Assembly: GCA_016872725.1 (NCBI GenBank)
Contig: VGZC01000009.1
Coordinates: 1 to 64,000, forward strand
Reading direction: 5' to 3'
DNA: 64,000 bases
DNA from: Planctomycetota bacterium
GTDB lineage: Bacteria > Planctomycetota > Planctomycetia > Pirellulales > Pirellulaceae
Shown piece by piece: positions 1 through 64,000 of this stretch (its first letter is position 1; each line of letters begins with the position of its first letter). A program made the translations under genes and the position numbers. The notes below the pieces were generated by a model. That model saw only the letters and a program-made list of their open reading frames with translations, did no database searches and was not told where the DNA came from.

Positions 1-2142
1 TGCCAGGCACCAGTTTTCCTCCTCGGAAAAGACGAAAGCATGGATGGGTCGGTCAGCCTGGTGGTCCCGCCTCACGTTGAGAACCTGCTCGCGTGTTGAG
101 AGGTCCCAGCCCCGCAGACCGCCATCGTTACTGCCCGTGAAAACGGACCGACCATCGTGAGAGACGTTTATGCACCAGATGCCGCTGTAGGGGGAGTCCT
201 GAACGATCCGCTGCGTTTCCCGATACGAGAGTGGCTGCTTCGCCGACACCAGCGTTCGGTCTCGATCTGGCACGAACTCGCTAGCGGGCGTGATGGCGAC
301 GCAGTCGATGAACCCTCGCTCGCCTCTACGTAGCTGACCATCGCGGATAAGTCGGACTCGAATCGACGGAGCATTAGGCACGAATTCAGCCCACAGGAAT
401 TGCCATCCCTTGATGTTCGGCAGCGAATTGATGCGAACATTGAACCCGGAATCGGAGAGATCGAGCGAGAGATTCCCGACGGTCATCCGCGATGTCTCGA
501 ACGCCGCACTGAGGACGTATTTCTGACCGACGACCAGCGGGTGCTCGTCTGAAATGCAGGCGAATCCCTCCGACGCGAAATCAGCGATCGGAATCGAGCA
601 GGCCGAACATCGGCCATCAAACGACTTCTCAGTCGATTGCTCGAATAATCCCTTGTCACGAGGGTCGTTTGGGTCTTGAGCAGGCCAGCCCGCCATACCC
701 GACTCAAAGTCTCCACTCCCCACGAGTTGCCAGTGTGCAGGTCGATCGCCAGTCGTAACGGGCAGCATGTTGGCCTTGGGAGTGGCGTCGTCAGTCACTG
801 CCGTCGCCTTTTCGTTCGACTGGGTCCATGCCCACCACCCAGCCACGGTTCCACACACGGCGAGCAACGTCAGCACGATTATTCCCGTCAACCAATGCAG
901 ACGACTATGCGTTCCAAGGGTGGCTGTTCGGCGATTCTCGCCCATTCGCCGCGTCGGTTCACTTCGCCGTGGCGTTTGCGTTTCTGCGATGGTATTTGCT
1001 TGCTGCACGAGGCTGGTCAGCGTGGAGTCATCGACAAACGGTGCGAGGGCTTCCGCAACCTCCTTGGGCGTGCCGAACCGCTCCTCCGGCGTTTTGGCAC
1101 ACATGCGTTCGATGATCTTCGCCAACTCGTCCGGCACGTCCGATCGGCGATCCTGAATCGGCACCATGGGGCGTGAAGAATGAGCCAACGCCTTCTTGAG
1201 CAGATGGCGGTACTCCGGACCGCTGAACGGTGCGTTGCCGACCAGAAGTTTGTAAAGCGTGCAGCCCAGGCTGTAGATATCACTGCGAATATCGGCCAGA
1301 TGCGTATCGAACGCCTGCTCCGGAGCCATGTAGTCCACGGTGCCCAGAAGCTGCCCACTATGCGTCAATGAGTCCTCATCGACATGCAGCGGTCGGGCCA
1401 AGCCGAGGTCGAGTAGTTTGACCGTTCCTTCGTTCGTGAGAAAGATGTTCGACGGCTTCACATCGCGATGAACGAGTTGATGCTCAAAGGCATGCTGCAA
1501 AGCCAAGGCAGTCTGGCGAGCCATCGAACAGGCGGCACCGAGCGGCAATGGCCCCTGCAGTTCCACGAGCCGCGACAGGTCGAAGCCTATCAAGTGTTCC
1601 ATCACCAGGAACAACGTCTGGCCCGTCTCCCCAGCATCCAGAAAACGAACGATATGGGGATGGTTCAGCTTACCGACCAATTCCATCTCACGGCGAAAGC
1701 GGGTCGTCGCCGCTGAGTCATCAATCCGTGAAATGGGAAATACCTTAATGACGACCGAATCACCGGTCTTGTCTTCCACCGCCCAAAAAACGACGCCCAT
1801 CCCCCGGCGGTTAATCCGTTCCCGAAGGATGTAGCGACCAAGGCGTCGCGGCAGCGACTGGAATTGCTCGACTTCCGGATCAGCGTCCCTCGTTGGAGGA
1901 CCGAGACGAATTGAGCAAGCCTGTTCCAGCCCCATCCATAATTGCGGCTCCCCCGCAAACGCATCAGTAGGCTGCCGGAGATCAGTCAGGAGAGAGTCGG
2001 GTTGGAGTTCGGCATCAGCGAGTTGCGAAATCACCTCTGGGTGACGGTCGATAAACGCGGCGATGGCGACTTGCTCATCGGCGGAAACATTGCCGAGCAG
2101 ATAGGCTCTCAATTGTTCATCGCTGGGACGTTCCAGGGTCAT
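1..2142 (-). CDS. Ser/Thr protein kinase with WD40-like C-terminus (3' end outside window)
   Basis: The frame is open from the ATG at 2142 to base 1, so at least 714 residues are present and the C-terminus is missing. Residues 1-100 are an acidic N-terminal region. The kinase domain spans about 101-370, with VVIK (Lys 133), HRDVKPSN near 225-232, DLG in place of DFG near 245, and MAPEQ near 272. The glycine loop reads RINRRGMGVVF, so the first loop glycine is replaced. One membrane segment lies at about 415-438. Beyond it comes a region resembling a carbohydrate-binding fold (GDFESG), and the last visible part (SHDGRSVFTGSNDGGLRGWD) is WD40-like. The start codon overlaps the stop of the sigma-factor gene (ATGA), so the two are probably co-translated. 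It presumably phosphorylates proteins at the membrane; the substrate is unknown. Confidence 0.88.
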   Translation of the reverse strand, partial: MTLERPSDEQLRAYLLGNVSADEQVAIAAFIDRHPEVISQLADAELQPDSLLTDLRQPTDAFAGEPQLWMGLEQACSIRLGPPTRDADPEVEQFQSLPRRLGRYILRERINRRGMGVVFWAVEDKTGDSVVIKVFPISRIDDSAATTRFRREMELVGKLNHPHIVRFLDAGETGQTLFLVMEHLIGFDLSRLVELQGPLPLGAACSMARQTALALQHAFEHQLVHRDVKPSNIFLTNEGTVKLLDLGLARPLHVDEDSLTHSGQLLGTVDYMAPEQAFDTHLADIRSDIYSLGCTLYKLLVGNAPFSGPEYRHLLKKALAHSSRPMVPIQDRRSDVPDELAKIIERMCAKTPEERFGTPKEVAEALAPFVDDSTLTSLVQQANTIAETQTPRRSEPTRRMGENRRTATLGTHSRLHWLTGIIVLTLLAVCGTVAGWWAWTQSNEKATAVTDDATPKANMLPVTTGDRPAHWQLVGSGDFESGMAGWPAQDPNDPRDKGLFEQSTEKSFDGRCSACSIPIADFASEGFACISDEHPLVVGQKYVLSAAFETSRMTVGNLSLDLSDSGFNVRINSLPNIKGWQFLWAEFVPNAPSIRVRLIRDGQLRRGERGFIDCVAITPASEFVPDRDRTLVSAKQPLSYRETQRIVQDSPYSGIWCINVSHDGRSVFTGSNDGGLRGWDLSTREQVLNVRRDHQADRPIHAFVFSEEENWCLA

Positions 2143-2789
2143 CCAGGCTCCGGTGAATCTGAATCGCGTTCAAATGGATCGACAAGTTCTTCCCGCAGGC
2201 GGCGAAGCACACGCGACTTCGCCAGGTAGACCGCGTTCGCTGTAATCTCCAATTCCTTCGCAACATCCGCGACTGGCCGGCCTTCCACAGTGGTTCGCCA
2301 GAAGGCGTCCCACGTCTTCGTCTCGAACTCGTTGCGGACGAGGTCCATCACGCCTCTGACCAGGAGTGGTTCGCCCCGGAGACTCGACGGCTGATCCGAC
2401 AGAGAGTCCACAAGTTCGAGCCACCGCTGCTGAGCCGCGTCGCCGCCAACGGCATCCGGTCGCGTCTGTTGCCGCTGCCGATGGTCGATGATCCGCCGCT
2501 GCGTGATCCGTCGCACCCAGCCTCGAAACGTGTCGCCCGGTTGTTCTCGGTGAAAGTTCACGATGCTGCTGGCAATGCCCCGAAAGACCTCCTGACACAC
2601 GTCCGAAGAATCGTTGGGCTGTAATCCGACTTGCCTACACCACCCGTAGACCATCGGATAGTAAAGGCCCACCATGCGTTCCCAGGCGGTCTGGTCGTAC
2701 TCTCGCACGCGACGCAACAGGCTCGACGTAATCGTGCTCGGAAGGTCAGCGGTTCCTCTATTGGACTTATCCGGCGGGTCTGTCAGCAT
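2139..2789 (-). CDS. ECF-type RNA polymerase sigma factor
   Basis: A 216-residue sigma-70 family protein. Region 2 is recognisable around residues 25-100 (DSSDVCQEVFRGI, then TFRGWVRRITQRRIIDHRQR). Region 4 lies at about 160-208 with a helix-turn-helix (DVAKELEITANAVYLAKSRV). It should direct RNA polymerase to a small set of promoters. Its TGA overlaps the ATG of the downstream kinase, so kinase and sigma factor are very likely one regulatory unit, an ECF-kinase pairing well known in planctomycetes. No anti-sigma factor is visible, so the kinase may take that control role; this is inference. Confidence 0.9.
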   Translation of the reverse strand: MLTDPPDKSNRGTADLPSTITSSLLRRVREYDQTAWERMVGLYYPMVYGWCRQVGLQPNDSSDVCQEVFRGIASSIVNFHREQPGDTFRGWVRRITQRRIIDHRQRQQTRPDAVGGDAAQQRWLELVDSLSDQPSSLRGEPLLVRGVMDLVRNEFETKTWDAFWRTTVEGRPVADVAKELEITANAVYLAKSRVLRRLREELVDPFERDSDSPEPG

Positions 2790-2859
2790 TTTGTCGGCAC
2801 CACCTTCATTGGTCGTAACTGCTACTTTGAAGCCAGTTTATGCTGCCGAGAACTTGTCG

Positions 2860-3309
2860 TTAAGCCGAACGGTCCTCATCTAGTTCCGCCAAGCCCCGGT
2901 TGTCAAGCACCTTTCGTGCAGCCTCGATGAAACCTTGCTCGCCAATGTTTTGGTCCCAGAGCTTAAGGAAGCGCTGGATGTCCTTCACGAATCGGTCGCT
3001 GGCCCGCATCAGTTCGCCGTCGATGTCGATCTGGGCTTCCTGAAAGAGTCCCGCCGAGTCTTGCCGGTACGAGAGGGGCAGCCATTCGCCGGTGTTGGGC
3101 AGGATTTCGATCTCGACATCTGGGTCACGCATCAGGTCCCCATTCTGCTCGTACCAGTGCATGACCGAGATCAACATTCCACCTCGCGGGCCGGTGCCGA
3201 TTCTCTCGATGGACAAAGGCATGAAGCCATCGACCCGTAGCGAGATCGGGTTCTTCGCGAGGTTGTCGAATCCGCCGAATAGCTCGATGATCTTGGTGAC
3301 GTTCTTCAC
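2860..3309 (-). CDS. DUF6908-like hypothetical protein
   Basis: A 149-residue soluble protein with no signal peptide or membrane segment. The start is GTG at 3309 and overlaps the TGA of the upstream gene (GTGA), so the two are translationally coupled. The sequence (KIIELFGGFDNLAKNP, then MHWYEQNGDLMRDPDVEIE) resembles the DUF6908 family as I remember it, which I cannot confirm here. That family is typical of accessory DNA, which fits the lower GC of this stretch. Function unknown. Confidence 0.6.
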   Translation of the reverse strand: MKNVTKIIELFGGFDNLAKNPISLRVDGFMPLSIERIGTGPRGGMLISVMHWYEQNGDLMRDPDVEIEILPNTGEWLPLSYRQDSAGLFQEAQIDIDGELMRASDRFVKDIQRFLKLWDQNIGEQGFIEAARKVLDNRGLAELDEDRSA

Positions 3310-3713
3310 GACTTGTTCCCCTCCCGTCGCTGGCCGCGACCGCGAGGCTTGGCCGATTGTTTGGCACGGAAACGCTTCGACTTAGGCACCGGAGCGTTGG
3401 ATGTTGCGGCAATCACGCAGAGCGTGAGGAGTTGAATCGCGGACAGGCCAGTTTCAGTGCTGGCAGCACGGAGCGAATCGAGCGTCCCGGCCTCCGTCGA
3501 GAATGGCAGTCGAACAGTCTGCCTTGCTCCCTTTTGGCCAACGAGTCCTATGACACGAAGCTGGTCGATAATCTTGGGCAAGTTCTGCGTGACGGTCTCC
3601 GCGACAAATACAACATTGGTCGTACCTGTCGCGTCTCGTTGCCGACGCATGGCTTCGACGAGCGGACTAGGCAGTTTGACGACGCGAAACATCTGGTCGA
3701 GCGTCTTCTTCAT
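3306..3713 (-). CDS. hypothetical protein in the tRNA-Ser-proximal accessory stretch
   Basis: A 135-residue protein, not recognised. The ATG at 3713 was chosen over a longer frame because AGGAG sits 7 bases upstream of it. The middle (NLPKIIDQLRVIGLVGQKG, then LSAIQLLTLCVIAATS) looks like a helical domain. The C-terminus is strongly basic (KSKRFRAKQSAKPRGRGQRR), which suggests nucleic-acid binding; this is inference. It leads a two-gene unit with the DUF6908-like gene. Confidence 0.6.
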   Translation of the reverse strand: MKKTLDQMFRVVKLPSPLVEAMRRQRDATGTTNVVFVAETVTQNLPKIIDQLRVIGLVGQKGARQTVRLPFSTEAGTLDSLRAASTETGLSAIQLLTLCVIAATSNAPVPKSKRFRAKQSAKPRGRGQRREGNKS

Positions 3714-3930
3714 CTGGGGTCTCCTGTCTTCAAGTGGAAGAGATCGAGAACCCCACCAGCCAATCACGGGTTCACGGCTGGGACAATTCTTCTCCCAGCA
3801 ACCATGATGTGGCCGCAGCGACTACGTGCGTAAATCGACTTGGCACGTCGCTTCACCTAAGAGGTGATCGAGAGAGCGATCAGCGAGGTGTGGAAAGAGG
3901 CACCTGAGACTCAGCAACTGAAGATTTGAG

Positions 3931-4017
3931 CGGAGAGGCAGGGATTCGAACCCTGGGTCGGGTTACCCCGACTCTGGTTTTCAAGACCAGTGCAATAGAC
4001 CGCTCTGCCACCTCTCC
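3931..4017 (-). tRNA. tRNA-Ser (UGA)
   Basis: An 87-nt class II tRNA on the minus strand. The acceptor stem GGAGAGG pairs perfectly with CCTCTCC, with discriminator G. The anticodon loop is CTTGAAA, giving UGA. The long variable arm (GTCGGGGTAACCCGAC) is typical of serine tRNA, and the T arm contains GGTTCGAATCC. CCA is not encoded. The 3' end faces the less GC-rich block at 1-3830, the position expected for an element integrated at a tRNA 3' end. Confidence 0.97.
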
Positions 4018-4111
4018 AAGTTCATCGCCGATGTCGTATTCAAAGACGGCGTCGGCTGTTTGAAAGTTCGTCAGTCTGGATTACTTCTCCCAAGCATACG
4101 GCTCGCGTCGT
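3977..4111. repeat. 135-bp direct repeat, copy 1 (tRNA-Ser 5' half plus upstream DNA)
   Basis: Bases 3977-4111 recur at 4472-4606 with no gaps and about five mismatches. Copy 1 covers the tRNA-Ser gene from its anticodon stem-loop to its 5' end, then 94 bp of upstream DNA that should hold the tRNA promoter. The left boundary falls inside the anticodon stem, a site often used for crossover by tyrosine integrases. Confidence 0.93.
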
Positions 4112-4471
4112 CGGGCGACATTTCTGAAAACCGGGGACGCGTCGGCGTCTGCCCGAAGGACAGCGGGACAGCCGGGAAAGCGGCGTCAAACCCCGACGGC
4201 ACAACGGGAAACGCGAACCGGGCGTGCGGGACAGGGCCGGGACGCTGGTCTCGTCGGCCGCGCCCCAGGGCGACCAGCGGGCGGCGGGAAACGCGGACAG
4301 CGGCGGCGGAAGGGGTATTCCGGCTACTGACCGAACAAGCGGCTGACAAGCCGCCCATTCCCGCTGTGTCGTTGGAGTATTCCATCAAGCCTTCCGAAAC
4401 CTTGTTTCTCTCGCGTCTGACCGTCATTCCCAAGGGTCCCCGGTGCTCCAGGTTTTCAAAACTGTGTGTCA
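4112..4471. other. 360-bp spacer between the two repeat copies, no gene seen
   Basis: Open frames cross this spacer on both strands, but none has a convincing ribosome-binding site or recognisable protein. The plus-strand frame also encodes the same peptide at both repeat copies, which marks it as a by-product of the repeat. The spacer is rich in CGGGAA and CGGGAC motifs and ends in a second short copy of the repeat edge (GGTTTTCAAAACTG near 4451). With its flanks it forms the 629-base gene-free stretch 4018-4646. Confidence 0.6.
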
Positions 4472-4606
4472 GTTTTCAAGACCAGTGCAATAGACCGCTC
4501 TGCCACCTCTCCGAGTTCATCGCCGATGTCGTATTCACAGACGGCATAGGCTGTTTGAAAGTTCGTCAGTCTGGATTACTTCTCCCAAGTATACGGCTCG
4601 CGTCGT
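4472..4606. repeat. 135-bp direct repeat, copy 2 (orphan tRNA-Ser 5' half)
   Basis: This second copy holds bases equivalent to the tRNA-Ser 5' half (4472-4512, minus strand) and its upstream flank, but no 3' half follows, so it cannot fold as a tRNA. In ordinary integration at a tRNA the orphan piece is the 3' fragment; here it is the 5' piece with promoter DNA, so a tandem duplication followed by deletion fits better. Confidence 0.93.
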
Positions 4607-4646
4607 TGGTGGATCGAATACGGGGACGCCTCCGCCATTTCCAATC

Positions 4647-5015
4647 CTAGTCTCCGCGCCATGTCGGCTTCTTTCGCCGCGCGCGGGGGTGCGGCTTGAG
4701 GCGTTTCAGCGTGGGGTCCACGAGGGTAGCCCCCGGCATCCGATCGATCAATTCGACCCGTTTCGCCTGACGCTTCACGGCGGCCCGGCGACCAGCCGCC
4801 TCGCGTTCCTCGCGCTGCGCCTCACGCTCGGCCTGGGTTCGCTCCGCCAATTCGTACTTGACCGGTTGACCTTGGCGAATATCCCAATCCGGACGACAGG
4901 CGCCGAGCGACGTCACGTGGAAGTAGACGTCAAACCGGTCATCGTGCGCAGAATCGGGACGGATGAACCCGTAGCCTTTCGCGGAGAAAAACGCGACAAC
5001 CGTACCATAACGCAC
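4647..5015 (-). CDS. cold-shock-domain protein with charged C-terminal extension
   Basis: A 122-residue protein. The start is GTG at 5015 because GGGGAGG lies just upstream, although the frame runs back to 5177. Residues 2-65 are a cold-shock OB fold (VVAFFSAKGYGFI, then FDVYFHVTSLG, matching the RNP1 and RNP2 regions). The rest is an Arg/Lys/Glu-rich tail (AEREAQREEREAAGRRAAVK). It likely binds single-stranded RNA or DNA. Classical Csp proteins are about 70 residues, so the tail is an added module. Confidence 0.83.
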   Translation of the reverse strand: MRYGTVVAFFSAKGYGFIRPDSAHDDRFDVYFHVTSLGACRPDWDIRQGQPVKYELAERTQAEREAQREEREAAGRRAAVKRQAKRVELIDRMPGATLVDPTLKRLKPHPRARRKKPTWRGD

Positions 5016-5252
5016 GCAAGACCTCCCCGGAATGACCGCTGTCCACCCTCGACCGACCGATGCGCGCCCCCCTTCACCGCGATGCGGTCCGATCGGCATC
5101 CACCGAACGCGAGGACACACGCCTAACACCATCATAGCCCGCCAGACAGGTCCCGGCATGGGGTCCACCTCACCCATCGGCCGTGTGCACGTCCGACGCC
5201 CAGCCCCGGATCGCCGGCCGTTCGCACGCCCGATCGCATCGTCGCAGGTTCC

Positions 5253-5558
5253 CTATCGCGGGTAGTCCCAAGCGTCGAACGACTGCCTCCATTCGTCGGC
5301 CAGCCGCGCACGCATCTTGGTGGAAAACTCCGGAAATTGATTCCGCCGATAGGTCGTTTTGGCGGCGGCGTACGTCTCCAACGCCGCCCGACGCGTTTCG
5401 AATTCGCCCAGATCGAGCGCCCTGTAGATCGACTCCAGTTCCGACAGCGGCGATGCGACCAGGTCCTCGTATTTGAGTTCATGATACCGTCCGGGCGGTA
5501 TCCGCGACACCTGTTCAAAAAACGCGGCATACAGTCGGCGATACGTCGCGATGATCAT
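5253..5558 (-). pseudogene. C-terminal fragment of a sulfotransferase-family protein
   Basis: The 101 codons encode the C-terminal third of a bacterial sulfotransferase (IPPGRYHELKYEDLVASPL, then ESIYRALDLGEFE). Complete members are about 300-400 residues and carry a PAPS-binding loop near the N-terminus, which is absent. Upstream of 5558 the DNA belongs to a GNAT-like gene in another frame. A deletion has probably joined the two genes, leaving this part non-functional. Confidence 0.7.
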
Positions 5559-6153
5559 CTCCGAGAACCACGAGCGTGGCTCCGCCGGAAATCGGCGGAA
5601 TCCCGGAAAACGGAGCCGCGAGGCGCGTCATGCGCCGCTGAAAGGAATCGCGATTCCACTCGATGGCGCGGATCGGATCCAAAACCCTCACCCAGAAACC
5701 GGCATTGCGAATCGTCGTCGTCGTCGATGAGGCGTCCCGCCAGAACCGAGGGGCGCGGGATGCGCGATGGCCGTAATACGCGAAGCCGAATTGGAACCGG
5801 AGCCCCCGTTCCCGGTGACGCGTCCGAACGGCTTCGATGAGTCGCCGCGCCACACCCGTCCCCTGCGCGTCGGGCGAGACACTGAGCCAACTCGCCTGCG
5901 AACCCGCGAACCGAATCTCGTCGAACGCAAACTGCATGGGGAAGTAGCCCACCACGCCAACCAACCGCGAACCATCGTAGGCCGCCACGACGTGCTCGTG
6001 GGGTCCCGGCTCGTCCATTCCCAACTGCCAACGAAAAAAGTCGCCGCTCCATCGCGGCACGGCCATTGCGCCCCGATAGGTGGATTGCCACTGCGCGACG
6101 ACAAAGTCGGACAAGGCGTCCGGCGTACCCTCGTAGGATCGAATCTCCACCAT
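5515..6153 (-). pseudogene. GNAT-family acetyltransferase, probably 3'-truncated
   Basis: From ATG 6153 the frame gives 212 residues (MVEIRSYEGTPDALSDFVV) with a GNAT core. LSVSPDAQGTGVARRLIEAV is the acetyl-CoA-binding loop (Q-x-x-G-x-A). It should transfer an acetyl group to an amine, probably in surface-polymer chemistry. The last 15 or so residues are read from the frame opposite the sulfotransferase remnant and look unrelated to the fold. Similar proteins of polysaccharide loci are longer, so I infer loss of the C-terminal domain. It could still be a functional short GNAT. Confidence 0.6.
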
Positions 6154-6442
6154 CGACCAACCTGCTCGCTTCGAATTTCCGTCCGCCGTCCGCGGACGCC
6201 GCTCCGCTCCAACCGATGGGCAGGCCTTCATGCTATTCGTGGCATGCCATCGAGCAACCCGCGGCCACGCGAAACCCAATGCGATTCGATGTGGAATTCG
6301 ACACTGGGCAAACTGAACCGGTTCGGTCGGCTTTTCAGGTCGGTGGGTTCCGATTGGATTCCCCTTGCCGACCGCGTCGATGCAACTCAGGGTTCCCGCC
6401 GGTCGGCGGCCCCCCTTCCCTCCCACGAGTCCAAACCCGCCT

Positions 6443-6715
6443 ATGACCTGCCCGTCCACCTCGCCTTCCACCGACAGCATTCGCGGACGCGTGCGGACGA
6501 TCCTCGAGTGTTTCGGAGTTCCGTCCGACGCTGTGATGCGCGAGACGATCCTCATCCGCGGAGGATTCTACTGCGGACGCCGGTTCTCGTGCGACGGAAT
6601 GCAGGTCGTCTGGTTCATCGAGGAAAACCAGCTCAAGGTGTTCGGTCGCGGCGGCGAACTGAACGAAGTGCGCGCGGCGGTCGAGGAGCGCCTGGTCCTG
6701 GCTCCCGCCGCGTGA
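6443..6715 (+). CDS. small conserved hypothetical protein
   Basis: A 90-residue protein from ATG 6443; the frame extends upstream without a ribosome-binding site. The core (RTILECFGVPSDAVMRETIL, then FSCDGMQVVWFIEENQLKVF) has the look of a compact alpha/beta domain and codon use like the neighbours. No membrane segment or known motif is seen. It converges with phoB (17 bases between stops). Function unknown. Confidence 0.6.
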   Translation: MTCPSTSPSTDSIRGRVRTILECFGVPSDAVMRETILIRGGFYCGRRFSCDGMQVVWFIEENQLKVFGRGGELNEVRAAVEERLVLAPAA

Positions 6716-6732
6716 TCGTCGTCGAGCATGGC

Positions 6733-7443
6733 CTAGGCGATCGACGGTTCCGAGTCGCTCGTGTCGCGGAACCGGTATCCGATCCCTCGGACGGTTTCGA
6801 TGAGCGGTCCGGCGGCGCCGAGTTTCTTGCGCAAGGCGCGGATGTGCACGTCGATCGTGCGTTCCAGGACCATCGTGTCGCTTCCCAGCGCGGCATCGAT
6901 GAGCTGCGATCGATCGAAGACGCGCCCCGCGTGGCGCAAGAGCGTTTCGAGGATCCGGAATTCGTTGAGCGTCAGCGAGATCTGACGGCCGCGAACCGTG
7001 ACGCGATGGCGCTTGCGGTCGAGCTGGACTCCGTGCGCGACGACCACGTCCTCGTCGCCCGTCTCGCCCGTTCCGCGGCGCAGGACGGCCTTGAGCCGTT
7101 CGAGCAACACCTTCACGCTGAACGGCTTGGTGACATAGTCGTCGGCGCCGAGCGTGAACCCGATCAGCTCGTCCGATTCGTCGCCTTTCGCCGTCAACAT
7201 CACGATCTTGAGGTCCTTGAGCGCCGGTTCGCTCCGCAACCGGCGGCAGACATCGAGCCCGTTGACGACCGGCAGCATCACGTCGAGCACGACGAGGGAG
7301 GGCAGCCTGGCGACGGCCTGATTGATGCCGTCTTGTCCGTCCGAGGCGACGAGCACTTCGAAGCCCGATTGCCGCAGGTTGTACGCCAACACGTCGGACA
7401 AGGGACGGTCGTCTTCAATGATGAGGATCTTGGGTTTGCTCAT
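6733..7443 (-). CDS. phoB: phosphate-regulon response regulator PhoB
   Basis: A 236-residue OmpR/PhoB-type regulator. The receiver domain (1-120) has acidic residues at 10-12, phosphoacceptor Asp 54 (VVLDVMLP), and TKPF as the switch lysine. The C-terminal winged helix (140-230) ends RTIDVHIRALRKKLG and ETVRGIGYRF, the standard DNA-binding signature. The ATG at 7443 lies inside the phoU 3' end (29-nt overlap). It should bind Pho boxes as a dimer; a candidate site lies at 8146-8178, before phoU. Confidence 0.93.
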   Translation of the reverse strand: MSKPKILIIEDDRPLSDVLAYNLRQSGFEVLVASDGQDGINQAVARLPSLVVLDVMLPVVNGLDVCRRLRSEPALKDLKIVMLTAKGDESDELIGFTLGADDYVTKPFSVKVLLERLKAVLRRGTGETGDEDVVVAHGVQLDRKRHRVTVRGRQISLTLNEFRILETLLRHAGRVFDRSQLIDAALGSDTMVLERTIDVHIRALRKKLGAAGPLIETVRGIGYRFRDTSDSEPSIA

Positions 7444-8125
7444 GGGACGCGCCCGATACACGAGGCTCCAGGAATTGCTGGTGCCGCACAATATCTCCCT
7501 CGACCAGATAGATCACGTCCTCGCAGATGTTCGTCGCGTGGTCGCCGATCCGTTCGATGTGCCGCACGGCCGAGAAACAGTGCAGGGCCGGCGCAACCAG
7601 ACTCGGCGATTGCCGCATGCGCTGCGTCAGGTGCTCGATGATCTCCACATTGAGCGCGTCGACGTCGCGATCGGTCCGAATCACGCTCCGCGCGCCCCGC
7701 GCGTCGAGATGGACGAAGGCGTCGAGCGCCCCCTGGACCATGCGCCGCGCCATCCGAGCCATGACCGGCACGTCGTCGGGGATCGGGAATTCGGCGAACC
7801 GATTGATATGGCTCGCGCGCTGCGCGATGTTCACCGCCAAGTCGGCGATCCGTTCGAGGTCGTTGTTGATCTTGAGCACGCTCGCGATCCGACGCAGATC
7901 GACGGCGACCGGCTGGTGCAGGGCGAGCAGCTTCAGGCATTCCTCCTCGATCAGTACCTCGCGCTGGTCCACCTGGCTGTCCGATTCGATCACCTCGGCG
8001 GCGAATCGGTCGTTCCGTTCGCACAAGGCGAGCGTCGCCTTGTCGATCATCTCCTCGACAATCGAGGACATCGAGAAGATCTCCCGATGCATGCGTTCCA
8101 TATCGCGTTGCAGGTGGAGGCTCAT
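7415..8125 (-). CDS. phoU: phosphate signalling protein PhoU
   Basis: A 236-residue all-helical protein with the tandem PhoU repeat, each carrying the metal-binding signature (NNDLERIADLAVNIAQRA and RHIERIGDHATNICEDVIYL). PhoU links the Pst phosphate transporter to PhoR and dampens the regulon when phosphate is ample. No pst genes lie in this window. The ATG at 8125 follows a GATACT hexamer by only six bases and has no clear ribosome-binding site, so the transcript may be leaderless. Confidence 0.94.
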   Translation of the reverse strand: MSLHLQRDMERMHREIFSMSSIVEEMIDKATLALCERNDRFAAEVIESDSQVDQREVLIEEECLKLLALHQPVAVDLRRIASVLKINNDLERIADLAVNIAQRASHINRFAEFPIPDDVPVMARMARRMVQGALDAFVHLDARGARSVIRTDRDVDALNVEIIEHLTQRMRQSPSLVAPALHCFSAVRHIERIGDHATNICEDVIYLVEGDIVRHQQFLEPRVSGASHEQTQDPHH

Positions 8126-8131
8126 GGTTTC

Positions 8132-8178
8132 AGTATCCCGCCGGTTGTGAAGATCGTGTGAAGATCGCGTGAAGCTCG
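8132..8178 (-). promoter_or_regulatory. Pho-box-like triple direct repeat with -10 element, upstream of phoU
   Basis: Read on the minus strand, three 7-bp units CTTCACG, CTTCACA and CTTCACA are separated by 4 bp, an exact 11-bp period (8146-8178). They are followed after 8 bp by GATACT (8132-8137) and six bases later by the phoU ATG. PhoB/PhoP dimers bind direct 7-bp repeats at 11-bp spacing, and the Streptomyces PhoP unit (GTTCACC) differs from CTTCACA at two positions. The layout puts the repeats where a -35 box would lie, as in activated pho promoters. Confidence 0.72.
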
Positions 8179-8188
8179 GTTGGGGCTC

Positions 8189-9970
8189 CTATCGTTCGGC
8201 GAGCGACCCGACGCCGGCCCGCCGGGTCAGGTCGCGCCGGGCGAGCGGCAGCCGAACGCGGAAGGCGCTTCCTCGGCCTTCCTCACTGCTGAGATGGATG
8301 TCGCCTCCGAACGCCTGGACCAGATGTTTGACGATGGCGAGTCCGAGTCCGGTGCCGCCGGTCTCGCGCGACCGGGCCTTTTCCGCGCGGTAAAACCGTT
8401 CGAAGATGCGAGGCTGGTCGCGCGAGGGGATGCCGATTCCCGTGTCGAGCACTTCGAGTTCGGCGTAGCCGTCGCGGATGGTCCACGCGACGCGAACAAC
8501 GCCGCCCTCGGGCGTGTACTTGACCGCGTTATCCACGAGGTTGTTCAGGATGGTGCCCAGGCCTTCGGCGTCGACATGCACCTGGATGTCGGGCGACGCG
8601 GTGTCGGTTTCGAGCGTGACGCGTTTGTGTTCGGCGAGCGTCGCGAACATCGCAAGGCACTCGGCCACGATCGGCCGGAGCGGCGTGTCGGTGAACTCGA
8701 AGATCTCCCGTCCCGCCTCCACGCGCGCGAGCAGGAGGAGGTCGGAGATCAGCGCGTGGAGGCGTTCCGCCTGTTCCTCGATCCGCTCGACGAACGCGCC
8801 GCGGTGCTCGGCGTCCTCGAGCGCGCCGAGCCGCAGGGTTTCGGCGTACGCCTTGATGGCGGCGAGCGGCGTCTTGAGTTCATGCGACACGTTGGCGACG
8901 AACTCGCGGCGCACGTTCTCCAATCGGCGCAGGTCGGTGACGTCGTGGATGACGATCATGATCCCGCGCAGCGAACCGATCGCCAACGGCGCCGCGCGCA
9001 TCGACAATGTCCGGCGCGATTCGCCGGCCATCTCGAACTCGTCGCGGACCGGCTTCGCCTCGGTCCCGCACCGACGCAACAAATCGAGCAGCGGCCGGTG
9101 CCTCGCGATGTTGACGAGCGGTCGGCCGGCGGCGGAACCGGCGGCGAAACCGAGCATGCGTCCGCTCGCTTCGTTCGCGAGCAGGACCGACTCGTCCTCG
9201 CCGATCGCCAGGACGCCCTCCACCATGTTCCGCAGAACGGCGCGGAGCGCGTCGGTCTTCTCCTGGTACTCGATCGTCGTGAGCCGGCGTCCCTCGTGCG
9301 ATTTCCTCAAGGCGTCCGAGAGAACGCCCACTTCGTCGCACCGCCCGGAAACAGGTAGGGTGAATTCCAACCCGGAGGCGAAACGCTCCGCGCCGTCGGC
9401 GAGCGCCGCGAGGGGTCCGACCAGGCGTGAAAGCCGCCAGGCGGCCACGAGCCCGATTCCCAGCGCGGCCGCCGATCCGGCGGCGGCGAGCCGGATCCAC
9501 GTCGGCGCCGCGCTTTCCACATCGACGGCGACGTCGACCGCTCCGTCGACGCGACCCTCGCGGACCACCGGAGTGATGTGATGCGCGCGTGCGGGGGCCC
9601 GCGATCCATCGATGAACGCGACCGGGCCCGACCCGCCAAGCACGCGGAGCCACTCGGGACGTCTCGCCGTTCTTGAACGCTCCCGCGGCTCACCTTGTTC
9701 CGCGGCATCCACGACCGCCACGGTCATGCCGGGCAACGCCGCGAAACCCGCCCGCGTCGCGCCGGCCATCGCGGCCTTCAACGCATCGCCCGGCGCGATC
9801 GCGGCGCATTGGTCGGCGATCGCCGAACTCCAGCTCGACGCGAGGTTTCGAGCCCGTTCGACCTCGCGGCGGCGCAGCTCCGCCGCGGCGATCGCGCCCA
9901 GGAGGATCGTGAAGATCGCCAACCCGCCGACCAGGATCGCGATCGATTTCCAGCGCAGGGACCATCGCAT
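8189..9970 (-). CDS. phoR: phosphate-regulon sensor histidine kinase PhoR
   Basis: A 593-residue membrane sensor. Membrane segments are at about 8-30 and 158-180 with an extracytoplasmic domain between. A HAMP-like linker, a PAS domain (about 240-340), HisKA with phospho-acceptor His 363 (VANVSHELKTPLAAIK) and HATPase_c (NNLVDNAVKYTPEGG, then GTGLGLAIVKHLV) follow. It phosphorylates PhoB when phosphate is scarce. It ends 63 bases before phoU, with the Pho-box-like repeats between, so phoU-phoB can be driven separately from phoR. Confidence 0.9.
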   Translation of the reverse strand: MRWSLRWKSIAILVGGLAIFTILLGAIAAAELRRREVERARNLASSWSSAIADQCAAIAPGDALKAAMAGATRAGFAALPGMTVAVVDAAEQGEPRERSRTARRPEWLRVLGGSGPVAFIDGSRAPARAHHITPVVREGRVDGAVDVAVDVESAAPTWIRLAAAGSAAALGIGLVAAWRLSRLVGPLAALADGAERFASGLEFTLPVSGRCDEVGVLSDALRKSHEGRRLTTIEYQEKTDALRAVLRNMVEGVLAIGEDESVLLANEASGRMLGFAAGSAAGRPLVNIARHRPLLDLLRRCGTEAKPVRDEFEMAGESRRTLSMRAAPLAIGSLRGIMIVIHDVTDLRRLENVRREFVANVSHELKTPLAAIKAYAETLRLGALEDAEHRGAFVERIEEQAERLHALISDLLLLARVEAGREIFEFTDTPLRPIVAECLAMFATLAEHKRVTLETDTASPDIQVHVDAEGLGTILNNLVDNAVKYTPEGGVVRVAWTIRDGYAELEVLDTGIGIPSRDQPRIFERFYRAEKARSRETGGTGLGLAIVKHLVQAFGGDIHLSSEEGRGSAFRVRLPLARRDLTRRAGVGSLAER

Positions 9971-10072
9971 GGTCGAGGGATCCGCCGTACGCGTACCGTC
10001 CGTCGGCGGTCGGACCGCCTTTCGCCCGGCATTCTAACGGCCCGCCTCCGCGGCGGAAAGCGATTGTCGCCG

Positions 10073-11431
10073 CTAGAAATGCAGGATCGCGTCGAATGCG
10101 GCGAGGAACTGATGGTCGTTGCCGCCGTCGTCGAACGGCAATCCTGTCCCTTCAAACCAGTCCCACCGGATCTCGGGCCGCACGACCAGGTTGGCCGTCG
10201 GCGTCCAGTTCAGTCCCGTGCTGATCTCATAGAAATCGCCGACGAATGAGGCGCCCGCCACCGGATTGTCGGCTCGAACACCCGTGACCCGCGCTCCGTC
10301 GTCGTCGCGGAACCACTCGGCCCGCGCGCCCCATTTCCAGCAGTCGTTGATCGTGTAGAAGACCATCTTATGCAAGCCGTACCATTCGGCGTCGACGCCG
10401 GGAGCCGAATAGTCCTTGTTCCAGCCGCAGTCATGTTGGAGAACGACTTGCAGCCGATCGGTCACCTGGCGCGTCGCGACCAGGCTGTACATGGTCCGAT
10501 TCGAGTAGGTCGGAATCGCCTGCGCGTTGAATTCGTCGCCCGCGGTCAAGCCGAACGACAATGTCGTCCGCTCGTCGAAGCTCTTCCACGTGAACCCGGT
10601 GAGCAAACCCGCCCGTTCGCTCGCTCGATCGAAGATATCCCAACCGTTGTGGATTCCCGTGGTGACGCTGAGCTGATCGGAGAGCGCGTACGTCGCCAGC
10701 ACGCCCGTGTGCGTGAATGGCTCGCCGTACTGCATCGTATACGCGTGCGTGTAGAAGAAATTGTTCGGCGCCATGACCGATTCGTTGCCGATGATCGTGT
10801 AGAAATGGCCGACCTTCACGGCCAGATCGCCCGCGGCGACCTCGACGTACGCCTGCGGCATGGCAAGCCCGTAGAATCGATGGTTATTCCATTTCGGGGC
10901 GCCGGTCAGATCGGTTTCGAGACCGACCGCTTGCGTGAAGATGTAGTCGGTGCCGAACAGCAGATCGAGCCGTCCACCGATGTCGAAAAACTCCTCCGAC
11001 GTGTCGGTCGGTCGCTGCATGACGAGGTAGAGCTGATTGAGCATGACCTCGTTGCGATCCGGAAACGTCGTGACTCCGTTGTAGCGGCTCACGGGGTCGC
11101 CGGCGTTGGCGACGGCGCCGCCCGCCATCCACCCCGTGATGCTGAATCCGCACGCCGACTCGGGGAACAACCGCCACGGCTCGGCCGCGCACGGGTCGCA
11201 CGCATCATCGCACGGGTCGGCGCCGCACGACGCAGCGCATCCGGATGCCGCGTCACAGCCGCACGCATCGCCGGACGCCACCGAATAGGCCGCCGAATAG
11301 GCGACCGGGTGATTGGTTCCGGCCGTGTCGTCCAGCGAATGCGACTGAGCGGAAAGCGAACCGACGGCGCCGAGTTGTTGGGCCACGAGGCCCGCAACCA
11401 GGGCCCATTTCCAATTCCGAAGCGAGTCCAT
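10073..11431 (-). CDS. outer-membrane beta-barrel porin-like protein
   Basis: A 452-residue protein with a signal peptide (about 1-28, LVAGLVAQQLGAVGSLSAQ) and a C-terminal phenylalanine, as is usual for outer-membrane barrels. Alternating aromatic strands (FYGLAMPQAYVEVAAGDLAV, then MVFYTINDCWKWGARAEWF) match the BBP2/OmpL-like barrel family. Residues about 55-98 hold eight cysteines, possibly a disulfide-bonded periplasmic segment. It lies upstream of phoR on the same strand, so a phosphate-porin role is a possible inference. No Pho box was found before it. Confidence 0.75.
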   Translation of the reverse strand: MDSLRNWKWALVAGLVAQQLGAVGSLSAQSHSLDDTAGTNHPVAYSAAYSVASGDACGCDAASGCAASCGADPCDDACDPCAAEPWRLFPESACGFSITGWMAGGAVANAGDPVSRYNGVTTFPDRNEVMLNQLYLVMQRPTDTSEEFFDIGGRLDLLFGTDYIFTQAVGLETDLTGAPKWNNHRFYGLAMPQAYVEVAAGDLAVKVGHFYTIIGNESVMAPNNFFYTHAYTMQYGEPFTHTGVLATYALSDQLSVTTGIHNGWDIFDRASERAGLLTGFTWKSFDERTTLSFGLTAGDEFNAQAIPTYSNRTMYSLVATRQVTDRLQVVLQHDCGWNKDYSAPGVDAEWYGLHKMVFYTINDCWKWGARAEWFRDDDGARVTGVRADNPVAGASFVGDFYEISTGLNWTPTANLVVRPEIRWDWFEGTGLPFDDGGNDHQFLAAFDAILHF

Positions 11432-11606
11432 TTGCTTGGCTCCGTTCCGACCGGGTCAAAGGCCCGACCTGCATGGCGGGCACTCTGTCGTTGATTCGAT
11501 CGGAAGCGGGCGGAAATCCAGCATTTGAGTCTTCGCCGGAAATTCCAGCCCGGACTTCGCGATCGACCCAGTCTTCCCGAATCGGCTCATCGCCCCTCTT
11601 CCGGTG

Positions 11607-12950
11607 TCAGAGGGCGGCCGTCTTGCCGGGCATGGCGATGGCGTATCGGCCTTCGGCGTCGGGCGTGAGCGGCGCGGCGTCCGACATGGCGTGCATGGCA
11701 TCCACGTCGGCGAGCTTTAATTCGGACTTGATCGCCTCGTCCCACGTGACGCGTTTGCCGGAGTAGGTCGCCATGCGGCCGAGGATCGACGTCATCGTGC
11801 TCTTCGCGCCGTATTCGCCTTCGTTCGGGATGACGCCGCGCCGCAGATCGGCGAACAGGTCGTGGTGCTCCTCTTGATGGCCATTGCGTTTGCCGTCGGT
11901 CTTCCAGACGAGTTTTCCCTTGGGGTCGTAGATCTTGCCGCCGCTGATATCGGCTTCCCCTTCGGTCCCGTGCGCGTGTTCTGAAACGCTGTTCCAGCAA
12001 TTCTCGATATGGCGGCATTGGCTGAACATCTTGGAACCGTCGCCATAGGTGAATTCGACGAAATGGTGATCGTAGATTTCACCGTACTCGACGGCCGTAC
12101 GGACCTGCCTTCCACCCATTCCGTTCGCTTCGGTGGGATAGGCGTTCATGAGCCAGTTGATCACATCGATGTTGTGGATGTGCTGTTCATCGATATGGTC
12201 GCCGCACAGCCAATTGAAGTAGTACCAGTTGCGCATCTGGTATTCGAGTTCGGTCTGGTTGGCCTGTCTTGGATTGACCCAAACGCCGGCGCCGTTCCAG
12301 TAGGCTCGGGTGAGCAGGATACGGCCGATCGCGCCTTCCTGCAGCTTGCCGATGATCTCGCGATAGGCGACCTCGTGACGGCGCTGGAGTCCGACGGCGA
12401 CGGCCAAGTTTTTTTGTTTGGCTTCCTCGGTCGCGGCGAGGACGCGGCGCACTCCGGGGGCGTCGACGGCGACGGGTTTTTCCATGAACACATTCTTGCC
12501 CGCCTTGATCGCGGCCTCGAAGTGGAGCGGCCGGAATCCGGGCGGCGTGGCGAGCAGGACGAGATCGATGTCGGTCTGCAGGAGTTGCTGGTAGGCGTCG
12601 AACCCCGAGAATTGGCGTTCCTTGGGCACGTCGAACTTGTCGGGATGCTCGCCTTTGATCGACCGGATCGCGCTTCCGATTCGGTCGGCGAACGCGTCGG
12701 CCATGGCGACGAGCTTGACTTCACCGCCGGTCGTATTGAGCGCCTGGACGGCCGCGCCGGTTCCCCGGCCTCCACAGCCGATCAAACCCACTTTGATCGA
12801 ATCGCTTCCAAACGCATGGGCAGCCCGCGCGATGTCGACCTGGCCGGCGACCGATCCGGCCACCGCGCCGCTCGCCAACAAGATCGACGACCGCCGCATG
12901 AACTCACGGCGCGAAGGGAGGATGTCCGCGTTCTTATTCGGTTCGTTCAT
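11607..12950 (-). CDS. Gfo/Idh/MocA-family oxidoreductase, Tat-exported
   Basis: A 447-residue NAD(P)-dependent sugar-type oxidoreductase. ATG 12950 has AAGGAG 8 bases upstream. The N-terminus carries a twin-arginine signal (SRREFMRRSSILLASGAVAG). The Rossmann motif is GLIGCGGRGTG near residue 60, with EKPVAVD at the typical EKP motif and a C-terminal beta domain. Planctomycetes hold many such proteins, usually without a known substrate. It has its own ribosome-binding site and no obvious operon partner. Confidence 0.88.
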   Translation of the reverse strand: MNEPNKNADILPSRREFMRRSSILLASGAVAGSVAGQVDIARAAHAFGSDSIKVGLIGCGGRGTGAAVQALNTTGGEVKLVAMADAFADRIGSAIRSIKGEHPDKFDVPKERQFSGFDAYQQLLQTDIDLVLLATPPGFRPLHFEAAIKAGKNVFMEKPVAVDAPGVRRVLAATEEAKQKNLAVAVGLQRRHEVAYREIIGKLQEGAIGRILLTRAYWNGAGVWVNPRQANQTELEYQMRNWYYFNWLCGDHIDEQHIHNIDVINWLMNAYPTEANGMGGRQVRTAVEYGEIYDHHFVEFTYGDGSKMFSQCRHIENCWNSVSEHAHGTEGEADISGGKIYDPKGKLVWKTDGKRNGHQEEHHDLFADLRRGVIPNEGEYGAKSTMTSILGRMATYSGKRVTWDEAIKSELKLADVDAMHAMSDAAPLTPDAEGRYAIAMPGKTAAL

Positions 12951-13074
12951 CCGGCGTGCTCCTTGGCAAGGACCGTTGGGTTGGGATCGTCTGAAGGCGT
13001 GCAAAACCATGGCTCGCCCTCGATAGGATACCCGCTCGCCCGTTCGGCATCAATCAACCGGGGCCGTTCCGCCC

Positions 13075-14223
13075 TTAGCGGTCGCCCGTCGGCCAACGCG
13101 CGGGCGCCTCGATTTCCCACTTCGAAAATCCGGGCGACGCGGTCGGCCTCAGGGACTCGCCGTCGAGCCGGAGAATCAGGCAATCGGCGTCGAATCGCCG
13201 CGCCAATGCGACACCCTTTTCGGGTCCAAGCACGCAAAGGGCCGTGGCGAGGGCGTCGGCGAGTCCGCCATCCCGGGCGATCACCGTCGCGCTGATCCGG
13301 CGCGTCAATCCGATCCCCGTGCGGGGATCGAGGATATGGGAGTAGCGGACGCCGTCGATGTCGAGAAACTGCGACAGGTCTCCCGACGTCGCGATCGATC
13401 GGTTGGCGATGCGCACGAAACGAACGGGACGATCCTCGCGCCGCATGCCCGCGATGCCGATCGTCCAGCCGGTTTCGCCCGGCGGCGGATCGCCGACGGT
13501 GAGTCCTCCGCCGGCATCGATCGACGCGCGGGGCACACCGCGTTCCTTCAGCGCGGCGCACGCCCGTTCGGCGGCGAAACCTTTCGCGATCCCACCCAAA
13601 TCGAGGCGAACGCCGGGCCTGGCGAGCCGGATGCGATGGTTGACGGCGTCCCGTTCGACCTGCCGGTAATCGACGTGCCGCAGGGCGTCGGCGAGCAACC
13701 GGGAATCGGGCAGCGCGTGCTGGCGGCGGGCGCGCCGCCATAATTTGGTGAGTTGGCCGACGGTCGGATCAAACGCGCCTTCCGACGCGACGCTCACGGT
13801 CCCCGCCTGATCGAGGACTTCCCACAGATCGCGGCTCACTTCGACCGGCTCGGCGTGCGGCGCCGCATCGCACAGCCGCATCAACTCGCTGTCAGCGCGA
13901 TAATCGCTGAGTCGCTCGTCGAGATCGGCGATGCGCGCGAAGGCGGCGGCGACGGCCCGTTCCGCGTCCCGCTCGGAATCGGCGTGGACGACGATCCGGA
14001 ACAGGGTCCCCATATGCGGTTCGCTCCGTTCGACGCGGACCGGCTCGGCGCGCGACGGGCGGGCCGGCGCCGGGACGGCCATCGCGCCGGCCAGGCAGAG
14101 CGCGGCCTTCCACGCGGCGCGGCGCGGGCGCCGAGCCGAATTCGGAGCGAGCGGGCCGCGGCATCCGTCGAGCACCGCGTCGGGCCGCCCGTCCCTTCGC
14201 GCCGAAACGATCTTCATCCCCAT
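13075..14223 (-). CDS. apbE: FAD:protein FMN transferase (ApbE family)
   Basis: A 382-residue protein. ATG 14223 is preferred because GAGGC precedes it by 9 bases; ATG 14238 and 14217 are alternatives. A hydrophobic segment (KAALCLAGAMAVPAPA) suggests export. The core has LSDYRADSEL, RLDLGGIAKGFAAERA, DAGGGLTVG and SGDLSQFL, then SHILDPRTG, the ApbE substrate and metal-binding motifs. ApbE moves FMN from FAD to Thr of periplasmic flavoproteins such as RnfG or NqrC. No such partner lies nearby. It is divergent from comM. Confidence 0.88.
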   Translation of the reverse strand: MGMKIVSARRDGRPDAVLDGCRGPLAPNSARRPRRAAWKAALCLAGAMAVPAPARPSRAEPVRVERSEPHMGTLFRIVVHADSERDAERAVAAAFARIADLDERLSDYRADSELMRLCDAAPHAEPVEVSRDLWEVLDQAGTVSVASEGAFDPTVGQLTKLWRRARRQHALPDSRLLADALRHVDYRQVERDAVNHRIRLARPGVRLDLGGIAKGFAAERACAALKERGVPRASIDAGGGLTVGDPPPGETGWTIGIAGMRREDRPVRFVRIANRSIATSGDLSQFLDIDGVRYSHILDPRTGIGLTRRISATVIARDGGLADALATALCVLGPEKGVALARRFDADCLILRLDGESLRPTASPGFSKWEIEAPARWPTGDR

Positions 14224-14255
14224 CCCGGAACGCCTCATCCCGCGGTCGTCCGCGC

Positions 14256-14275
14256 GATGACAGGAGCCTGTCATC
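14256..14275. promoter_or_regulatory. 20-bp palindrome between apbE and comM
   Basis: Arms GATGACAGG and CCTGTCATC are perfectly inverted around a 2-bp centre. The site lies between the divergent apbE and comM genes and 15 bp before the comM -35 hexamer, so it is placed like an operator. The binding protein is not known. Confidence 0.5.
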
Positions 14276-14290
14276 GGGGACCAACACCCG

Positions 14291-14318
14291 TTGCCTATTG
14301 TATATCGGACGCGACAAT
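14291..14318 (+). promoter_or_regulatory. candidate sigma-70-type promoter of comM
   Basis: TTGCCT (14291-14296), 16 bp, then GACAAT (14313-14318), about 48 bases before the comM start. The -10 resembles the TACAAT seen before other genes here. The spacing is one short of ideal. Confidence 0.4.
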
Positions 14319-14365
14319 GCGTGGTGCGAACCGGTGGCCGGGTCGGCGGCTCGAAAGGACAGGGC

Positions 14366-15898
14366 ATGCTGGCCAAGCTGCGTACGTTTTCGTTGGTGGG
14401 CATCGACGCGTTGCCGGTGGATGTGGAGGTCGATCTTTCTCCGGCCGCCCAGCCCAAGACGGTCCTGGTCGGATTGCCGGAGGCGGCCGTTCGGGAGAGC
14501 ACGCACCGCGTCGCGCGGGCCATGGTGAACTCGGGGTTCTTCCGGCCCCAGGACCGGCTCGTGATCAACCTCGCCCCCGCCGAGCTTCCGAAGCAGGCCG
14601 CGTCGTTCGATTTGCCGATGACGCTCGGGATCCTCGCGGCGAGCGGTCAGTGCAGCGCGGACCGGTTCGCCGAATTCGCGGTGGTCGGCGAATTGTCGCT
14701 CGAAGGCGCCGCGCGGACTGTGCGGGGCGCCCTGTCGATGGCGATGGCGGCGGCCCGACAAGAAGGCGTTCGCGGACTCGTCGTGCCCCGCGCGAACGCG
14801 GCCGAGGCGGCCGTCGTGGAGGAGATCGACGTGATCGCCGTCGACAGCCTGATCCAGGCGGTCGGCTTCTTCGCCGGACAAATCGAGATCGACCCCGCGC
14901 CGTCGCGCGTCGATCAGTGGTTCGATTCGTTCGCGCAGTACGACGTCGACTACGGCGACGTGCGGGGCCAGGAACTGGTCAAACGGGCGATGACGATCGC
15001 GGCCGCCGGATCGCACAACCTCCTGATGGTCGGGCCTCCCGGTTCGGGAAAAACGATGCTCGCCAAACGCCTTCCCACCATCCTGCCTCCGATGCAGGCC
15101 GCCGAGTCGATCGAGACGACGCGCATCTACAGCGCGACGGGCCGATTGCCCCCGAATCAACCGCTCATGGGACGCCGCCCGTTCCGATCGCCCCATCACA
15201 CGATCAGCGACGCGGGGCTGGTGGGGGGCGGCAGTTGTCCGACGCCCGGCGAGATCAGCCTGGCCCACAACGGCGTGCTGTTCCTCGACGAGCTTCCCGA
15301 GTTCAACCGCCGCACGCTCGAAGTCCTCCGCCAACCGCTCGAGGATGGTTGCGTGACCATCTCCCGCGCGCTCCGGTCGACGACGTTTCCCGCCGAATTC
15401 ATGCTGGTCGCGGCGCTCAATCCGTGCCCGTGCGGTTACCGCAACGATCCGCGGCGACGCTGCCAGTGCTCGACGCAGCAGGTCGAGCGCTACATGGGCA
15501 AGATCAGCGGCCCGCTGCTCGACCGCATCGACATCCACATCGAAGTGCCCGCCGTCGCGTTCAAGGAACTCGCGGCCGACCGGGCGGGGTTGGGAAGCGA
15601 CGAAATGCGAACGCTCGTCGATCAGGCGAGGATCCGGCAAAGGGACCGATTCCAAGGCCAACGCACGCGGAGGAACTCCCAAATGACCACCCGGCAACTC
15701 GGCAAGTTCTGTCCGCTGGGCGCGGACGCGATGGATCTGCTTCGAACGAGCGTCCAGGAACTCGGGTTGTCCGTGCGGGCCCACGACAAGATCCGACGCG
15801 TCGCGCGAACGATCGCCGACCTGGAGGCGTGCGATTCGATCCAGCCTTCGCACGTCTCGGAAGCGATCAACTATCGGCTGCTCGACCGGACGCTGTGA
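14366..15898 (+). CDS. comM: ComM/YifB-family Mg-chelatase-like AAA+ ATPase
   Basis: A 510-residue protein from ATG 14366 (AAAGGACAGGGC before it). Domains in order: N-terminal ChlI-like domain, AAA+ ATPase with Walker A GPPGSGKTMLAKR and Walker B LFLDELPEF, a zinc-like cluster (NPCPCGYRND, then CQCS), and a C-terminal helical domain. ComM homologues are hexameric helicases that drive branch migration during natural transformation. Whether this organism is competent cannot be told from one gene. Confidence 0.92.
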   Translation: MLAKLRTFSLVGIDALPVDVEVDLSPAAQPKTVLVGLPEAAVRESTHRVARAMVNSGFFRPQDRLVINLAPAELPKQAASFDLPMTLGILAASGQCSADRFAEFAVVGELSLEGAARTVRGALSMAMAAARQEGVRGLVVPRANAAEAAVVEEIDVIAVDSLIQAVGFFAGQIEIDPAPSRVDQWFDSFAQYDVDYGDVRGQELVKRAMTIAAAGSHNLLMVGPPGSGKTMLAKRLPTILPPMQAAESIETTRIYSATGRLPPNQPLMGRRPFRSPHHTISDAGLVGGGSCPTPGEISLAHNGVLFLDELPEFNRRTLEVLRQPLEDGCVTISRALRSTTFPAEFMLVAALNPCPCGYRNDPRRRCQCSTQQVERYMGKISGPLLDRIDIHIEVPAVAFKELAADRAGLGSDEMRTLVDQARIRQRDRFQGQRTRRNSQMTTRQLGKFCPLGADAMDLLRTSVQELGLSVRAHDKIRRVARTIADLEACDSIQPSHVSEAINYRLLDRTL

Positions 15899-16043
15899 TC
15901 GCCGCCGAAATCGGCGTGCGAGCGGCGCGGCGGGACTCGCATCGCTCGGCCTTCGACGCTATGATGGTGCGTCGGAGGTGCGCGCGACTTGGGCGGCCCT
16001 CCGGGTCATCGTCCGCTTCCCTTCTGCCCATGGCGATCCGATC

Positions 16044-16409
16044 ATGAGTTCACTCGATCTGCGCGAAGAAGAAAATGTCCTCGTCGTGTCGTTCACCAAG
16101 GCGAAGATCCTCGACGAAACGACGATCGAGCAAATCGGAAAGGAACTGATGGAGGCGATCGGCAAGGCGCCCGATCAGAAGATCGTGTTGAACTTCGGCG
16201 GCGTCTCGTTCATGTCGTCGGCCATGATCGGCAAACTCGTGCTGTTCAACAACAAGTGCAAGGCGGCCGACGTCAAGCTGAAACTGTGCGGCATTTCGGA
16301 CAATGTGATCGAGGTCTTCAAGATCACGAAGCTCAATAAGGTCTTCGATATCCAGAAGACCGAGGAAAAGGCGATCGCGTCGTTCGAGAAACGCGGTTGG
16401 TTCGGCTAG
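16044..16409 (+). CDS. STAS-domain anti-anti-sigma factor
   Basis: A 121-residue SpoIIAA/RsbV-like protein. The signature NFGGVSFMSSAMIGKLVLF contains the serine normally phosphorylated by an RsbW-type kinase. Such proteins release sigma factors by binding the kinase when unphosphorylated. A REC-HATPase-FHA protein with an RsbW-like domain is encoded at 17878-19143, a plausible partner. The gene converges with the radical SAM gene, their stop codons overlapping by 4 bp. A TATGAT hexamer at 15960 may be its -10. Confidence 0.9.
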   Translation: MSSLDLREEENVLVVSFTKAKILDETTIEQIGKELMEAIGKAPDQKIVLNFGGVSFMSSAMIGKLVLFNNKCKAADVKLKLCGISDNVIEVFKITKLNKVFDIQKTEEKAIASFEKRGWFG

Positions 16410-17377
16410 ACGAACCGGCGGCCCTGCCACGTATTCCGCTCCAGGAATGCCCGCTGGATCTCCTCGCGAAGACGGTTCGCGTCGAGGCACCACGCGGGGC
16501 CGACCAGATATTCCGGCGGCGCGTGGCCTCCCACCCGTTCGACGATCATGGACGGGGGGATCCGTTCCAGGAAGTCGATCAGCGTGTGGACGTACGCGTC
16601 GCGTTCCATGAGCTCGACGCGACCCTCGGCGACCTGGTCGGCGAGCGGCGTTCCTTTCACGGCGTACAGGTTGTGGATCTTGACGCCGTCGACGGCCGAT
16701 TCGGCGATCGCCAAGGCGGTGGCCATCATGTCGTCCCAGGTTTCGCCCGGAAGTCCCAGGATGACGTGCGCCGTGATTTCGAACCCGCGTCCGCGGGCGC
16801 GGGCCACGGCGTCGCGGAACGCGTCGTACGTGTGGCCTCGGTTCATCCAGGCCAGCGACCGGTCATGGATCGTCTGCAGGCCGAACTCGACCGACAGGCT
16901 CGTTCGACCGGCGAATTCCTGGAGCACGTCGAGCACATCATCGGCGACGCAATCGGGGCGTGTCCCGATCGCCATGGCGACCACCTTCGGATGCGAGACG
17001 GCCTCCGCGTAGATGCGCCGGAGTTCTTCCGCCGGGCCGTACGTATTGGTCGCCGGTTGGAAATAGGCGATGAACCGATCGCACGCGGGATAGCGACGGC
17101 GCAGTTTCGCGATGCCCGTTTCGAGTTGCCCGGCGATAGTCGTCCGCGGAACGCGTCGGCTTGGGCTGTAGCTCGCGTTGTCGCAGAAGACGCATCCGCC
17201 GACCGCCACCGTTCCGTCGACGTTGGGACAGGTGAAACCGGCGTCCAGGCTCACGCGCCGCACGCGCCCTCCGAACCGGCGCCGCAGATGGAAGCCGACC
17301 GACCGGTATCGGAGCCCCGCGGCGCGCCAGTCCGGGACATCGCCCGGCGTTTCCCAAGGCAATTGCGTTGACGACAC
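16406..17377 (-). CDS. TIGR01212/YhcC-family radical SAM protein
   Basis: A 323-residue radical SAM enzyme. The iron-sulfur motif is extended (CPNVDGTVAVGGCVFC), as in the YhcC family rather than plain CxxxCxxC. ITAHVILGLPGE is the usual GxIxGxxxE-type strand. The reaction of this family is not established. The gene starts beside the promoter of the divergent FHA gene, so their transcription may interfere. Confidence 0.88.
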   Translation of the reverse strand: MSSTQLPWETPGDVPDWRAAGLRYRSVGFHLRRRFGGRVRRVSLDAGFTCPNVDGTVAVGGCVFCDNASYSPSRRVPRTTIAGQLETGIAKLRRRYPACDRFIAYFQPATNTYGPAEELRRIYAEAVSHPKVVAMAIGTRPDCVADDVLDVLQEFAGRTSLSVEFGLQTIHDRSLAWMNRGHTYDAFRDAVARARGRGFEITAHVILGLPGETWDDMMATALAIAESAVDGVKIHNLYAVKGTPLADQVAEGRVELMERDAYVHTLIDFLERIPPSMIVERVGGHAPPEYLVGPAWCLDANRLREEIQRAFLERNTWQGRRFV

Positions 17378-17396
17378 AAATCCCCTCTTTTAGACT
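17368..17396 (+). promoter_or_regulatory. sigma-70-type promoter of the FHA gene
   Basis: TTGACG (17368-17373), 17 bp, TAGACT (17391-17396). Transcription would start near 17403, which favours the GTG at 17453 as the gene start. The -35 lies inside the first codons of the divergent radical SAM gene. Confidence 0.68.
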
Positions 17397-17452
17397 GGAA
17401 TGTGGTGCGACGACGTTCCGTGACCCAAGGATGGAAACCCCGAGACCCAACC

Positions 17453-17863
17453 GTGAACTACGGCGAATTGATTCCCCAGGGCGGCGGCGACACCATTCCT
17501 CTGCTGAAGGGCAAACTGCTCCTCGGACGCCGCGAACAGTGTGATATTTGCTTGCGGTTCGCGAACGTGTCGGCCCACCACTGCCAACTTATCCTCGAAC
17601 ACGGCTACTGGTTTGTGAAGGACCTCGGAAGCCGAAACGGCACGAAGGTCAACGGGAAGCGGGTGACTCGCAAGCGGGTCGATCCGGGCGACAAGCTGGC
17701 ATTCGCGAAGCACATTTACGAATTGCGCTATGTTCCGTCCGACTTGGGCGCGACCGGCCCGCCTCCACCCGACGAGGAGACGATCTCCGAGATCATGGGC
17801 CGCTCGCTGCTCGACCGAGCCGGTCTCGACCGGCGTGCCCGCGAGAATGAGTTCGGTTTCTGA
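17453..17863 (+). CDS. FHA-domain protein
   Basis: A 136-residue protein that is almost wholly one FHA domain. The conserved loops are present: LLLGRREQCDI, ANVSAHHCQL and LGSRNGTKVNG. FHA domains bind phosphothreonine, so it likely reads the output of a Ser/Thr kinase. GTG 17453 (VNYGELIP) is chosen because the promoter would place the transcript start near 17403; a GTG at 17402 is possible. Its C-terminus (PSDLGATGPPPP) matches that of the convergent REC-HATPase-FHA protein, so the two are paralogous. Confidence 0.85.
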   Translation: MNYGELIPQGGGDTIPLLKGKLLLGRREQCDICLRFANVSAHHCQLILEHGYWFVKDLGSRNGTKVNGKRVTRKRVDPGDKLAFAKHIYELRYVPSDLGATGPPPPDEETISEIMGRSLLDRAGLDRRARENEFGF

Positions 17864-17877
17864 TCAAGGCGTCCCGG

Positions 17878-19143
17878 CTAGAACGGTTCGGGGGGCGGAG
17901 TGACGCCGACCGCGCCGAGATCGCCCGGATCGTATCGCACTTCGTACCGGTGCTTGGCGACATGCAGCACGTCGCCCGGACTCACTCGACGACGCGTGAC
18001 GGGAACGCCGTTGAGCTTCACGCCGTTCTTGGTTTGAAGGTCCTTCACGTACCACCAACCGCCGATCACGAACATCTGGCAATGGTGGGCCGACACGTCG
18101 GGCCACGGAATGACGATGTCGCACGTTCGGTCCCGGCCGATCACGATCCGCGTTTTTTGGATCTCGATCGACGGCCCCGATTCGACGGGGGTGAGCCGCG
18201 CGAGGGGCTTGGCCCGCGCGGCGGTGGCCGGCGCCGAATGCGCCTTCGCAACCGGAGGCTCGCCGTTGCCGGGCGCTTTCTTGCGGAGTGAAACGACATT
18301 GCCGGGCGGTTCGAATACGACCTCGTCCATGAAGGCGCGCATTAGGACGAGGCCGCGCCCCTGGTCTTCGGCAAGGCCGGCCTCGCAGTCCTCGCCGTGC
18401 GCTGTCCAGTCGAAACCGGGGCCCGAGTCGCGGATCGTGCACGCCATTCCGTCGCGGTCGATTTCAGAATGGACTTCGATCGACCGGTCGCGGTACGGGC
18501 CTTCGGCGCGGCGGGTTTCCAGGTCGGGCACGGCGGCCCCCGCCGCCACGGCCGCCGGCCCCGGGATCTCGAGATTGCCCCGGAACATCGCGTTATGCAG
18601 TCCTTGAACGATGGCCACTCCGGCCCGCAGCCGTTCGTTCTCGTCGAGACGGCAGATTCCGGCGCACATCTGAAGCAGGAGATCGACCAAGGGCTGGATG
18701 AGCGCGGGATCATTATCGAGCCGGAAATCGAACGCGGCGCGCGTCGCGTCGGCGATGAGCCTGTCGTAATGCCGCTCCGTGGACGTTTCGGAAACCAAGT
18801 GCTCGATCGTCTCCGGCAACAGGGTGCGCGCCTCCTGTTTCAGAATGAAACTCGCCGCGCCGCTCCGCAAGGCCTCGACCACCGCTTCCTCGGATCCATG
18901 CGCTGTCATCAGGATGACAGGCAGGCGGGGATGCCGTTCATGGAGCTGGCGGACCAACTCCATTCCGCCCACATCGTGCATTTCAAGATCGGAAACCACG
19001 ATGTCGGGCGTGGCGGACTCGATGCGCGCCAGCGCCTCGCGGGCCGTTCCCACGCCTTCGACGGCCCAATGGTCGGTCTCGAGCCATCCGCAAATGGCTC
19101 GGCGCTGCAGGGCCGAATCCTCGACGAGCAAGATCCGCAACAT
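17878..19143 (-). CDS. REC-HATPase-FHA fusion response regulator
   Basis: A 421-residue protein from ATG 19143 (GGGAG 8 bases upstream). Residues 1-120 are a receiver with phosphoacceptor Asp 52 (VVSDLEMHD), Thr 80 and Lys 102. Residues about 150-290 are an RsbW-like HATPase with GLHNAMFRGN (N box), RDSGPGFDW and GRGLVLMRAFMDEV. Residues about 330-410 are an FHA domain (IVIGRDRTCDIVI, VSAHHCQ, TKNGVKLNG). It joins a two-component input, a serine-kinase/anti-sigma module and a phosphothreonine reader. The STAS protein at 16044 is the likely partner. Confidence 0.87.
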   Translation of the reverse strand: MLRILLVEDSALQRRAICGWLETDHWAVEGVGTAREALARIESATPDIVVSDLEMHDVGGMELVRQLHERHPRLPVILMTAHGSEEAVVEALRSGAASFILKQEARTLLPETIEHLVSETSTERHYDRLIADATRAAFDFRLDNDPALIQPLVDLLLQMCAGICRLDENERLRAGVAIVQGLHNAMFRGNLEIPGPAAVAAGAAVPDLETRRAEGPYRDRSIEVHSEIDRDGMACTIRDSGPGFDWTAHGEDCEAGLAEDQGRGLVLMRAFMDEVVFEPPGNVVSLRKKAPGNGEPPVAKAHSAPATAARAKPLARLTPVESGPSIEIQKTRIVIGRDRTCDIVIPWPDVSAHHCQMFVIGGWWYVKDLQTKNGVKLNGVPVTRRRVSPGDVLHVAKHRYEVRYDPGDLGAVGVTPPPEPF

Positions 19144-19258
19144 GATGTCGGCTCCCGTTTCGGACGCGCCCGTCCGCGCGGGCAGTCCATTCGAACCGAG
19201 CCGACCGGCGGGGCGAGGAACGGCGTCCGGGCCCGCATTGCGTACGGCGTCGTGTCGA

Positions 19259-19471
19259 TCAGGGCTGCAGCGCTTCGTGCGGCGCGTCGATCTCCCGTAA
19301 CATGACGATCGGCGGCGTCCAGGCATCCCGCCGAGCGGCCATTTCGTAATTGGCTCCGTATCCGGCTCGGACCCGATGTGTCATCTCGCTCCAGGTGCGG
19401 CGAATCTTCGCACACAGGTGGACGATTTCGGCGGGAGCGGGGTCCCGCCGCGACGACTTGCGTCGCGCCAT
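19259..19471 (-). CDS. small hypothetical protein upstream of the REC-HATPase-FHA gene
   Basis: A 70-residue protein whose ATG 19471 is preceded by GAGGG at 8 bases. It starts with a basic stretch (MARRKSSRRDP) and continues IVHLCAKIRRTWSEMTHRVR, likely a helix. It ends 115 bases before the response regulator on the same strand, so it could be the first gene of that unit. Function unknown. Confidence 0.55.
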   Translation of the reverse strand: MARRKSSRRDPAPAEIVHLCAKIRRTWSEMTHRVRAGYGANYEMAARRDAWTPPIVMLREIDAPHEALQP

Positions 19472-19745
19472 CTTCGTACCCTCTTTCCTGTTCCGTCGGG
19501 CGAATGCCCTCGAGATAGGTGCCTCCGGCCGGGATTATGCCACGGCCTCCGAAGCAATACCAGCACAATCCGTGCCAACGGCCTCGGGCTCGACCCGCCA
19601 TCGATCGGCGGCCCATCGACGGGAGGCTCGGGGGGGATTGTGTTCGCGGGGCCGTCGGCTACCATGCACAGGTGGCCCGAGTGCTAGCATCGCGGTCGCA
19701 GGTAGGATGCCCAGGAGCTAGCGGGTATCGCATAAAGGATCGGTT

Positions 19746-19967
19746 ATGGCGACCAGCTTCCCGACAACCATGGCCCCGGCGGTCCATCCGCGTGGCCAGG
19801 AAGTCCATGGGCCGGTGACCGTTGTCAGCGCCAACGAGTTTCGGCGGTTGGCGATTTCGAATCGCCGTTTTGTGCGGGCCGACGTTCCGCAGAAAGGTTG
19901 GAAGGGGCTGCGCGACGCCGAGTCGGGCGAGTGGTACGTGACGCCGTCGCAGGATTTGTTCCGATAG
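19746..19967 (+). CDS. small hypothetical protein
   Basis: A 73-residue protein with AAAGGA seven bases before its ATG. The C-terminal part (RDAESGEWYVTPSQDLF) looks structured, and the N-terminus is Pro-rich. It stands alone between divergent and convergent neighbours. Function unknown. Confidence 0.5.
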   Translation: MATSFPTTMAPAVHPRGQEVHGPVTVVSANEFRRLAISNRRFVRADVPQKGWKGLRDAESGEWYVTPSQDLFR

Positions 19968-20067
19968 TCGTACAGGCCCGTTGCCTCGTCGCTCGTTGTT
20001 TGGGGACGGCGCGCCGTTGGCGACCGTGACGCGTTTCTGTCAGTCGAACGGGGCCAAGAACGGACCA

Positions 20068-20103
20068 AGGCCCGTCGCGACGTTTCCGCGTCGCGACGGG
20101 CCT
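20068..20103. terminator. hairpin terminator after the peroxiredoxin gene
   Basis: A perfect 15-bp stem (AGGCCCGTCGCGACG with its complement) closes a 6-base loop. The run after it is only partly T-rich on either side. It lies 29 bases after the ahpC stop and 100 bases after the small plus-strand gene, so it can serve both. Confidence 0.72.
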
Positions 20104-20131
20104 CTTCTGTTGGGGGAACGCCGATCGTCGG

Positions 20132-20728
20132 CTACTTACCCGCGTATTCCTTCGCGAAGAACGCCTTGCTGTCGGCGGGCGTCGCCTTGATCGTGCGGGC
20201 GCCCGGTTTCCAGTTCGCCGGACAGACTTCGCCGTTCTTTTCGAAATACTGAAGCGCGTCGACCATCCGGAGGGCTTCGTCGACGCTGCGTCCGAGCGGC
20301 AGGTCATTGACCACCTGATGACGAACATCGCCGCCCTTGTCGATCAGGAAGAGGCCGCGCAGGGCGATCCCGCCGGTCAGGAGGACGTCGTAGGACTGGG
20401 CGATCGACTTCGACAGATCGGCGACGAGCGGGTACGCGATGTCACCAAGCCCTCCCTCGCAGCGCGGCGTCTTGCGCCAGGCCAGATGCGTGAAGTGGCT
20501 GTCGACGGAGACGCCGAGCACCTGGACGTCGCGGCTCGCGAATTCCGCGTTCCGGTCCGAAAACGCGATGATCTCCGTGGGGCAAACGAACGTGAAATCG
20601 AGCGGATAGAAATACAGCAGGACGTACCGACCCCGGTAGTCGGAAAGTCGGATCTGCTTGAACGTGCCATCGGGCATGACGGCCTGGGCCTCGAAGTCGG
20701 GGGCCTGTTTTTGAACCAATACGCCCAT
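20132..20728 (-). CDS. ahpC: 2-Cys peroxiredoxin (AhpC/TSA family)
   Basis: A 198-residue peroxidase. ATG 20728 has AAGGAG nine bases upstream; the longer frame only adds shadow sequence. The peroxidatic Cys is in [14 protein letters not shown] near residue 50, and the resolving Cys is in [11 protein letters not shown] near 170, so it is a typical 2-Cys enzyme reducing peroxides. Divergent from the ZIP transporter, with its own strong promoter. Confidence 0.95.
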
Positions 20729-20802
20729 GACGTGTGTCTCCTTCACCATATGGGGAATCACCCGAAAACGCGCCGTTTCGCGACGCGGAAATGCGTGTCT
20801 GT

Positions 20803-20831
20803 TTTGTAGGGTCCAACCTCCCCTTTCGCAA
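20803..20831 (-). promoter_or_regulatory. sigma-70-type promoter of the peroxiredoxin gene
   Basis: On the minus strand TTGCGA (20826-20831), 17 bp, TACAAA (20803-20808). This predicts a leader of about 70 bases before ATG 20728. No OxyR or PerR site was recognised. Confidence 0.62.
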
Positions 20832-21004
20832 GTCCCACCGCGTTCCAAGTCCCGCCCTGTACAGAACGGCCGGTGGTGGGCGAGAATAGGGAACGCGGGA
20901 ACGGGCCGGCCAATCGCGCGAGGCGAACATCGGGCCGATCGCAGACCGACCGGATCGAGAACCGTAATCGGCCTTGCCGAATGGCCGTCGGGGGCGACCG
21001 TACG

Positions 21005-22078
21005 ATGCAGCTCGTCACCTATTGCCTCCTGATCTTCGGCGCATCCTGGTTGGGCGGTTCGGCGCCGCTTTGGATCGGATTGGGGCACGTCCGACTGCAA
21101 TTGGCGATGAGTTTCATCGGCGGCCTGATGCTGGGCGTCGCCCTGTTGCATCTGTTGCCCCATTCGGTCGCGGCGAGCGGTTCGGTCGATCGCTCGATGA
21201 TGGCCGTCGTCGGCGGGTTGCTCGTCATGTTCCTGCTGATTCGGGCCTTCCACGTGCACCCGCACGCCCCCGGCGATGAACCGGGAAGCGCCTGTGATCA
21301 TGGCGTCCCCCAATCGCATGCGCACGGTTCCCGCGGAACGACCCGGCATGGGCGACCGCTCGCGTGCTCGGACCGTGCCGACCGTGCCGACCGTGCCGAC
21401 CGTGCCGACTGTGCCGACCGTGCCGACTGTGCCGACCGTGCCGACTGTGCCGACTGTGCCGACCACGATGAATCAACGACCCGACCGGGGGCGTCCGTGT
21501 TTGGTTGGTGTGGCCTGGCGGCCGGGCTGAGCCTGCACACGATCCTGGACGGCGTGGCGCTGGCGGCGAGCGTCGACGTGGAGCGGGAGCACGGGGCGAA
21601 CTGGCCGGCGCTCGGCCCCTTCTTCGCCGTGCTCCTTCACAAACCGCTCGATGCCGTCTCCATCGCCACGGTGATGCGTGCGGCCGGCTGGTCGCGCGGC
21701 GCCATGGGAGTCGTGAACACGCTGTTTTCGCTGATGTGTCCGATCGGCGCGCTGCTTTTTGCGCAAGGGCTCGGAAGTCTCGGCGGCGAACGGCATCTCG
21801 TGCTCGGTCTCGCGCTCGGTTTCTCCACGGGTGTCTTTCTCTGCATCGCGCTGGCCGACCTCTTGCCCGAGGTTCAATTCCACCGCCACGACCGCTGGAA
21901 GCTCAGCGCGGCCCTGATTTTCGGCGTGGTGCTTGCCTACGCGATCGGATTCGCGGAACCGAGTCACCTGCATCACGGCGTCCCATCGCGCGGGCATGGA
22001 CATCCGGCACACGCGCCGGAAGATCACGAGCGCGCCGACCCGGACGAACGACGGGACCCGTCCCATGGCCCTGATTGA
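21005..22078 (+). CDS. ZIP-family metal transporter with tandem-repeat loop
   Basis: A 357-residue membrane protein with about eight hydrophobic segments. Metal-binding helices carry [11 protein letters not shown] and HKPLDAV, the equivalents of the ZIP HNxxDG and HExPxE motifs, though the second is altered. A His-rich loop ([16 protein letters not shown]) and a His-rich tail (HLHHG) fit zinc or iron. Between segments 3 and 4 lies a (Asp-Arg/Cys-Ala) tract from ten 9-bp repeats. ATG 21005 is chosen over 20981 by position at the first helix. The ABC ATPase gene overlaps its 3' end by 14 bp. Confidence 0.82.
21371..21463 (+). repeat. 9-bp coding minisatellite in the ZIP gene
   Basis: Ten tandem copies of GACCGTGCC or GACTGTGCC plus a final GAC. 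Because the unit is 9 bp, length changes keep the frame and add or remove Asp-Arg-Ala or Asp-Cys-Ala. The single C/T difference in the unit switches Arg to Cys, so copies vary in cysteine content. Confidence 0.95.
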
Positions 22079-22844
22079 ACTGCGCGATATCGCGAAGATC
22101 TACGACCTTGGCGAGGTCCAAGTGACGGCCCTCGCGAGCGTGACGATGTCGGTCGAGCGAGGCGAGTTCCTTTCCTTGATGGGACCGTCCGGCTCGGGCA
22201 AGTCGACGCTCATGAACACGCTCGGCTGCCTCGATCGACCGACCCACGGCAGTTACCGGCTCGACGGCGAGGAAGTCGCGACGATGACCCGCGACCAGCG
22301 GGCCAGGATCCGGAACAGGCACATCGGATTCGTCTTTCAGAACTTCAATCTCCTTGCGCGGACCTCGGCGCTCGAAAACGTCGAGCTGCCGTTGCTCTAT
22401 GGTTCGACCGTTTCGGTCCGCGAGCGGCACGACCGGGCTCGGGAAATGCTCGATCGAGTCGGCCTCGGACAGCGACTCGATCATCATCCCGGACAGCTCT
22501 CGGGCGGGCAACAACAGCGGGTCGCGATCGCCCGCGCGCTGGTGAACCGACCGTCGATCCTGATGGGAGACGAGCCGACCGGGAACCTGGACAGCCGGAC
22601 GAGCCGCGAGGTGATCGAGTTATTCCAGCGGTTGAATGCGGAGCAGCGTATCACGGTCGTACTCGTGACGCACGATCCGGCGGTGGCCCGTTCGGCCCGG
22701 CGAACGGTCGTCCTGCGGGACGGCGCGGTGGTTTGCGACACGTCCGACTTTCGCCAGGCGCTACACGCCATACAAACGGACGAGTCGGATGAAGGGGCTC
22801 AGCAAGATCTTCCGAGAGAAGGGGATTTGTTGGGCGCGGGTTAG
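22065..22844 (+). CDS. LolD/MacB-type ABC transporter ATP-binding protein
   Basis: A 259-residue intact ATPase. Motifs: Walker A GPSGSGKST, Q-loop FVFQNFNLL, signature LSGGQQQR, Walker B ILMGDEPTGNLD and H-loop VLVTHD. It belongs to the group that powers lipoprotein release or MacB-like efflux. ATG 22065 overlaps the ZIP gene end. The usual FtsX-like permease is not next to it; a TolC-like gene follows 25 bases on, so efflux with a distant permease is likely. Confidence 0.9.
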   Translation: MALIELRDIAKIYDLGEVQVTALASVTMSVERGEFLSLMGPSGSGKSTLMNTLGCLDRPTHGSYRLDGEEVATMTRDQRARIRNRHIGFVFQNFNLLARTSALENVELPLLYGSTVSVRERHDRAREMLDRVGLGQRLDHHPGQLSGGQQQRVAIARALVNRPSILMGDEPTGNLDSRTSREVIELFQRLNAEQRITVVLVTHDPAVARSARRTVVLRDGAVVCDTSDFRQALHAIQTDESDEGAQQDLPREGDLLGAG

Positions 22845-22869
22845 GACGCGGGCCGAATTCAATCGCGTG

Positions 22870-24798
22870 ATGAACGCCAGAACCCGCATTTTCGTTCTTT
22901 TCCTGATTGTCGGAACAATCGGCGCCGCTTGGCGCGCTCCGTCGGCTCGGGCACAAGGCCTTTACGGTCCCGAGCAACTCGGGGTCGAGGTGCGCGACCC
23001 GGCGGATCTGGCATCGATCCGCATTCCGGAAACGCCGCCGCCTCCGACCGTGCGGACACCCCTTCCGGAGGACGCGCCGGTCCAGCACCTGTCGCTCGAC
23101 GATGCCCTCCGGTCGGCGCTCGACAATACGCGCGTGGTGCGGATCCTCGCGGGGATCTCGGCGTCCGGTTCGGGCCGCACGATCTACGACGTCGCCGTGA
23201 CCAATACCACCATTGACCAGCAGAAGGCGCGATTCGATCCGACCTTTCAGGTCCAAGAAAGCCATAACCGGAACGAGTCGCCGGGTGCGTCGTTCGACCC
23301 GGTGATCCCCGGACAATCGGTCATCGACGGGATACGCACCGACGCGTTCAACACGCGCGCGTCGGTCTCGAAGCTGAATGCGTGGGGCGGCACGGCGTCG
23401 GCGGCCGTCAATTCCGCGCCGAGCCGCTTTCAGCCGGGAACGTTTCCGTTGAATCCCCAGGACCGGTCGTCGGTCGAGCTGTCGTATGTGCACCCCCTCG
23501 CGCAGGGCGGCGGTTTTCGCGTGAACCAAGCGCCGATCGTGCTTGCCCGACTGGATACCGAACGGTCGTATTTCCAATTCAAGGACACCGTTCAAGAGCA
23601 GGTGCGGAGCATCATCGAGGGATATTGGCAGCTTGTCGCGGCCCGCGTGGACGTGTGGGCCCGCAATCAGCAGGTGCAGCAGGCGGAAGAGGCACTCCGG
23701 CTCGCCGAGGCCCGGTTGCGGAGCGGGCTTGGGAGCGCGGCCGATACGGCTCAAGCGCGGTCGGCGCTCGCGAGTTTCCGATCGAGCCGGATCGCGTCGC
23801 GCGGCGCGTTGCTCAACCGGGAAGCCGCGTTCCGCAACGCGCTCGGATTGCCGCCGTACGACGAACGGCGGTTGATTCCCGTCACGCCGCTCACCGTCGA
23901 GCGGTTCGAGGCGGATTGGATCGGCCTGCTCGAATTGGCCGAGGTGCGACGTCCCGACTTGATCGAATTGAAACTGATCCTCGAAGCGGACGAGCAATTG
24001 CTGCTGCAGGCCGATAATCAGGCTCGCTCGCGGCTTGACGGCGTCGCCCTGTACCGCTGGAACGGTCTGCGGGGGGAAATGCCCAACGGGTCGGATCTCG
24101 CGTCGCCCGCGGGCCAATACACCGACTGGACGCTGGGAGTCAATTTCTCCGTGCCGCTCGGCCTGCGCCAGGCGCGCGCCTCGCTGCGCCGCCAGGAGCT
24201 GGTCCTCCTGCGGGATCGGGCCAACCTCGACCAGGGCATGCACAACGCCGTGCACACGATCGCCGCGACCCTTCGAGCGGGAGACCAGTTCTACGAGCAG
24301 TACCTCGCGCTGCGCGAGGCCCGTGAGGCCGCGCGCAAAAACCTCGAGATCCAGCGGGCGCAGTACGAACTCGGACGCGTGATCTTCCTGAACTTCCTGC
24401 AGGCGATCAGCGACTGGGGCAACACGGTGACGGCCGAAGCGCAATCGCTCGCGCAGTACAACGCGACACTCGCCTCGCTCGAACGGCAAACCGGTACCAT
24501 TCTCGAGACCCACGGCATCCGGTTGTACGAGGAGCGATTCGGTTCGCTCGGACCCCTGGGACGCTGGGGCCGCGTCTGGTGTTATCCATCGGCCGTGTTC
24601 CCGATGGGTGACGGCGACCGGTATCCCACAGGCGAGCGCCCCGCCGAGGAGATTTTTGATTTGGAGGAGATTCCGGCGCGCCGCCGGCCCAGGCCGGTTC
24701 CCGCGGAACCGCTCGACGAGGGCGCCCTGCCTGCGCCCCGGCGCGAGGCCGCGCCCCGCTTGGAACCGCCCACCGGAACGCCGCTCGGCCCCCAATGA
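22870..24798 (+). CDS. TolC-family outer-membrane efflux protein
   Basis: A 642-residue protein. ATG 22870 begins a signal peptide (RTIFVLFLIVGTIGAAW-like, cleaved after SARAQG). Long amphipathic helices (VQQAEEALRLAEARLRSGLG, then EAREAARKNLEIQRAQYELG) and two halves match the TolC repeat. The C-terminal 60 residues are a Pro/Arg-rich tail. It should form the outer-membrane duct for a transporter, perhaps with the ATPase just upstream. Confidence 0.86.
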   Translation: MNARTRIFVLFLIVGTIGAAWRAPSARAQGLYGPEQLGVEVRDPADLASIRIPETPPPPTVRTPLPEDAPVQHLSLDDALRSALDNTRVVRILAGISASGSGRTIYDVAVTNTTIDQQKARFDPTFQVQESHNRNESPGASFDPVIPGQSVIDGIRTDAFNTRASVSKLNAWGGTASAAVNSAPSRFQPGTFPLNPQDRSSVELSYVHPLAQGGGFRVNQAPIVLARLDTERSYFQFKDTVQEQVRSIIEGYWQLVAARVDVWARNQQVQQAEEALRLAEARLRSGLGSAADTAQARSALASFRSSRIASRGALLNREAAFRNALGLPPYDERRLIPVTPLTVERFEADWIGLLELAEVRRPDLIELKLILEADEQLLLQADNQARSRLDGVALYRWNGLRGEMPNGSDLASPAGQYTDWTLGVNFSVPLGLRQARASLRRQELVLLRDRANLDQGMHNAVHTIAATLRAGDQFYEQYLALREAREAARKNLEIQRAQYELGRVIFLNFLQAISDWGNTVTAEAQSLAQYNATLASLERQTGTILETHGIRLYEERFGSLGPLGRWGRVWCYPSAVFPMGDGDRYPTGERPAEEIFDLEEIPARRRPRPVPAEPLDEGALPAPRREAAPRLEPPTGTPLGPQ

Positions 24799-25108
24799 CG
24801 CCGCCATGGACGGAACAGGCGGCGTTCCCGGCCCGTGCGTCGGGCGGGAGCCGATTCGAGCGGACGGCCGCCGATTCGCCTCTTCTTGGAGCGTCGGCTT
24901 CGAGGCTATACTGGGAAGCGGATGCCGGGAGCTTGCGGCGCTGCGGCGCCGCAGCGCCGGGGCCGTTCGGCGCCGGGGCCGTTCGGCGCTGGGTCGTTTT
25001 GATCCGGGTCCCGGTTCCGATCGACAAGTCGGACGCGAATCCGAGTCCGTGCCGGTCGCAACGAACCACCAACACGCCGCGCTCGGCGGAACTTCGAGGT
25101 TGATTGGC
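24799..25108. other. 310-bp leader between the TolC-like and ABC-2 genes
   Basis: No gene seen. TATACT at 24907-24912 may be a -10. Just after it lies a perfect 22-bp palindrome at 24937-24958 (arms GGCGCTGCGGC), then two direct copies of GGGGCCGTTCGGCGC. If transcribed, these would fold into a strong GC hairpin about 150 bases before the ABC-2 start, which could act as an attenuator or mark the end of the upstream unit. Confidence 0.45.
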
Positions 25109-26716
25109 ATGCAGATGGAGATTCCTTCGGCGGTGAACGGCTTTCCGATCGTCATGGGGTTGCTCGTTCCCGAATGGGTCGGCAATTGGGTGACTCCCAT
25201 CTGGCTGCTCGGGGTCGGGTCGGCCGCGGGGCTTGTCGGGTTGATCCTGTTGTGGGGGATCGTGCGGGCTCTGGCCGCCGTTCCCGCCGTTCCTTTGGGG
25301 TTCCGGCGGATGGCGATCGAGATTCCGCTGACGGTCCGCGAGGGGTTTCTGTTTCCCGTATTCTGGATGGTGACCGGGGCCGCCTTCTTCGGCCTGTTTG
25401 GCGGTCTGTTCGCGCATCGACCGACCGAGTTGCTCGCCGCGCTCGGCCGCCTTCGCGCGGCGGGTGACGTGGCCGTTCCGATCGACGTCCCCGTAACGCC
25501 GCGCGACGCCGAGGGCGACGTGGATTTTTCGAAGGAGACGCCGGTCGCGATCCATATCCCGGCGGATGAGATTCGCGCCTTGCGATTCACGAGCGATCAG
25601 GACTTGACCGTGTCGGCCCGCCCGTTTGTCGTCGAGGACGTGGGCGTGGAGGGAAAGGAGCGCGTGACCTATCGGATCGCCGGTGACGAACCGTATCAAT
25701 GGAAGCGGGGCGATCTCGGGAACATCCCGTTCACGGGCGAGTGGGTCGAGACGTTTTACGTGTCCAACCACGGCGCGTCGCAGGCTCGCGGGGAAATCGT
25801 CGTCACCGTCGCGCCGGCGTTTCCCGAAGTCCGATCGATTCCGATCACCGCGCTGTCGATTTGGGTTCTTTTCATCGTGACGATTTTCGTCCGCACGGTC
25901 GCTCCGAAACTCAACGCCATCGCGCTGGCGACGTACAAATCCGAAATCGCTCAGCCGCTTTTCGCCATCCTGATCGCACTCGGTGTCTTCGCGATTCTGG
26001 TCTTTGTCCTGCTGCCTTACAACACGCTGGGCGAGGACATCAAGATGCTGAAGGACTTGGGTTTCTCGCTGATCATGATCCTCTGTCTGGTGCAGGCGAT
26101 TTGGGCTTCGAGCACGTCGGTATCGGAGGAAATCGAGGGTCGGACCGCGTTGACCGTCCTGTCGAAACCGATCCGCCGCCATTCGTTCATTTTCGGCAAG
26201 TACCTTGGCATCACATGGACCGTGGGTCTCATGTTCCTCGTGCTCGGCCTGGTGTTTCTCATCATGGTCGCGTACAAGCCGATTTACGACGGGCGTGAGA
26301 ACTCGAAGACCGACGTGACATGGCAGCTCTGCCACTTCGAGATGATCGCCACGGTGCCCGGCCTGTTGCTGTCGTTCATGCAGTCGCTCGTGCTTGCGGC
26401 GGTGAGCGTGGCCATATCGACGCGGCTGCCGCTGCTCGCGAATTTCGCGATCTGTTTCACGGTGTACGTGCTCGGCAACATCACGCCCGTGCTGGTTCAG
26501 TCCGCCGCGCAGCAATTCGAGTTGGTGGCGTTTTTCGCCCAATTGATCGCGACGGTCGTTCCGAACCTCGAGAGTTTCAACATGCAGGCGGCGATCGCCT
26601 CGGCCGTCGAGGTGCCGGTCGTCTACCTGGGCTGGGCCCTGTTGTACTGCGCGTTGTACAGCGTGGTCGCCCTTCTGCTCGCGTTGGCGATGTTCGAGGA
26701 CCGGGACCTCGCCTGA
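25109..26716 (+). CDS. ABC-2-type transporter permease-like membrane protein
   Basis: A 535-residue protein from ATG 25109 (GAGGT before it). Membrane segments flank an N-terminal extracytoplasmic domain of about 170 residues (AIEIPLTVREG to FYVSNHGAS). At least six further helices follow, with the permease motif SVSEEIEGRTALTVLSKP and RRHSFIFGKYLG, the ABC-2 coupling region. Its ATPase is not adjacent; the next gene encodes a degenerate ABC protein. The cargo is unknown. Confidence 0.8.
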   Translation: MQMEIPSAVNGFPIVMGLLVPEWVGNWVTPIWLLGVGSAAGLVGLILLWGIVRALAAVPAVPLGFRRMAIEIPLTVREGFLFPVFWMVTGAAFFGLFGGLFAHRPTELLAALGRLRAAGDVAVPIDVPVTPRDAEGDVDFSKETPVAIHIPADEIRALRFTSDQDLTVSARPFVVEDVGVEGKERVTYRIAGDEPYQWKRGDLGNIPFTGEWVETFYVSNHGASQARGEIVVTVAPAFPEVRSIPITALSIWVLFIVTIFVRTVAPKLNAIALATYKSEIAQPLFAILIALGVFAILVFVLLPYNTLGEDIKMLKDLGFSLIMILCLVQAIWASSTSVSEEIEGRTALTVLSKPIRRHSFIFGKYLGITWTVGLMFLVLGLVFLIMVAYKPIYDGRENSKTDVTWQLCHFEMIATVPGLLLSFMQSLVLAAVSVAISTRLPLLANFAICFTVYVLGNITPVLVQSAAQQFELVAFFAQLIATVVPNLESFNMQAAIASAVEVPVVYLGWALLYCALYSVVALLLALAMFEDRDLA

Positions 26717-26741
26717 TTGCGGATCCATGCGGGGAACCGTC

Positions 26742-28544
26742 ATGCCTCCATCGTCGTTCGAACGAGCACGCAGCCTGGACGCGGGAGGCGGCTTGGGTGG
26801 ATCGGTTTCCGGCTTGATCGCGGCCCTGTTCCCGCCCATGCTGATCGTCGTCCTGGGGCTCGCGCTCCAGGTCCTGGTGGATGGTCGGCGGACCGGGGTT
26901 CCGCGGCGCGGACCGCTCGGCGCGCTCTGGTCGACCTCGGTCCTCGAACCGGTTTGGTCCGAGCCGAACACGGCGCTCGGGGGCCTCGCGCTCGCCGCGG
27001 CCCTGCTTGCCGTTCTCCACGCGGCGGCCATTACCTGGCAGCGATGTTCGTCGCATGCGTCCGCGCGGCGCGTGGCGGCTGAGATCAAGCGTCGGATCCA
27101 CGACCAGGCGTTTCAGTTGGGTTCACACGACGCGCTGGGCGACGAGCGTTCGCTGCCGGAGGAACTTTTTCTGGACAAGACGGAACTCGTGCGGCAGGGT
27201 ATCGCCGCGCGGCTTCGCGCGCTGCCGCATGCGGTGATTCTGCTCGTGTTGCTCGTGGGGCTCGCGCTCGCCGTCCATCCCTGGTTGACGCTCCTGGTCC
27301 TGGCGCTGGCGGCCCTGCTGTGGAGAACGGACGCGTGGTGGAACGAACGCAACGGGGCCCGCGCTCGGCGACACCGGGAGCGAGCGAGGCTCATGGATGA
27401 GCGTCTGACGGAGACCTTGAACCTGGCGCCGCTCGCGACGGGCTATGCGATCGCCGAGTTACCCGGCGGGTCGTTCACCGAGTGGCTTCGGCAGGAGCGG
27501 GCCGAGTCATACCGGGCCGACGTCATCGACGCGGCGCGATCCCCGTGGTTCTGGATGATGGCGATTTGGAGCGTCGCGTTCGCGGTTCTCATGATCGGCC
27601 TGGCGAAGGAATCGTCGGTTTCCGAGGCGACCGTTCTCGTTGTTTCGTTGGCGAGCGCCTACTTCCCGCTCAGACGACTCGCCAAATTGCGGTCGCGTCA
27701 CGGAGCCCACGAACACGCGGCGCGCGACATCTTCCACTATCTCGACCGGAATCCGACGGTCCGCCCCATGCCCGACTCCAAGCCGCTCGCCCCCCTGCGG
27801 CGCGAACTTCGGGTCGAGAACGTGACGCTCTTTGATCGGATGGGCAAGAAGGTGCTCGACGAAGTCTCGATCACCGCGCCCGCCCTGTCGCGCATCGCCG
27901 TGCTCGCGGGCGACGTTCGCCCCCCCCGCGCCCTCGCCGGCCTCTTTCCCCGATTCTACGATCCCGTCGCCGGCCGGATCCTGTTCGACGACATGGACGT
28001 GCGCTGGGGCGAAGTCGATTCGGTCCGCGCTCAGACAATGCTCGTCTTCCGCGACTCGCTCTGCTTTACCGGGACCGTGCTCGAAAACCTGAACTGCGGC
28101 AAGACCCCGTTCACGGCGGACCGGATCCACGAGGCGGCCAAGTACTGCCATGCGATCGACTTCATCCTGGGGCTTCCGGACGGATTCGAAACGACCATCG
28201 GGCGGCAAGGCGCGCGTCTTGAGGATTCGCAGGCGTTTCGGATCGCCCTCGCCCGGGCCGTCGTCCGCGAACCGTCGTTGCTGGTGGTCGAAGAGCCCGA
28301 CGCGGCCTCGTCCGATTCCGAGCAGGCGGCGGTCGACGCCGCGCTCGCGAACGCCGCCCAAGGAAGGACACTGATCATCGTGCCGTCGCGCCTCGCGACG
28401 CTCCGGTCGGCGGACCTGGTCGTCCTGCTCCACGACGGCAAGGTCGTCGCGCAGGGAACACACGCCGAATTGTTGCAGTCGAGCGAACTGTATCGCCACC
28501 TCAATTACGTCCGTTTCCATCCCATTCCGAGCGGCGGAGGATGA
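26742..28544 (+). CDS. ABC exporter-like protein with degenerate nucleotide-binding domain
   Basis: About 600 residues: an N-terminal six-helix exporter-like region (to about 330), then an ABC-like domain. The Walker A position reads VLAGDVRPPRALAGL and lacks GxxGxGKS; the signature is GARLEDSQAFRIALARA instead of LSGGQ; Walker B is LLVVEEPDAAS; the H-loop is IIVPSRLATL, without histidine. The fold is kept but ATP hydrolysis seems unlikely. ATG 26742 is favoured by GGGGA upstream; ATG 26727 is possible. One base separates it from the PII gene. Confidence 0.78.
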   Translation: MPPSSFERARSLDAGGGLGGSVSGLIAALFPPMLIVVLGLALQVLVDGRRTGVPRRGPLGALWSTSVLEPVWSEPNTALGGLALAAALLAVLHAAAITWQRCSSHASARRVAAEIKRRIHDQAFQLGSHDALGDERSLPEELFLDKTELVRQGIAARLRALPHAVILLVLLVGLALAVHPWLTLLVLALAALLWRTDAWWNERNGARARRHRERARLMDERLTETLNLAPLATGYAIAELPGGSFTEWLRQERAESYRADVIDAARSPWFWMMAIWSVAFAVLMIGLAKESSVSEATVLVVSLASAYFPLRRLAKLRSRHGAHEHAARDIFHYLDRNPTVRPMPDSKPLAPLRRELRVENVTLFDRMGKKVLDEVSITAPALSRIAVLAGDVRPPRALAGLFPRFYDPVAGRILFDDMDVRWGEVDSVRAQTMLVFRDSLCFTGTVLENLNCGKTPFTADRIHEAAKYCHAIDFILGLPDGFETTIGRQGARLEDSQAFRIALARAVVREPSLLVVEEPDAASSDSEQAAVDAALANAAQGRTLIIVPSRLATLRSADLVVLLHDGKVVAQGTHAELLQSSELYRHLNYVRFHPIPSGGG

Positions 28545-28545
28545 C

Positions 28546-28893
28546 ATGAAGCTGGTCGTCGCGGTCATTCAGCCGACCAAACTCCAGGCCGTCCGCGAAG
28601 GCCTCGCGAACGTCGAGGTCGAACGGATGACGATTTGCGACGCGTTTGGGTATGGGCGGCAACGCGGCCGCGCCGCTCTCTACCGGGGCGTGGAATACGG
28701 AGCGCCCCTGCTCCGCAAGGCCGTGCTCGAAATCGTGGTCAACGACGATTTCCTCGAACGGACGATCGATACGATCCTCGCCTGCGCGGTGACGGGGCCG
28801 GAGGGCCAATTCGGCGACGGCAAGATCTTCGTCATGCCCGTCGACGGCGTTTGTCGGATCCACGACGGACTCCACGGCAAGGAAGCGGTCTGA
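28546..28893 (+). CDS. PII-family nitrogen regulatory protein
   Basis: A 115-residue trimer-forming signal protein. The T-loop (GRQRGRAALYRGVEYG) keeps the Tyr that is uridylylated in GlnB. The B and C loops (TGPEGQFGDGKIFV, then VDGVCRIH) bind ATP and 2-oxoglutarate, with one insertion relative to GlnB. No amtB or glnA is near. It follows the degenerate ABC protein by one base, so the two are probably co-expressed. Confidence 0.9.
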   Translation: MKLVVAVIQPTKLQAVREGLANVEVERMTICDAFGYGRQRGRAALYRGVEYGAPLLRKAVLEIVVNDDFLERTIDTILACAVTGPEGQFGDGKIFVMPVDGVCRIHDGLHGKEAV

Positions 28894-28954
28894 GGGGAGC
28901 CGTCCTTTCGGTCCGTTGCGGCCGAGTCCTTTCCGCATCGATCGAGGCAATCCA

Positions 28955-29965
28955 TTGGGTACGACGGCGTTCGCCGACATCCTCGCCCGGTATCCGCGGA
29001 TCGGCGCGGCGCCGGTGGCCCGGAAAGTCGTCGGGGGATTCAGCGGCGGCGAGGTCTGGCGCATCGATTCGGAGGGTGCGTCGCACGCGCTGCGCCGATG
29101 GCCCGACGGCTCTCGGCCGTCCCGCGTCGACGAAGTCCACTCCGTTCTGACCGCGCTCGCGAGCCGCTCGGGGCTTCCGATCGCCGCTCCGCTCGCCGCC
29201 CGCGACGGCTCCCGGTGGACCTGGTGGGGCGGGGACATTTGGGAATTGACGCGCTGGTTGCCCGGCGAGCCGCCGCGAAGCCGAACGACGAACCCGGCGC
29301 TTGTCGCCGCCGCGATGCGGGGACTTGCGGCGTTTCACTCGGCCGCGCGAGGGCTCACACCCCCGGCTTTCGGAGAATCGCCGTCGATCGTCGAGCGCCG
29401 CGGACTCGCGCGCGACGGAATCGCATGGAATGCGTCGACGTTCGAACGGGCCGTCGCCACGGCCCGCGATCCGCAACTCGCCCCGCGTGCCGAACGTGTC
29501 CGGAACGCCGCTCCGCCCTGGTTGCCGGTCGTTCGCGCGGACCTCGACGGGGCGCACGCCGGTCCGCTGCATTGGATCTTGCGCGACGTGTGGCGGTCCA
29601 ACCTGCTGTTTGAGGGAGAGCGGTTGTCCGGATGGATCGATTTCGACGCGATGCGGATCGATAGTCCGTCGGCCGACATCGCTCGATTGCTTGGGTCGCT
29701 GGCTTCCGATCGCCCGACGTGGCAAGAAGGCCTTTCCGCGTATCGGGAAAGCGTCGCGCTCGGCGCGGACGACGCGCGACGCATCCTCGCGTTCCAGCGT
29801 TCGGGAGTCCTGTTTTCGGCGATCAATTGGCTTCGATGGTTGGTGGCGGAACGCCGAACGTTCGACGATCGGGCGGCTGCCATTCGGAGGTGGGACGAAT
29901 GGATCGGCGACCTCGAAGCGGGCCCCGCCGCGTTCGCATGGATCGGCGACCGCGCGGGATGGTGA
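28955..29965 (+). CDS. APH-like phosphotransferase family protein
   Basis: About 336 residues. TTG 28955 is preferred (GAGGCAATCCA before it) over TTG 28916. The protein-kinase-like fold of aminoglycoside and choline kinases is suggested by WILRDVWRSNLLFEG (catalytic Asp and Asn) and SGWIDFDAM (metal-binding Asp). The substrate is unknown. It lies 61 bases after the PII gene on the same strand. Confidence 0.68.
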   Translation: MGTTAFADILARYPRIGAAPVARKVVGGFSGGEVWRIDSEGASHALRRWPDGSRPSRVDEVHSVLTALASRSGLPIAAPLAARDGSRWTWWGGDIWELTRWLPGEPPRSRTTNPALVAAAMRGLAAFHSAARGLTPPAFGESPSIVERRGLARDGIAWNASTFERAVATARDPQLAPRAERVRNAAPPWLPVVRADLDGAHAGPLHWILRDVWRSNLLFEGERLSGWIDFDAMRIDSPSADIARLLGSLASDRPTWQEGLSAYRESVALGADDARRILAFQRSGVLFSAINWLRWLVAERRTFDDRAAAIRRWDEWIGDLEAGPAAFAWIGDRAGW

Positions 29966-30037
29966 GGCGGCGGGATCCGGGGCCAACGCAACCCCGCCTC
30001 ACCGAACGCGGCGGCGGGTCGGGCCGCGCGGTCGGCG

Positions 30038-30067
30038 TTGACGGTCTTGCGAACGGGCACCTACAAT
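30038..30067 (+). promoter_or_regulatory. sigma-70-type promoter of the DsbD-like gene
   Basis: TTGACG (30038-30043), 18 bp, TACAAT (30062-30067). The predicted leader is about 25 bases to ATG 30099, which has GGAGG six bases upstream. Confidence 0.72.
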
Positions 30068-30098
30068 GCGCACGGACAGGCGAGGATGGAGGTTGAGC

Positions 30099-32084
30099 AT
30101 GATCGTTCGTATGCGCGCACCGATGAACGCGGCGTGGCTCGTTCGCTTCTTCCTTTGCGCCTGCGCGATCGTCGCATCGGGCCCGGGACTCCGGGCGCAG
30201 GGCGCCGGCGCCCCTCCATCCCCGACTTTGGAGTTTCCTCCGCCCCTCGATGGCCTCCTGGGCGAATCGGACGACAGTCGGCATGTGACCTTTCAGGCGA
30301 AATACGAGTTGCTCAAGGATGGCGACTCCGGCATCGTTTCGCTGATGGCCGTGATCGATCCGACGTGGCATGTCTATTCGCTGACGCAGGCACCCGGGGG
30401 GCCGACCAAGTCGACGATTCGCATCGAGTCGGATCGGGTCGAATCGACCGGGCCGTTTGTGCCCGACGACCCGCCTCATGCGAAACAGGACGAGATTTTT
30501 GGAATGGTGGTCGAGGAACACGCGGGGCAGGTCGTTTGGACGGCGCCCATTCGATGGAAAGGCGGCGCGGACCCGGCCGCCTCGACGATCCGGCTCGTCT
30601 ACGACGGTCAGATCTGCAAGGACATGGGTAGTTGCATTCTGCTTCCCGATGTCGCGATCGACGCGGTGTTCGGCGGGTACGTCGAGTCGTTGCCGAACCT
30701 GGGGTCGGCGAGCGAGTCGGCGACGGGCTCGCCCGCCGCCGGCGCGGCGCCCGTGCCCCGCAAGGCGGTCAGTCCGGGCCTGCTCCTCGCCTATGTCGGA
30801 TTGGGCTTTCTTGGCGGGATCATCCTGAACCTCATGCCGTGCGTCCTGCCCGTCGTCGGGCTCAAGATCCTGTCGTTCGCCGAGCAGGCGCACATGCGGA
30901 GGGGACGCGTCTTCTGGCTCAACGTCTGGTTCTCGCTCGGGTTGGTTTCGGTCTTTCTCGTTCTCGCCACGTTGGCCGCCGCGTTCAACATGAGTTGGGG
31001 CGAGCAGTTCACGCACACGTGGTTCAAGGTCGCCATGATCGTGCTCGTGTTCGTGATGGCGCTCAGCTTCCTTGGGGTATGGGAAATCCCGATGCCGAGT
31101 TTTCTCGGGCGCGGCGCGGCGAACGACTTGCAGGATCGGGAGGGGGCGAGCGGCGCGTTTTTCAAGGGCGTCTTCACGACGCTCCTTTCGACTCCGTGCA
31201 GCGGGCCCGCGTTGGGTCCGACATTCAGCTTCCTGCTGTCCCAGCCCGCCTACGTCACCTATCTCCTGTTCCTCAGCATCGGCCTGGGGATGGCCTCGCC
31301 CTATCTCGTGATCGGCGCGTTCCCGAAACTCATCCGTTTCCTTCCGCGACCGGGCATGTGGATGGAGACGTTCAAGGAGGTCATGGGTTTTGTCATGCTC
31401 GCGACGGTCGTCTTCCTTTTCACGACGATCAGCGCGAGGTGGTTTGTCCCGACATGGACGTTGCTGGTGGGTGTCTGGTTCGCGTGCTGGCTCGTCGGCC
31501 GAGTTCCGATCACGGCCGAAGGCCCGGTCAAGTTCCGGGCGTGGATCGGCGCGGCCACGGCGTCGATCGCCGTGGGGCTCCTGGGATTCACCGTCCTTGC
31601 GCCGCACGACTTGACCGCATCCGACGGGGAAACGGCGAAGAGCGCGCACCAATTGCCTTGGAAACCATTCACGCCCGCGATGCTCGAACAAAACCTCTCG
31701 GCGGGCAAGACCGTACTTGTCGATTTCACCGCGCAGTGGTGCCTGACCTGCAAATACAACCTCTACTGGACGATCAACACGCGCGAGGTGAAGGAGCTTG
31801 TCGAGCGAAACGGAGTGGTCCCTTTGCTAGCGGACTGGACGGACCGCAACGACGAGATCAAGCGGGCGCTCGCGAAACTCCAATCGAATTCGATCCCCGT
31901 GCTCGCCATCTATCCGGCGGGTCGCCCGGCCGAAGTGATGGTCATGCGCGATGTGATACGCAAGGAGTCGCTGCTCGACGCGCTGCGGAAAGCCGGTCCT
32001 TCGCCCGGAGTCGACGGACGCGGATCGGAGGAAAACGACGCGACGGCCATGGCGACCGGCGGAACCGGCGGCGGCGCGCGGTAG
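30099..32084 (+). CDS. dsbD: DsbD-family thiol:disulfide interchange protein
   Basis: About 661 residues. An N-terminal signal and a periplasmic domain (to about 215) contain QICKDMGSC, the nDsbD cysteine pair. About eight membrane segments follow, with LMPCVLPVVGL and TPCSGPALGP carrying the buried redox cysteines. The C-terminal thioredoxin domain has AQWCLTCKYN near residue 545. It moves electrons from cytoplasmic thioredoxin to periplasmic proteins, possibly including secreted TlpA-like proteins such as the one at 56082. Confidence 0.9.
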   Translation: MIVRMRAPMNAAWLVRFFLCACAIVASGPGLRAQGAGAPPSPTLEFPPPLDGLLGESDDSRHVTFQAKYELLKDGDSGIVSLMAVIDPTWHVYSLTQAPGGPTKSTIRIESDRVESTGPFVPDDPPHAKQDEIFGMVVEEHAGQVVWTAPIRWKGGADPAASTIRLVYDGQICKDMGSCILLPDVAIDAVFGGYVESLPNLGSASESATGSPAAGAAPVPRKAVSPGLLLAYVGLGFLGGIILNLMPCVLPVVGLKILSFAEQAHMRRGRVFWLNVWFSLGLVSVFLVLATLAAAFNMSWGEQFTHTWFKVAMIVLVFVMALSFLGVWEIPMPSFLGRGAANDLQDREGASGAFFKGVFTTLLSTPCSGPALGPTFSFLLSQPAYVTYLLFLSIGLGMASPYLVIGAFPKLIRFLPRPGMWMETFKEVMGFVMLATVVFLFTTISARWFVPTWTLLVGVWFACWLVGRVPITAEGPVKFRAWIGAATASIAVGLLGFTVLAPHDLTASDGETAKSAHQLPWKPFTPAMLEQNLSAGKTVLVDFTAQWCLTCKYNLYWTINTREVKELVERNGVVPLLADWTDRNDEIKRALAKLQSNSIPVLAIYPAGRPAEVMVMRDVIRKESLLDALRKAGPSPGVDGRGSEENDATAMATGGTGGGAR

Positions 32085-32102
32085 GCGAGGCGAAAGCCCC
32101 GG

Positions 32103-33167
32103 CTAGGCGGCGAACCGAACGTCGCCTTGTCCGGCGACGACCGTTCCGATCGGAAACACGGCCTCCCCCGATTGTTCGCATGCGCGGACGATCGAATCGA
32201 CGAAATGCGGGCTGACGACGAGCGCCATGCCGATTCCCATGTTGAATACGCGGTCCATTTCCTCCGTATCGACATCGCCGAGTCGCCGAAGCCAGTCGAA
32301 AACGGGCGGAACGGGCCAACTTCCCCGTTGCAGGACGACGTCGCATCTCCGGGGGACGATGCGCGCGATGTTCTCGCCCAGGCCGCCGCCCGTGATGTGG
32401 GCGATGCCGTGCACCACCTGTTTCACGCGGTAGTTCCTCAGGATGCGGCGGACGGTCGGCGCGTAGATGCGGGTCGGAGCGAGAAGGACTTCCCCGACGG
32501 TCGCGCCGAGTGACGGAATCATGTCATTCACGTCGAACCGACCGATTTCGAAGACCAGTTTGCGGACCAGGCTGTAGCCGTTGCTGTGGACGCCCGTGGA
32601 GGCGAGTCCGAGGACGACGTCGCCGCGCGCGATGGCGGAACCGGTGATGAGCCGTTTGCGCTCGACCACGCCGACGCAGAACCCGGCCAGGTCGTAGTCC
32701 CCGGGCGCGTAGAGGTCGGGCATGATCGCCGTTTCGCCGCCGAGCAGCGCGCAGTCGGCTTGGATGCATCCGTCGCTGATACCCGTGACGATCGATTCGA
32801 GCAGGCCCGGATCGTCCCGCGACATGGCGACATAATCGAGGAAGAAGAGCGGCTCCGCCCCGCAACACAACGCGTCGTTGACGCACATCGCGACCAGGTC
32901 GATCCCGATCGTCCCATGGAAACCGGTCCGCTGGGCGATCTTGAGTTTCGTGCCGACTCCGTCCGTGCACGAGACGAGCACCGGATCGTCGTATTTCCGC
33001 GAAAAGATCGAACTCGGAAAGTCGAGTTGGAAAAGGCCCGCGAATCCGCCGTCCAACTTGAGCACCCGGGGGCAAAACGTCCGATGCATGAGGCGGGGCA
33101 ACCGGGCCATCGATTGTTCATAGATGTCCAGGTCGACTCCCGCGTCCTTATACGATACCTTGGCCAT
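32103..33167 (-). CDS. purM: phosphoribosylformylglycinamidine cyclo-ligase
   Basis: A 354-residue AIR synthetase of purine synthesis. ATG 33167 begins [37 protein letters not shown] and [13 protein letters not shown] are conserved PurM motifs. It converts FGAM to AIR using ATP. No strong ribosome-binding site is seen. It converges with the dsbD-like gene, 18 bases between stops. Not linked to other pur genes here. Confidence 0.94.
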
Positions 33168-33569
33168 GCCGGTGCGCGCCCCAACGGATCGATTCGCCAA
33201 ACGCCGTTCGCGGGCCATTGTTGCCGACCGGTTTCCTTTCAACAAGGTGGTCCGCGGCGACTCGATCCGTACTCCCGCGCGACCCCGCCGACCGGCATAA
33301 TCGTTTCGCCCGGACAACCTTGCGGGACGCGCGCCGAGCGCCGCCGTCGGGCTCCCGACGGCTCCCCGGTTCCCCGCCAGAACCTACAATTTCCCAGGCT
33401 GGCCGGACCCGCCGGTTTCGCGAGGATTGCCCAACCGGCGCGCCGCGCGGCGAGCCGCCTTTTTTGGGCGGGAAACGGAGCGACAAACGAGGATCGGTTC
33501 GTTGTCGGGTGGTATTTTTCTGGCATGACACCAGGATCGGCCCCCATTGCGACGCGCTGAGACTCAACC
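33168..33569. other. 402-bp divergent region between purM and glgX
   Basis: No gene seen. TACAAT at 33385-33390 reads toward glgX but lacks a clear -35 at 17 bp. It would leave a leader of about 175 bases. No operator was recognised. Confidence 0.4.
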
Positions 33570-35705
<2,136 letters not shown>

Positions 35706-35817
35706 CGGAGGAAGGGCGACGAACGGGCCTCGACCGCTCGATGCCGCGCATCCGCGGGGTCCATGGGAGTACGATGGCCGACCCGCGCGCGGACGGCTCG
35801 ATGCCGAAGTCGCGGAA

Positions 35818-36306
35818 TTACGACTCGTCGACCGTTTCGAGTTCGTGGCCGAATCGCTGGATCGCCTGTTCCGGATTGACATTGAACAGAACGCGGCCGG
35901 TCGTCGTCCACGCGTCGGTGTCGTACAGGAACACGGCGGTCGCCGCTCGGCTCCGCTCGACCATGTCGACGTCCTCCATGCCTCCGCCTTCGATCGCTCG
36001 AAACCGGACGGTGACACCCACGAGGGCGCGGAGGTTCCCCGTACCGCGCTCGCGCGCGAAACGCACGCTATCCTGGAAGTCGACGTCCGACCATTCGAGG
36101 CCGCGCGGAATGCCGCTTCGCGACGCGAGGGAAACGAAACGCGCTTCGAGGTGTTCGCGGCGAAGATGGAACAGATCGCGCGCCTGCCTCAATCGGATCA
36201 CGCGCTGCCGAAGCCGCCGATGCGGACTCCACCCATACCACGCGGCGAGACCGCCGATGACAGCCACCGTAAGCCCACCCGCGCCGACCAGCCAATACGA
36301 CCCCAT
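35818..36306 (-). CDS. membrane-anchored hypothetical protein
   Basis: A 162-residue protein with one N-terminal helix (GAGGLTVAVIGGLAAWYGW) and a basic, helical linker (RQRVIRLRQARDLFHLRRE). The soluble part (LRALVGVTVRFRAIEGG, then FLYDTDAWTTTGRVLFN) looks like a small beta domain. Probably anchored in the inner membrane facing the cytoplasm. Not recognised. Confidence 0.65.
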   Translation of the reverse strand: MGSYWLVGAGGLTVAVIGGLAAWYGWSPHRRLRQRVIRLRQARDLFHLRREHLEARFVSLASRSGIPRGLEWSDVDFQDSVRFARERGTGNLRALVGVTVRFRAIEGGGMEDVDMVERSRAATAVFLYDTDAWTTTGRVLFNVNPEQAIQRFGHELETVDES

Positions 36307-36438
36307 GGCGACAAGCTCCTCGATCGCCGGTCGACGGTTCGAATGCTTCCTGCGACGGCAGCCCGCCCGCCGACCCGCCTTGATTCTAGGGACTCACCGC
36401 TCCCGTTCGCAACCGTTTTTTTTCAAACGAGCCGTCTG

Positions 36439-36750
36439 ATGCCCATGCTCGGCGCTCATATGTCCGTCTCGGGGGGTTTTTTCAAGGCCGTCGAGGCGGC
36501 AGCCGCGCTGGGGATGGAGACGGTCCAGATTCTCACGCACAGTCCGTCGCGATGGGCCGTCGAGCCCCGGATTCCCGAGACGCGGATCGAGTCGTTCCGC
36601 GCGGCGATTGCCGCGTCGGGCATCGACCGAACCGCCGCGCACGCGTCCTATTTGATCAGCCTCGCCGCGCAACCACCCCGACGCTCGCGACCACGCCCTG
36701 TTGGCCGCGCGCGTCGCGGAGTATCATCACGAGGCGGCCCGCCCGAATGA
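36439..36750 (+). pseudogene. nfo: N-terminal remnant of deoxyribonuclease IV (nfo)
   Basis: The first 80 or so codons match endonuclease IV (MPMLGAHMSVSGGFFKAVEA, then AHASYLISLA). Full proteins are about 280 residues and carry the metal-binding His and Glu residues further on, all missing here. After about 36668 the frame turns into Pro/Arg-rich nonsense and stops at 36750. A different frame over 36670-36760 (HALLAARVAEYHHEAARP) looks protein-like, as if another gene's tail had been fused on by a deletion. Confidence 0.78.
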
Positions 36751-36792
36751 CGCGGGTCCGCGGCGGACGTTCGGGAGCACAAGGAGTCGCGG

Positions 36793-37221
36793 ATGAGTTT
36801 TCTGCCTCGTCGTCGAGTCGTTGCGCCGGTCGATTTCTCCGATCGGTCGGTGGAGGTCGTCAAGACAGCGCGGGATATCGCGGGCGTTCAAGGGCAGGTC
36901 CTGGTCGTCCATGTCCTTCCGGAACTCAGCCCCACCGATCCGGGTGTGATCTGGGAGACGATCGACGACTCGTCCCGGATCGAAAAGGCCGGTCGGACGC
37001 TCCGCGATACCTATCCGGCCGACGATCCGTCGAAGACGCGGTTCGAGGTCGTGGTCGGCGATCCGGGACATGAAGTGGCGGCGATCGCCGAACGGACAAG
37101 TGCCGACTTGATCGTTGTCGCGTCGCACGGGCGCACCGGCGTCAAACGACTGTTGATCGGCTCGGTCGCCGAGCGCATCGTGCGGCTGGCCCACTGCCCC
37201 GTCCTCGTCTTGCGGTCCTAG
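36793..37221 (+). CDS. universal stress protein (UspA family)
   Basis: A 142-residue Usp protein with AAGGAG six bases before ATG 36793. The ATP-binding motif is ASHGRTGVKRLLIGSVAE and the last strand is CPVLVLRS. PVDFSDRS is the usual N-terminal strand. It probably binds ATP and acts in stress survival. The rhomboid gene follows after 38 bases. Confidence 0.93.
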   Translation: MSFLPRRRVVAPVDFSDRSVEVVKTARDIAGVQGQVLVVHVLPELSPTDPGVIWETIDDSSRIEKAGRTLRDTYPADDPSKTRFEVVVGDPGHEVAAIAERTSADLIVVASHGRTGVKRLLIGSVAERIVRLAHCPVLVLRS

Positions 37222-37259
37222 CGCTCACCGCGATCCAAGCTCGCCAACGCGACGTCGGC

Positions 37260-37871
37260 ATGCTTCCCCTCCGCGACAACATCCCCTCGCGCACGGTTCC
37301 GGCGGTCAACTACGCGCTGATCCTGGCGACCGGACTTGTGTTCCTGGTTCAAGTGAACGCGCGGGACTCGGGCCAGGACCTTGTCGAGCGTTTCGGAATG
37401 ATTCCGCAGCGCGTTTTCCACCCGGACCGGCCCGTCACGATCGTCGACAAAGGCCACGCGGGGCTCGGTATCGTGCGGGCCGAGCGGACCTTGGCGCCGA
37501 CTCCGTTTTCTCCGTGGCTGACGCTCCTCACGTGCGTCTTCCTGCACGGCGGTTGGACGCACCTGATCGGAAATCTGTGGTTCCTGCACATTTTCGGCGA
37601 CAATGTCGAGGACCGGCTTGGGCACTTGGGATACCTTCTTTTCTTCGTCATTCAGGTCATCGTGCTTCCCGCGCCGCTCTTTCTCGGAATCTGGTTCCTC
37701 TTCCAGTTCCTGCAAGGCACGATATCGGTCGGTTCGGTCGTGACCGAAGGCGTCGCGTGGTGGGCGCACATCGGCGGATTCGTGGCCGGAGCCTTGATCG
37801 CGTTCGTGTTGAGCGCATCGGGCGCGGCTCGATCACCGGTGCGCGACCGGTGGACAGGGCGGCGTCCGTAG
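37260..37871 (+). pseudogene. rhomboid-family protein lacking the catalytic serine segment
   Basis: A 203-residue membrane protein. The N-terminus and first helices match planctomycete rhomboid proteases (LTLLTCVFLHGGWTHLIGN, then GDNVEDRLGHLGYLLFF), and the His helix is intact (AWWAHIGGFVAGA). The GxSG helix expected between LLFF and VIQVIVLPAP is absent, an in-frame loss of roughly 58 residues. It cannot be an active serine protease. It is either a decayed gene or a rhomboid pseudoenzyme; the intact frame allows the latter. Confidence 0.78.
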
Positions 37872-37953
37872 TGGCCGCGCCGCGTTCCAACGACCCATTC
37901 ACGCGTGCGGCGCGCGGGAGTCCGTCGCCACGGCTCGCCGACGATTCCCCCGC

Positions 37954-39165
37954 CTACTTGGACTCGAAGAGGACTTGGGCCGCCGAGTCGGAGTAGGGAA
38001 CGAGCGACTTGCCGCACGCCTTGCGATAGATGCGGTCGAGGTGCGCGTAGTTGGCGGCCGCCGTATAGTCCCGTTCGTAGGTCGTTCGCGCGGCGCGGCG
38101 CATCGATGCGAGGGTCGCCCGATCATCGATCGCCGCGCGGACCTGGCGCGACAGATCGCTCGCGTCCCCGGGCCGGAAGAGGCGTCCGGTACGGCCTTCC
38201 TCGATCAGTTCGCTCATCGCTCCGAGCCGCGACGCGATCACGGGAGTGCCTTTCGCGAACGCTTCGATGATCGTGCGTCCGAATGTCTCGTACCAGATCG
38301 AAGGCACGATGACGAGCGACGCGTCGCCCATCGCATCGAGGACCCGCTCTTTCGGCAGGTAGCCGACGTACGTGACATTGGGAAGTTCGGACGCCTCGCG
38401 ATCGACCTGACGTTCCAGCGGCCCTTCGCCGATGATGCGAAGGGGAATATCGGGCAGATTCCGCCATGCGTCCAACAGCGTGCGCAGCCCCTTTTCCGAA
38501 GAGAGCCGGCCCGCGAAGACGGCTCCGCCCGACTCGCCGAGACCGATCCCCGGGTCGGGCGCCACGAGATTCGGTTTCACTTCGATCCGGTCGATCGGAA
38601 ATCCGCCCTCGGCCAGCTTCTCCCTGGCGAACTTGGTGAGCGTGAAGAAGACATCGACTTGTCGGTCCCACGTTCGAAGCCATCGGTGAACGACCTGCGA
38701 TGCGGCAACGACGGCGCTCGCGGCTCGGCTATCCCGGTAGCACGCATGCCGGATTCCCGCCCATGGGACGCTCGCGCCGATGCACGACTCGCAGATGCGC
38801 CCGTCGCGGCACAGGAACGAGTTCAGGCAGAGCATCCGGTAATTCCGAACGGCCTGCACGATCGGGACCTGTTCCGCGCGGCCGGCGTAAAGGACCGACG
38901 GCGAGAGCAGCGGAAAGGTGTTGGTGCAGTGCATGACGTCGGGCCGTTCCCGGCGGAGGACGGCGCGGAGTTCGCTGTATGCCGTGCGGTTCCAGAGCGT
39001 GCGCGAGGCGGCCGTCCACGCGCCGAGGTCGCGCAGTTCGTCGTTATGGCGGACAAACCGCACGACGTCGTTGCCCGCCTGTTCCAAGAGGCGGACTTCG
39101 TCATCGAACGACAGGTCCTCACCGCCGACCGAACGATAGTAGCTGTGGCATACCAGTATCTTCAT
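37954..39165 (-). CDS. glycosyltransferase family 4
   Basis: A 403-residue GT-B enzyme. The C-terminal nucleotide-sugar domain has AVFAGRLSSEKG, IIGEGPLERQ and SIWYETFGRTIIEAFAKG with the E-x7-E motif. A CxxC segment (CRDGRICESC) lies in the N-terminal domain near residue 120. It adds one sugar during exopolysaccharide assembly and is the last gene of the cluster. Confidence 0.9.
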   Translation of the reverse strand: MKILVCHSYYRSVGGEDLSFDDEVRLLEQAGNDVVRFVRHNDELRDLGAWTAASRTLWNRTAYSELRAVLRRERPDVMHCTNTFPLLSPSVLYAGRAEQVPIVQAVRNYRMLCLNSFLCRDGRICESCIGASVPWAGIRHACYRDSRAASAVVAASQVVHRWLRTWDRQVDVFFTLTKFAREKLAEGGFPIDRIEVKPNLVAPDPGIGLGESGGAVFAGRLSSEKGLRTLLDAWRNLPDIPLRIIGEGPLERQVDREASELPNVTYVGYLPKERVLDAMGDASLVIVPSIWYETFGRTIIEAFAKGTPVIASRLGAMSELIEEGRTGRLFRPGDASDLSRQVRAAIDDRATLASMRRAARTTYERDYTAAANYAHLDRIYRKACGKSLVPYSDSAAQVLFESK

Positions 39166-39208
39166 CGATCAACCTCGGCGCGAGCCCGGCGCCGCGCGGC
39201 ATCGGTGG

Positions 39209-40318
39209 CTATTTCAGCGCGAGCCGGCCTCGCACCGGGCGGGTCCATCGGCCGATGGTCGACCGTACGGTTCTCAGGCCCGGGAGCGCCGTGATCCGTC
39301 GCGCCGCGCGGACCGACGCGCGCGCCGCTCGGCCGAGCGGCGTCGTGGCGACGATCCCCGCGGCGACGCGAAACCGGCCCGAAGCAAAGCTCGATTTGTA
39401 GGGAAGATCCCCCTTGCCCATTTCGATGCGTGCGACGCCGAATCGTCCGCATTGAAGGGCGAACTCGCGTATCAGAATCAGGCCGGGCGAGTATTTGGCG
39501 AAACGCGGATTGTAGACGGGAAACCAATCATGCAGGACATCGGCGTATTGGATCGCGTATTCGATCGCCGCGATGTCCCCGTTGACCCGCAGCACGCGGA
39601 TGAGCGGCTTGAGCGTCGGGCTCTCGCACGCCGCGATGCGCTCGAGCAATCGACCCGTCCACGAGTGCGAAAAGACGTCGGCTTCCCCCGTGCGCCGGTA
39701 CTGGTCCGACTTCCATTCGATCAACATCCGCACGCACTCGACCGAATGGTCGAGTTCAAACGTCACCGCGCCGCACTCCCGTTCGATCGCCCGCCGCTGC
39801 TTGGCGACCTTCCGCAGCTTCTGGGATCCGGTCGCCCGCCGCTGGGCTTCGTAATGCCCAAACCCCCGCGACAGGTCCATGAACACGGCATCCACGACCT
39901 GATCGCAATGCGGCCCAAAGGGTCTCTGTTCCGCGAGCAGCATGTGGAAACGCCAGGATCGCAGTCCGCAGGCACGAACCAACTCGACCGCGTCCCATTC
40001 CATGCGCGGATCGCAGACGACGGCTTGAAGGTCGTTGAGCCTGCTTCCGACGGGGACGCCCGCATTGCGACGCGTCCGTTGAAACGGAAAGAACCCGACG
40101 GCCTCCCCTCCGTGCCGGATCACGCCGACCTCGACGTCGTCCCGAACCGACGCGACCAGCATGGTGAAGTCGGGCGTCAGGAACGGACTGTGAAAGGCGC
40201 GATGGGCCGCCTGCAACCGGGCCCATTGGTCGAGGAGCGCCGAGTTCATTTCGGCGGGACGCATCCGCTCCACCTCAAAGGCTCGAGACGCTGATCGCAT
40301 TGGGGGGAAGAGCACCAT
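39209..40318 (-). CDS. GNAT/FemAB-like acyltransferase of the polysaccharide cluster
   Basis: A 369-residue protein with the CelD/FemAB-like double GNAT fold (SQKLRKVAKQRRAIERECG, then DIAAIEYAIQYADVLHDWF and FALQCGRFGVARIEMGKGD). The long frame runs to 40621, but ATG 40318 is the likely start. Such proteins acylate sugars or attach groups in cell-surface polymers. It ends 43 bases before the GT4 gene. Confidence 0.75.
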   Translation of the reverse strand: MVLFPPMRSASRAFEVERMRPAEMNSALLDQWARLQAAHRAFHSPFLTPDFTMLVASVRDDVEVGVIRHGGEAVGFFPFQRTRRNAGVPVGSRLNDLQAVVCDPRMEWDAVELVRACGLRSWRFHMLLAEQRPFGPHCDQVVDAVFMDLSRGFGHYEAQRRATGSQKLRKVAKQRRAIERECGAVTFELDHSVECVRMLIEWKSDQYRRTGEADVFSHSWTGRLLERIAACESPTLKPLIRVLRVNGDIAAIEYAIQYADVLHDWFPVYNPRFAKYSPGLILIREFALQCGRFGVARIEMGKGDLPYKSSFASGRFRVAAGIVATTPLGRAARASVRAARRITALPGLRTVRSTIGRWTRPVRGRLALK

Positions 40319-40386
40319 TGCTTGCCAAACCTCTCTTGATGCGGACGCGTTCGGACTCGCACCGGATGGACTCTGATGATCCGTCG

Positions 40387-41340
40387 CTACGTCGGATTCG
40401 CGATGTGGATGCGGCTCACCGTGGCTCGCGCGTAACCGAATTGCTTCGCGAGGTCGCAGGCGGCGAGAAGGCGGCGCCGGCGGTTTCCAGACAGCGACGC
40501 GCCGATCCACCGCGGAACATCCCACAAAAGGGCCTTGCCGAGTCGGCAGCCGGCTCGCACGCATTGGCGGACCCGTCCGTCGAGGCGTCGATCGATCACG
40601 GCGAACGACACGCCGAACCAATAGCGCCGCTTGACGGCGTACGTGGTGGTCAAACGCGGACCCTGGGTGCGATGGTGCATCACGGCTTTCGCGCAGTAAT
40701 GGATTCGCCCGCCCGCGCGACGCAGGCGCGTCATCAACTCGGTGTCCTCGCCCGAAAGCAGCACCGTCCCGATCCGGCCCAATTCATGGGAGAATCGGAG
40801 TCCGTCTTCAAAGACGTCGCGGCGGAACCCGGCGTTGCCGCCCCCGGGAAGCCGGGCGCCGGTGAGTGCCATGTCCGTTTCGCCGAAGTCGATCGCGACC
40901 AATTCCGTCTCGCACGCCTTGAGCAACGGATCGGGCGCGCCTTCCCATCGAACAAGCGTCCGGCCGCCGATGCACTCGGCGCCGGTCGATTCGAACGCGT
41001 CGAAAAAGCTAGTGAGCCATTCCGGGTCGACGAACACGTCGTCGTCGAGGAATATCAAGAAGCGCCCTCGCGATTCCTCGATCCCGCGATTCCTCGCATG
41101 GCTCAAGCCGGTTCGCGGTTCGTGGATATAGCGGAGCGAGAACGGCAACGGGCGTGAGGCGGGGAACCGATCGGCGACCGGTTGGGCCGACCTTCCTTCG
41201 TCGTTGTCGATCACGAGCACTTCGACGGAGCGGCCGTCCGGAAACCGCATTCGGCAAAGGCTCTCGAGCGTGTCCTCCAACATGGGCGGACGGCGAAAGG
41301 TCGCGATCACGATCGTCGCATCGCACGAAACGGTAATCAT
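40387..41340 (-). CDS. glycosyltransferase family 2
   Basis: A 317-residue GT-A enzyme with the nucleotide-sugar and metal motif FLIFLDDDVFVDPEWL and acceptor region LLSGEDTELMTRLRRAGG. It starts MITVSCDATIVIATFRRPPM. Its ATG overlaps the stop of the ligase-like gene (ATGA), so the two are coupled. It should add a sugar at the cytoplasmic face. Confidence 0.9.
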   Translation of the reverse strand: MITVSCDATIVIATFRRPPMLEDTLESLCRMRFPDGRSVEVLVIDNDEGRSAQPVADRFPASRPLPFSLRYIHEPRTGLSHARNRGIEESRGRFLIFLDDDVFVDPEWLTSFFDAFESTGAECIGGRTLVRWEGAPDPLLKACETELVAIDFGETDMALTGARLPGGGNAGFRRDVFEDGLRFSHELGRIGTVLLSGEDTELMTRLRRAGGRIHYCAKAVMHHRTQGPRLTTTYAVKRRYWFGVSFAVIDRRLDGRVRQCVRAGCRLGKALLWDVPRWIGASLSGNRRRRLLAACDLAKQFGYARATVSRIHIANPT

Positions 41341-42740
41341 GTCGCAATGCCTCGCGCAACGGAAAGCGGACTTGGTCGGGAGTTCCGGTCCGCGGGAATA
41401 GGGCGGGAAATCGCGTCTCGGACATCCGGTTCCGACACGGCCGGAAAGAAGCCGAGCCGCGCGATGACGGCCATGCACAGGAAGCTGATCAGGTAGGGAC
41501 CGAGTTGAACGGCGACGAAAAGCGAGTTGAACATCGTCGTCACCAGGACGCCGATCGCGAAGATGTATTCCCGTTCCCGTCCCGAATGACGGCGGCGAAA
41601 CGCGGTGACGACGGACGCGAACAGAATCAGCGAGTAAACCGCCGACCCGACCATGCCGACGCCGAGCGCGAGGTTGATGTACCCGTTGTGGGCGTCCGGC
41701 ACGCCCCAATTCTGTTCGCCGATCGCCCGTAAGTGGGTCTCGGACCAGAACGATTCGTAACCGTATCCGGTGACGGGGCGCGCCAGGATGTACGGCAAGA
41801 GCCCCGTCCAGACTCCCGCCCGGCCCGAAATGTCGCCCGCCGATTCCTCACGGCCGAGATTGACGGTGTGAACGAGCATGAGCGGCAGGTCAACGCCGAG
41901 GAACGCCGCGCCGAGCAAACCGAGTCCGACCACGAGCGCCGCGAGAACGGTCGCGCCGACCTGATTGGGGACGGGGACCGTGAGCGCGAATTGCCCCGCG
42001 CCGGCGGCGATGAGGGACGCGGTCCCGGCCCGGGTCCGCGTCAGGAACGCCAATGCGATGGTGAGTGCGCCCGGGATCCACCATGTGCCGATCCGGCGCC
42101 CCGCGACGATCCACAGGCTCAACAGGAACAGCGTCAGATTCCAGCAGGTGAATGCGGGCCAGTTCAAGCCGGAATACCGGTATTCGGATTCCCAGGGGCG
42201 AAGCGTCCGAAAGGCGAGTTCGCTCGACAAACCGACCGCCGCCACGATTCCGGTGGCCAGCACGCACACGCGACAGAGTTCCGAAAGCGTGAATCGGCGC
42301 GCGATGCCCAAGGCGCCGAGGAACAGCGAGCCGAGCACGAACAGGCGTTTGAGCGTGATCGCCGGTTGGATCGACCACGTGACGCTCAAGAGACACCATG
42401 CGGCGAACGCGAGGACCAGATATCCGATCGGGCCGCGCGGCGCGCAGGGCGTGTTGCGGGATGAGCGGAGCCAATACAGGCCCGCGCCGGCGAGCACGAT
42501 CATTCCGACCTTGCGGCCCGCATGGCCCGAACGGTGCGCCTCGACGTTCCTGTCGACGCGTTCGAGGGTCGATTCCTCGCTGTCAATGATGTGCATGCTC
42601 GGCCCCGCCGAGAATCCGATCTCCATCGGCTCGGTGACGTAAAACACGGAGACGAGGAACAGCGCGGCGGGAACGACGGAGACCGGGCGCGACGCGCGGG
42701 GGTCCGGTTCCGGCGTTTCGGGGGAGGTCGGACGCGTCAT
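41337..42740 (-). CDS. O-antigen ligase / Wzy-like polymerase
   Basis: A 467-residue integral membrane protein with about 11 hydrophobic segments and one large periplasmic loop (GREESAGDISGRAGVWTGLL, then PVTGYGYESFW), the arrangement of WaaL and Wzy proteins. ATG 42740 overlaps the flippase stop (ATGA); the frame continues upstream inside the flippase gene but is antisense-like there. It should polymerise or ligate repeat units. Confidence 0.82.
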   Translation of the reverse strand: MTRPTSPETPEPDPRASRPVSVVPAALFLVSVFYVTEPMEIGFSAGPSMHIIDSEESTLERVDRNVEAHRSGHAGRKVGMIVLAGAGLYWLRSSRNTPCAPRGPIGYLVLAFAAWCLLSVTWSIQPAITLKRLFVLGSLFLGALGIARRFTLSELCRVCVLATGIVAAVGLSSELAFRTLRPWESEYRYSGLNWPAFTCWNLTLFLLSLWIVAGRRIGTWWIPGALTIALAFLTRTRAGTASLIAAGAGQFALTVPVPNQVGATVLAALVVGLGLLGAAFLGVDLPLMLVHTVNLGREESAGDISGRAGVWTGLLPYILARPVTGYGYESFWSETHLRAIGEQNWGVPDAHNGYINLALGVGMVGSAVYSLILFASVVTAFRRRHSGREREYIFAIGVLVTTMFNSLFVAVQLGPYLISFLCMAVIARLGFFPAVSEPDVRDAISRPIPADRNSRPSPLSVARGIAT

Positions 42741-44104
42741 GCGGTTTCCTCCGCCGCGATGCGATCGGAAATCGCCTGCCGAAAGGCCCATGCCCGGACC
42801 GCGGTGCCGAGCACCGTTCCGGCCAGCAACGACCAGGCGACACCCGCGACGCCCCTTTCGGAAACCGCCCAAGGCAGCAGGCACGCGCTTCCGGCGAGTG
42901 ACGCGATATCGGCCGCGAAATTGGGGCGGGGACGATCGAGGGCCCAGAGCCCGTTTCCGACCACGATCCCGAAACTCGTGATCAACATGCCGACGGCGAG
43001 CACGCCGATGACGGTCCCGTTCCCGGCGTATGTCGGACCGTAGACGGCAGAGACCAGGACGTCGCCGAAGACGATCATCGCGACGACGAATCCGCCGAGC
43101 ACGATCCCGTAGAGAACGGCGACGCGTCGGAGGATCCGTACGAGTTCCCGGGTGCCGGACTCCGCCAACGCGGCGACGGCCCTTGGCGTCAGGTAATTGC
43201 CGACACCCGTGACGAACATGCCCGCGAGATTGACCAATGTCGCGCACGCGGCGAAGATGCCCGTCGCCCGCTCGCCGTGCCAGAGGGCCAGCAACCACGG
43301 CGCGATCCAAACGGTCGCGCGGCCCGCGATCTGGCTCGCGAGCGCCCACCTCCCGAACCGCCAGTTCGTCCGCCAATCCTCGATCGCCCGCGCGGCGTTC
43401 CATTTCCAATTCGGGCGAGCGAGCCGCCACCAGGCCCAGCTGGCCAGCGCCGATGCGCCTCCGATCACGAGATAGGCGCGAAAGACGGTCATCGAGGCCA
43501 GGAACGAGAGCAGGACAAGCCCTCCGAGTTGCAGAACGAGGACGAGGATATCGGTCAGCACGACCGGCGCGATGCGCAAATGGGCGTACGAATAGTGGCG
43601 GGTGAATTCCCGCACCAGGAGAAACGGCATCGTGGCCGCGACGACGAAACCGACCGCCACGCGGGATTCCGCCGCGCCCGCCCACGCCGGCACGGCCGTT
43701 CCGATCGCCAATGCGGCGCTGAGCGCGGCGGTCAGTATGAACTGATGCCCCGCGACGCTCCCGCCGTAGTACGGCGCGGCGTCCTCCGCCTTTCGGCGGC
43801 AATAGACCATGTAGGGTGACGTAATCAGGTCACCTTGAACGGCACGCGCGATCAGAACCAGGTTCCATGCGAGGAAGAAAACGCCGAGTCCGTCGACCGA
43901 CAGCATGCGGCCGAGCAGCACCGACGTCAGGAAACCCGTCGCGCTGACAATGGCCTGATCGATCAGGCACCAAAGGCCCTTTGAGCGCGTGAGGGCTCCG
44001 ATCGCCGTTCGTCCGGCGTTATCGCGGCGCGCGAGCCGATCAATGCCGGCGCGAATCGGTCGGTAGAACAATCGTATGTGCGACACGAAATTCGCGGGGA
44101 TCAT
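42737..44104 (-). CDS. polysaccharide flippase (MATE/Wzx-like)
   Basis: A 455-residue protein with about 12 membrane segments and the polysaccharide-export flavour of the MOP superfamily (LIDQAIVSATGFLTSVLLGR, then ASQIAGRATVWIAPWLLALW). It should move lipid-linked sugar units across the inner membrane. It starts 9 bases after the deacetylase gene. Confidence 0.85.
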   Translation of the reverse strand: MIPANFVSHIRLFYRPIRAGIDRLARRDNAGRTAIGALTRSKGLWCLIDQAIVSATGFLTSVLLGRMLSVDGLGVFFLAWNLVLIARAVQGDLITSPYMVYCRRKAEDAAPYYGGSVAGHQFILTAALSAALAIGTAVPAWAGAAESRVAVGFVVAATMPFLLVREFTRHYSYAHLRIAPVVLTDILVLVLQLGGLVLLSFLASMTVFRAYLVIGGASALASWAWWRLARPNWKWNAARAIEDWRTNWRFGRWALASQIAGRATVWIAPWLLALWHGERATGIFAACATLVNLAGMFVTGVGNYLTPRAVAALAESGTRELVRILRRVAVLYGIVLGGFVVAMIVFGDVLVSAVYGPTYAGNGTVIGVLAVGMLITSFGIVVGNGLWALDRPRPNFAADIASLAGSACLLPWAVSERGVAGVAWSLLAGTVLGTAVRAWAFRQAISDRIAAEETA

Positions 44105-44113
44105 GAGCGATAT

Positions 44114-45121
44114 TCAACACGGTGTCTTCATGGACCGATGGATGGCCGCTGTCTCTTCCAAGCCCCGTACGTCCGTCACGCCCAGCGCCGTCGGGAGTTC
44201 CTGCGCGCGAGCCGGATCCACGATTCGTCGATCGCACCAATCCCGAACAGTCGTGTACCATCCGCCGAGTTTCCCGGCGAGCGCGCTCGGCGAATCGCCG
44301 TCGATCACGCCGAATCGCCCCCAGCCGAACGGGTCGTTCGACGCGTTCAGCCGTTCCCGTGTCGTCAGAGCGCAGGAAACGCCGCATGTCCGGGCCGCCG
44401 CCATCATCGGCTCGTCGCAGATTCCGAACGGGAACGAGAACGGCGCGCGGCGAACGCCGAATTCGCTCTCGAGAAGCGAAATCGAACGCGCCATGTCCTC
44501 GCGAAACAGGTCGGCGCGTCCGCGGAACACCCGATGCGTGTGCGTGTGGCAACCGATCTCCACGTTGCCGTTCGCCGACAACGCCCGACATTCCGCGCGA
44601 GCCAACGGTCGGTGACATTCGGCCGCCGGCCGCTCGCGCGCGGCGTATTCGATCGCCCACGCGTCGAACGGAAACGGGCCGTCCTGGTCGAGGTACGCGG
44701 TCGCGAGAAAGACCGTGGACGGAATCCTCAATCGGTCCAGCACGGGCAGCGCGTGTGATCGGTAGTTCGAATACCCGTCGTCAAACGTCACGACAAAGGC
44801 GCGCGCGGGAGGTTTCCGCCCGAGCGCCGCATACCGCAGCGCCGCGCCAAGCGGAATCGCGCGGAAGCCAAGACGCAGGAGGCCGCTGAGTTGGCGTTCC
44901 AACCGTTCCGGCCGGACATTCCAGGAGGGAGCCGGGCCGGACTGCGGCTCCGGACAGACACGGTGATACGTCAGGATGCCGAGCGCGTGGTGTGGACGCA
45001 GGGCCAAGGGTCCGCGCCGCCAGCCCACAGACGCGGGACGCGGCCTTCTTCCAAAGTCGAACGTGGCGCCGCGGTGCCTGACCCGCGTCATACGAGGACC
45101 GAGCGGCGTCAAAATCCACAT
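44114..45121 (-). CDS. polysaccharide deacetylase (NodB family)
   Basis: About 335 residues; ATG 45121 is chosen, with TTG 45175 and ATG 45091 as alternatives. The NodB domain has VVTFDDGYSNYRSH (catalytic and metal-binding Asp) and GCHTHTHRVF (metal-binding His). LGILTYHRV is the usual N-terminal strand. It likely removes acetyl groups from amino sugars of the exopolysaccharide and is the first gene of the cluster. Confidence 0.87.
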   Translation of the reverse strand: MWILTPLGPRMTRVRHRGATFDFGRRPRPASVGWRRGPLALRPHHALGILTYHRVCPEPQSGPAPSWNVRPERLERQLSGLLRLGFRAIPLGAALRYAALGRKPPARAFVVTFDDGYSNYRSHALPVLDRLRIPSTVFLATAYLDQDGPFPFDAWAIEYAARERPAAECHRPLARAECRALSANGNVEIGCHTHTHRVFRGRADLFREDMARSISLLESEFGVRRAPFSFPFGICDEPMMAAARTCGVSCALTTRERLNASNDPFGWGRFGVIDGDSPSALAGKLGGWYTTVRDWCDRRIVDPARAQELPTALGVTDVRGLEETAAIHRSMKTPC

Positions 45122-45453
45122 CCATGATCCCGATCCTGGTTCGAGCGGGCGGCGTGACCCGCCCAATTGGTCCAACCCCTCCCCGCGCCGTCATCGGCCT
45201 TCCCGGAATGACGACAACCGCATCGGATCGTCTCGGCGCGCGGAACTCCGCAAAGGTAGGTTGCCATTCCTTTGAGGCAACCGTTCTCGCCGGAATCGGA
45301 GTCCGTTTGCGGCGAAACCGTCCCTCGCGATCGTGTTGGACGAACGACGGACACGCGGCCACTGTCGGGTCTCGCCCAAGCTCCCGGTAACACCCTACAA
45401 TTAGCCCATTCGTTATCGCAAAGAGGATAGGGCGCCGTCGGCGCGACGAGCAC
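45122..45453. other. 332-bp divergent region between the deacetylase and helicase genes
   Basis: No gene seen. TACAAT at 45396-45401 is a plausible -10 for the helicase gene with a leader near 46 bases, but there is no good -35 at 16-18 bp. The upstream part is ordinary GC-rich DNA. Confidence 0.4.
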
Positions 45454-48400
45454 ATGGCTGAGACGCAACCTTCACGATCCGCGACGAAGGAGCGGGCGAT
45501 TCTGGGCGGACTCCAGCAGCGCCTGTTCGATGGGACTCGCCGTAACCGACTGCTCCACTTCCGCCCGACCACGGCGTCGGTGAATCTCAGCCTGGCCTCG
45601 ATACCCCTGGAAGGGCCGCCGGAGGATGTCCCCGCCGACGCGGTGCTCACCTGCGACGAACGGTTCCTCGCCGTGCTGCGCGACAAGCCCGTCCTGCTGA
45701 ACGAACACGTCGATTTCGCCCAAGCGGCGTACATGCCGATCGCGTTGAATCGCATCCGGCTCGAAGCCCGCCGCGATCTGATGGAATTCGGAACGGCCCA
45801 GCTTCGTTTGGCGGTGGTGTTCCTGAGTTGGACCCAACTGAAGGTCGAGCCGATCGAGCGGTTTGAATCGCCTTTGCTTCTCATGCCCGTCGAACTGACT
45901 CGCGAGAAGGGAGTGCGCGACTCGTATTGGGTGCGGGCCGTCTCCGAGGATCTTGAATTGAACCCGGTGATCCGCCGGTTGTTCGAGCAGCAATTCGGAT
46001 GGGCCCTTCCCGAGACCGTCGAATGTCGGTTCGCGGCGATCGTCGACCTCCAGCAACGGATCGGCGCGTGGTTGAGCGTTTCCGGGCTGTCGGTGGAATT
46101 GGAATGCGTCGACCGACCGGACATCGCTTCGGGGCAGGCGCTGGCGAGGCGCCGGTTGGCGCAATATCAGAGGCGACGATGCGAAAGCAATCCTCGGTCC
46201 CCCGCGCGGGAGGACGTCGCGCCGATCGAGTCCGGGACGTCGGTTTCGGAAACACGGGCGGTCCGAGATCCTATGACGTCCGCGCCGGAACCGGCACCGA
46301 GCCGGGAAGACGGGCCGAACCGTGATGATCCGTACGCCTGGAAGCTCGATCTGACGAACGTCACGCTCGCCAATTTCCGCTACCAGCGAATGTCGCTGGT
46401 GCGCGACTACGATGAACTGATCGCGGAATGTCCGGACGCGGGCGCGTTCCAATCGACGTTTCGGCTGGCTCCGAAACCGGTCGACTCGACGACGCCCATT
46501 TCGACCATCGACTCGAGATTCGACGTGCTCCCGACCGATCCGACGCAGGTCGCGGCCGTCGCGCGGGCGCGAACGGGTGATACGTATATCATCCAAGGTC
46601 CTCCGGGAACGGGAAAATCGCAGACGATCGCGAACCTGATCGTCGATTTCGTCGCGAATGGCAAACGCGTGCTTTTCGTTTGCGCGAAACGCGCGGCGAT
46701 CGATGTGGTCTACGCTCGGCTCAAGCAGAAGGGGCTCCATGGTCTTTGCTGTTTGATTCACGATTCCCAGATCGACAAGAAGGCGTTTGTCCTCGAACTG
46801 CGGGATACCTACGAGAAGTTCCTCGGCGTTTCGCAGCGCCGCGCCCCCTCCCGCGACGGGGCGACTCGGCGGTTGTCCGAAGCGATCGCATCGTTGGGCA
46901 ACGCCGAGCGTGTTCTCGCGGCGGCGGTTCCCAGCGCGTCGATTTCGGCCCGGCGCGTCATCGAACGGCTTGTCGACCTGCGGCGGCGCGGCGTCGTGCG
47001 CGACGGTGCCCCGGCGGTTCCTTTGGCCGATTTCCTGAACGCGGAATCGGCGCTCGGCCGCTTCCGGACGCTGCTCGAACGCGTCCGTCCCGACGGTGTC
47101 CTCGCGCGGCATCCGCTCCGACTGTCCCGCGCCGACTTCGCGACCGATCCGGAAGGGGAATCCCGATTCGACCGCGCACTGGATTCGGCCCGCCGCGCGT
47201 GCCGCGAATCCCGCGAGGCGTGGACGGCGGCGGGATTGCCCGAAAAGGCGTTCGAGCGACCGGAGCTCGAGGCCGGCCTGTTGATGTTCGCGGGCGGCGC
47301 GGCGGGCCTGCTCGAAACCGGGGGAACGGACTTGCTTTCGCCAGGGTCGGAACGGTCGCGACGCCTTGATGCCCTCCGCGCCGAAATGGAGGACGCCGAG
47401 ACTCTGCTGAGCCGGCAAGCGGAACGCAACGCGGGCTGGAAATTCAAGTTGACTCCCGACGACACGCGGCGCGCCGTGGACGTCGAACGCGCGCTCGCGT
47501 CTAGCCCGTTCCGCTGGTTCAAGCCGGCGTGGTGGCGGCTGCGCGCCACGCTGTCGATGCGATACGATTTCGCGCGTCACGCGATTCAGCCGTCCTGGGC
47601 CGAGGTGCTCGATGGGCTCGCGAAGGAGCACGCGTTCGACGCGGCGCGCGTCGACCTCGAACGGCGGATCATCGGCGAGTTTCCCCATGCGAAGTCCGGC
47701 CGCGAACTATTGGAACGCGTCGCGGCGGCCCGCCGCGCCGAGGGAGAAGTCCCCGAGGACCTTCGCGAGCCGTTGACGGTGTGGCTCGGGCGTGACGATC
47801 TTGCCAAGCGGGCTCCGTTGTTCCGCATCGCCGCGGAGAAGCGCGGGAAGGTCGATGCCGCGCTTTCCGATCTTCTCTCCGAAGTCCCCGGTCTCACGCT
47901 CCCGTCCATCCAGGAGTTGATCGAAGCGATGGCCGCGGCGCGGAGCGAGTTGCCGCGATTCCTCGACTGCCTGCGCGCCTTGGCGGACCTGCCGCCTTCC
48001 GTGGCCGCCGCGCTGCGCGGCGCGCCGGTGACGGTCGGCCAACTGGAAGCCGGCACGCTCGCCGCATCCGTCGACGGCCTGATTCGCGAGGCCCCTTGGC
48101 TCCGCGATTGGACATCCGACGCGTCCGCGTCCAAAGCGAGCGAGCTGGCGGATGCCTACGAGGCATGGCTCGACGCGAACGCTTCGCACGTGGCCGGACA
48201 GGCCATGCGCCTGTTTCGCGAATGCGTCGCGCGGGCCGATGCTCCGGCGACCGGCGCGGATTCGGACGAAAAGGCGCGCCGCAAGAATTATCTCAACGGC
48301 CGCCGCGATCTCGAACGCGAGTTCGCCAAGTCAACCCGGTTCCGCTCGATCCGCGAGCTCGTTTCGGGGCCGACCGCCGATGTGGTCCGCGACCTCAAGC

Positions 48401-49860
48401 CGGTCTGGCTGATGAGCCCGCTCAGCGTGTCCGACGCGCTCCCGTTGACGCCGGATGCGTTCGACGTCGTGATCTTCGACGAAGCGAGTCAGATCACGCT
48501 CGAGGAAGCCGTTCCGACGCTCTTCCGCGCAAAGCAGGCGATTGTCGTGGGTGATGAGATGCAACTGCCGCCCACGAGCTTCTTCCAGAAGCGCGACGAG
48601 GAGGAGCTCGACGTCGAGTGGACCGAGGACGACGCGGTGAACCAGTATGACTTGGCGAGCGAAAGTCTGCTCAATCACGCGTCGCGCCACCTTCCGTCGA
48701 CGATGTTGGGCTGGCATTACCGCAGTCGCAATGAGTCGCTCATCGCGTTTTCGAACGCCGCATTCTATGGGGGACGCCTCTTGACGGTTCCCGAGGAGCA
48801 ACTCGCGTCCGCCGCGCGACCGCGACTCGCGGCCGCCTCGGCGACCGATGCCGCCGCGAATGCCGACTCGCTGTTCGACCGCCCCATCAGCTTCCACCGG
48901 ATGACACACGCGGTCTATGAGGATCGAGTGAATCCGGTCGAATCGGCCTATGTCGCCGAACTGATCCGGGACGTCCTCCGGCGGCGCAACGGATGGACGA
49001 TCGCGGTCATCGCGTTCTCCGAGGCCCAGCAGACCCGGATCGAGGAGGCGATTGACGAGTTGGCTCGCTCGGACGATGCGTTCCGCGAGTCGTATGAGGC
49101 CGAATGCGAGCGGGAAATCGATGGTCAATTCGTTGGCCTGATTATCAAGAACCTGGAGAATATTCAGGGCGACGAGCGGGATCTGGTGATTTTGAGCGTC
49201 TGCTATGGGCCGAATTCGACGGGCGCGATGCGCATGCTGTTCGGGCCGATCAACGCGTCCGGCGGCGAACGGAGATTGAACGTGGCGTTCACGCGCGCCA
49301 AACGGCATATGGCCGTCATCGCGTCCTTTGACGATGCGGCGATCACGAACGACCACAACGTCGGCGCGAAGTGCCTCAAACAGTACCTGCGTTACGCCTC
49401 GGCGGTGTCCATCGGTGAGACGTCGACGTCCGACCGAGTGCTCCGCGATTTCCGCCACGCATCGGACGCGTTCGAACATGTGTCGGAGGAACCGAACGCA
49501 TCCGCGCGGGAACTTGCCGAGGAACTCGCCAAACAGGGATGGGCGTGCGATTTCGACATCGGTCACTCCCAGTTCCAAGTCGATCTGGCCGTTCGAAAAC
49601 CGGGCGAGAACGCGTATCGGCTCGCCCTGCTCTTCGACCGTACGGTTCCCATCGAAGGGCGGACCGGCCAGGCGGCGGCGGACGGTCGATCGGCGGCGGA
49701 GTTGAGCCTCCTCGAATTCCGCGTCCAGCGCCCGCGCCTTCTCGAAGCGTTCGGCTGGAAGGTGCGCTCCTTGGTGACTCTGGATTGGCTTCGCGATCGC
49801 GCCGGCGTTCTCGAACGCGTACTGAACGATTTGGCTTCGGATTCGAAGGATTCGAAGTGA
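45454..49860 (+). CDS. DUF4011 superfamily 1 helicase with C-terminal nuclease-like domain
   Basis: A 1,468-residue single protein. Residues about 12-190 resemble DUF4011. The helicase has Walker A IQGPPGTGKSQTIANLI (about 380-396), Walker B VIFDEASQITLEEAV (Asp about 1009), GDEMQLPPTS and motif VI VAFTRAKRHMAVI near 1277. A long helical insert separates Walker A and B. The last 110 residues match the Vsr/MTES_1575 nuclease fold, with Asp in QVDLAVRKP near 1376, but the usual E-C-D-G strand reads LLFDR. This layout is that of the Hhe anti-phage protein. No partner gene is adjacent. Confidence 0.82.
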   Translation: MAETQPSRSATKERAILGGLQQRLFDGTRRNRLLHFRPTTASVNLSLASIPLEGPPEDVPADAVLTCDERFLAVLRDKPVLLNEHVDFAQAAYMPIALNRIRLEARRDLMEFGTAQLRLAVVFLSWTQLKVEPIERFESPLLLMPVELTREKGVRDSYWVRAVSEDLELNPVIRRLFEQQFGWALPETVECRFAAIVDLQQRIGAWLSVSGLSVELECVDRPDIASGQALARRRLAQYQRRRCESNPRSPAREDVAPIESGTSVSETRAVRDPMTSAPEPAPSREDGPNRDDPYAWKLDLTNVTLANFRYQRMSLVRDYDELIAECPDAGAFQSTFRLAPKPVDSTTPISTIDSRFDVLPTDPTQVAAVARARTGDTYIIQGPPGTGKSQTIANLIVDFVANGKRVLFVCAKRAAIDVVYARLKQKGLHGLCCLIHDSQIDKKAFVLELRDTYEKFLGVSQRRAPSRDGATRRLSEAIASLGNAERVLAAAVPSASISARRVIERLVDLRRRGVVRDGAPAVPLADFLNAESALGRFRTLLERVRPDGVLARHPLRLSRADFATDPEGESRFDRALDSARRACRESREAWTAAGLPEKAFERPELEAGLLMFAGGAAGLLETGGTDLLSPGSERSRRLDALRAEMEDAETLLSRQAERNAGWKFKLTPDDTRRAVDVERALASSPFRWFKPAWWRLRATLSMRYDFARHAIQPSWAEVLDGLAKEHAFDAARVDLERRIIGEFPHAKSGRELLERVAAARRAEGEVPEDLREPLTVWLGRDDLAKRAPLFRIAAEKRGKVDAALSDLLSEVPGLTLPSIQELIEAMAAARSELPRFLDCLRALADLPPSVAAALRGAPVTVGQLEAGTLAASVDGLIREAPWLRDWTSDASASKASELADAYEAWLDANASHVAGQAMRLFRECVARADAPATGADSDEKARRKNYLNGRRDLEREFAKSTRFRSIRELVSGPTADVVRDLKPVWLMSPLSVSDALPLTPDAFDVVIFDEASQITLEEAVPTLFRAKQAIVVGDEMQLPPTSFFQKRDEEELDVEWTEDDAVNQYDLASESLLNHASRHLPSTMLGWHYRSRNESLIAFSNAAFYGGRLLTVPEEQLASAARPRLAAASATDAAANADSLFDRPISFHRMTHAVYEDRVNPVESAYVAELIRDVLRRRNGWTIAVIAFSEAQQTRIEEAIDELARSDDAFRESYEAECEREIDGQFVGLIIKNLENIQGDERDLVILSVCYGPNSTGAMRMLFGPINASGGERRLNVAFTRAKRHMAVIASFDDAAITNDHNVGAKCLKQYLRYASAVSIGETSTSDRVLRDFRHASDAFEHVSEEPNASARELAEELAKQGWACDFDIGHSQFQVDLAVRKPGENAYRLALLFDRTVPIEGRTGQAAADGRSAAELSLLEFRVQRPRLLEAFGWKVRSLVTLDWLRDRAGVLERVLNDLASDSKDSK

Positions 49861-49971
49861 TGTCCGTTCGGGAGGATCCGCGCGCCGAACCTCGGAGGAG
49901 GCTCGGTATTGGACCGCGCGTCCCGATGCCTCGATCGAACGCGAGCGCCGCGCGGTCGGCGTTCCTTGACG

Positions 49972-51819
<1,848 letters not shown>

Positions 51820-51823
51820 GGGA

Positions 51824-53089
51824 CTACCCGTCTCCTCGATAGGCGGCGTCCAGGATGGCCATCGTGTGCATTACGGGAATCGGCCTTCCCAGACGGCGGA
51901 GATGCGACTCGATTTGCATCATGCAACCGATGTTTCCCGTGACGACCGTATCGGCGGAGACGGACGCAATCGCCTCCGCCTTCGCCCTACCCAGAATGTC
52001 CGCTGTTTCCGGTTGTTCCATGTTATAGGTTCCCGCGGACCCACAACAGAACTCGCCGTTGGGGATTTCAAGAACGGTGAGTCCGCCGATCGACTGCAAC
52101 AGTCGTCGAGGCGCTTCGCGCACTTTCTGCGCGTGCGCGAGGTGGCACGCGTCGTGGTAGGCGACTCGGCGAGCGCGTTTGAGTGGAGGCGGAGACTTGG
52201 AAAGGCCGAGTTGATCGAGGAATGCGGCGACGTCGCGGGTCCGATCCGCGAATCGCCTCGCCTGCGATTCAAGAGGCGTGCCGACGAACCACAGTCCGTA
52301 TTCGCGCATACCCGATCCACAGCCCGCCGCATTGGTCAGGATGGCATCCACATCGTCGGGGAAGGCGGCGAGGTTGGCTCGGGCGAATGAGCGGGCCCGC
52401 GCGAGGTCGCCCGTATGGGCCGACATCGCGCCGCAGCAAACCTGGGCGCGCGGAACGACCGTTTCGACGCCGTTCGCCGCGAGCACGCGCACCGTGGCCC
52501 AATTGATGTCGGGAGCGAGTACCTGCTGGGCACAACCCGCCAGTAGGGCGACTCGGGCGCGGCGAGGACCCTGTGCCGGGATCGTCGCGGGAAGGGGTTG
52601 GGACGGCTCGATCCGCGAGGGAAGGAGCTCGGTCATCGCCCGCATTCGAGCGGGAAGGAGCGGCGCGAACCGGCGGGCCCATTGACCGAGCCAAGCGGCG
52701 CGGCGAAAGCGGCCGGGGTAGGGAATCGTGGCGAGCACGAAACGACGCGTCCAGCGTTCGAACCAGGGACGGCGACGACGCGACTCCGCGCGGCCTCGAT
52801 AGAGCGTCAGGAGATCGCCGTACGGAACGCCCGAAGGGCACGCCGTCACACAGCCAAGGCAGCCGAGGCATCGATCGATGTACGGCGCGGCTTCGTCGAG
52901 TTCCACTCGGCCCTCGAGCACTTCCTTCATCAGGAAGATCCGGCCTCGCGGCGAGTCCATTTCACTACCGAGGACCTGATAGGTCGGGCATGCCGGGAGG
53001 CAAAACCCGCAATGCACGCATGTGCGCACGGCGTTGCTCATCGCCGGCCCATAGGTTCCCAATTCGTCAATCGACATCTCGTGTTGCAT
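51824..53089 (-). CDS. glcF: glycolate oxidase iron-sulfur subunit
   Basis: A 421-residue protein with two [4Fe-4S] clusters, [12 protein letters not shown] (24-35) and [12 protein letters not shown] (about 74-85). Two CCG domains follow ([11 protein letters not shown], then [11 protein letters not shown] and CGSGMREYG). It takes electrons from GlcD/GlcE. It ends 4 bases before the ggt start. Confidence 0.92.
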
Positions 53090-53188
53090 GACACGCGCTC
53101 TTTACTGCGTTACCGAAGCAAACATCTCGGCGGGGAACGCGAACGGGGGGGATTCCATGCCTGAATTCGAACTCGCCCAAAACGCCGT

Positions 53189-54289
53189 TCATGGATGATC
53201 GGTGGGGCCGGTTCGCGCGGGAGCGAGCCGGAACACGCCGTTCGGGTCAAACACGCGGGCGAGGCGTTGTGCGAACGGCGTGGGATTCCAGACGCCGTGC
53301 TGGACCGTCTTGCCGTCGCCGAACACGACCAGGGCGGAGCGTCCGAATGATCGGAGCACGCGATCGACGGCGTCCCAGGGGCGCCCGCCTGGCCAAGCGA
53401 GCCAGAGGACGTGGCCGCCGGCCGCGTAGCGCCGCGGCCCCGCGCCGACCGACTCCCATTCCGACTCCAGTGCGCCGATCTGCGATGTCGTGATCGGGAC
53501 TTTTGCGAGATGGTGCCCCGGCGGCACCCATGCGAACTCGCGTGATTCACTCCAGAGGCCGTCATCCGAAACCACGACATCGACTGTGCCGCGCAGCAGG
53601 CGGCGCACGCGTTCGACCCGATGGGACAGCGCCGACGCCATTCCTCCGATTCGAATGTGCAGCGTCGATCGGTCGACAAGATCCAAGCAGGCGGGTTCTT
53701 CGGCCGAGTGCGCGATCCGCTGCAGATTTTCGATCGCTTCGTCCATGGACGCGGACCTCGCGATCAAAGTCGCATACGACTCGGGGCGCGGAAAGACCTT
53801 GAACGTGGCCTCGATCAACGCGCCGAAGCAGCCGAGACTGCCGACGGTCAGTCGAGGAATATCGAATCCCGCCGCATTCTTGACGACACGGCCACCGCCC
53901 CGCACGATGTCGCCGTCGCCATTGACGAGCCGGACGCCGAGCAGGAAGTCCCGGATTCCGCCGTAGCGGAATCGGCCGGAGCCCGACAGGCCGGATGCGA
54001 TCGTGCCGCCGAGGGTCGAACCGGCGTCAACGAGCGGCGGATCGAACGGGAGGAACTGACCGTGTTCGGCAAGCACGGCGGCGATGTCGCGGACGGGCGT
54101 GCCGGCCAGCGCGGTGATCGTGTATTCGCTCGGTTCGTATTCGACGATACCGCGAAGGCCCGCCACGCGGACGGTCGCCGAACGACTCAAGGCGGTTTTC
54201 GTGCCGCCGCCCGCGACCCGCACTTCGGGAATCCCGCGGACGAGGCCGCGAAGTTCGTCAGCCGTTCCCACATCGATCGGATCGGACAT
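53189..54289 (-). CDS. glcE: glycolate oxidase FAD-binding subunit
   Basis: A 366-residue PCMH-type protein. ATG 54289 has AGAGGG upstream. FAD-binding motifs are VRVAGGGTKTALS and AGSTLGGTIASGLSGSGRF with RDFLLGVRLVNGDG. The C-terminal FAD-oxidase domain is short, as is usual for GlcE. It works with GlcD and GlcF to oxidise glycolate to glyoxylate. Confidence 0.92.
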   Translation of the reverse strand: MSDPIDVGTADELRGLVRGIPEVRVAGGGTKTALSRSATVRVAGLRGIVEYEPSEYTITALAGTPVRDIAAVLAEHGQFLPFDPPLVDAGSTLGGTIASGLSGSGRFRYGGIRDFLLGVRLVNGDGDIVRGGGRVVKNAAGFDIPRLTVGSLGCFGALIEATFKVFPRPESYATLIARSASMDEAIENLQRIAHSAEEPACLDLVDRSTLHIRIGGMASALSHRVERVRRLLRGTVDVVVSDDGLWSESREFAWVPPGHHLAKVPITTSQIGALESEWESVGAGPRRYAAGGHVLWLAWPGGRPWDAVDRVLRSFGRSALVVFGDGKTVQHGVWNPTPFAQRLARVFDPNGVFRLAPARTGPTDHP

Positions 54290-54358
54290 GAGCGTGGTTC
54301 CCTCTCGGTTCCGCGCGGTGGACGAACGGCCTTGGATGTCGCGGCGCATTCGAAACCG

Positions 54359-55804
54359 TCATTCGCGGGAGATGATTCCTTGGCGTTCGAGCGGGTGAGC
54401 GCCGCGGGCGGTCAATGCGGGCGCGGTGGCGGACGGCAGCATCTTACCCGGATTGGCGAGTTCGAGCGGATCGACGGCCCTGCGAAGCGCATGCATGAAC
54501 TCGACGTCGAAATCGCCGAACATGTCCCGTAGGTAGGCTCGCTTTTCGAGTCCCACGCCGTGTTCTCCGGTGATCGAGCCGCCGAGTCGTACGCACATGC
54601 GGAGAATATGTCCGGCAAGCTCCTCGGCCCGTTCCCACGCGCCGGGTTCGCGACCGTCGTACATGATCAAGGGATGGAGGTTTCCGTCGCCGGCATGAAA
54701 GACGTTGGCGACCCGAATGCCGAAACGCCTGCTGAGCGATTCGATTTCGGCGAGCGCCTCTCCCAGTTTCGTTCGGGGCACGACTCCGTCTTGGACGATG
54801 AAGTCGGGGCTCAGTCGGCCGACCGCGCTGAACGCCGACTTGCGGCCGGTCCAGATCTTCAATCGTTCGGTCGCGTCCTGGGCGACGAGCGTCTCATGGG
54901 CGCCCGATGCGCGGATGACGTCGAGCAACTTGGGGCGTTCCGCCTCGACCTCTTCCGCCGTCCCTTCGAGTTCGACGATGAGCATCGCCTTGGCGTCGCG
55001 CGGGTAGATCGCCCCGATGGCGGCGAGCGCCGCGTCCATCGCGATGCGGTCCATGATTTCAAGAGCGCCCGGAAGTAAGCCCGACGCCACGACCATGGCA
55101 ACGGCGTCGCCGGCCTTTTCCAGCGAATCGTATGCGGCCTGCAGCGTGAAATAGACCTCCGGTCGCGGAATCAACCGAAGGGTGATTTCCAGCGCGATGC
55201 CGAAGAGCCCTTCGCTCCCGATGAACATGCCCGTCAGATCCGGGCCGACCATCTCAAGGCTGTCGCCGCCCAAGACGCATATCTCGCCGTCGGGCAGTAC
55301 GATCTTGAGGCCAAGGACGTGGTTGGACGTCATCCCGTACTTCAGGCAATGCGCGCCGCCCGAATTGAACGCGACGTTTCCGCCCAGCGTGCATACCGGA
55401 CCGCTCGATGGGTCCGGGGCGAAATACAGGCCGTCCGGAGCGGCGATCGTCGAGACTCGCGTATTGATGACGCCCGGTTCGACGACGGCGATCCGGTTCG
55501 CGGCGTCATATCGTACGACGCGGTTGAGTCGATTCAGGGCGATCACGATTCCCTGGGCGACCGGGACGGCCCCGCCGGAAAGGCTTGTGCCGCTTCCCCG
55601 TGCCACGAACGGAACCGCGTGGCGATGGCACGCCCGCACCGCGCGAACGACTTCCGCTTGGGTCGTCGGCAGGACGACCGCAAGGGGTTGAGCCCGGAAG
55701 GCCGTGAGGCCGTCGGACTCGTACGGAACGATCTGCGCCTTTTTCAACAACAGCCGATCGGGTGGAAAGATCTCCCGCAGCTCGGCAAGCAACGCGTCTT
55801 TCAT
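54359..55804 (-). CDS. glcD: glycolate oxidase subunit GlcD
   Basis: A 481-residue flavoprotein. ATG 55804 starts [15 protein letters not shown]; the frame extends upstream but without homology. [18 protein letters not shown] and [18 protein letters not shown] bind FAD, and [10 protein letters not shown] with [10 protein letters not shown] carries the active-site His. First gene of the glcD-glcE-glcF-ggt unit, divergent from the selenoprotein gene with 277 bases between. Confidence 0.92.
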
Positions 55805-56081
55805 CAATTCGACTCGATGGTTTGCGGCGTTCGTCGCGAGGCATTCGCCGATCCCACTTCGGCCGCGTGACCATTCTAATCGGGCGCGGTCCCGGTCCGC
55901 CATCGACCCGAAACGGCCCGGAACCAACGCCGACCCCCGTTCTCGTCCGAATTCGGTCGGCGAAGATTGTGCGACGGGTCGCGAGCCCGTACGATGATCG
56001 GCGTGCGGAACGGGCGGGTCCGCGTTCGGACCGACCGCCGCACGCGGCGTTCTTGTTCCTCGTATGCACAGGAGGCCTCGC

Positions 56082-57197
56082 TTGATTCGAAAACGACGTG
56101 ATCTGATGTTCCTCGCCCTTTTGGCGGCCGCGGTCGCCGGAGTTCGGGAACCGCGCGCCGTGTCGGCGCAGGAAGGTGGCTTCGACGCCATCATGAAAGA
56201 GTATTCCAAGGAAAATCAGGATCTGATGGCGAAGTACCGCGCCGAGAAAGATCCGCAAGCGCAAGCGAAGATCCGCCAGGAAATCCTCGGGCTCTCGCCG
56301 AAGTACGCGACCCGGTTCCTGGAATTCGCCCGCGCGAATCCCAAGGACCCGCAGGCCGCGACGGCGCTCGGCCGAGTCCTTTCCGCGGCGCGGGGTGGAC
56401 CCCAGTTCGACGAGGCGATCGAATTGCTGGTCGCGAACCACATCGAGAGTCCCGAGATCGCGACCGTTTGCCAGATCCTCGCCAACAACCGCGATCCCAA
56501 GGCCGAAGCGGCCCTTGTGACCATCTCCGAAAAGAGCACGAATCCCGCCGTCAAGGGACAGGCCCTCATGTCGATCGCCGGCCGGTTGAACGACGCCGCC
56601 GGACGCGAGGGCAGCATCGAGATGGCCCAGAAGGCCATCGCGATGCTCGAACGCGTCGTCAACGAATTCGCCGATGTGGCGGGCGCCCGAGGGAAACTCG
56701 GCGATCTCGCCAAAGCCGATCTCGAAAACGTCAAGAAGTTCGGTGTCGGTCAAACGGCTCCGGAAATCGAAGGCGAGGACATCGACGGCGTCGCGTTCAA
56801 GCTCAGCGATTACCGCGGCAAGGTCGTCATGCTCGATTTCTGGGGCCATTGGTGACCGCCCTGCAGGGCCATGTACCCACACGAGCGGTCGCTCGTGCAA
56901 CGCCTTGCCGGCAAGCCATTCGTCCTGATCGGTGTCAACAGCGACAAGGATCGCGAGAAGATCAAGAAAGATATCGCGTCCGAGAACATCACCTGGCGTT
57001 CGTTCTGGAACGGCGAGAAGGGGACGCAAGGTCCCATCTCGGCCGAATGGGGCGTTCGCGGTTGGCCCACCATGTATGTCCTCGACGCCCAAGGCCGCAT
57101 CCGATACAAGTCGGTCGGCTCGCCAGGCAATGAAACGCTCGACAAATGGATCGAGGGGCTCGTCGAGGAAGCGGAAAAAGGAGCGGCGGGCAATTGA
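56082..57197 (+). CDS. TlpA/thioredoxin-like selenoprotein (TGA at 56853 read as Sec)
   Basis: One gene of 371 residues with an in-frame TGA at codon 258. TTG 56082 has AGGAGG six bases upstream; the signal peptide ([16 protein letters not shown] region) ends at SAQ. Residues about 40-225 are helical repeats, then a thioredoxin fold begins at [16 protein letters not shown]. The active site reads [19 protein letters not shown], so Sec replaces the first Cys of WCxxC while Cys 261 remains. The same frame continues with cis-Pro GWPTMYVLD to the true stop at 57197. Without Sec the product would lack the second half of its redox fold. No sel gene lies in the window. Confidence 0.82.
56880..56897 (+). 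promoter_or_regulatory. bacterial SECIS-like hairpin after the in-frame TGA
   Basis: A 7-bp stem (CACGAGC with GCTCGTG) closes a four-base loop GGTC. The loop starts 32 nt after the TGA, and its first two bases are G. These values satisfy the published bacterial SECIS rules (loop 3-14 nt, G in the first two loop bases, 16-37 nt from UGA). It lies in coding sequence, as is normal for bacteria. Confidence 0.7.
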
Positions 57198-57236
57198 GGC
57201 CGCCCGGTCCGTTTCATCGCATGGAGCAAATCGAGC

Positions 57237-57264
57237 GGGGCGGCGGACGATCGTCCGCCGCCCC
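57237..57264 (+). terminator. hairpin terminator after the selenoprotein gene
   Basis: A perfect 28-bp inverted repeat with 14-bp arms (GGGGCGGCGGACGA) followed by GTTTGTTCG. It begins 40 bases after the TGA-containing gene's final stop, supporting a single transcript that covers the whole selenoprotein frame. Confidence 0.72.
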
Positions 57265-57423
57265 GTTTGTTCGTTCGCTCATCGGTGAGTCCGCACATCG
57301 ATTCGTCCGTTTCATGGGTCCCGTGACACGGCCTTCATCTTCGATCGCATCCCCATCCGATTCGTGATTCGCATTCGGCGCCTTCCCGTTCCGAACGATA
57401 ACCAACCGACCGGAGTTCCTTCC

Positions 57424-58125
57424 ATGCCGCTCGACGTCGTCGGGAGTTTCGTGCTCGTCCTCGCGCTCGCGACCGTCCTGGTGATGGTCCTTTTTCTGCG
57501 CCAGAGTCGGTCTTCCAAGGATGTTCCGATCTGGCTCGCGTCCGCCATCGTCGGCATCCTCATCGGCGCGGCGGCCTCCGCCGCGCTCCTCAAAGGACTC
57601 GGCTACGACGTCATCCTCGCGTCCAACAACATCGACTTCGTGCCGGGCATGCCCGCAACCACGAGCCCGCCGGGCGCGTCGGGCGGCGGCCCGGGCGGCG
57701 GCCCGCCCGCCGGAGGCATGATGGGCATGGGCGGTATGGGCATGGGCGGTATGGGAGGCCAACCGAATCCCAAACGCCAATTGACGACCCTCGTCCGCAA
57801 GCTCGAACTGCTCACCGGCGACATCGCCATCGCATTGACCGACGAGCAAAAGGCGGGAATGAAAACGGTGCTCGAAGATCTTGCGAAAAAGGAATCGCTG
57901 GCCGACGACGAGGCGAAGGCGACCTACGATCAGATCCTGGGAATGCTCACCGACGATCAGAAGACGCGTCAGGACGCGGTCGGCCTACCGTTCCGGCGGG
58001 GTGGTGGCGGAGGCGGGGGTGGCCCCGCGCCGCCTCCCGAGCCCAACTCGAATCCGTTCGACGACGCCGACGCCCGCAAGGCCCTATCGTCGCTCGCGAC
58101 CCGCGTCGGCGGAGCGACGCCTTGA
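57424..58125 (+). CDS. membrane protein with Gly/Met-rich linker
   Basis: A 233-residue protein; ATG 57424 has GGAGT upstream. Two N-terminal membrane helices (VLVLALATVLVMVLFL and SAIVGILIGAAASAALL) are followed by a Gly/Met/Pro-rich linker (GGMMGMGGMGMGGMGG), a helical segment (LTDEQKAGMKTVLEDLAKKE, then GMLTDDQKTRQDA) and a second Gly/Pro-rich stretch. Similar helices occur in periplasmic metal-stress proteins, but this is not enough to name it. Confidence 0.65.
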   Translation: MPLDVVGSFVLVLALATVLVMVLFLRQSRSSKDVPIWLASAIVGILIGAAASAALLKGLGYDVILASNNIDFVPGMPATTSPPGASGGGPGGGPPAGGMMGMGGMGMGGMGGQPNPKRQLTTLVRKLELLTGDIAIALTDEQKAGMKTVLEDLAKKESLADDEAKATYDQILGMLTDDQKTRQDAVGLPFRRGGGGGGGGPAPPPEPNSNPFDDADARKALSSLATRVGGATP

Positions 58126-58321
58126 AAACGGGGCTCCGTCGCGCCGCCGCGCCGTCGCTCCCTCGGTTCAAAAACTCCTGTTGCGGGAATTGCGGGGAAT
58201 CGGCATGATACGCGCCGCGCAAGGATGTGCATTCGAGCCGCGCCGCGCGCGGTGAGGGGAATCGGGCGGGGATGGCTCGACCGAGGATAGGACGGCCGAC
58301 GCGAACAGGGAGGTTCGGTGG

Positions 58322-59089
58322 ATGGCGCTCTGGAAACGCACGAACGGGACGGCGGCCGAGCCGCGGATGGGGACGATTCGCGTGGCGACCCTGGCGGCGG
58401 CGGTCGCCGTAGCCGTCGCGGGGTGTGGTGGGAGCGACGCGCCGGTCCCGACGGCGAGTGTTTCCGCGACTGCCGCGGCGACGGACAGCGAACAACCGTC
58501 GATCGCGTCCGCGACCCTCGCGCGCGGAGCGGGCGGCGCCAAGGATCCGGCGACGCCGCCGCGCGACCCGACGGTCGTCGTGGTCACGACGTCGGCGGGC
58601 GCGTTCAAGGTCCGCCTGCATGACGATCGGGTGCCCCGAACGGTCGAGAATTTCCTCGAAAACTACGTCGATCGCGGGTTCTACGATCAAACGGTGGTGC
58701 ACCACGTCGAGCCTGGGTTCATGGTCGCGATGGGCGGCTATTCGGCCGAAATGAAAGCCAAACCGACGCGGGCTTGGATTCGCAACGAATCCAAGAACAG
58801 CGCGGCGAACCGGCGCGGCACGCTCGCGATGGCGCGCCATCCCGACTATCCCCACAGCGCGACATCGCAGTTCTTCATTAATCTCGTGGACAATCCGTCG
58901 CTCGATTTCCGCGCGCCCGCGGCGGGGGACGTCACCGAGGACGCGTACGGTTACTGCGTGTTCGGCGACGTGATTGAGGGAATGGACGTCGTGGACCGGC
59001 TGGCGGAGTCGCCGACCCGCGCGGCCGAGGAGTTCCCGGCCGTTCCGGTGACGCCGATCCGCATCGAGTCGGTCGCGCGCGTGCGCTGA
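58322..59089 (+). CDS. cyclophilin-type peptidyl-prolyl isomerase lipoprotein
   Basis: A 255-residue protein with GGAGG eight bases before ATG 58322. A lipobox (VAVAGCGG) marks a lipoprotein signal. The cyclophilin domain (about 85-255) has GFYDQTVVHHVEPGFMVAMG and SATSQFFINLVDN, the PPIase core, and ends YCVFGDVIEGMDVVD. The first active-site Arg position (FHRVI) reads HHVEP, so activity may be reduced. It should assist folding outside the cytoplasmic membrane. Confidence 0.88.
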   Translation: MALWKRTNGTAAEPRMGTIRVATLAAAVAVAVAGCGGSDAPVPTASVSATAAATDSEQPSIASATLARGAGGAKDPATPPRDPTVVVVTTSAGAFKVRLHDDRVPRTVENFLENYVDRGFYDQTVVHHVEPGFMVAMGGYSAEMKAKPTRAWIRNESKNSAANRRGTLAMARHPDYPHSATSQFFINLVDNPSLDFRAPAAGDVTEDAYGYCVFGDVIEGMDVVDRLAESPTRAAEEFPAVPVTPIRIESVARVR

Positions 59090-59165
59090 GCGTCCGGGGG
59101 GTGCTTGTCGAGCGGGTCCATCGACAAGGCGTTCGCCTCAGCGTGAATCCCGTCCGATTTCCGCG

Positions 59166-59171
59166 TACAAT
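59166..59171 (+). promoter_or_regulatory. -10-like TACAAT six bases before the second kinase start
   Basis: TACAAT ends six bases before ATG 59178, so the transcript would begin at or beside the start codon (leaderless). No good -35 is present at 17 bp. The same six-base spacing occurs at phoU. Confidence 0.4.
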
Positions 59172-59177
59172 GGCGCG

Positions 59178-60947
59178 ATGCACCCGGAGCATTTGGGCCC
59201 GTATCGCATCGCGCGTTTGCTCGGCCGCGGAGGCATGGGCGCCGTATTCGAAGGCGTCCATGGCGACACGGGCGAACGCGTGGCCGTCAAGGTGCTCTCC
59301 GCGTCGCTCGCGGACGAGCCATCGTTCCGCGCGCGGTTCGCCGCGGAAATCGAGACGCTCAAGACGCTCCATCATCCCAACATCGTCCGCCTGATCGGGT
59401 ACGGCGAGCAGGACGGGCAGCTCTTTTACGCCATGGAGTTGATCGACGGGAACAACCTGCACGACTTGTTGCGGCAGGGACGTCGGTTCGGCTGGCGCGA
59501 GGTGGCCGAATTCGCCGTCCAAGTCAGCTTGGCCCTGAAACACGCCCACGATCACGGCGTGATCCATCGCGACCTCAAGCCGGCCAACCTGCTGCTCGCG
59601 TCCGACGGTACGATCCGGCTCACCGACTTCGGCATTGCGAAACTCTTCGGCGCGACCCATCTGACCGCGGCGGGCGGAATCATCGGTACGATCGACTACA
59701 TGGCCCCGGAACAAGCGGACGGCGAGCCGGTCACGCCGCGATCGGATCTCTACAGCCTCGGCGGCGTCATGTACGCGTTGCTGCTCGGCCGACCTCCCTT
59801 CACGGGCCGCACGGCGATCGAGGTCCTGAGCCGCATGCGGGCCGGGCCCCCCGATCCGATCCGCCGGTTCCAAGCCGAAGTGCCCGAGGAGCTGGACGAC
59901 ATCATCCTGCAGTTGCTCGACCGCGATCCCCAAAAACGGGTCGCGACACCCATTGTGCTCGCCAAACGGCTCAGGGCCACGTTGCACGCGCTGAATGAGG
60001 ATCGTCTGGCGCGTTCGACGGCGATTGACGAGAACGGAGAGCTCGACGAAGGGGCCTCGCCGTCGGGCACGGGATCGGATTCCGCCGTCGCCCGCGCGGG
60101 GAGGAGCGAACCGGATGACGAGTCCCCTACTCCCAAGAAGGCGTCGACCGGATCGTACGACGTCGCGACGCGCGAGATTTCGTCAAGTCGACTGCACGAC
60201 ATTCCTTGGGACGAGGAAACGATCGGCGGCGACGCCGTTCCCTCCTCGGCGCGGGAAACGCCCGAACCGTCGACGCAATTCGGCACACGAGGCGGGACCG
60301 TCGCCCAAACGCGATTCACGTCGATCGAGGAGGAACATGCCAAGTCGGGTCGCGAGCCCGATGCCGCGTCGCGCGGCGCGCGCGGAGCTTCATGGATGCA
60401 AACCGCGTCGTTCGCGGGACTCGCGGTCGGGCTCGTCGCGCTGATCGCGGTCGCGTGGACCGCCACGCGACCGCCGTCCGCCGATCGACTCTTCGCGCGC
60501 ATCCAGGAAGGTGTCCTCGCCGCCGAAACGGGCGACTACCAGGCCGTGCGGCGGGAGATGGACGAGTTCCTCGAACGTTTTGCGGAGGATCCCCGCGCGG
60601 GGCGGGTGCAAGGCCACCGCGACGATCACGACGCGCACCGCCTATGGCGACGGCTCGAACGCGAGGCGCGGAAGGCGGGCGGCGCCGAGTACCTTCCCGA
60701 TGTCGAACGGACGTTCATGACGGCCATGCGGGAGGAGGGCGTTCGCCCGCAACGGGCCGCCGAGCTGTTCCGCGATCTGGCGCGTTTCCGCGCGGAGCCG
60801 ATGTCCGATCGGCAGCGCGAGTGCGTCGACGTCGCGGCGCGGCGCGCGGCGCGGCGTCCCGCGGCCTCCGCGCCCGACGGCGCCGGGGAGGGTGAATCAG
60901 AACAGCCGGTTCCACCGAGTGAATCCGCAAGCGGAGACCAACCATGA
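59178..60947 (+). CDS. Ser/Thr protein kinase with extracytoplasmic helical domain
   Basis: A 589-residue membrane kinase. The kinase domain (10-270) has GRGGMGAVF, catalytic Lys 38, HRDLKPAN with Asp 132, DFG at 150-152 and MAPEQADG. A low-complexity acidic linker leads to one membrane helix (about 408-428) and a helical outer domain. It should sense an outside signal and phosphorylate cytosolic proteins. Its TGA overlaps the ATG of the next gene (ATGA). Confidence 0.9.
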   Translation: MHPEHLGPYRIARLLGRGGMGAVFEGVHGDTGERVAVKVLSASLADEPSFRARFAAEIETLKTLHHPNIVRLIGYGEQDGQLFYAMELIDGNNLHDLLRQGRRFGWREVAEFAVQVSLALKHAHDHGVIHRDLKPANLLLASDGTIRLTDFGIAKLFGATHLTAAGGIIGTIDYMAPEQADGEPVTPRSDLYSLGGVMYALLLGRPPFTGRTAIEVLSRMRAGPPDPIRRFQAEVPEELDDIILQLLDRDPQKRVATPIVLAKRLRATLHALNEDRLARSTAIDENGELDEGASPSGTGSDSAVARAGRSEPDDESPTPKKASTGSYDVATREISSSRLHDIPWDEETIGGDAVPSSARETPEPSTQFGTRGGTVAQTRFTSIEEEHAKSGREPDAASRGARGASWMQTASFAGLAVGLVALIAVAWTATRPPSADRLFARIQEGVLAAETGDYQAVRREMDEFLERFAEDPRAGRVQGHRDDHDAHRLWRRLEREARKAGGAEYLPDVERTFMTAMREEGVRPQRAAELFRDLARFRAEPMSDRQRECVDVAARRAARRPAASAPDGAGEGESEQPVPPSESASGDQP

Positions 60948-62320
60948 CGGATCGTCCTGTTCTCGATCGGCGGCAGTGGATCGCGCGTCTCGGGTTTTCC
61001 TCGGCGGGCGCCGCCTTGCCATGGCTGACGGAACGCCGCGCGGGCGCCCAAGAACATGCGTCGGCCGCGCCCGCCGAACGCGCGGCCGCGGACGCCTTGC
61101 GGATCACCGACGTCAAGACGATCCTCACCGCGCCCGCGGGGATCCGGCTGGTCGTCGTCAAGGTCCAGACGAATCAGCCTGGGTTGCACGGCCTGGGATG
61201 CGCGACGTTCACCCAGCGCGCGAAAGTCGTTCGAACGGCCGTCGACGAATTCCTGCGCCCCTTCCTGATCGGCAAGAACCCGCTCGCCATCGAGGATGTC
61301 TGGCAATCGTGTTTCCTGAGTTCCTACTGGCGCAGCGGTCCGGTCCTGGGGAACGCGATTTCAGGCGTCGACATGGCCTTGTGGGACATCTTGGGCAAGC
61401 ACGCGGGACTCCCCGTCTATCAATTGCTCGGCGGCAAATGCCGCGACGCCGTCGAGACCTACCGGCACGCGAGCGGAAACAGTCTGAAGGAAGTCGAGGA
61501 CCACGCGCGCGCCTTGATGGAAGAGGGAGCGCGCCACGTGCGGGCGCAGATCGGGATCGTGGGCAACGCGACCTACGGCGCGCGGAACGCTCCCGCGTCC
61601 GGGCCCTCCGCGCCGCTCAACGCGCGAGCCGAAATCTGGGAGCCTCGGAAATACACGCGCCTCATTCCCAGACTCTTCGAACACCTGCGCACGCAGCTCG
61701 GCGACGATGTGGAACTGCTGCACGACGTGCACGAACGCATTCCGCCGATCCTCGCCATGCAGCTTTGCAAGGACCTCGAACCGTACAAGTTGTTCTTCCT
61801 GGAAGATCCGTTCAGCCCCGAGGATGTCGGCTATTTCGAAAAGCTGCGGGCGTTGACCACGATACCGCTGGCCATGGGGGAGTTGTTCAATAATCCGAAC
61901 GAGTGGGTCTCGTTGGTAAGCGGACGGTTGATCGATTTCATTCGGATCCACATCTCGCAGATCGGCGGTCTGACCCCGGCCCGAAAAGTCGCGGCGATGT
62001 GCGAGTTCTTCGCCGTGCGCACCGCGTGGCACGGGCCGGGAGACGTGTCTCCGGTCGGACACGCCGCCAACGTGCACCTTGACCTCGCGACGCCGAACTT
62101 CGGAGTCCAGGAGGCCCGCATGTTCACGCCTCAGGAACGCGACGTCTTTCCGGGTTGCCCGGAATGGAAGGACGGGTACTACTTCGCCAACGACCGGCCC
62201 GGGCTCGGTATCGACATCGACGAGAAGCGGGCCGCCGAGTTCCCCATTCAGGAGGACCCGCCGTTCGACATGAACTGGGGCAACCTGCGACGACGCGACG
62301 GATCGATCACGAAGCCGTAA
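60944..62320 (+). CDS. mannonate dehydratase-like enolase-superfamily protein
   Basis: A 458-residue protein. The N-terminus carries a Tat-like signal (DRRQWIARLGFSSAGAALPW). The enolase-superfamily barrel has metal ligands in LLHDVHERI, FFLEDPF and MGELFNN, with AWHGPGDVSPVGHAA and PNFGVQEARMF as in the ManD/RspA group. ManD dehydrates D-mannonate. Export would be unusual for ManD. The ATG lies in the stop of the kinase gene, and the gene converges with the RND pump (14-bp overlap). Confidence 0.85.
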   Translation: MTDRPVLDRRQWIARLGFSSAGAALPWLTERRAGAQEHASAAPAERAAADALRITDVKTILTAPAGIRLVVVKVQTNQPGLHGLGCATFTQRAKVVRTAVDEFLRPFLIGKNPLAIEDVWQSCFLSSYWRSGPVLGNAISGVDMALWDILGKHAGLPVYQLLGGKCRDAVETYRHASGNSLKEVEDHARALMEEGARHVRAQIGIVGNATYGARNAPASGPSAPLNARAEIWEPRKYTRLIPRLFEHLRTQLGDDVELLHDVHERIPPILAMQLCKDLEPYKLFFLEDPFSPEDVGYFEKLRALTTIPLAMGELFNNPNEWVSLVSGRLIDFIRIHISQIGGLTPARKVAAMCEFFAVRTAWHGPGDVSPVGHAANVHLDLATPNFGVQEARMFTPQERDVFPGCPEWKDGYYFANDRPGLGIDIDEKRAAEFPIQEDPPFDMNWGNLRRRDGSITKP

Positions 62321-64000
62321 CGCGGCCCTTCCATCGGTGCTCCATGTAGCCGCAATAGAAGACGGGCACGACAAACAGCGAGACGAGCTCGATGAACATC
62401 CCGAAGAAGACCGGGATGGCCATCGCGCGGGCCACGTCGGCGCCGCGCCCGGTCGCGATCATGATCGGAATCAGCGCGGCGAACGTCGTGCACGCGGTCA
62501 TCAGGCAGGGACGGATGCGCCGGCGGCCGGCTTCGACCGTCGCATCGCGAAGGTCGGCGATCGACCGTATCCCGCGTCCTCGGAACAACTGTTCCATGTA
62601 GGTCGCGATCACGACCCCGTCGTCCTCGGCGATTCCGATCAGCGCGATGAGTCCGATCCAGATCGCCGTGTTCATCTCGACATGAAAGAGGCCGAGTCCG
62701 ATCATGCCTCCGAAGAGGGCGATCGGAATCTGGGAGAAGATGATGAGTGCGAGCGGCAGATTGCGGAATCCGATGTAGATGATGAGGAGATCGACGAGGA
62801 TCACGATCGGGATGATGACCAGCAGCCTCCGATTCGCTTCGAGCTGGTTCTGGAACGACCCGACGGCCTCGATCGAGTAGCCCGCCGGAAGCGTCAACCG
62901 TCCGTCGCGCCGCGCCTCGAGCAGCTCGCGTTCGACGATTTGGACCGTCTCGAGGTCGCCGCCGATTCCCGACGGAGCGAATGCGACGTGGGCGACCAGC
63001 CGCGCGTCCTCGCTGCTGATCATGCCGGGGCCCCACGTCGTCCGCACTTTCGCGAGCGATTCGAGCGGAACGACATCGCCCATCCCGGTGACGACCGGCA
63101 ACCGGCCCAGTTCATCGATCCGTTCGCGCAAATCGCGCTGGTATCGGACGCGGATCGGATATCGCTCGCGACCCTCGACCGTTTGCGTGAGATTCATGCC
63201 TCCGAGCGCGGTTTCGATGATCTCGTTGACGGCGAGCGTCGACATGCCGAACCGCGCGGCGGCCTGGCGATCGACCTGGAACTCGACGTACGGCATGCCG
63301 AGTACGATATCGGGATTGACCGTGGCGCCGTCGACGTGCGCGATGCCGCGGAGACTCGCCGCGACGTCGCGCGCGGCGTGCGCGAGACCGTCGAGGTCGT
63401 CGCCGTACACGCGGATCGCCATCGGCGCCTTGATGCCGCTTTGGAGCATCACGACACGCCCCTCGATCGGCTGAAGGGGAGACGCGGGCGTCACGCCGGG
63501 AAGCGTCGCGACCGCGTTGATCCGGCTCCAGATCGTGTCGATCGTCGCTCCCTCGGTCCATTGCGACTCGGGGCGCAGCATCACGTAGGTTTCGATCATC
63601 GTGACCGGCGCCGGATCGAGGGCCGATTCGACGCGACCGATCTTCCCCAGCACGTGCTCGACTTCGGGGATCTGACGAATGAGAGCGTCCTGCGTCTGGA
63701 GCACTTCCATGGCCTGCGAGAAGCTCGCGGCGGGATAAAGCGTCGGCATGTAGAACCAGGAACCCTCGTCGAGCGCGATCCAATCATCGGTCCTGAGTCC
63801 GGGAAACGCGTGTTTCAGGCCGACATAGCCGGGCAATTGATGCGGTTCGCAGCCGAGCTTCCTCGCGACCCATTCGGCGGGACGCAGTACGGCGGGGAGA
63901 CCGAACCAGGCTCCCGCGCCGAGCACGACGATCAGGACGGGAACGGCCGCGAACGCCGTCTTATGGGCGAGCAGGAACCGCAACGTCGGTTCGTACGCCC
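62307..64000 (-). CDS. heavy-metal-type RND efflux permease, C-terminal half (5' end outside window)
   Basis: At least 564 residues, open to base 64000; the apparent TTG at 63983 is internal (the frame continues AYEPTLRFLLAHK). The periplasmic porter domain contains EVEHVLGKIGRVESALDPAP and SGIKAPMAIRVYGDDLDGLA, as in CusA/CzcA. Membrane helices follow, with the proton-relay region GLIALIGIAEDDGVVI and the repeat GRRRIRPCLMTACTTFAALI. It is probably a metal or biocide efflux pump. The membrane-fusion and outer-membrane partners would lie beyond the window edge. Confidence 0.88.
   Translation of the reverse strand, partial: AYEPTLRFLLAHKTAFAAVPVLIVVLGAGAWFGLPAVLRPAEWVARKLGCEPHQLPGYVGLKHAFPGLRTDDWIALDEGSWFYMPTLYPAASFSQAMEVLQTQDALIRQIPEVEHVLGKIGRVESALDPAPVTMIETYVMLRPESQWTEGATIDTIWSRINAVATLPGVTPASPLQPIEGRVVMLQSGIKAPMAIRVYGDDLDGLAHAARDVAASLRGIAHVDGATVNPDIVLGMPYVEFQVDRQAAARFGMSTLAVNEIIETALGGMNLTQTVEGRERYPIRVRYQRDLRERIDELGRLPVVTGMGDVVPLESLAKVRTTWGPGMISSEDARLVAHVAFAPSGIGGDLETVQIVERELLEARRDGRLTLPAGYSIEAVGSFQNQLEANRRLLVIIPIVILVDLLIIYIGFRNLPLALIIFSQIPIALFGGMIGLGLFHVEMNTAIWIGLIALIGIAEDDGVVIATYMEQLFRGRGIRSIADLRDATVEAGRRRIRPCLMTACTTFAALIPIMIATGRGADVARAMAIPVFFGMFIELVSLFVVPVFYCGYMEHRWKGRVTAS

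Follow-up and report, generated by a model that had tools for sequence, protein, structure and literature searches.

A predicted selenocysteine codon and a near-invariant SECIS-type hairpin in a thioredoxin-fold protein gene of a planctomycete and its relatives

Does a TGA codon that interrupts an otherwise open reading frame, exactly where a thioredoxin-like protein should have a catalytic cysteine, end the protein or encode selenocysteine? The frame in question lies on the forward strand of the window (the whole stretch of DNA that was analyzed, 64,000 nucleotides), runs from a TTG at 56082 to a TGA at 57195 to 57197, and contains a single internal stop, the TGA at codon 258, in the context W-TGA-P-P-C (W-U-P-P-C). 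The first-pass annotation of this DNA had described a frame open save for one TGA on the first Cys of a WCxxC site, and we confirmed this, with a read-through frame of 371 residues. The AGGAGG at 56070 to 56075 supports the TTG start; an alternative in-frame ATG at 56064 is located 5' of AGGAGG and is the less likely start. The layout of the gene is as follows.

56070 to 56075, forward strand: Shine-Dalgarno-like AGGAGG, 6 nt 5' of the TTG start (from the sequence)
56082 to 57197, forward strand: predicted selenoprotein gene that begins with TTG and has 371 codons before its TGA stop (homologues in frame on both sides of the internal TGA)
56853 to 56855, forward strand: TGA, predicted to be decoded as selenocysteine 258, which opens the UxxC site (UPPC)
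56862 to 56864, forward strand: TGC, Cys 261, second of the UxxC pair; TGA here in the UxxU clade described below
57195 to 57197, forward strand: TGA stop of the gene, with no GGTC-loop hairpin behind it (sequence and TGA-hairpin count)

Around the gene, a perfect 30-nt GC-rich palindrome (window 57236 to 57265), terminator-like by eye, lies 38 nt 3' of the stop codon, and the adjoining opposite strand (window 49972 to 56209, reverse) carries frames that by eye resemble glycolate oxidase subunits and gamma-glutamyltransferase.

We are highly confident that UGA codon 258 is decoded as selenocysteine and that the product is an oxidoreductase with a thioredoxin fold, probably exported. This prediction comes from the sequence, which combines an in-frame UGA for the catalytic residue with a suitably placed SECIS-type hairpin and with the presence of SelA, SelB, SelD, and tRNA-Sec in the genome. 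The hairpin is located as follows.

56880 to 56897, forward strand: predicted bacterial SECIS hairpin with a stem of 7 bp and a GGTC loop (56887 to 56890); the same bases code for HERSLV

The two arms of the stem are CACGAGC (56880 to 56886) and GCTCGTG (56891 to 56897), with 24 nt between the TGA and the stem and 31 nt between the TGA and the loop. Folded by itself, the hairpin has a free energy of -10.5 kcal/mol (z -3.97). Because a longer stretch of 58 nt folds no better than shuffled sequences (z -1.42), the signal is the hairpin and not the whole region. The published bSECIS model calls for a loop of 3 to 9 nt, an upper stem of 4 to 16 bp, a G in the first two loop positions, a distance of 16 to 37 nt from the UGA, and -7.5 kcal/mol or lower (PMC13188914). 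With its GGUC loop, 7-bp stem, distance of 31 nt, and -10.5 kcal/mol, the hairpin fits this model as it is given there. The earlier claims of a 7-bp, GGTC-loop hairpin 24 nt behind the TGA and of a fit to bacterial SECIS limits were exact in the first case and borne out in the second. As a chance control, we took every TGA on either strand of the window, 1356 in all, and counted perfect stems with loops of 3 to 8 nt at SECIS distance. A perfect stem of at least 7 bp lies behind 28 of them, 7 of these with a 4-nt loop, and a GGTC-loop stem of at least 5 bp lies behind only one, the internal TGA of this gene. Two extensions of the hairpin were rejected: RNAalifold over 32 sequences from the family gives six core pairs only, with no longer lower stem, and the long-range pairing in the window's own fold is absent from that consensus.

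The source genome (G000; 5.24 Mb, 95.8% complete) contains the machinery that such decoding would require. We detected selA (556.9 bits, cut-off 267.9) adjoining selB (354.9 bits including neighbors in frame, cut-off 242.25), selD (349.7 bits, with one in-frame TGA), and a tRNA-SeC(tca) called by ARAGORN that scores 67.2 bits to RF01852 (cut-off 47). A genome lacking sel genes had been named beforehand as one outcome that would speak against selenocysteine, and all four components turned up. The RF01852 cut-off is passed at three places in the genome, the tRNA-SeC, a tRNA-Leu (ARAGORN), and the window's tRNA-Ser, and only one of them is called tRNA-SeC, so RF01852 alone is no proof of tRNA-Sec. 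The tRNA-Ser(tga), at window positions 3930 to 4017 on the reverse strand, is a false tRNA-Sec match at 47.6 bits against 47.

The selD gene (G000:C19:20463-21389, L018) has its TGA in the context S-C-A-G-U-A-G-K, which contains a UxxK motif, and 32 nt behind this UGA comes a hairpin of 7 bp with the loop GGUCG. The SelD encoded here is itself a probable selenoprotein, and the genome holds a second, unrelated gene with the same kind of signal. Within the family, a paralogue (G000:C55:28489-29028, L055) shares both the TGA codon and the exact core of the hairpin, and its active site reads UGPC. A decayed copy around position 8989 of contig C10 (L073, L215) has kept the exact core and AHWPHERSLV, resembling the UxxU clade, while the part behind the core is shortened and out of frame. 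When we searched the genome for the hairpin core (16 nt), allowing at most two mismatches, we obtained 28 matches, compared to 19 for the reversed pattern, and only the three exact matches therefore stand out. Among the 14 translated of 24 loci from the core search, no further clear selenoprotein was found.

We then turned to relatives of the protein, searching 98 genomes including its own, and found 67 matches in 41 genomes. TGA occupies the selenocysteine codon in 33 of the 67, or 32 distinct sequences once a duplicate (L059/L060) is counted once; these include the gene under study and paralogue L055. For comparison, we examined 18 matches with other codons at this position, 17 with Cys and one with Tyr, among them L070 and L071, which have TGA elsewhere; 16 further matches without the TGA lie outside this comparison. 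An alignment of homologues at this site had been proposed as a check, and it shows Cys or TGA nearly throughout. The one Tyr (TAC) in place of the catalytic Cys is in L070 (G028:C1:4642000-4644500), which has a TGA further on where the others have Trp and is probably decayed. Several copies can occur in one genome, with five matches carrying TGA at the site in each of G033 and G048.

The presence of the hairpin goes with that of the TGA in this sample. All 32 TGA sequences retain the GGTC loop together with the six core pairs (30 exactly, and two with a single substitution after which a G-U pair still forms), and none of the 18 other forms examined does. The codons for HERSL are correspondingly uniform among the 32 TGA forms (CAC in 31, GAG in 32, CGG in 32, TCG in 32, and CTC in 31), and the codons on either side vary freely. 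Every one of the 32 selenocysteine forms has Ser (TCG) within this stretch; among the 18 other forms, 10 have Glu and one has Ser, and the RNA hairpin seems to have fixed the Ser residue. Covariation was of no use as evidence for the hairpin: none of the six stem pairs shows changes on both sides across the 32 sequences, since the stem hardly varies, and the support for the hairpin is accordingly its tie to the TGA and the codon constraint. At the level of genomes, all 19 with a selenocysteine form (own genome included) have selA over the cut-off, compared to 59 of the 98 overall (P = 1.6e-5, uncorrected for kinship; the relatives do not count as independent cases).

The hairpin is also conspicuous as DNA. 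Across 392 genomes of the phylum, we found 104 copies of the exact 17-mer core in 65 genomes, compared to five matches for the reversed pattern. For 101 of the 104 copies, from 64 genomes, a TGA stands ahead of the core at the fixed spacing of 24 nt, and a TG occurs six bases past that TGA. The three unanchored copies are a site in G231 outside such a gene, the decayed copy in the source genome, and a core in G391 cut by a contig end. Genomes carry up to four copies of the exact motif (G473, G358). In a second collection, consisting of metagenome assemblies almost throughout its named records, the anchored exact pattern gave at least 122 matches at at least 118 loci, all in frame in this redoxin. 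Among the matches listed, 115 are of the UxxC type and 7 of the UxxU type; the 118 loci listed are labeled Planctomycetota (92), Verrucomicrobiota (12), no phylum (8), or other (6), and the six other-labeled loci may be misnamed bins. This collection shares some genomes with the sets of 98 and 392, so the sets are not fully independent. Because its pattern demands the exact hairpin, the second-collection scan is uninformative on invariance, which can be read from the protein-based search of 98 genomes.

The protein itself falls into three parts, listed below.

56082 to 56171, forward strand: putative signal-like N-terminal region, residues 1 to 30 (RKRR, hydrophobic core, VSAQ), low-confidence in the model; cleavage site and export route predicted
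56181 to 56741, forward strand: ten-helix N-terminal domain, residues 34 to 220 (structure model)
56745 to 57194, forward strand: thioredoxin-fold domain of the ResA/TlpA type, residues 222 to 371 (Pfam, structure comparison, and model)

With the TGA read as Cys, the matches to PF00578 (AhpC-TSA, 66.6 bits, cut-off 26) and PF08534 (Redoxin, 62.5 bits, cut-off 26.6) both span the TGA. Residue P329 of a GWPT motif occupies the cis-Pro position, with conservation of at least 90% across an alignment of 20 rows. The first reading had noted a thioredoxin fold continuing downstream in the same frame with a conserved cis-Pro, and the Pfam matches and P329 agree with it. A full-length structure model built from the 20-row alignment has a mean pLDDT of 91.5. 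By sequence, the closest solved structure is TlpA (1.1e-16); by fold, the best matches are ResA and a putative DsbE (Z 22.0 for both; rmsd 1.4 over 137 residues for ResA and 1.5 over 139 for the putative DsbE), in comparisons that cover residues 210 to 368. The label "TlpA-like" stands only at the level of domain and fold; the NCBIfam cut-offs for ResA (67.7 against 170 bits), DsbE (55.5 against 123.15), and TlpA (54.5 against 230) are not reached. The same is true of the selenoprotein model WAxxUGC_long (NF041054; 30.4 bits against 300), and we rejected the idea that the protein belongs to an already-named NCBIfam family, given that none of the models matching at E 0.001 exceeds its own cut-off. 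Weak matches to NF053656 occur in 9 of the 20 members when the alignment is scanned. The ten-helix domain has no Pfam match at E 0.001. A crude rule, under which short upstream frames were not judged, finds a hydrophobic 12-residue stretch above a set value upstream in this gene and in 24 of the 32 selenocysteine genes in all. The protein is probably exported, through its putative N-terminal signal.

Other explanations of the internal TGA were weighed against selenocysteine, and a dead gene, a sequencing error, and a change of code are each very unlikely. In favor of the first, which is the least improbable, the source genome does hold a decayed copy of the family, the shortened and frame-shifted one on C10; here, however, no damage interrupts the frame between the TGA and its end, and this part is conserved, with 64% identity over residues 184 to 365 to a relative in G033, and the Pro of GWPT and the second Cys are both kept. 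Still less probable is a sequencing or assembly error from TGC to TGA, which are one base apart, even with Cys usual in the relatives that lack the TGA (17 of 18 examined). Such an error would bring no hairpin, and the TGA recurs at the same codon in 31 other distinct sequences, including the paralogue in the same genome, and in at least 122 second-collection matches. We give no more credence to the site being mainly a programmed stop, with the 257-residue helical part as the biological product. That part does form a separate high-confidence domain, albeit within the full-length model, and truncation is to be expected whenever selenocysteine is short, but in the 20-row alignment conservation is highest in the thioredoxin domain, which surrounds and follows the TGA, and the N-terminal part diverges. 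Finally, we found nothing in favor of the TGA being read as another amino acid, through a change of code or general read-through, which is hard to credit when the gene itself terminates in TGA and the internal TGA is tied both to the hairpin (101 of 104 cores) and to selA (19 of 19 genomes).

Three loci from our protein search (L047, L048, and L067) and at least seven more (L105, L110, L129, L147, L169, L170, and L196) have TGA at both catalytic positions (UxxU), and 3 of the 101 anchored matches in the phylum genomes are UxxU by sequence. These members lack the WGxW context. We built a tree by a quick method from 81 rows and 144 columns, leaving out the active-site and hairpin residues; 51 rows came from the search of 98 genomes and 30 from the at least 122 anchored-motif matches, with L105 left out. 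Nine of the ten UxxU sequences listed sit in this tree as one clade (SH-aLRT 100). Across the tree, at least 11 changes between selenocysteine and other forms are counted; because the starred branches force only one, repeated switching between the forms is at most suggested. All ten UxxU sequences listed have the same hairpin at the same place, with no second copy within the 62 to 90 nt examined in each, which puts the loop at 31 nt from the first UGA and at 22 nt from the second; the bSECIS range of 16 to 37 nt includes either distance. From this arrangement we infer that a single hairpin would serve both UGAs.

Redoxin-like selenoproteins with UxxC or UxxU are already known, and the UxxU motif is not new. 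One tabulation (PMC13188914) lists Prx-like thiol:disulfide oxidoreductase selenoproteins with PF00578 and UxxC or UxxU; by this description they resemble the present family in Pfam family, in UxxC, and in the UxxU form, which here belongs to a related clade. The same tabulation lists a Redoxin family selenoprotein with PF08534 and UxxC (HEU0032618.1), alike in Pfam family and UxxC on a comparison by domain and motif only; its description there includes no hairpin or N-terminal domain. The Prx-like 2 family, as described in PMC2398784, shares two selenocysteines in UxxU but has low similarity to pfam04592, whereas here the domains are PF00578 and PF08534. The WAxxUGC_long ResA-like selenoprotein (NF041054) likewise has selenocysteine within a ResA-like domain, with another selenocysteine motif. 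Two algal planctomycetes (PMC4807772) have in common with the source genome a phylum, full selenocysteine machinery, and redox selenoproteins; the main text of that paper contains "redoxin" as a word start 0 times and "thioredoxin" once, and its supplementary candidate list may hold the family. By word search, redoxin, planctomycet, UxxC, and TlpA are absent from the text available for PMC5029168 and PMC12013277. In the literature covered on bacterial and planctomycete selenoproteins, with supplements and most subscription papers outside its scope, we did not find the family and its constant hairpin described, and titles on a single SECIS with two UGAs were mainly about eukaryotes. Less expected than the motifs themselves are a near-invariant SECIS to which the codons are bound, the occurrence of more than one copy in a genome, and a UxxU clade in which two UGAs precede a single hairpin.

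ResA and TlpA reduce or exchange disulfides of extracytoplasmic partners with a CxxC site. The protein is like ResA, TlpA, and DsbE in fold, in the W-x-x-C-spaced CxxC, and in the Pro opposite the site; unlike them, it would have selenocysteine for the first Cys, has an added ten-helix domain, and scores below the NCBIfam cut-offs. In the mechanism we propose, SelB carrying Sec-tRNA would bind the hairpin and be brought to UGA 258, and the ribosome would insert selenocysteine there instead of terminating. The N-terminal signal would export the protein, and by fold and analogy to ResA/TlpA the Sec258/Cys261 pair may reduce or exchange disulfides or other oxidized partners outside the cytoplasm, with the helical N-terminal domain perhaps choosing those partners. 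Under selenium shortage, a truncated form of 257 residues would be expected.

A broader proposal, which in our judgment is evenly balanced between right and wrong, is that one near-invariant 17-nt SECIS, present in paralogues and in genomes labeled Planctomycetota and Verrucomicrobiota, governs an expanded family of exported seleno-redoxins. Under this proposal the RNA would dictate protein sequence (Ser in selenocysteine forms, mostly Glu in the others), and in the UxxU clade a single hairpin would direct the decoding of two UGAs that are separated by nine bases and lie 31 and 22 nt from its loop, giving selenocysteine at both catalytic positions. With that clade, nature provides a test case for the question whether two neighboring UGAs can share one bacterial SECIS. 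Because an ordinary gene caller would cut such a gene at the TGA, this widespread family is likely annotated as short or broken; of the 392 genomes of the phylum, 64 carry the anchored motif, some with as many as four copies. The constant hairpin provides a simple, specific DNA signature for such genes, and the family deserves a name and a model.
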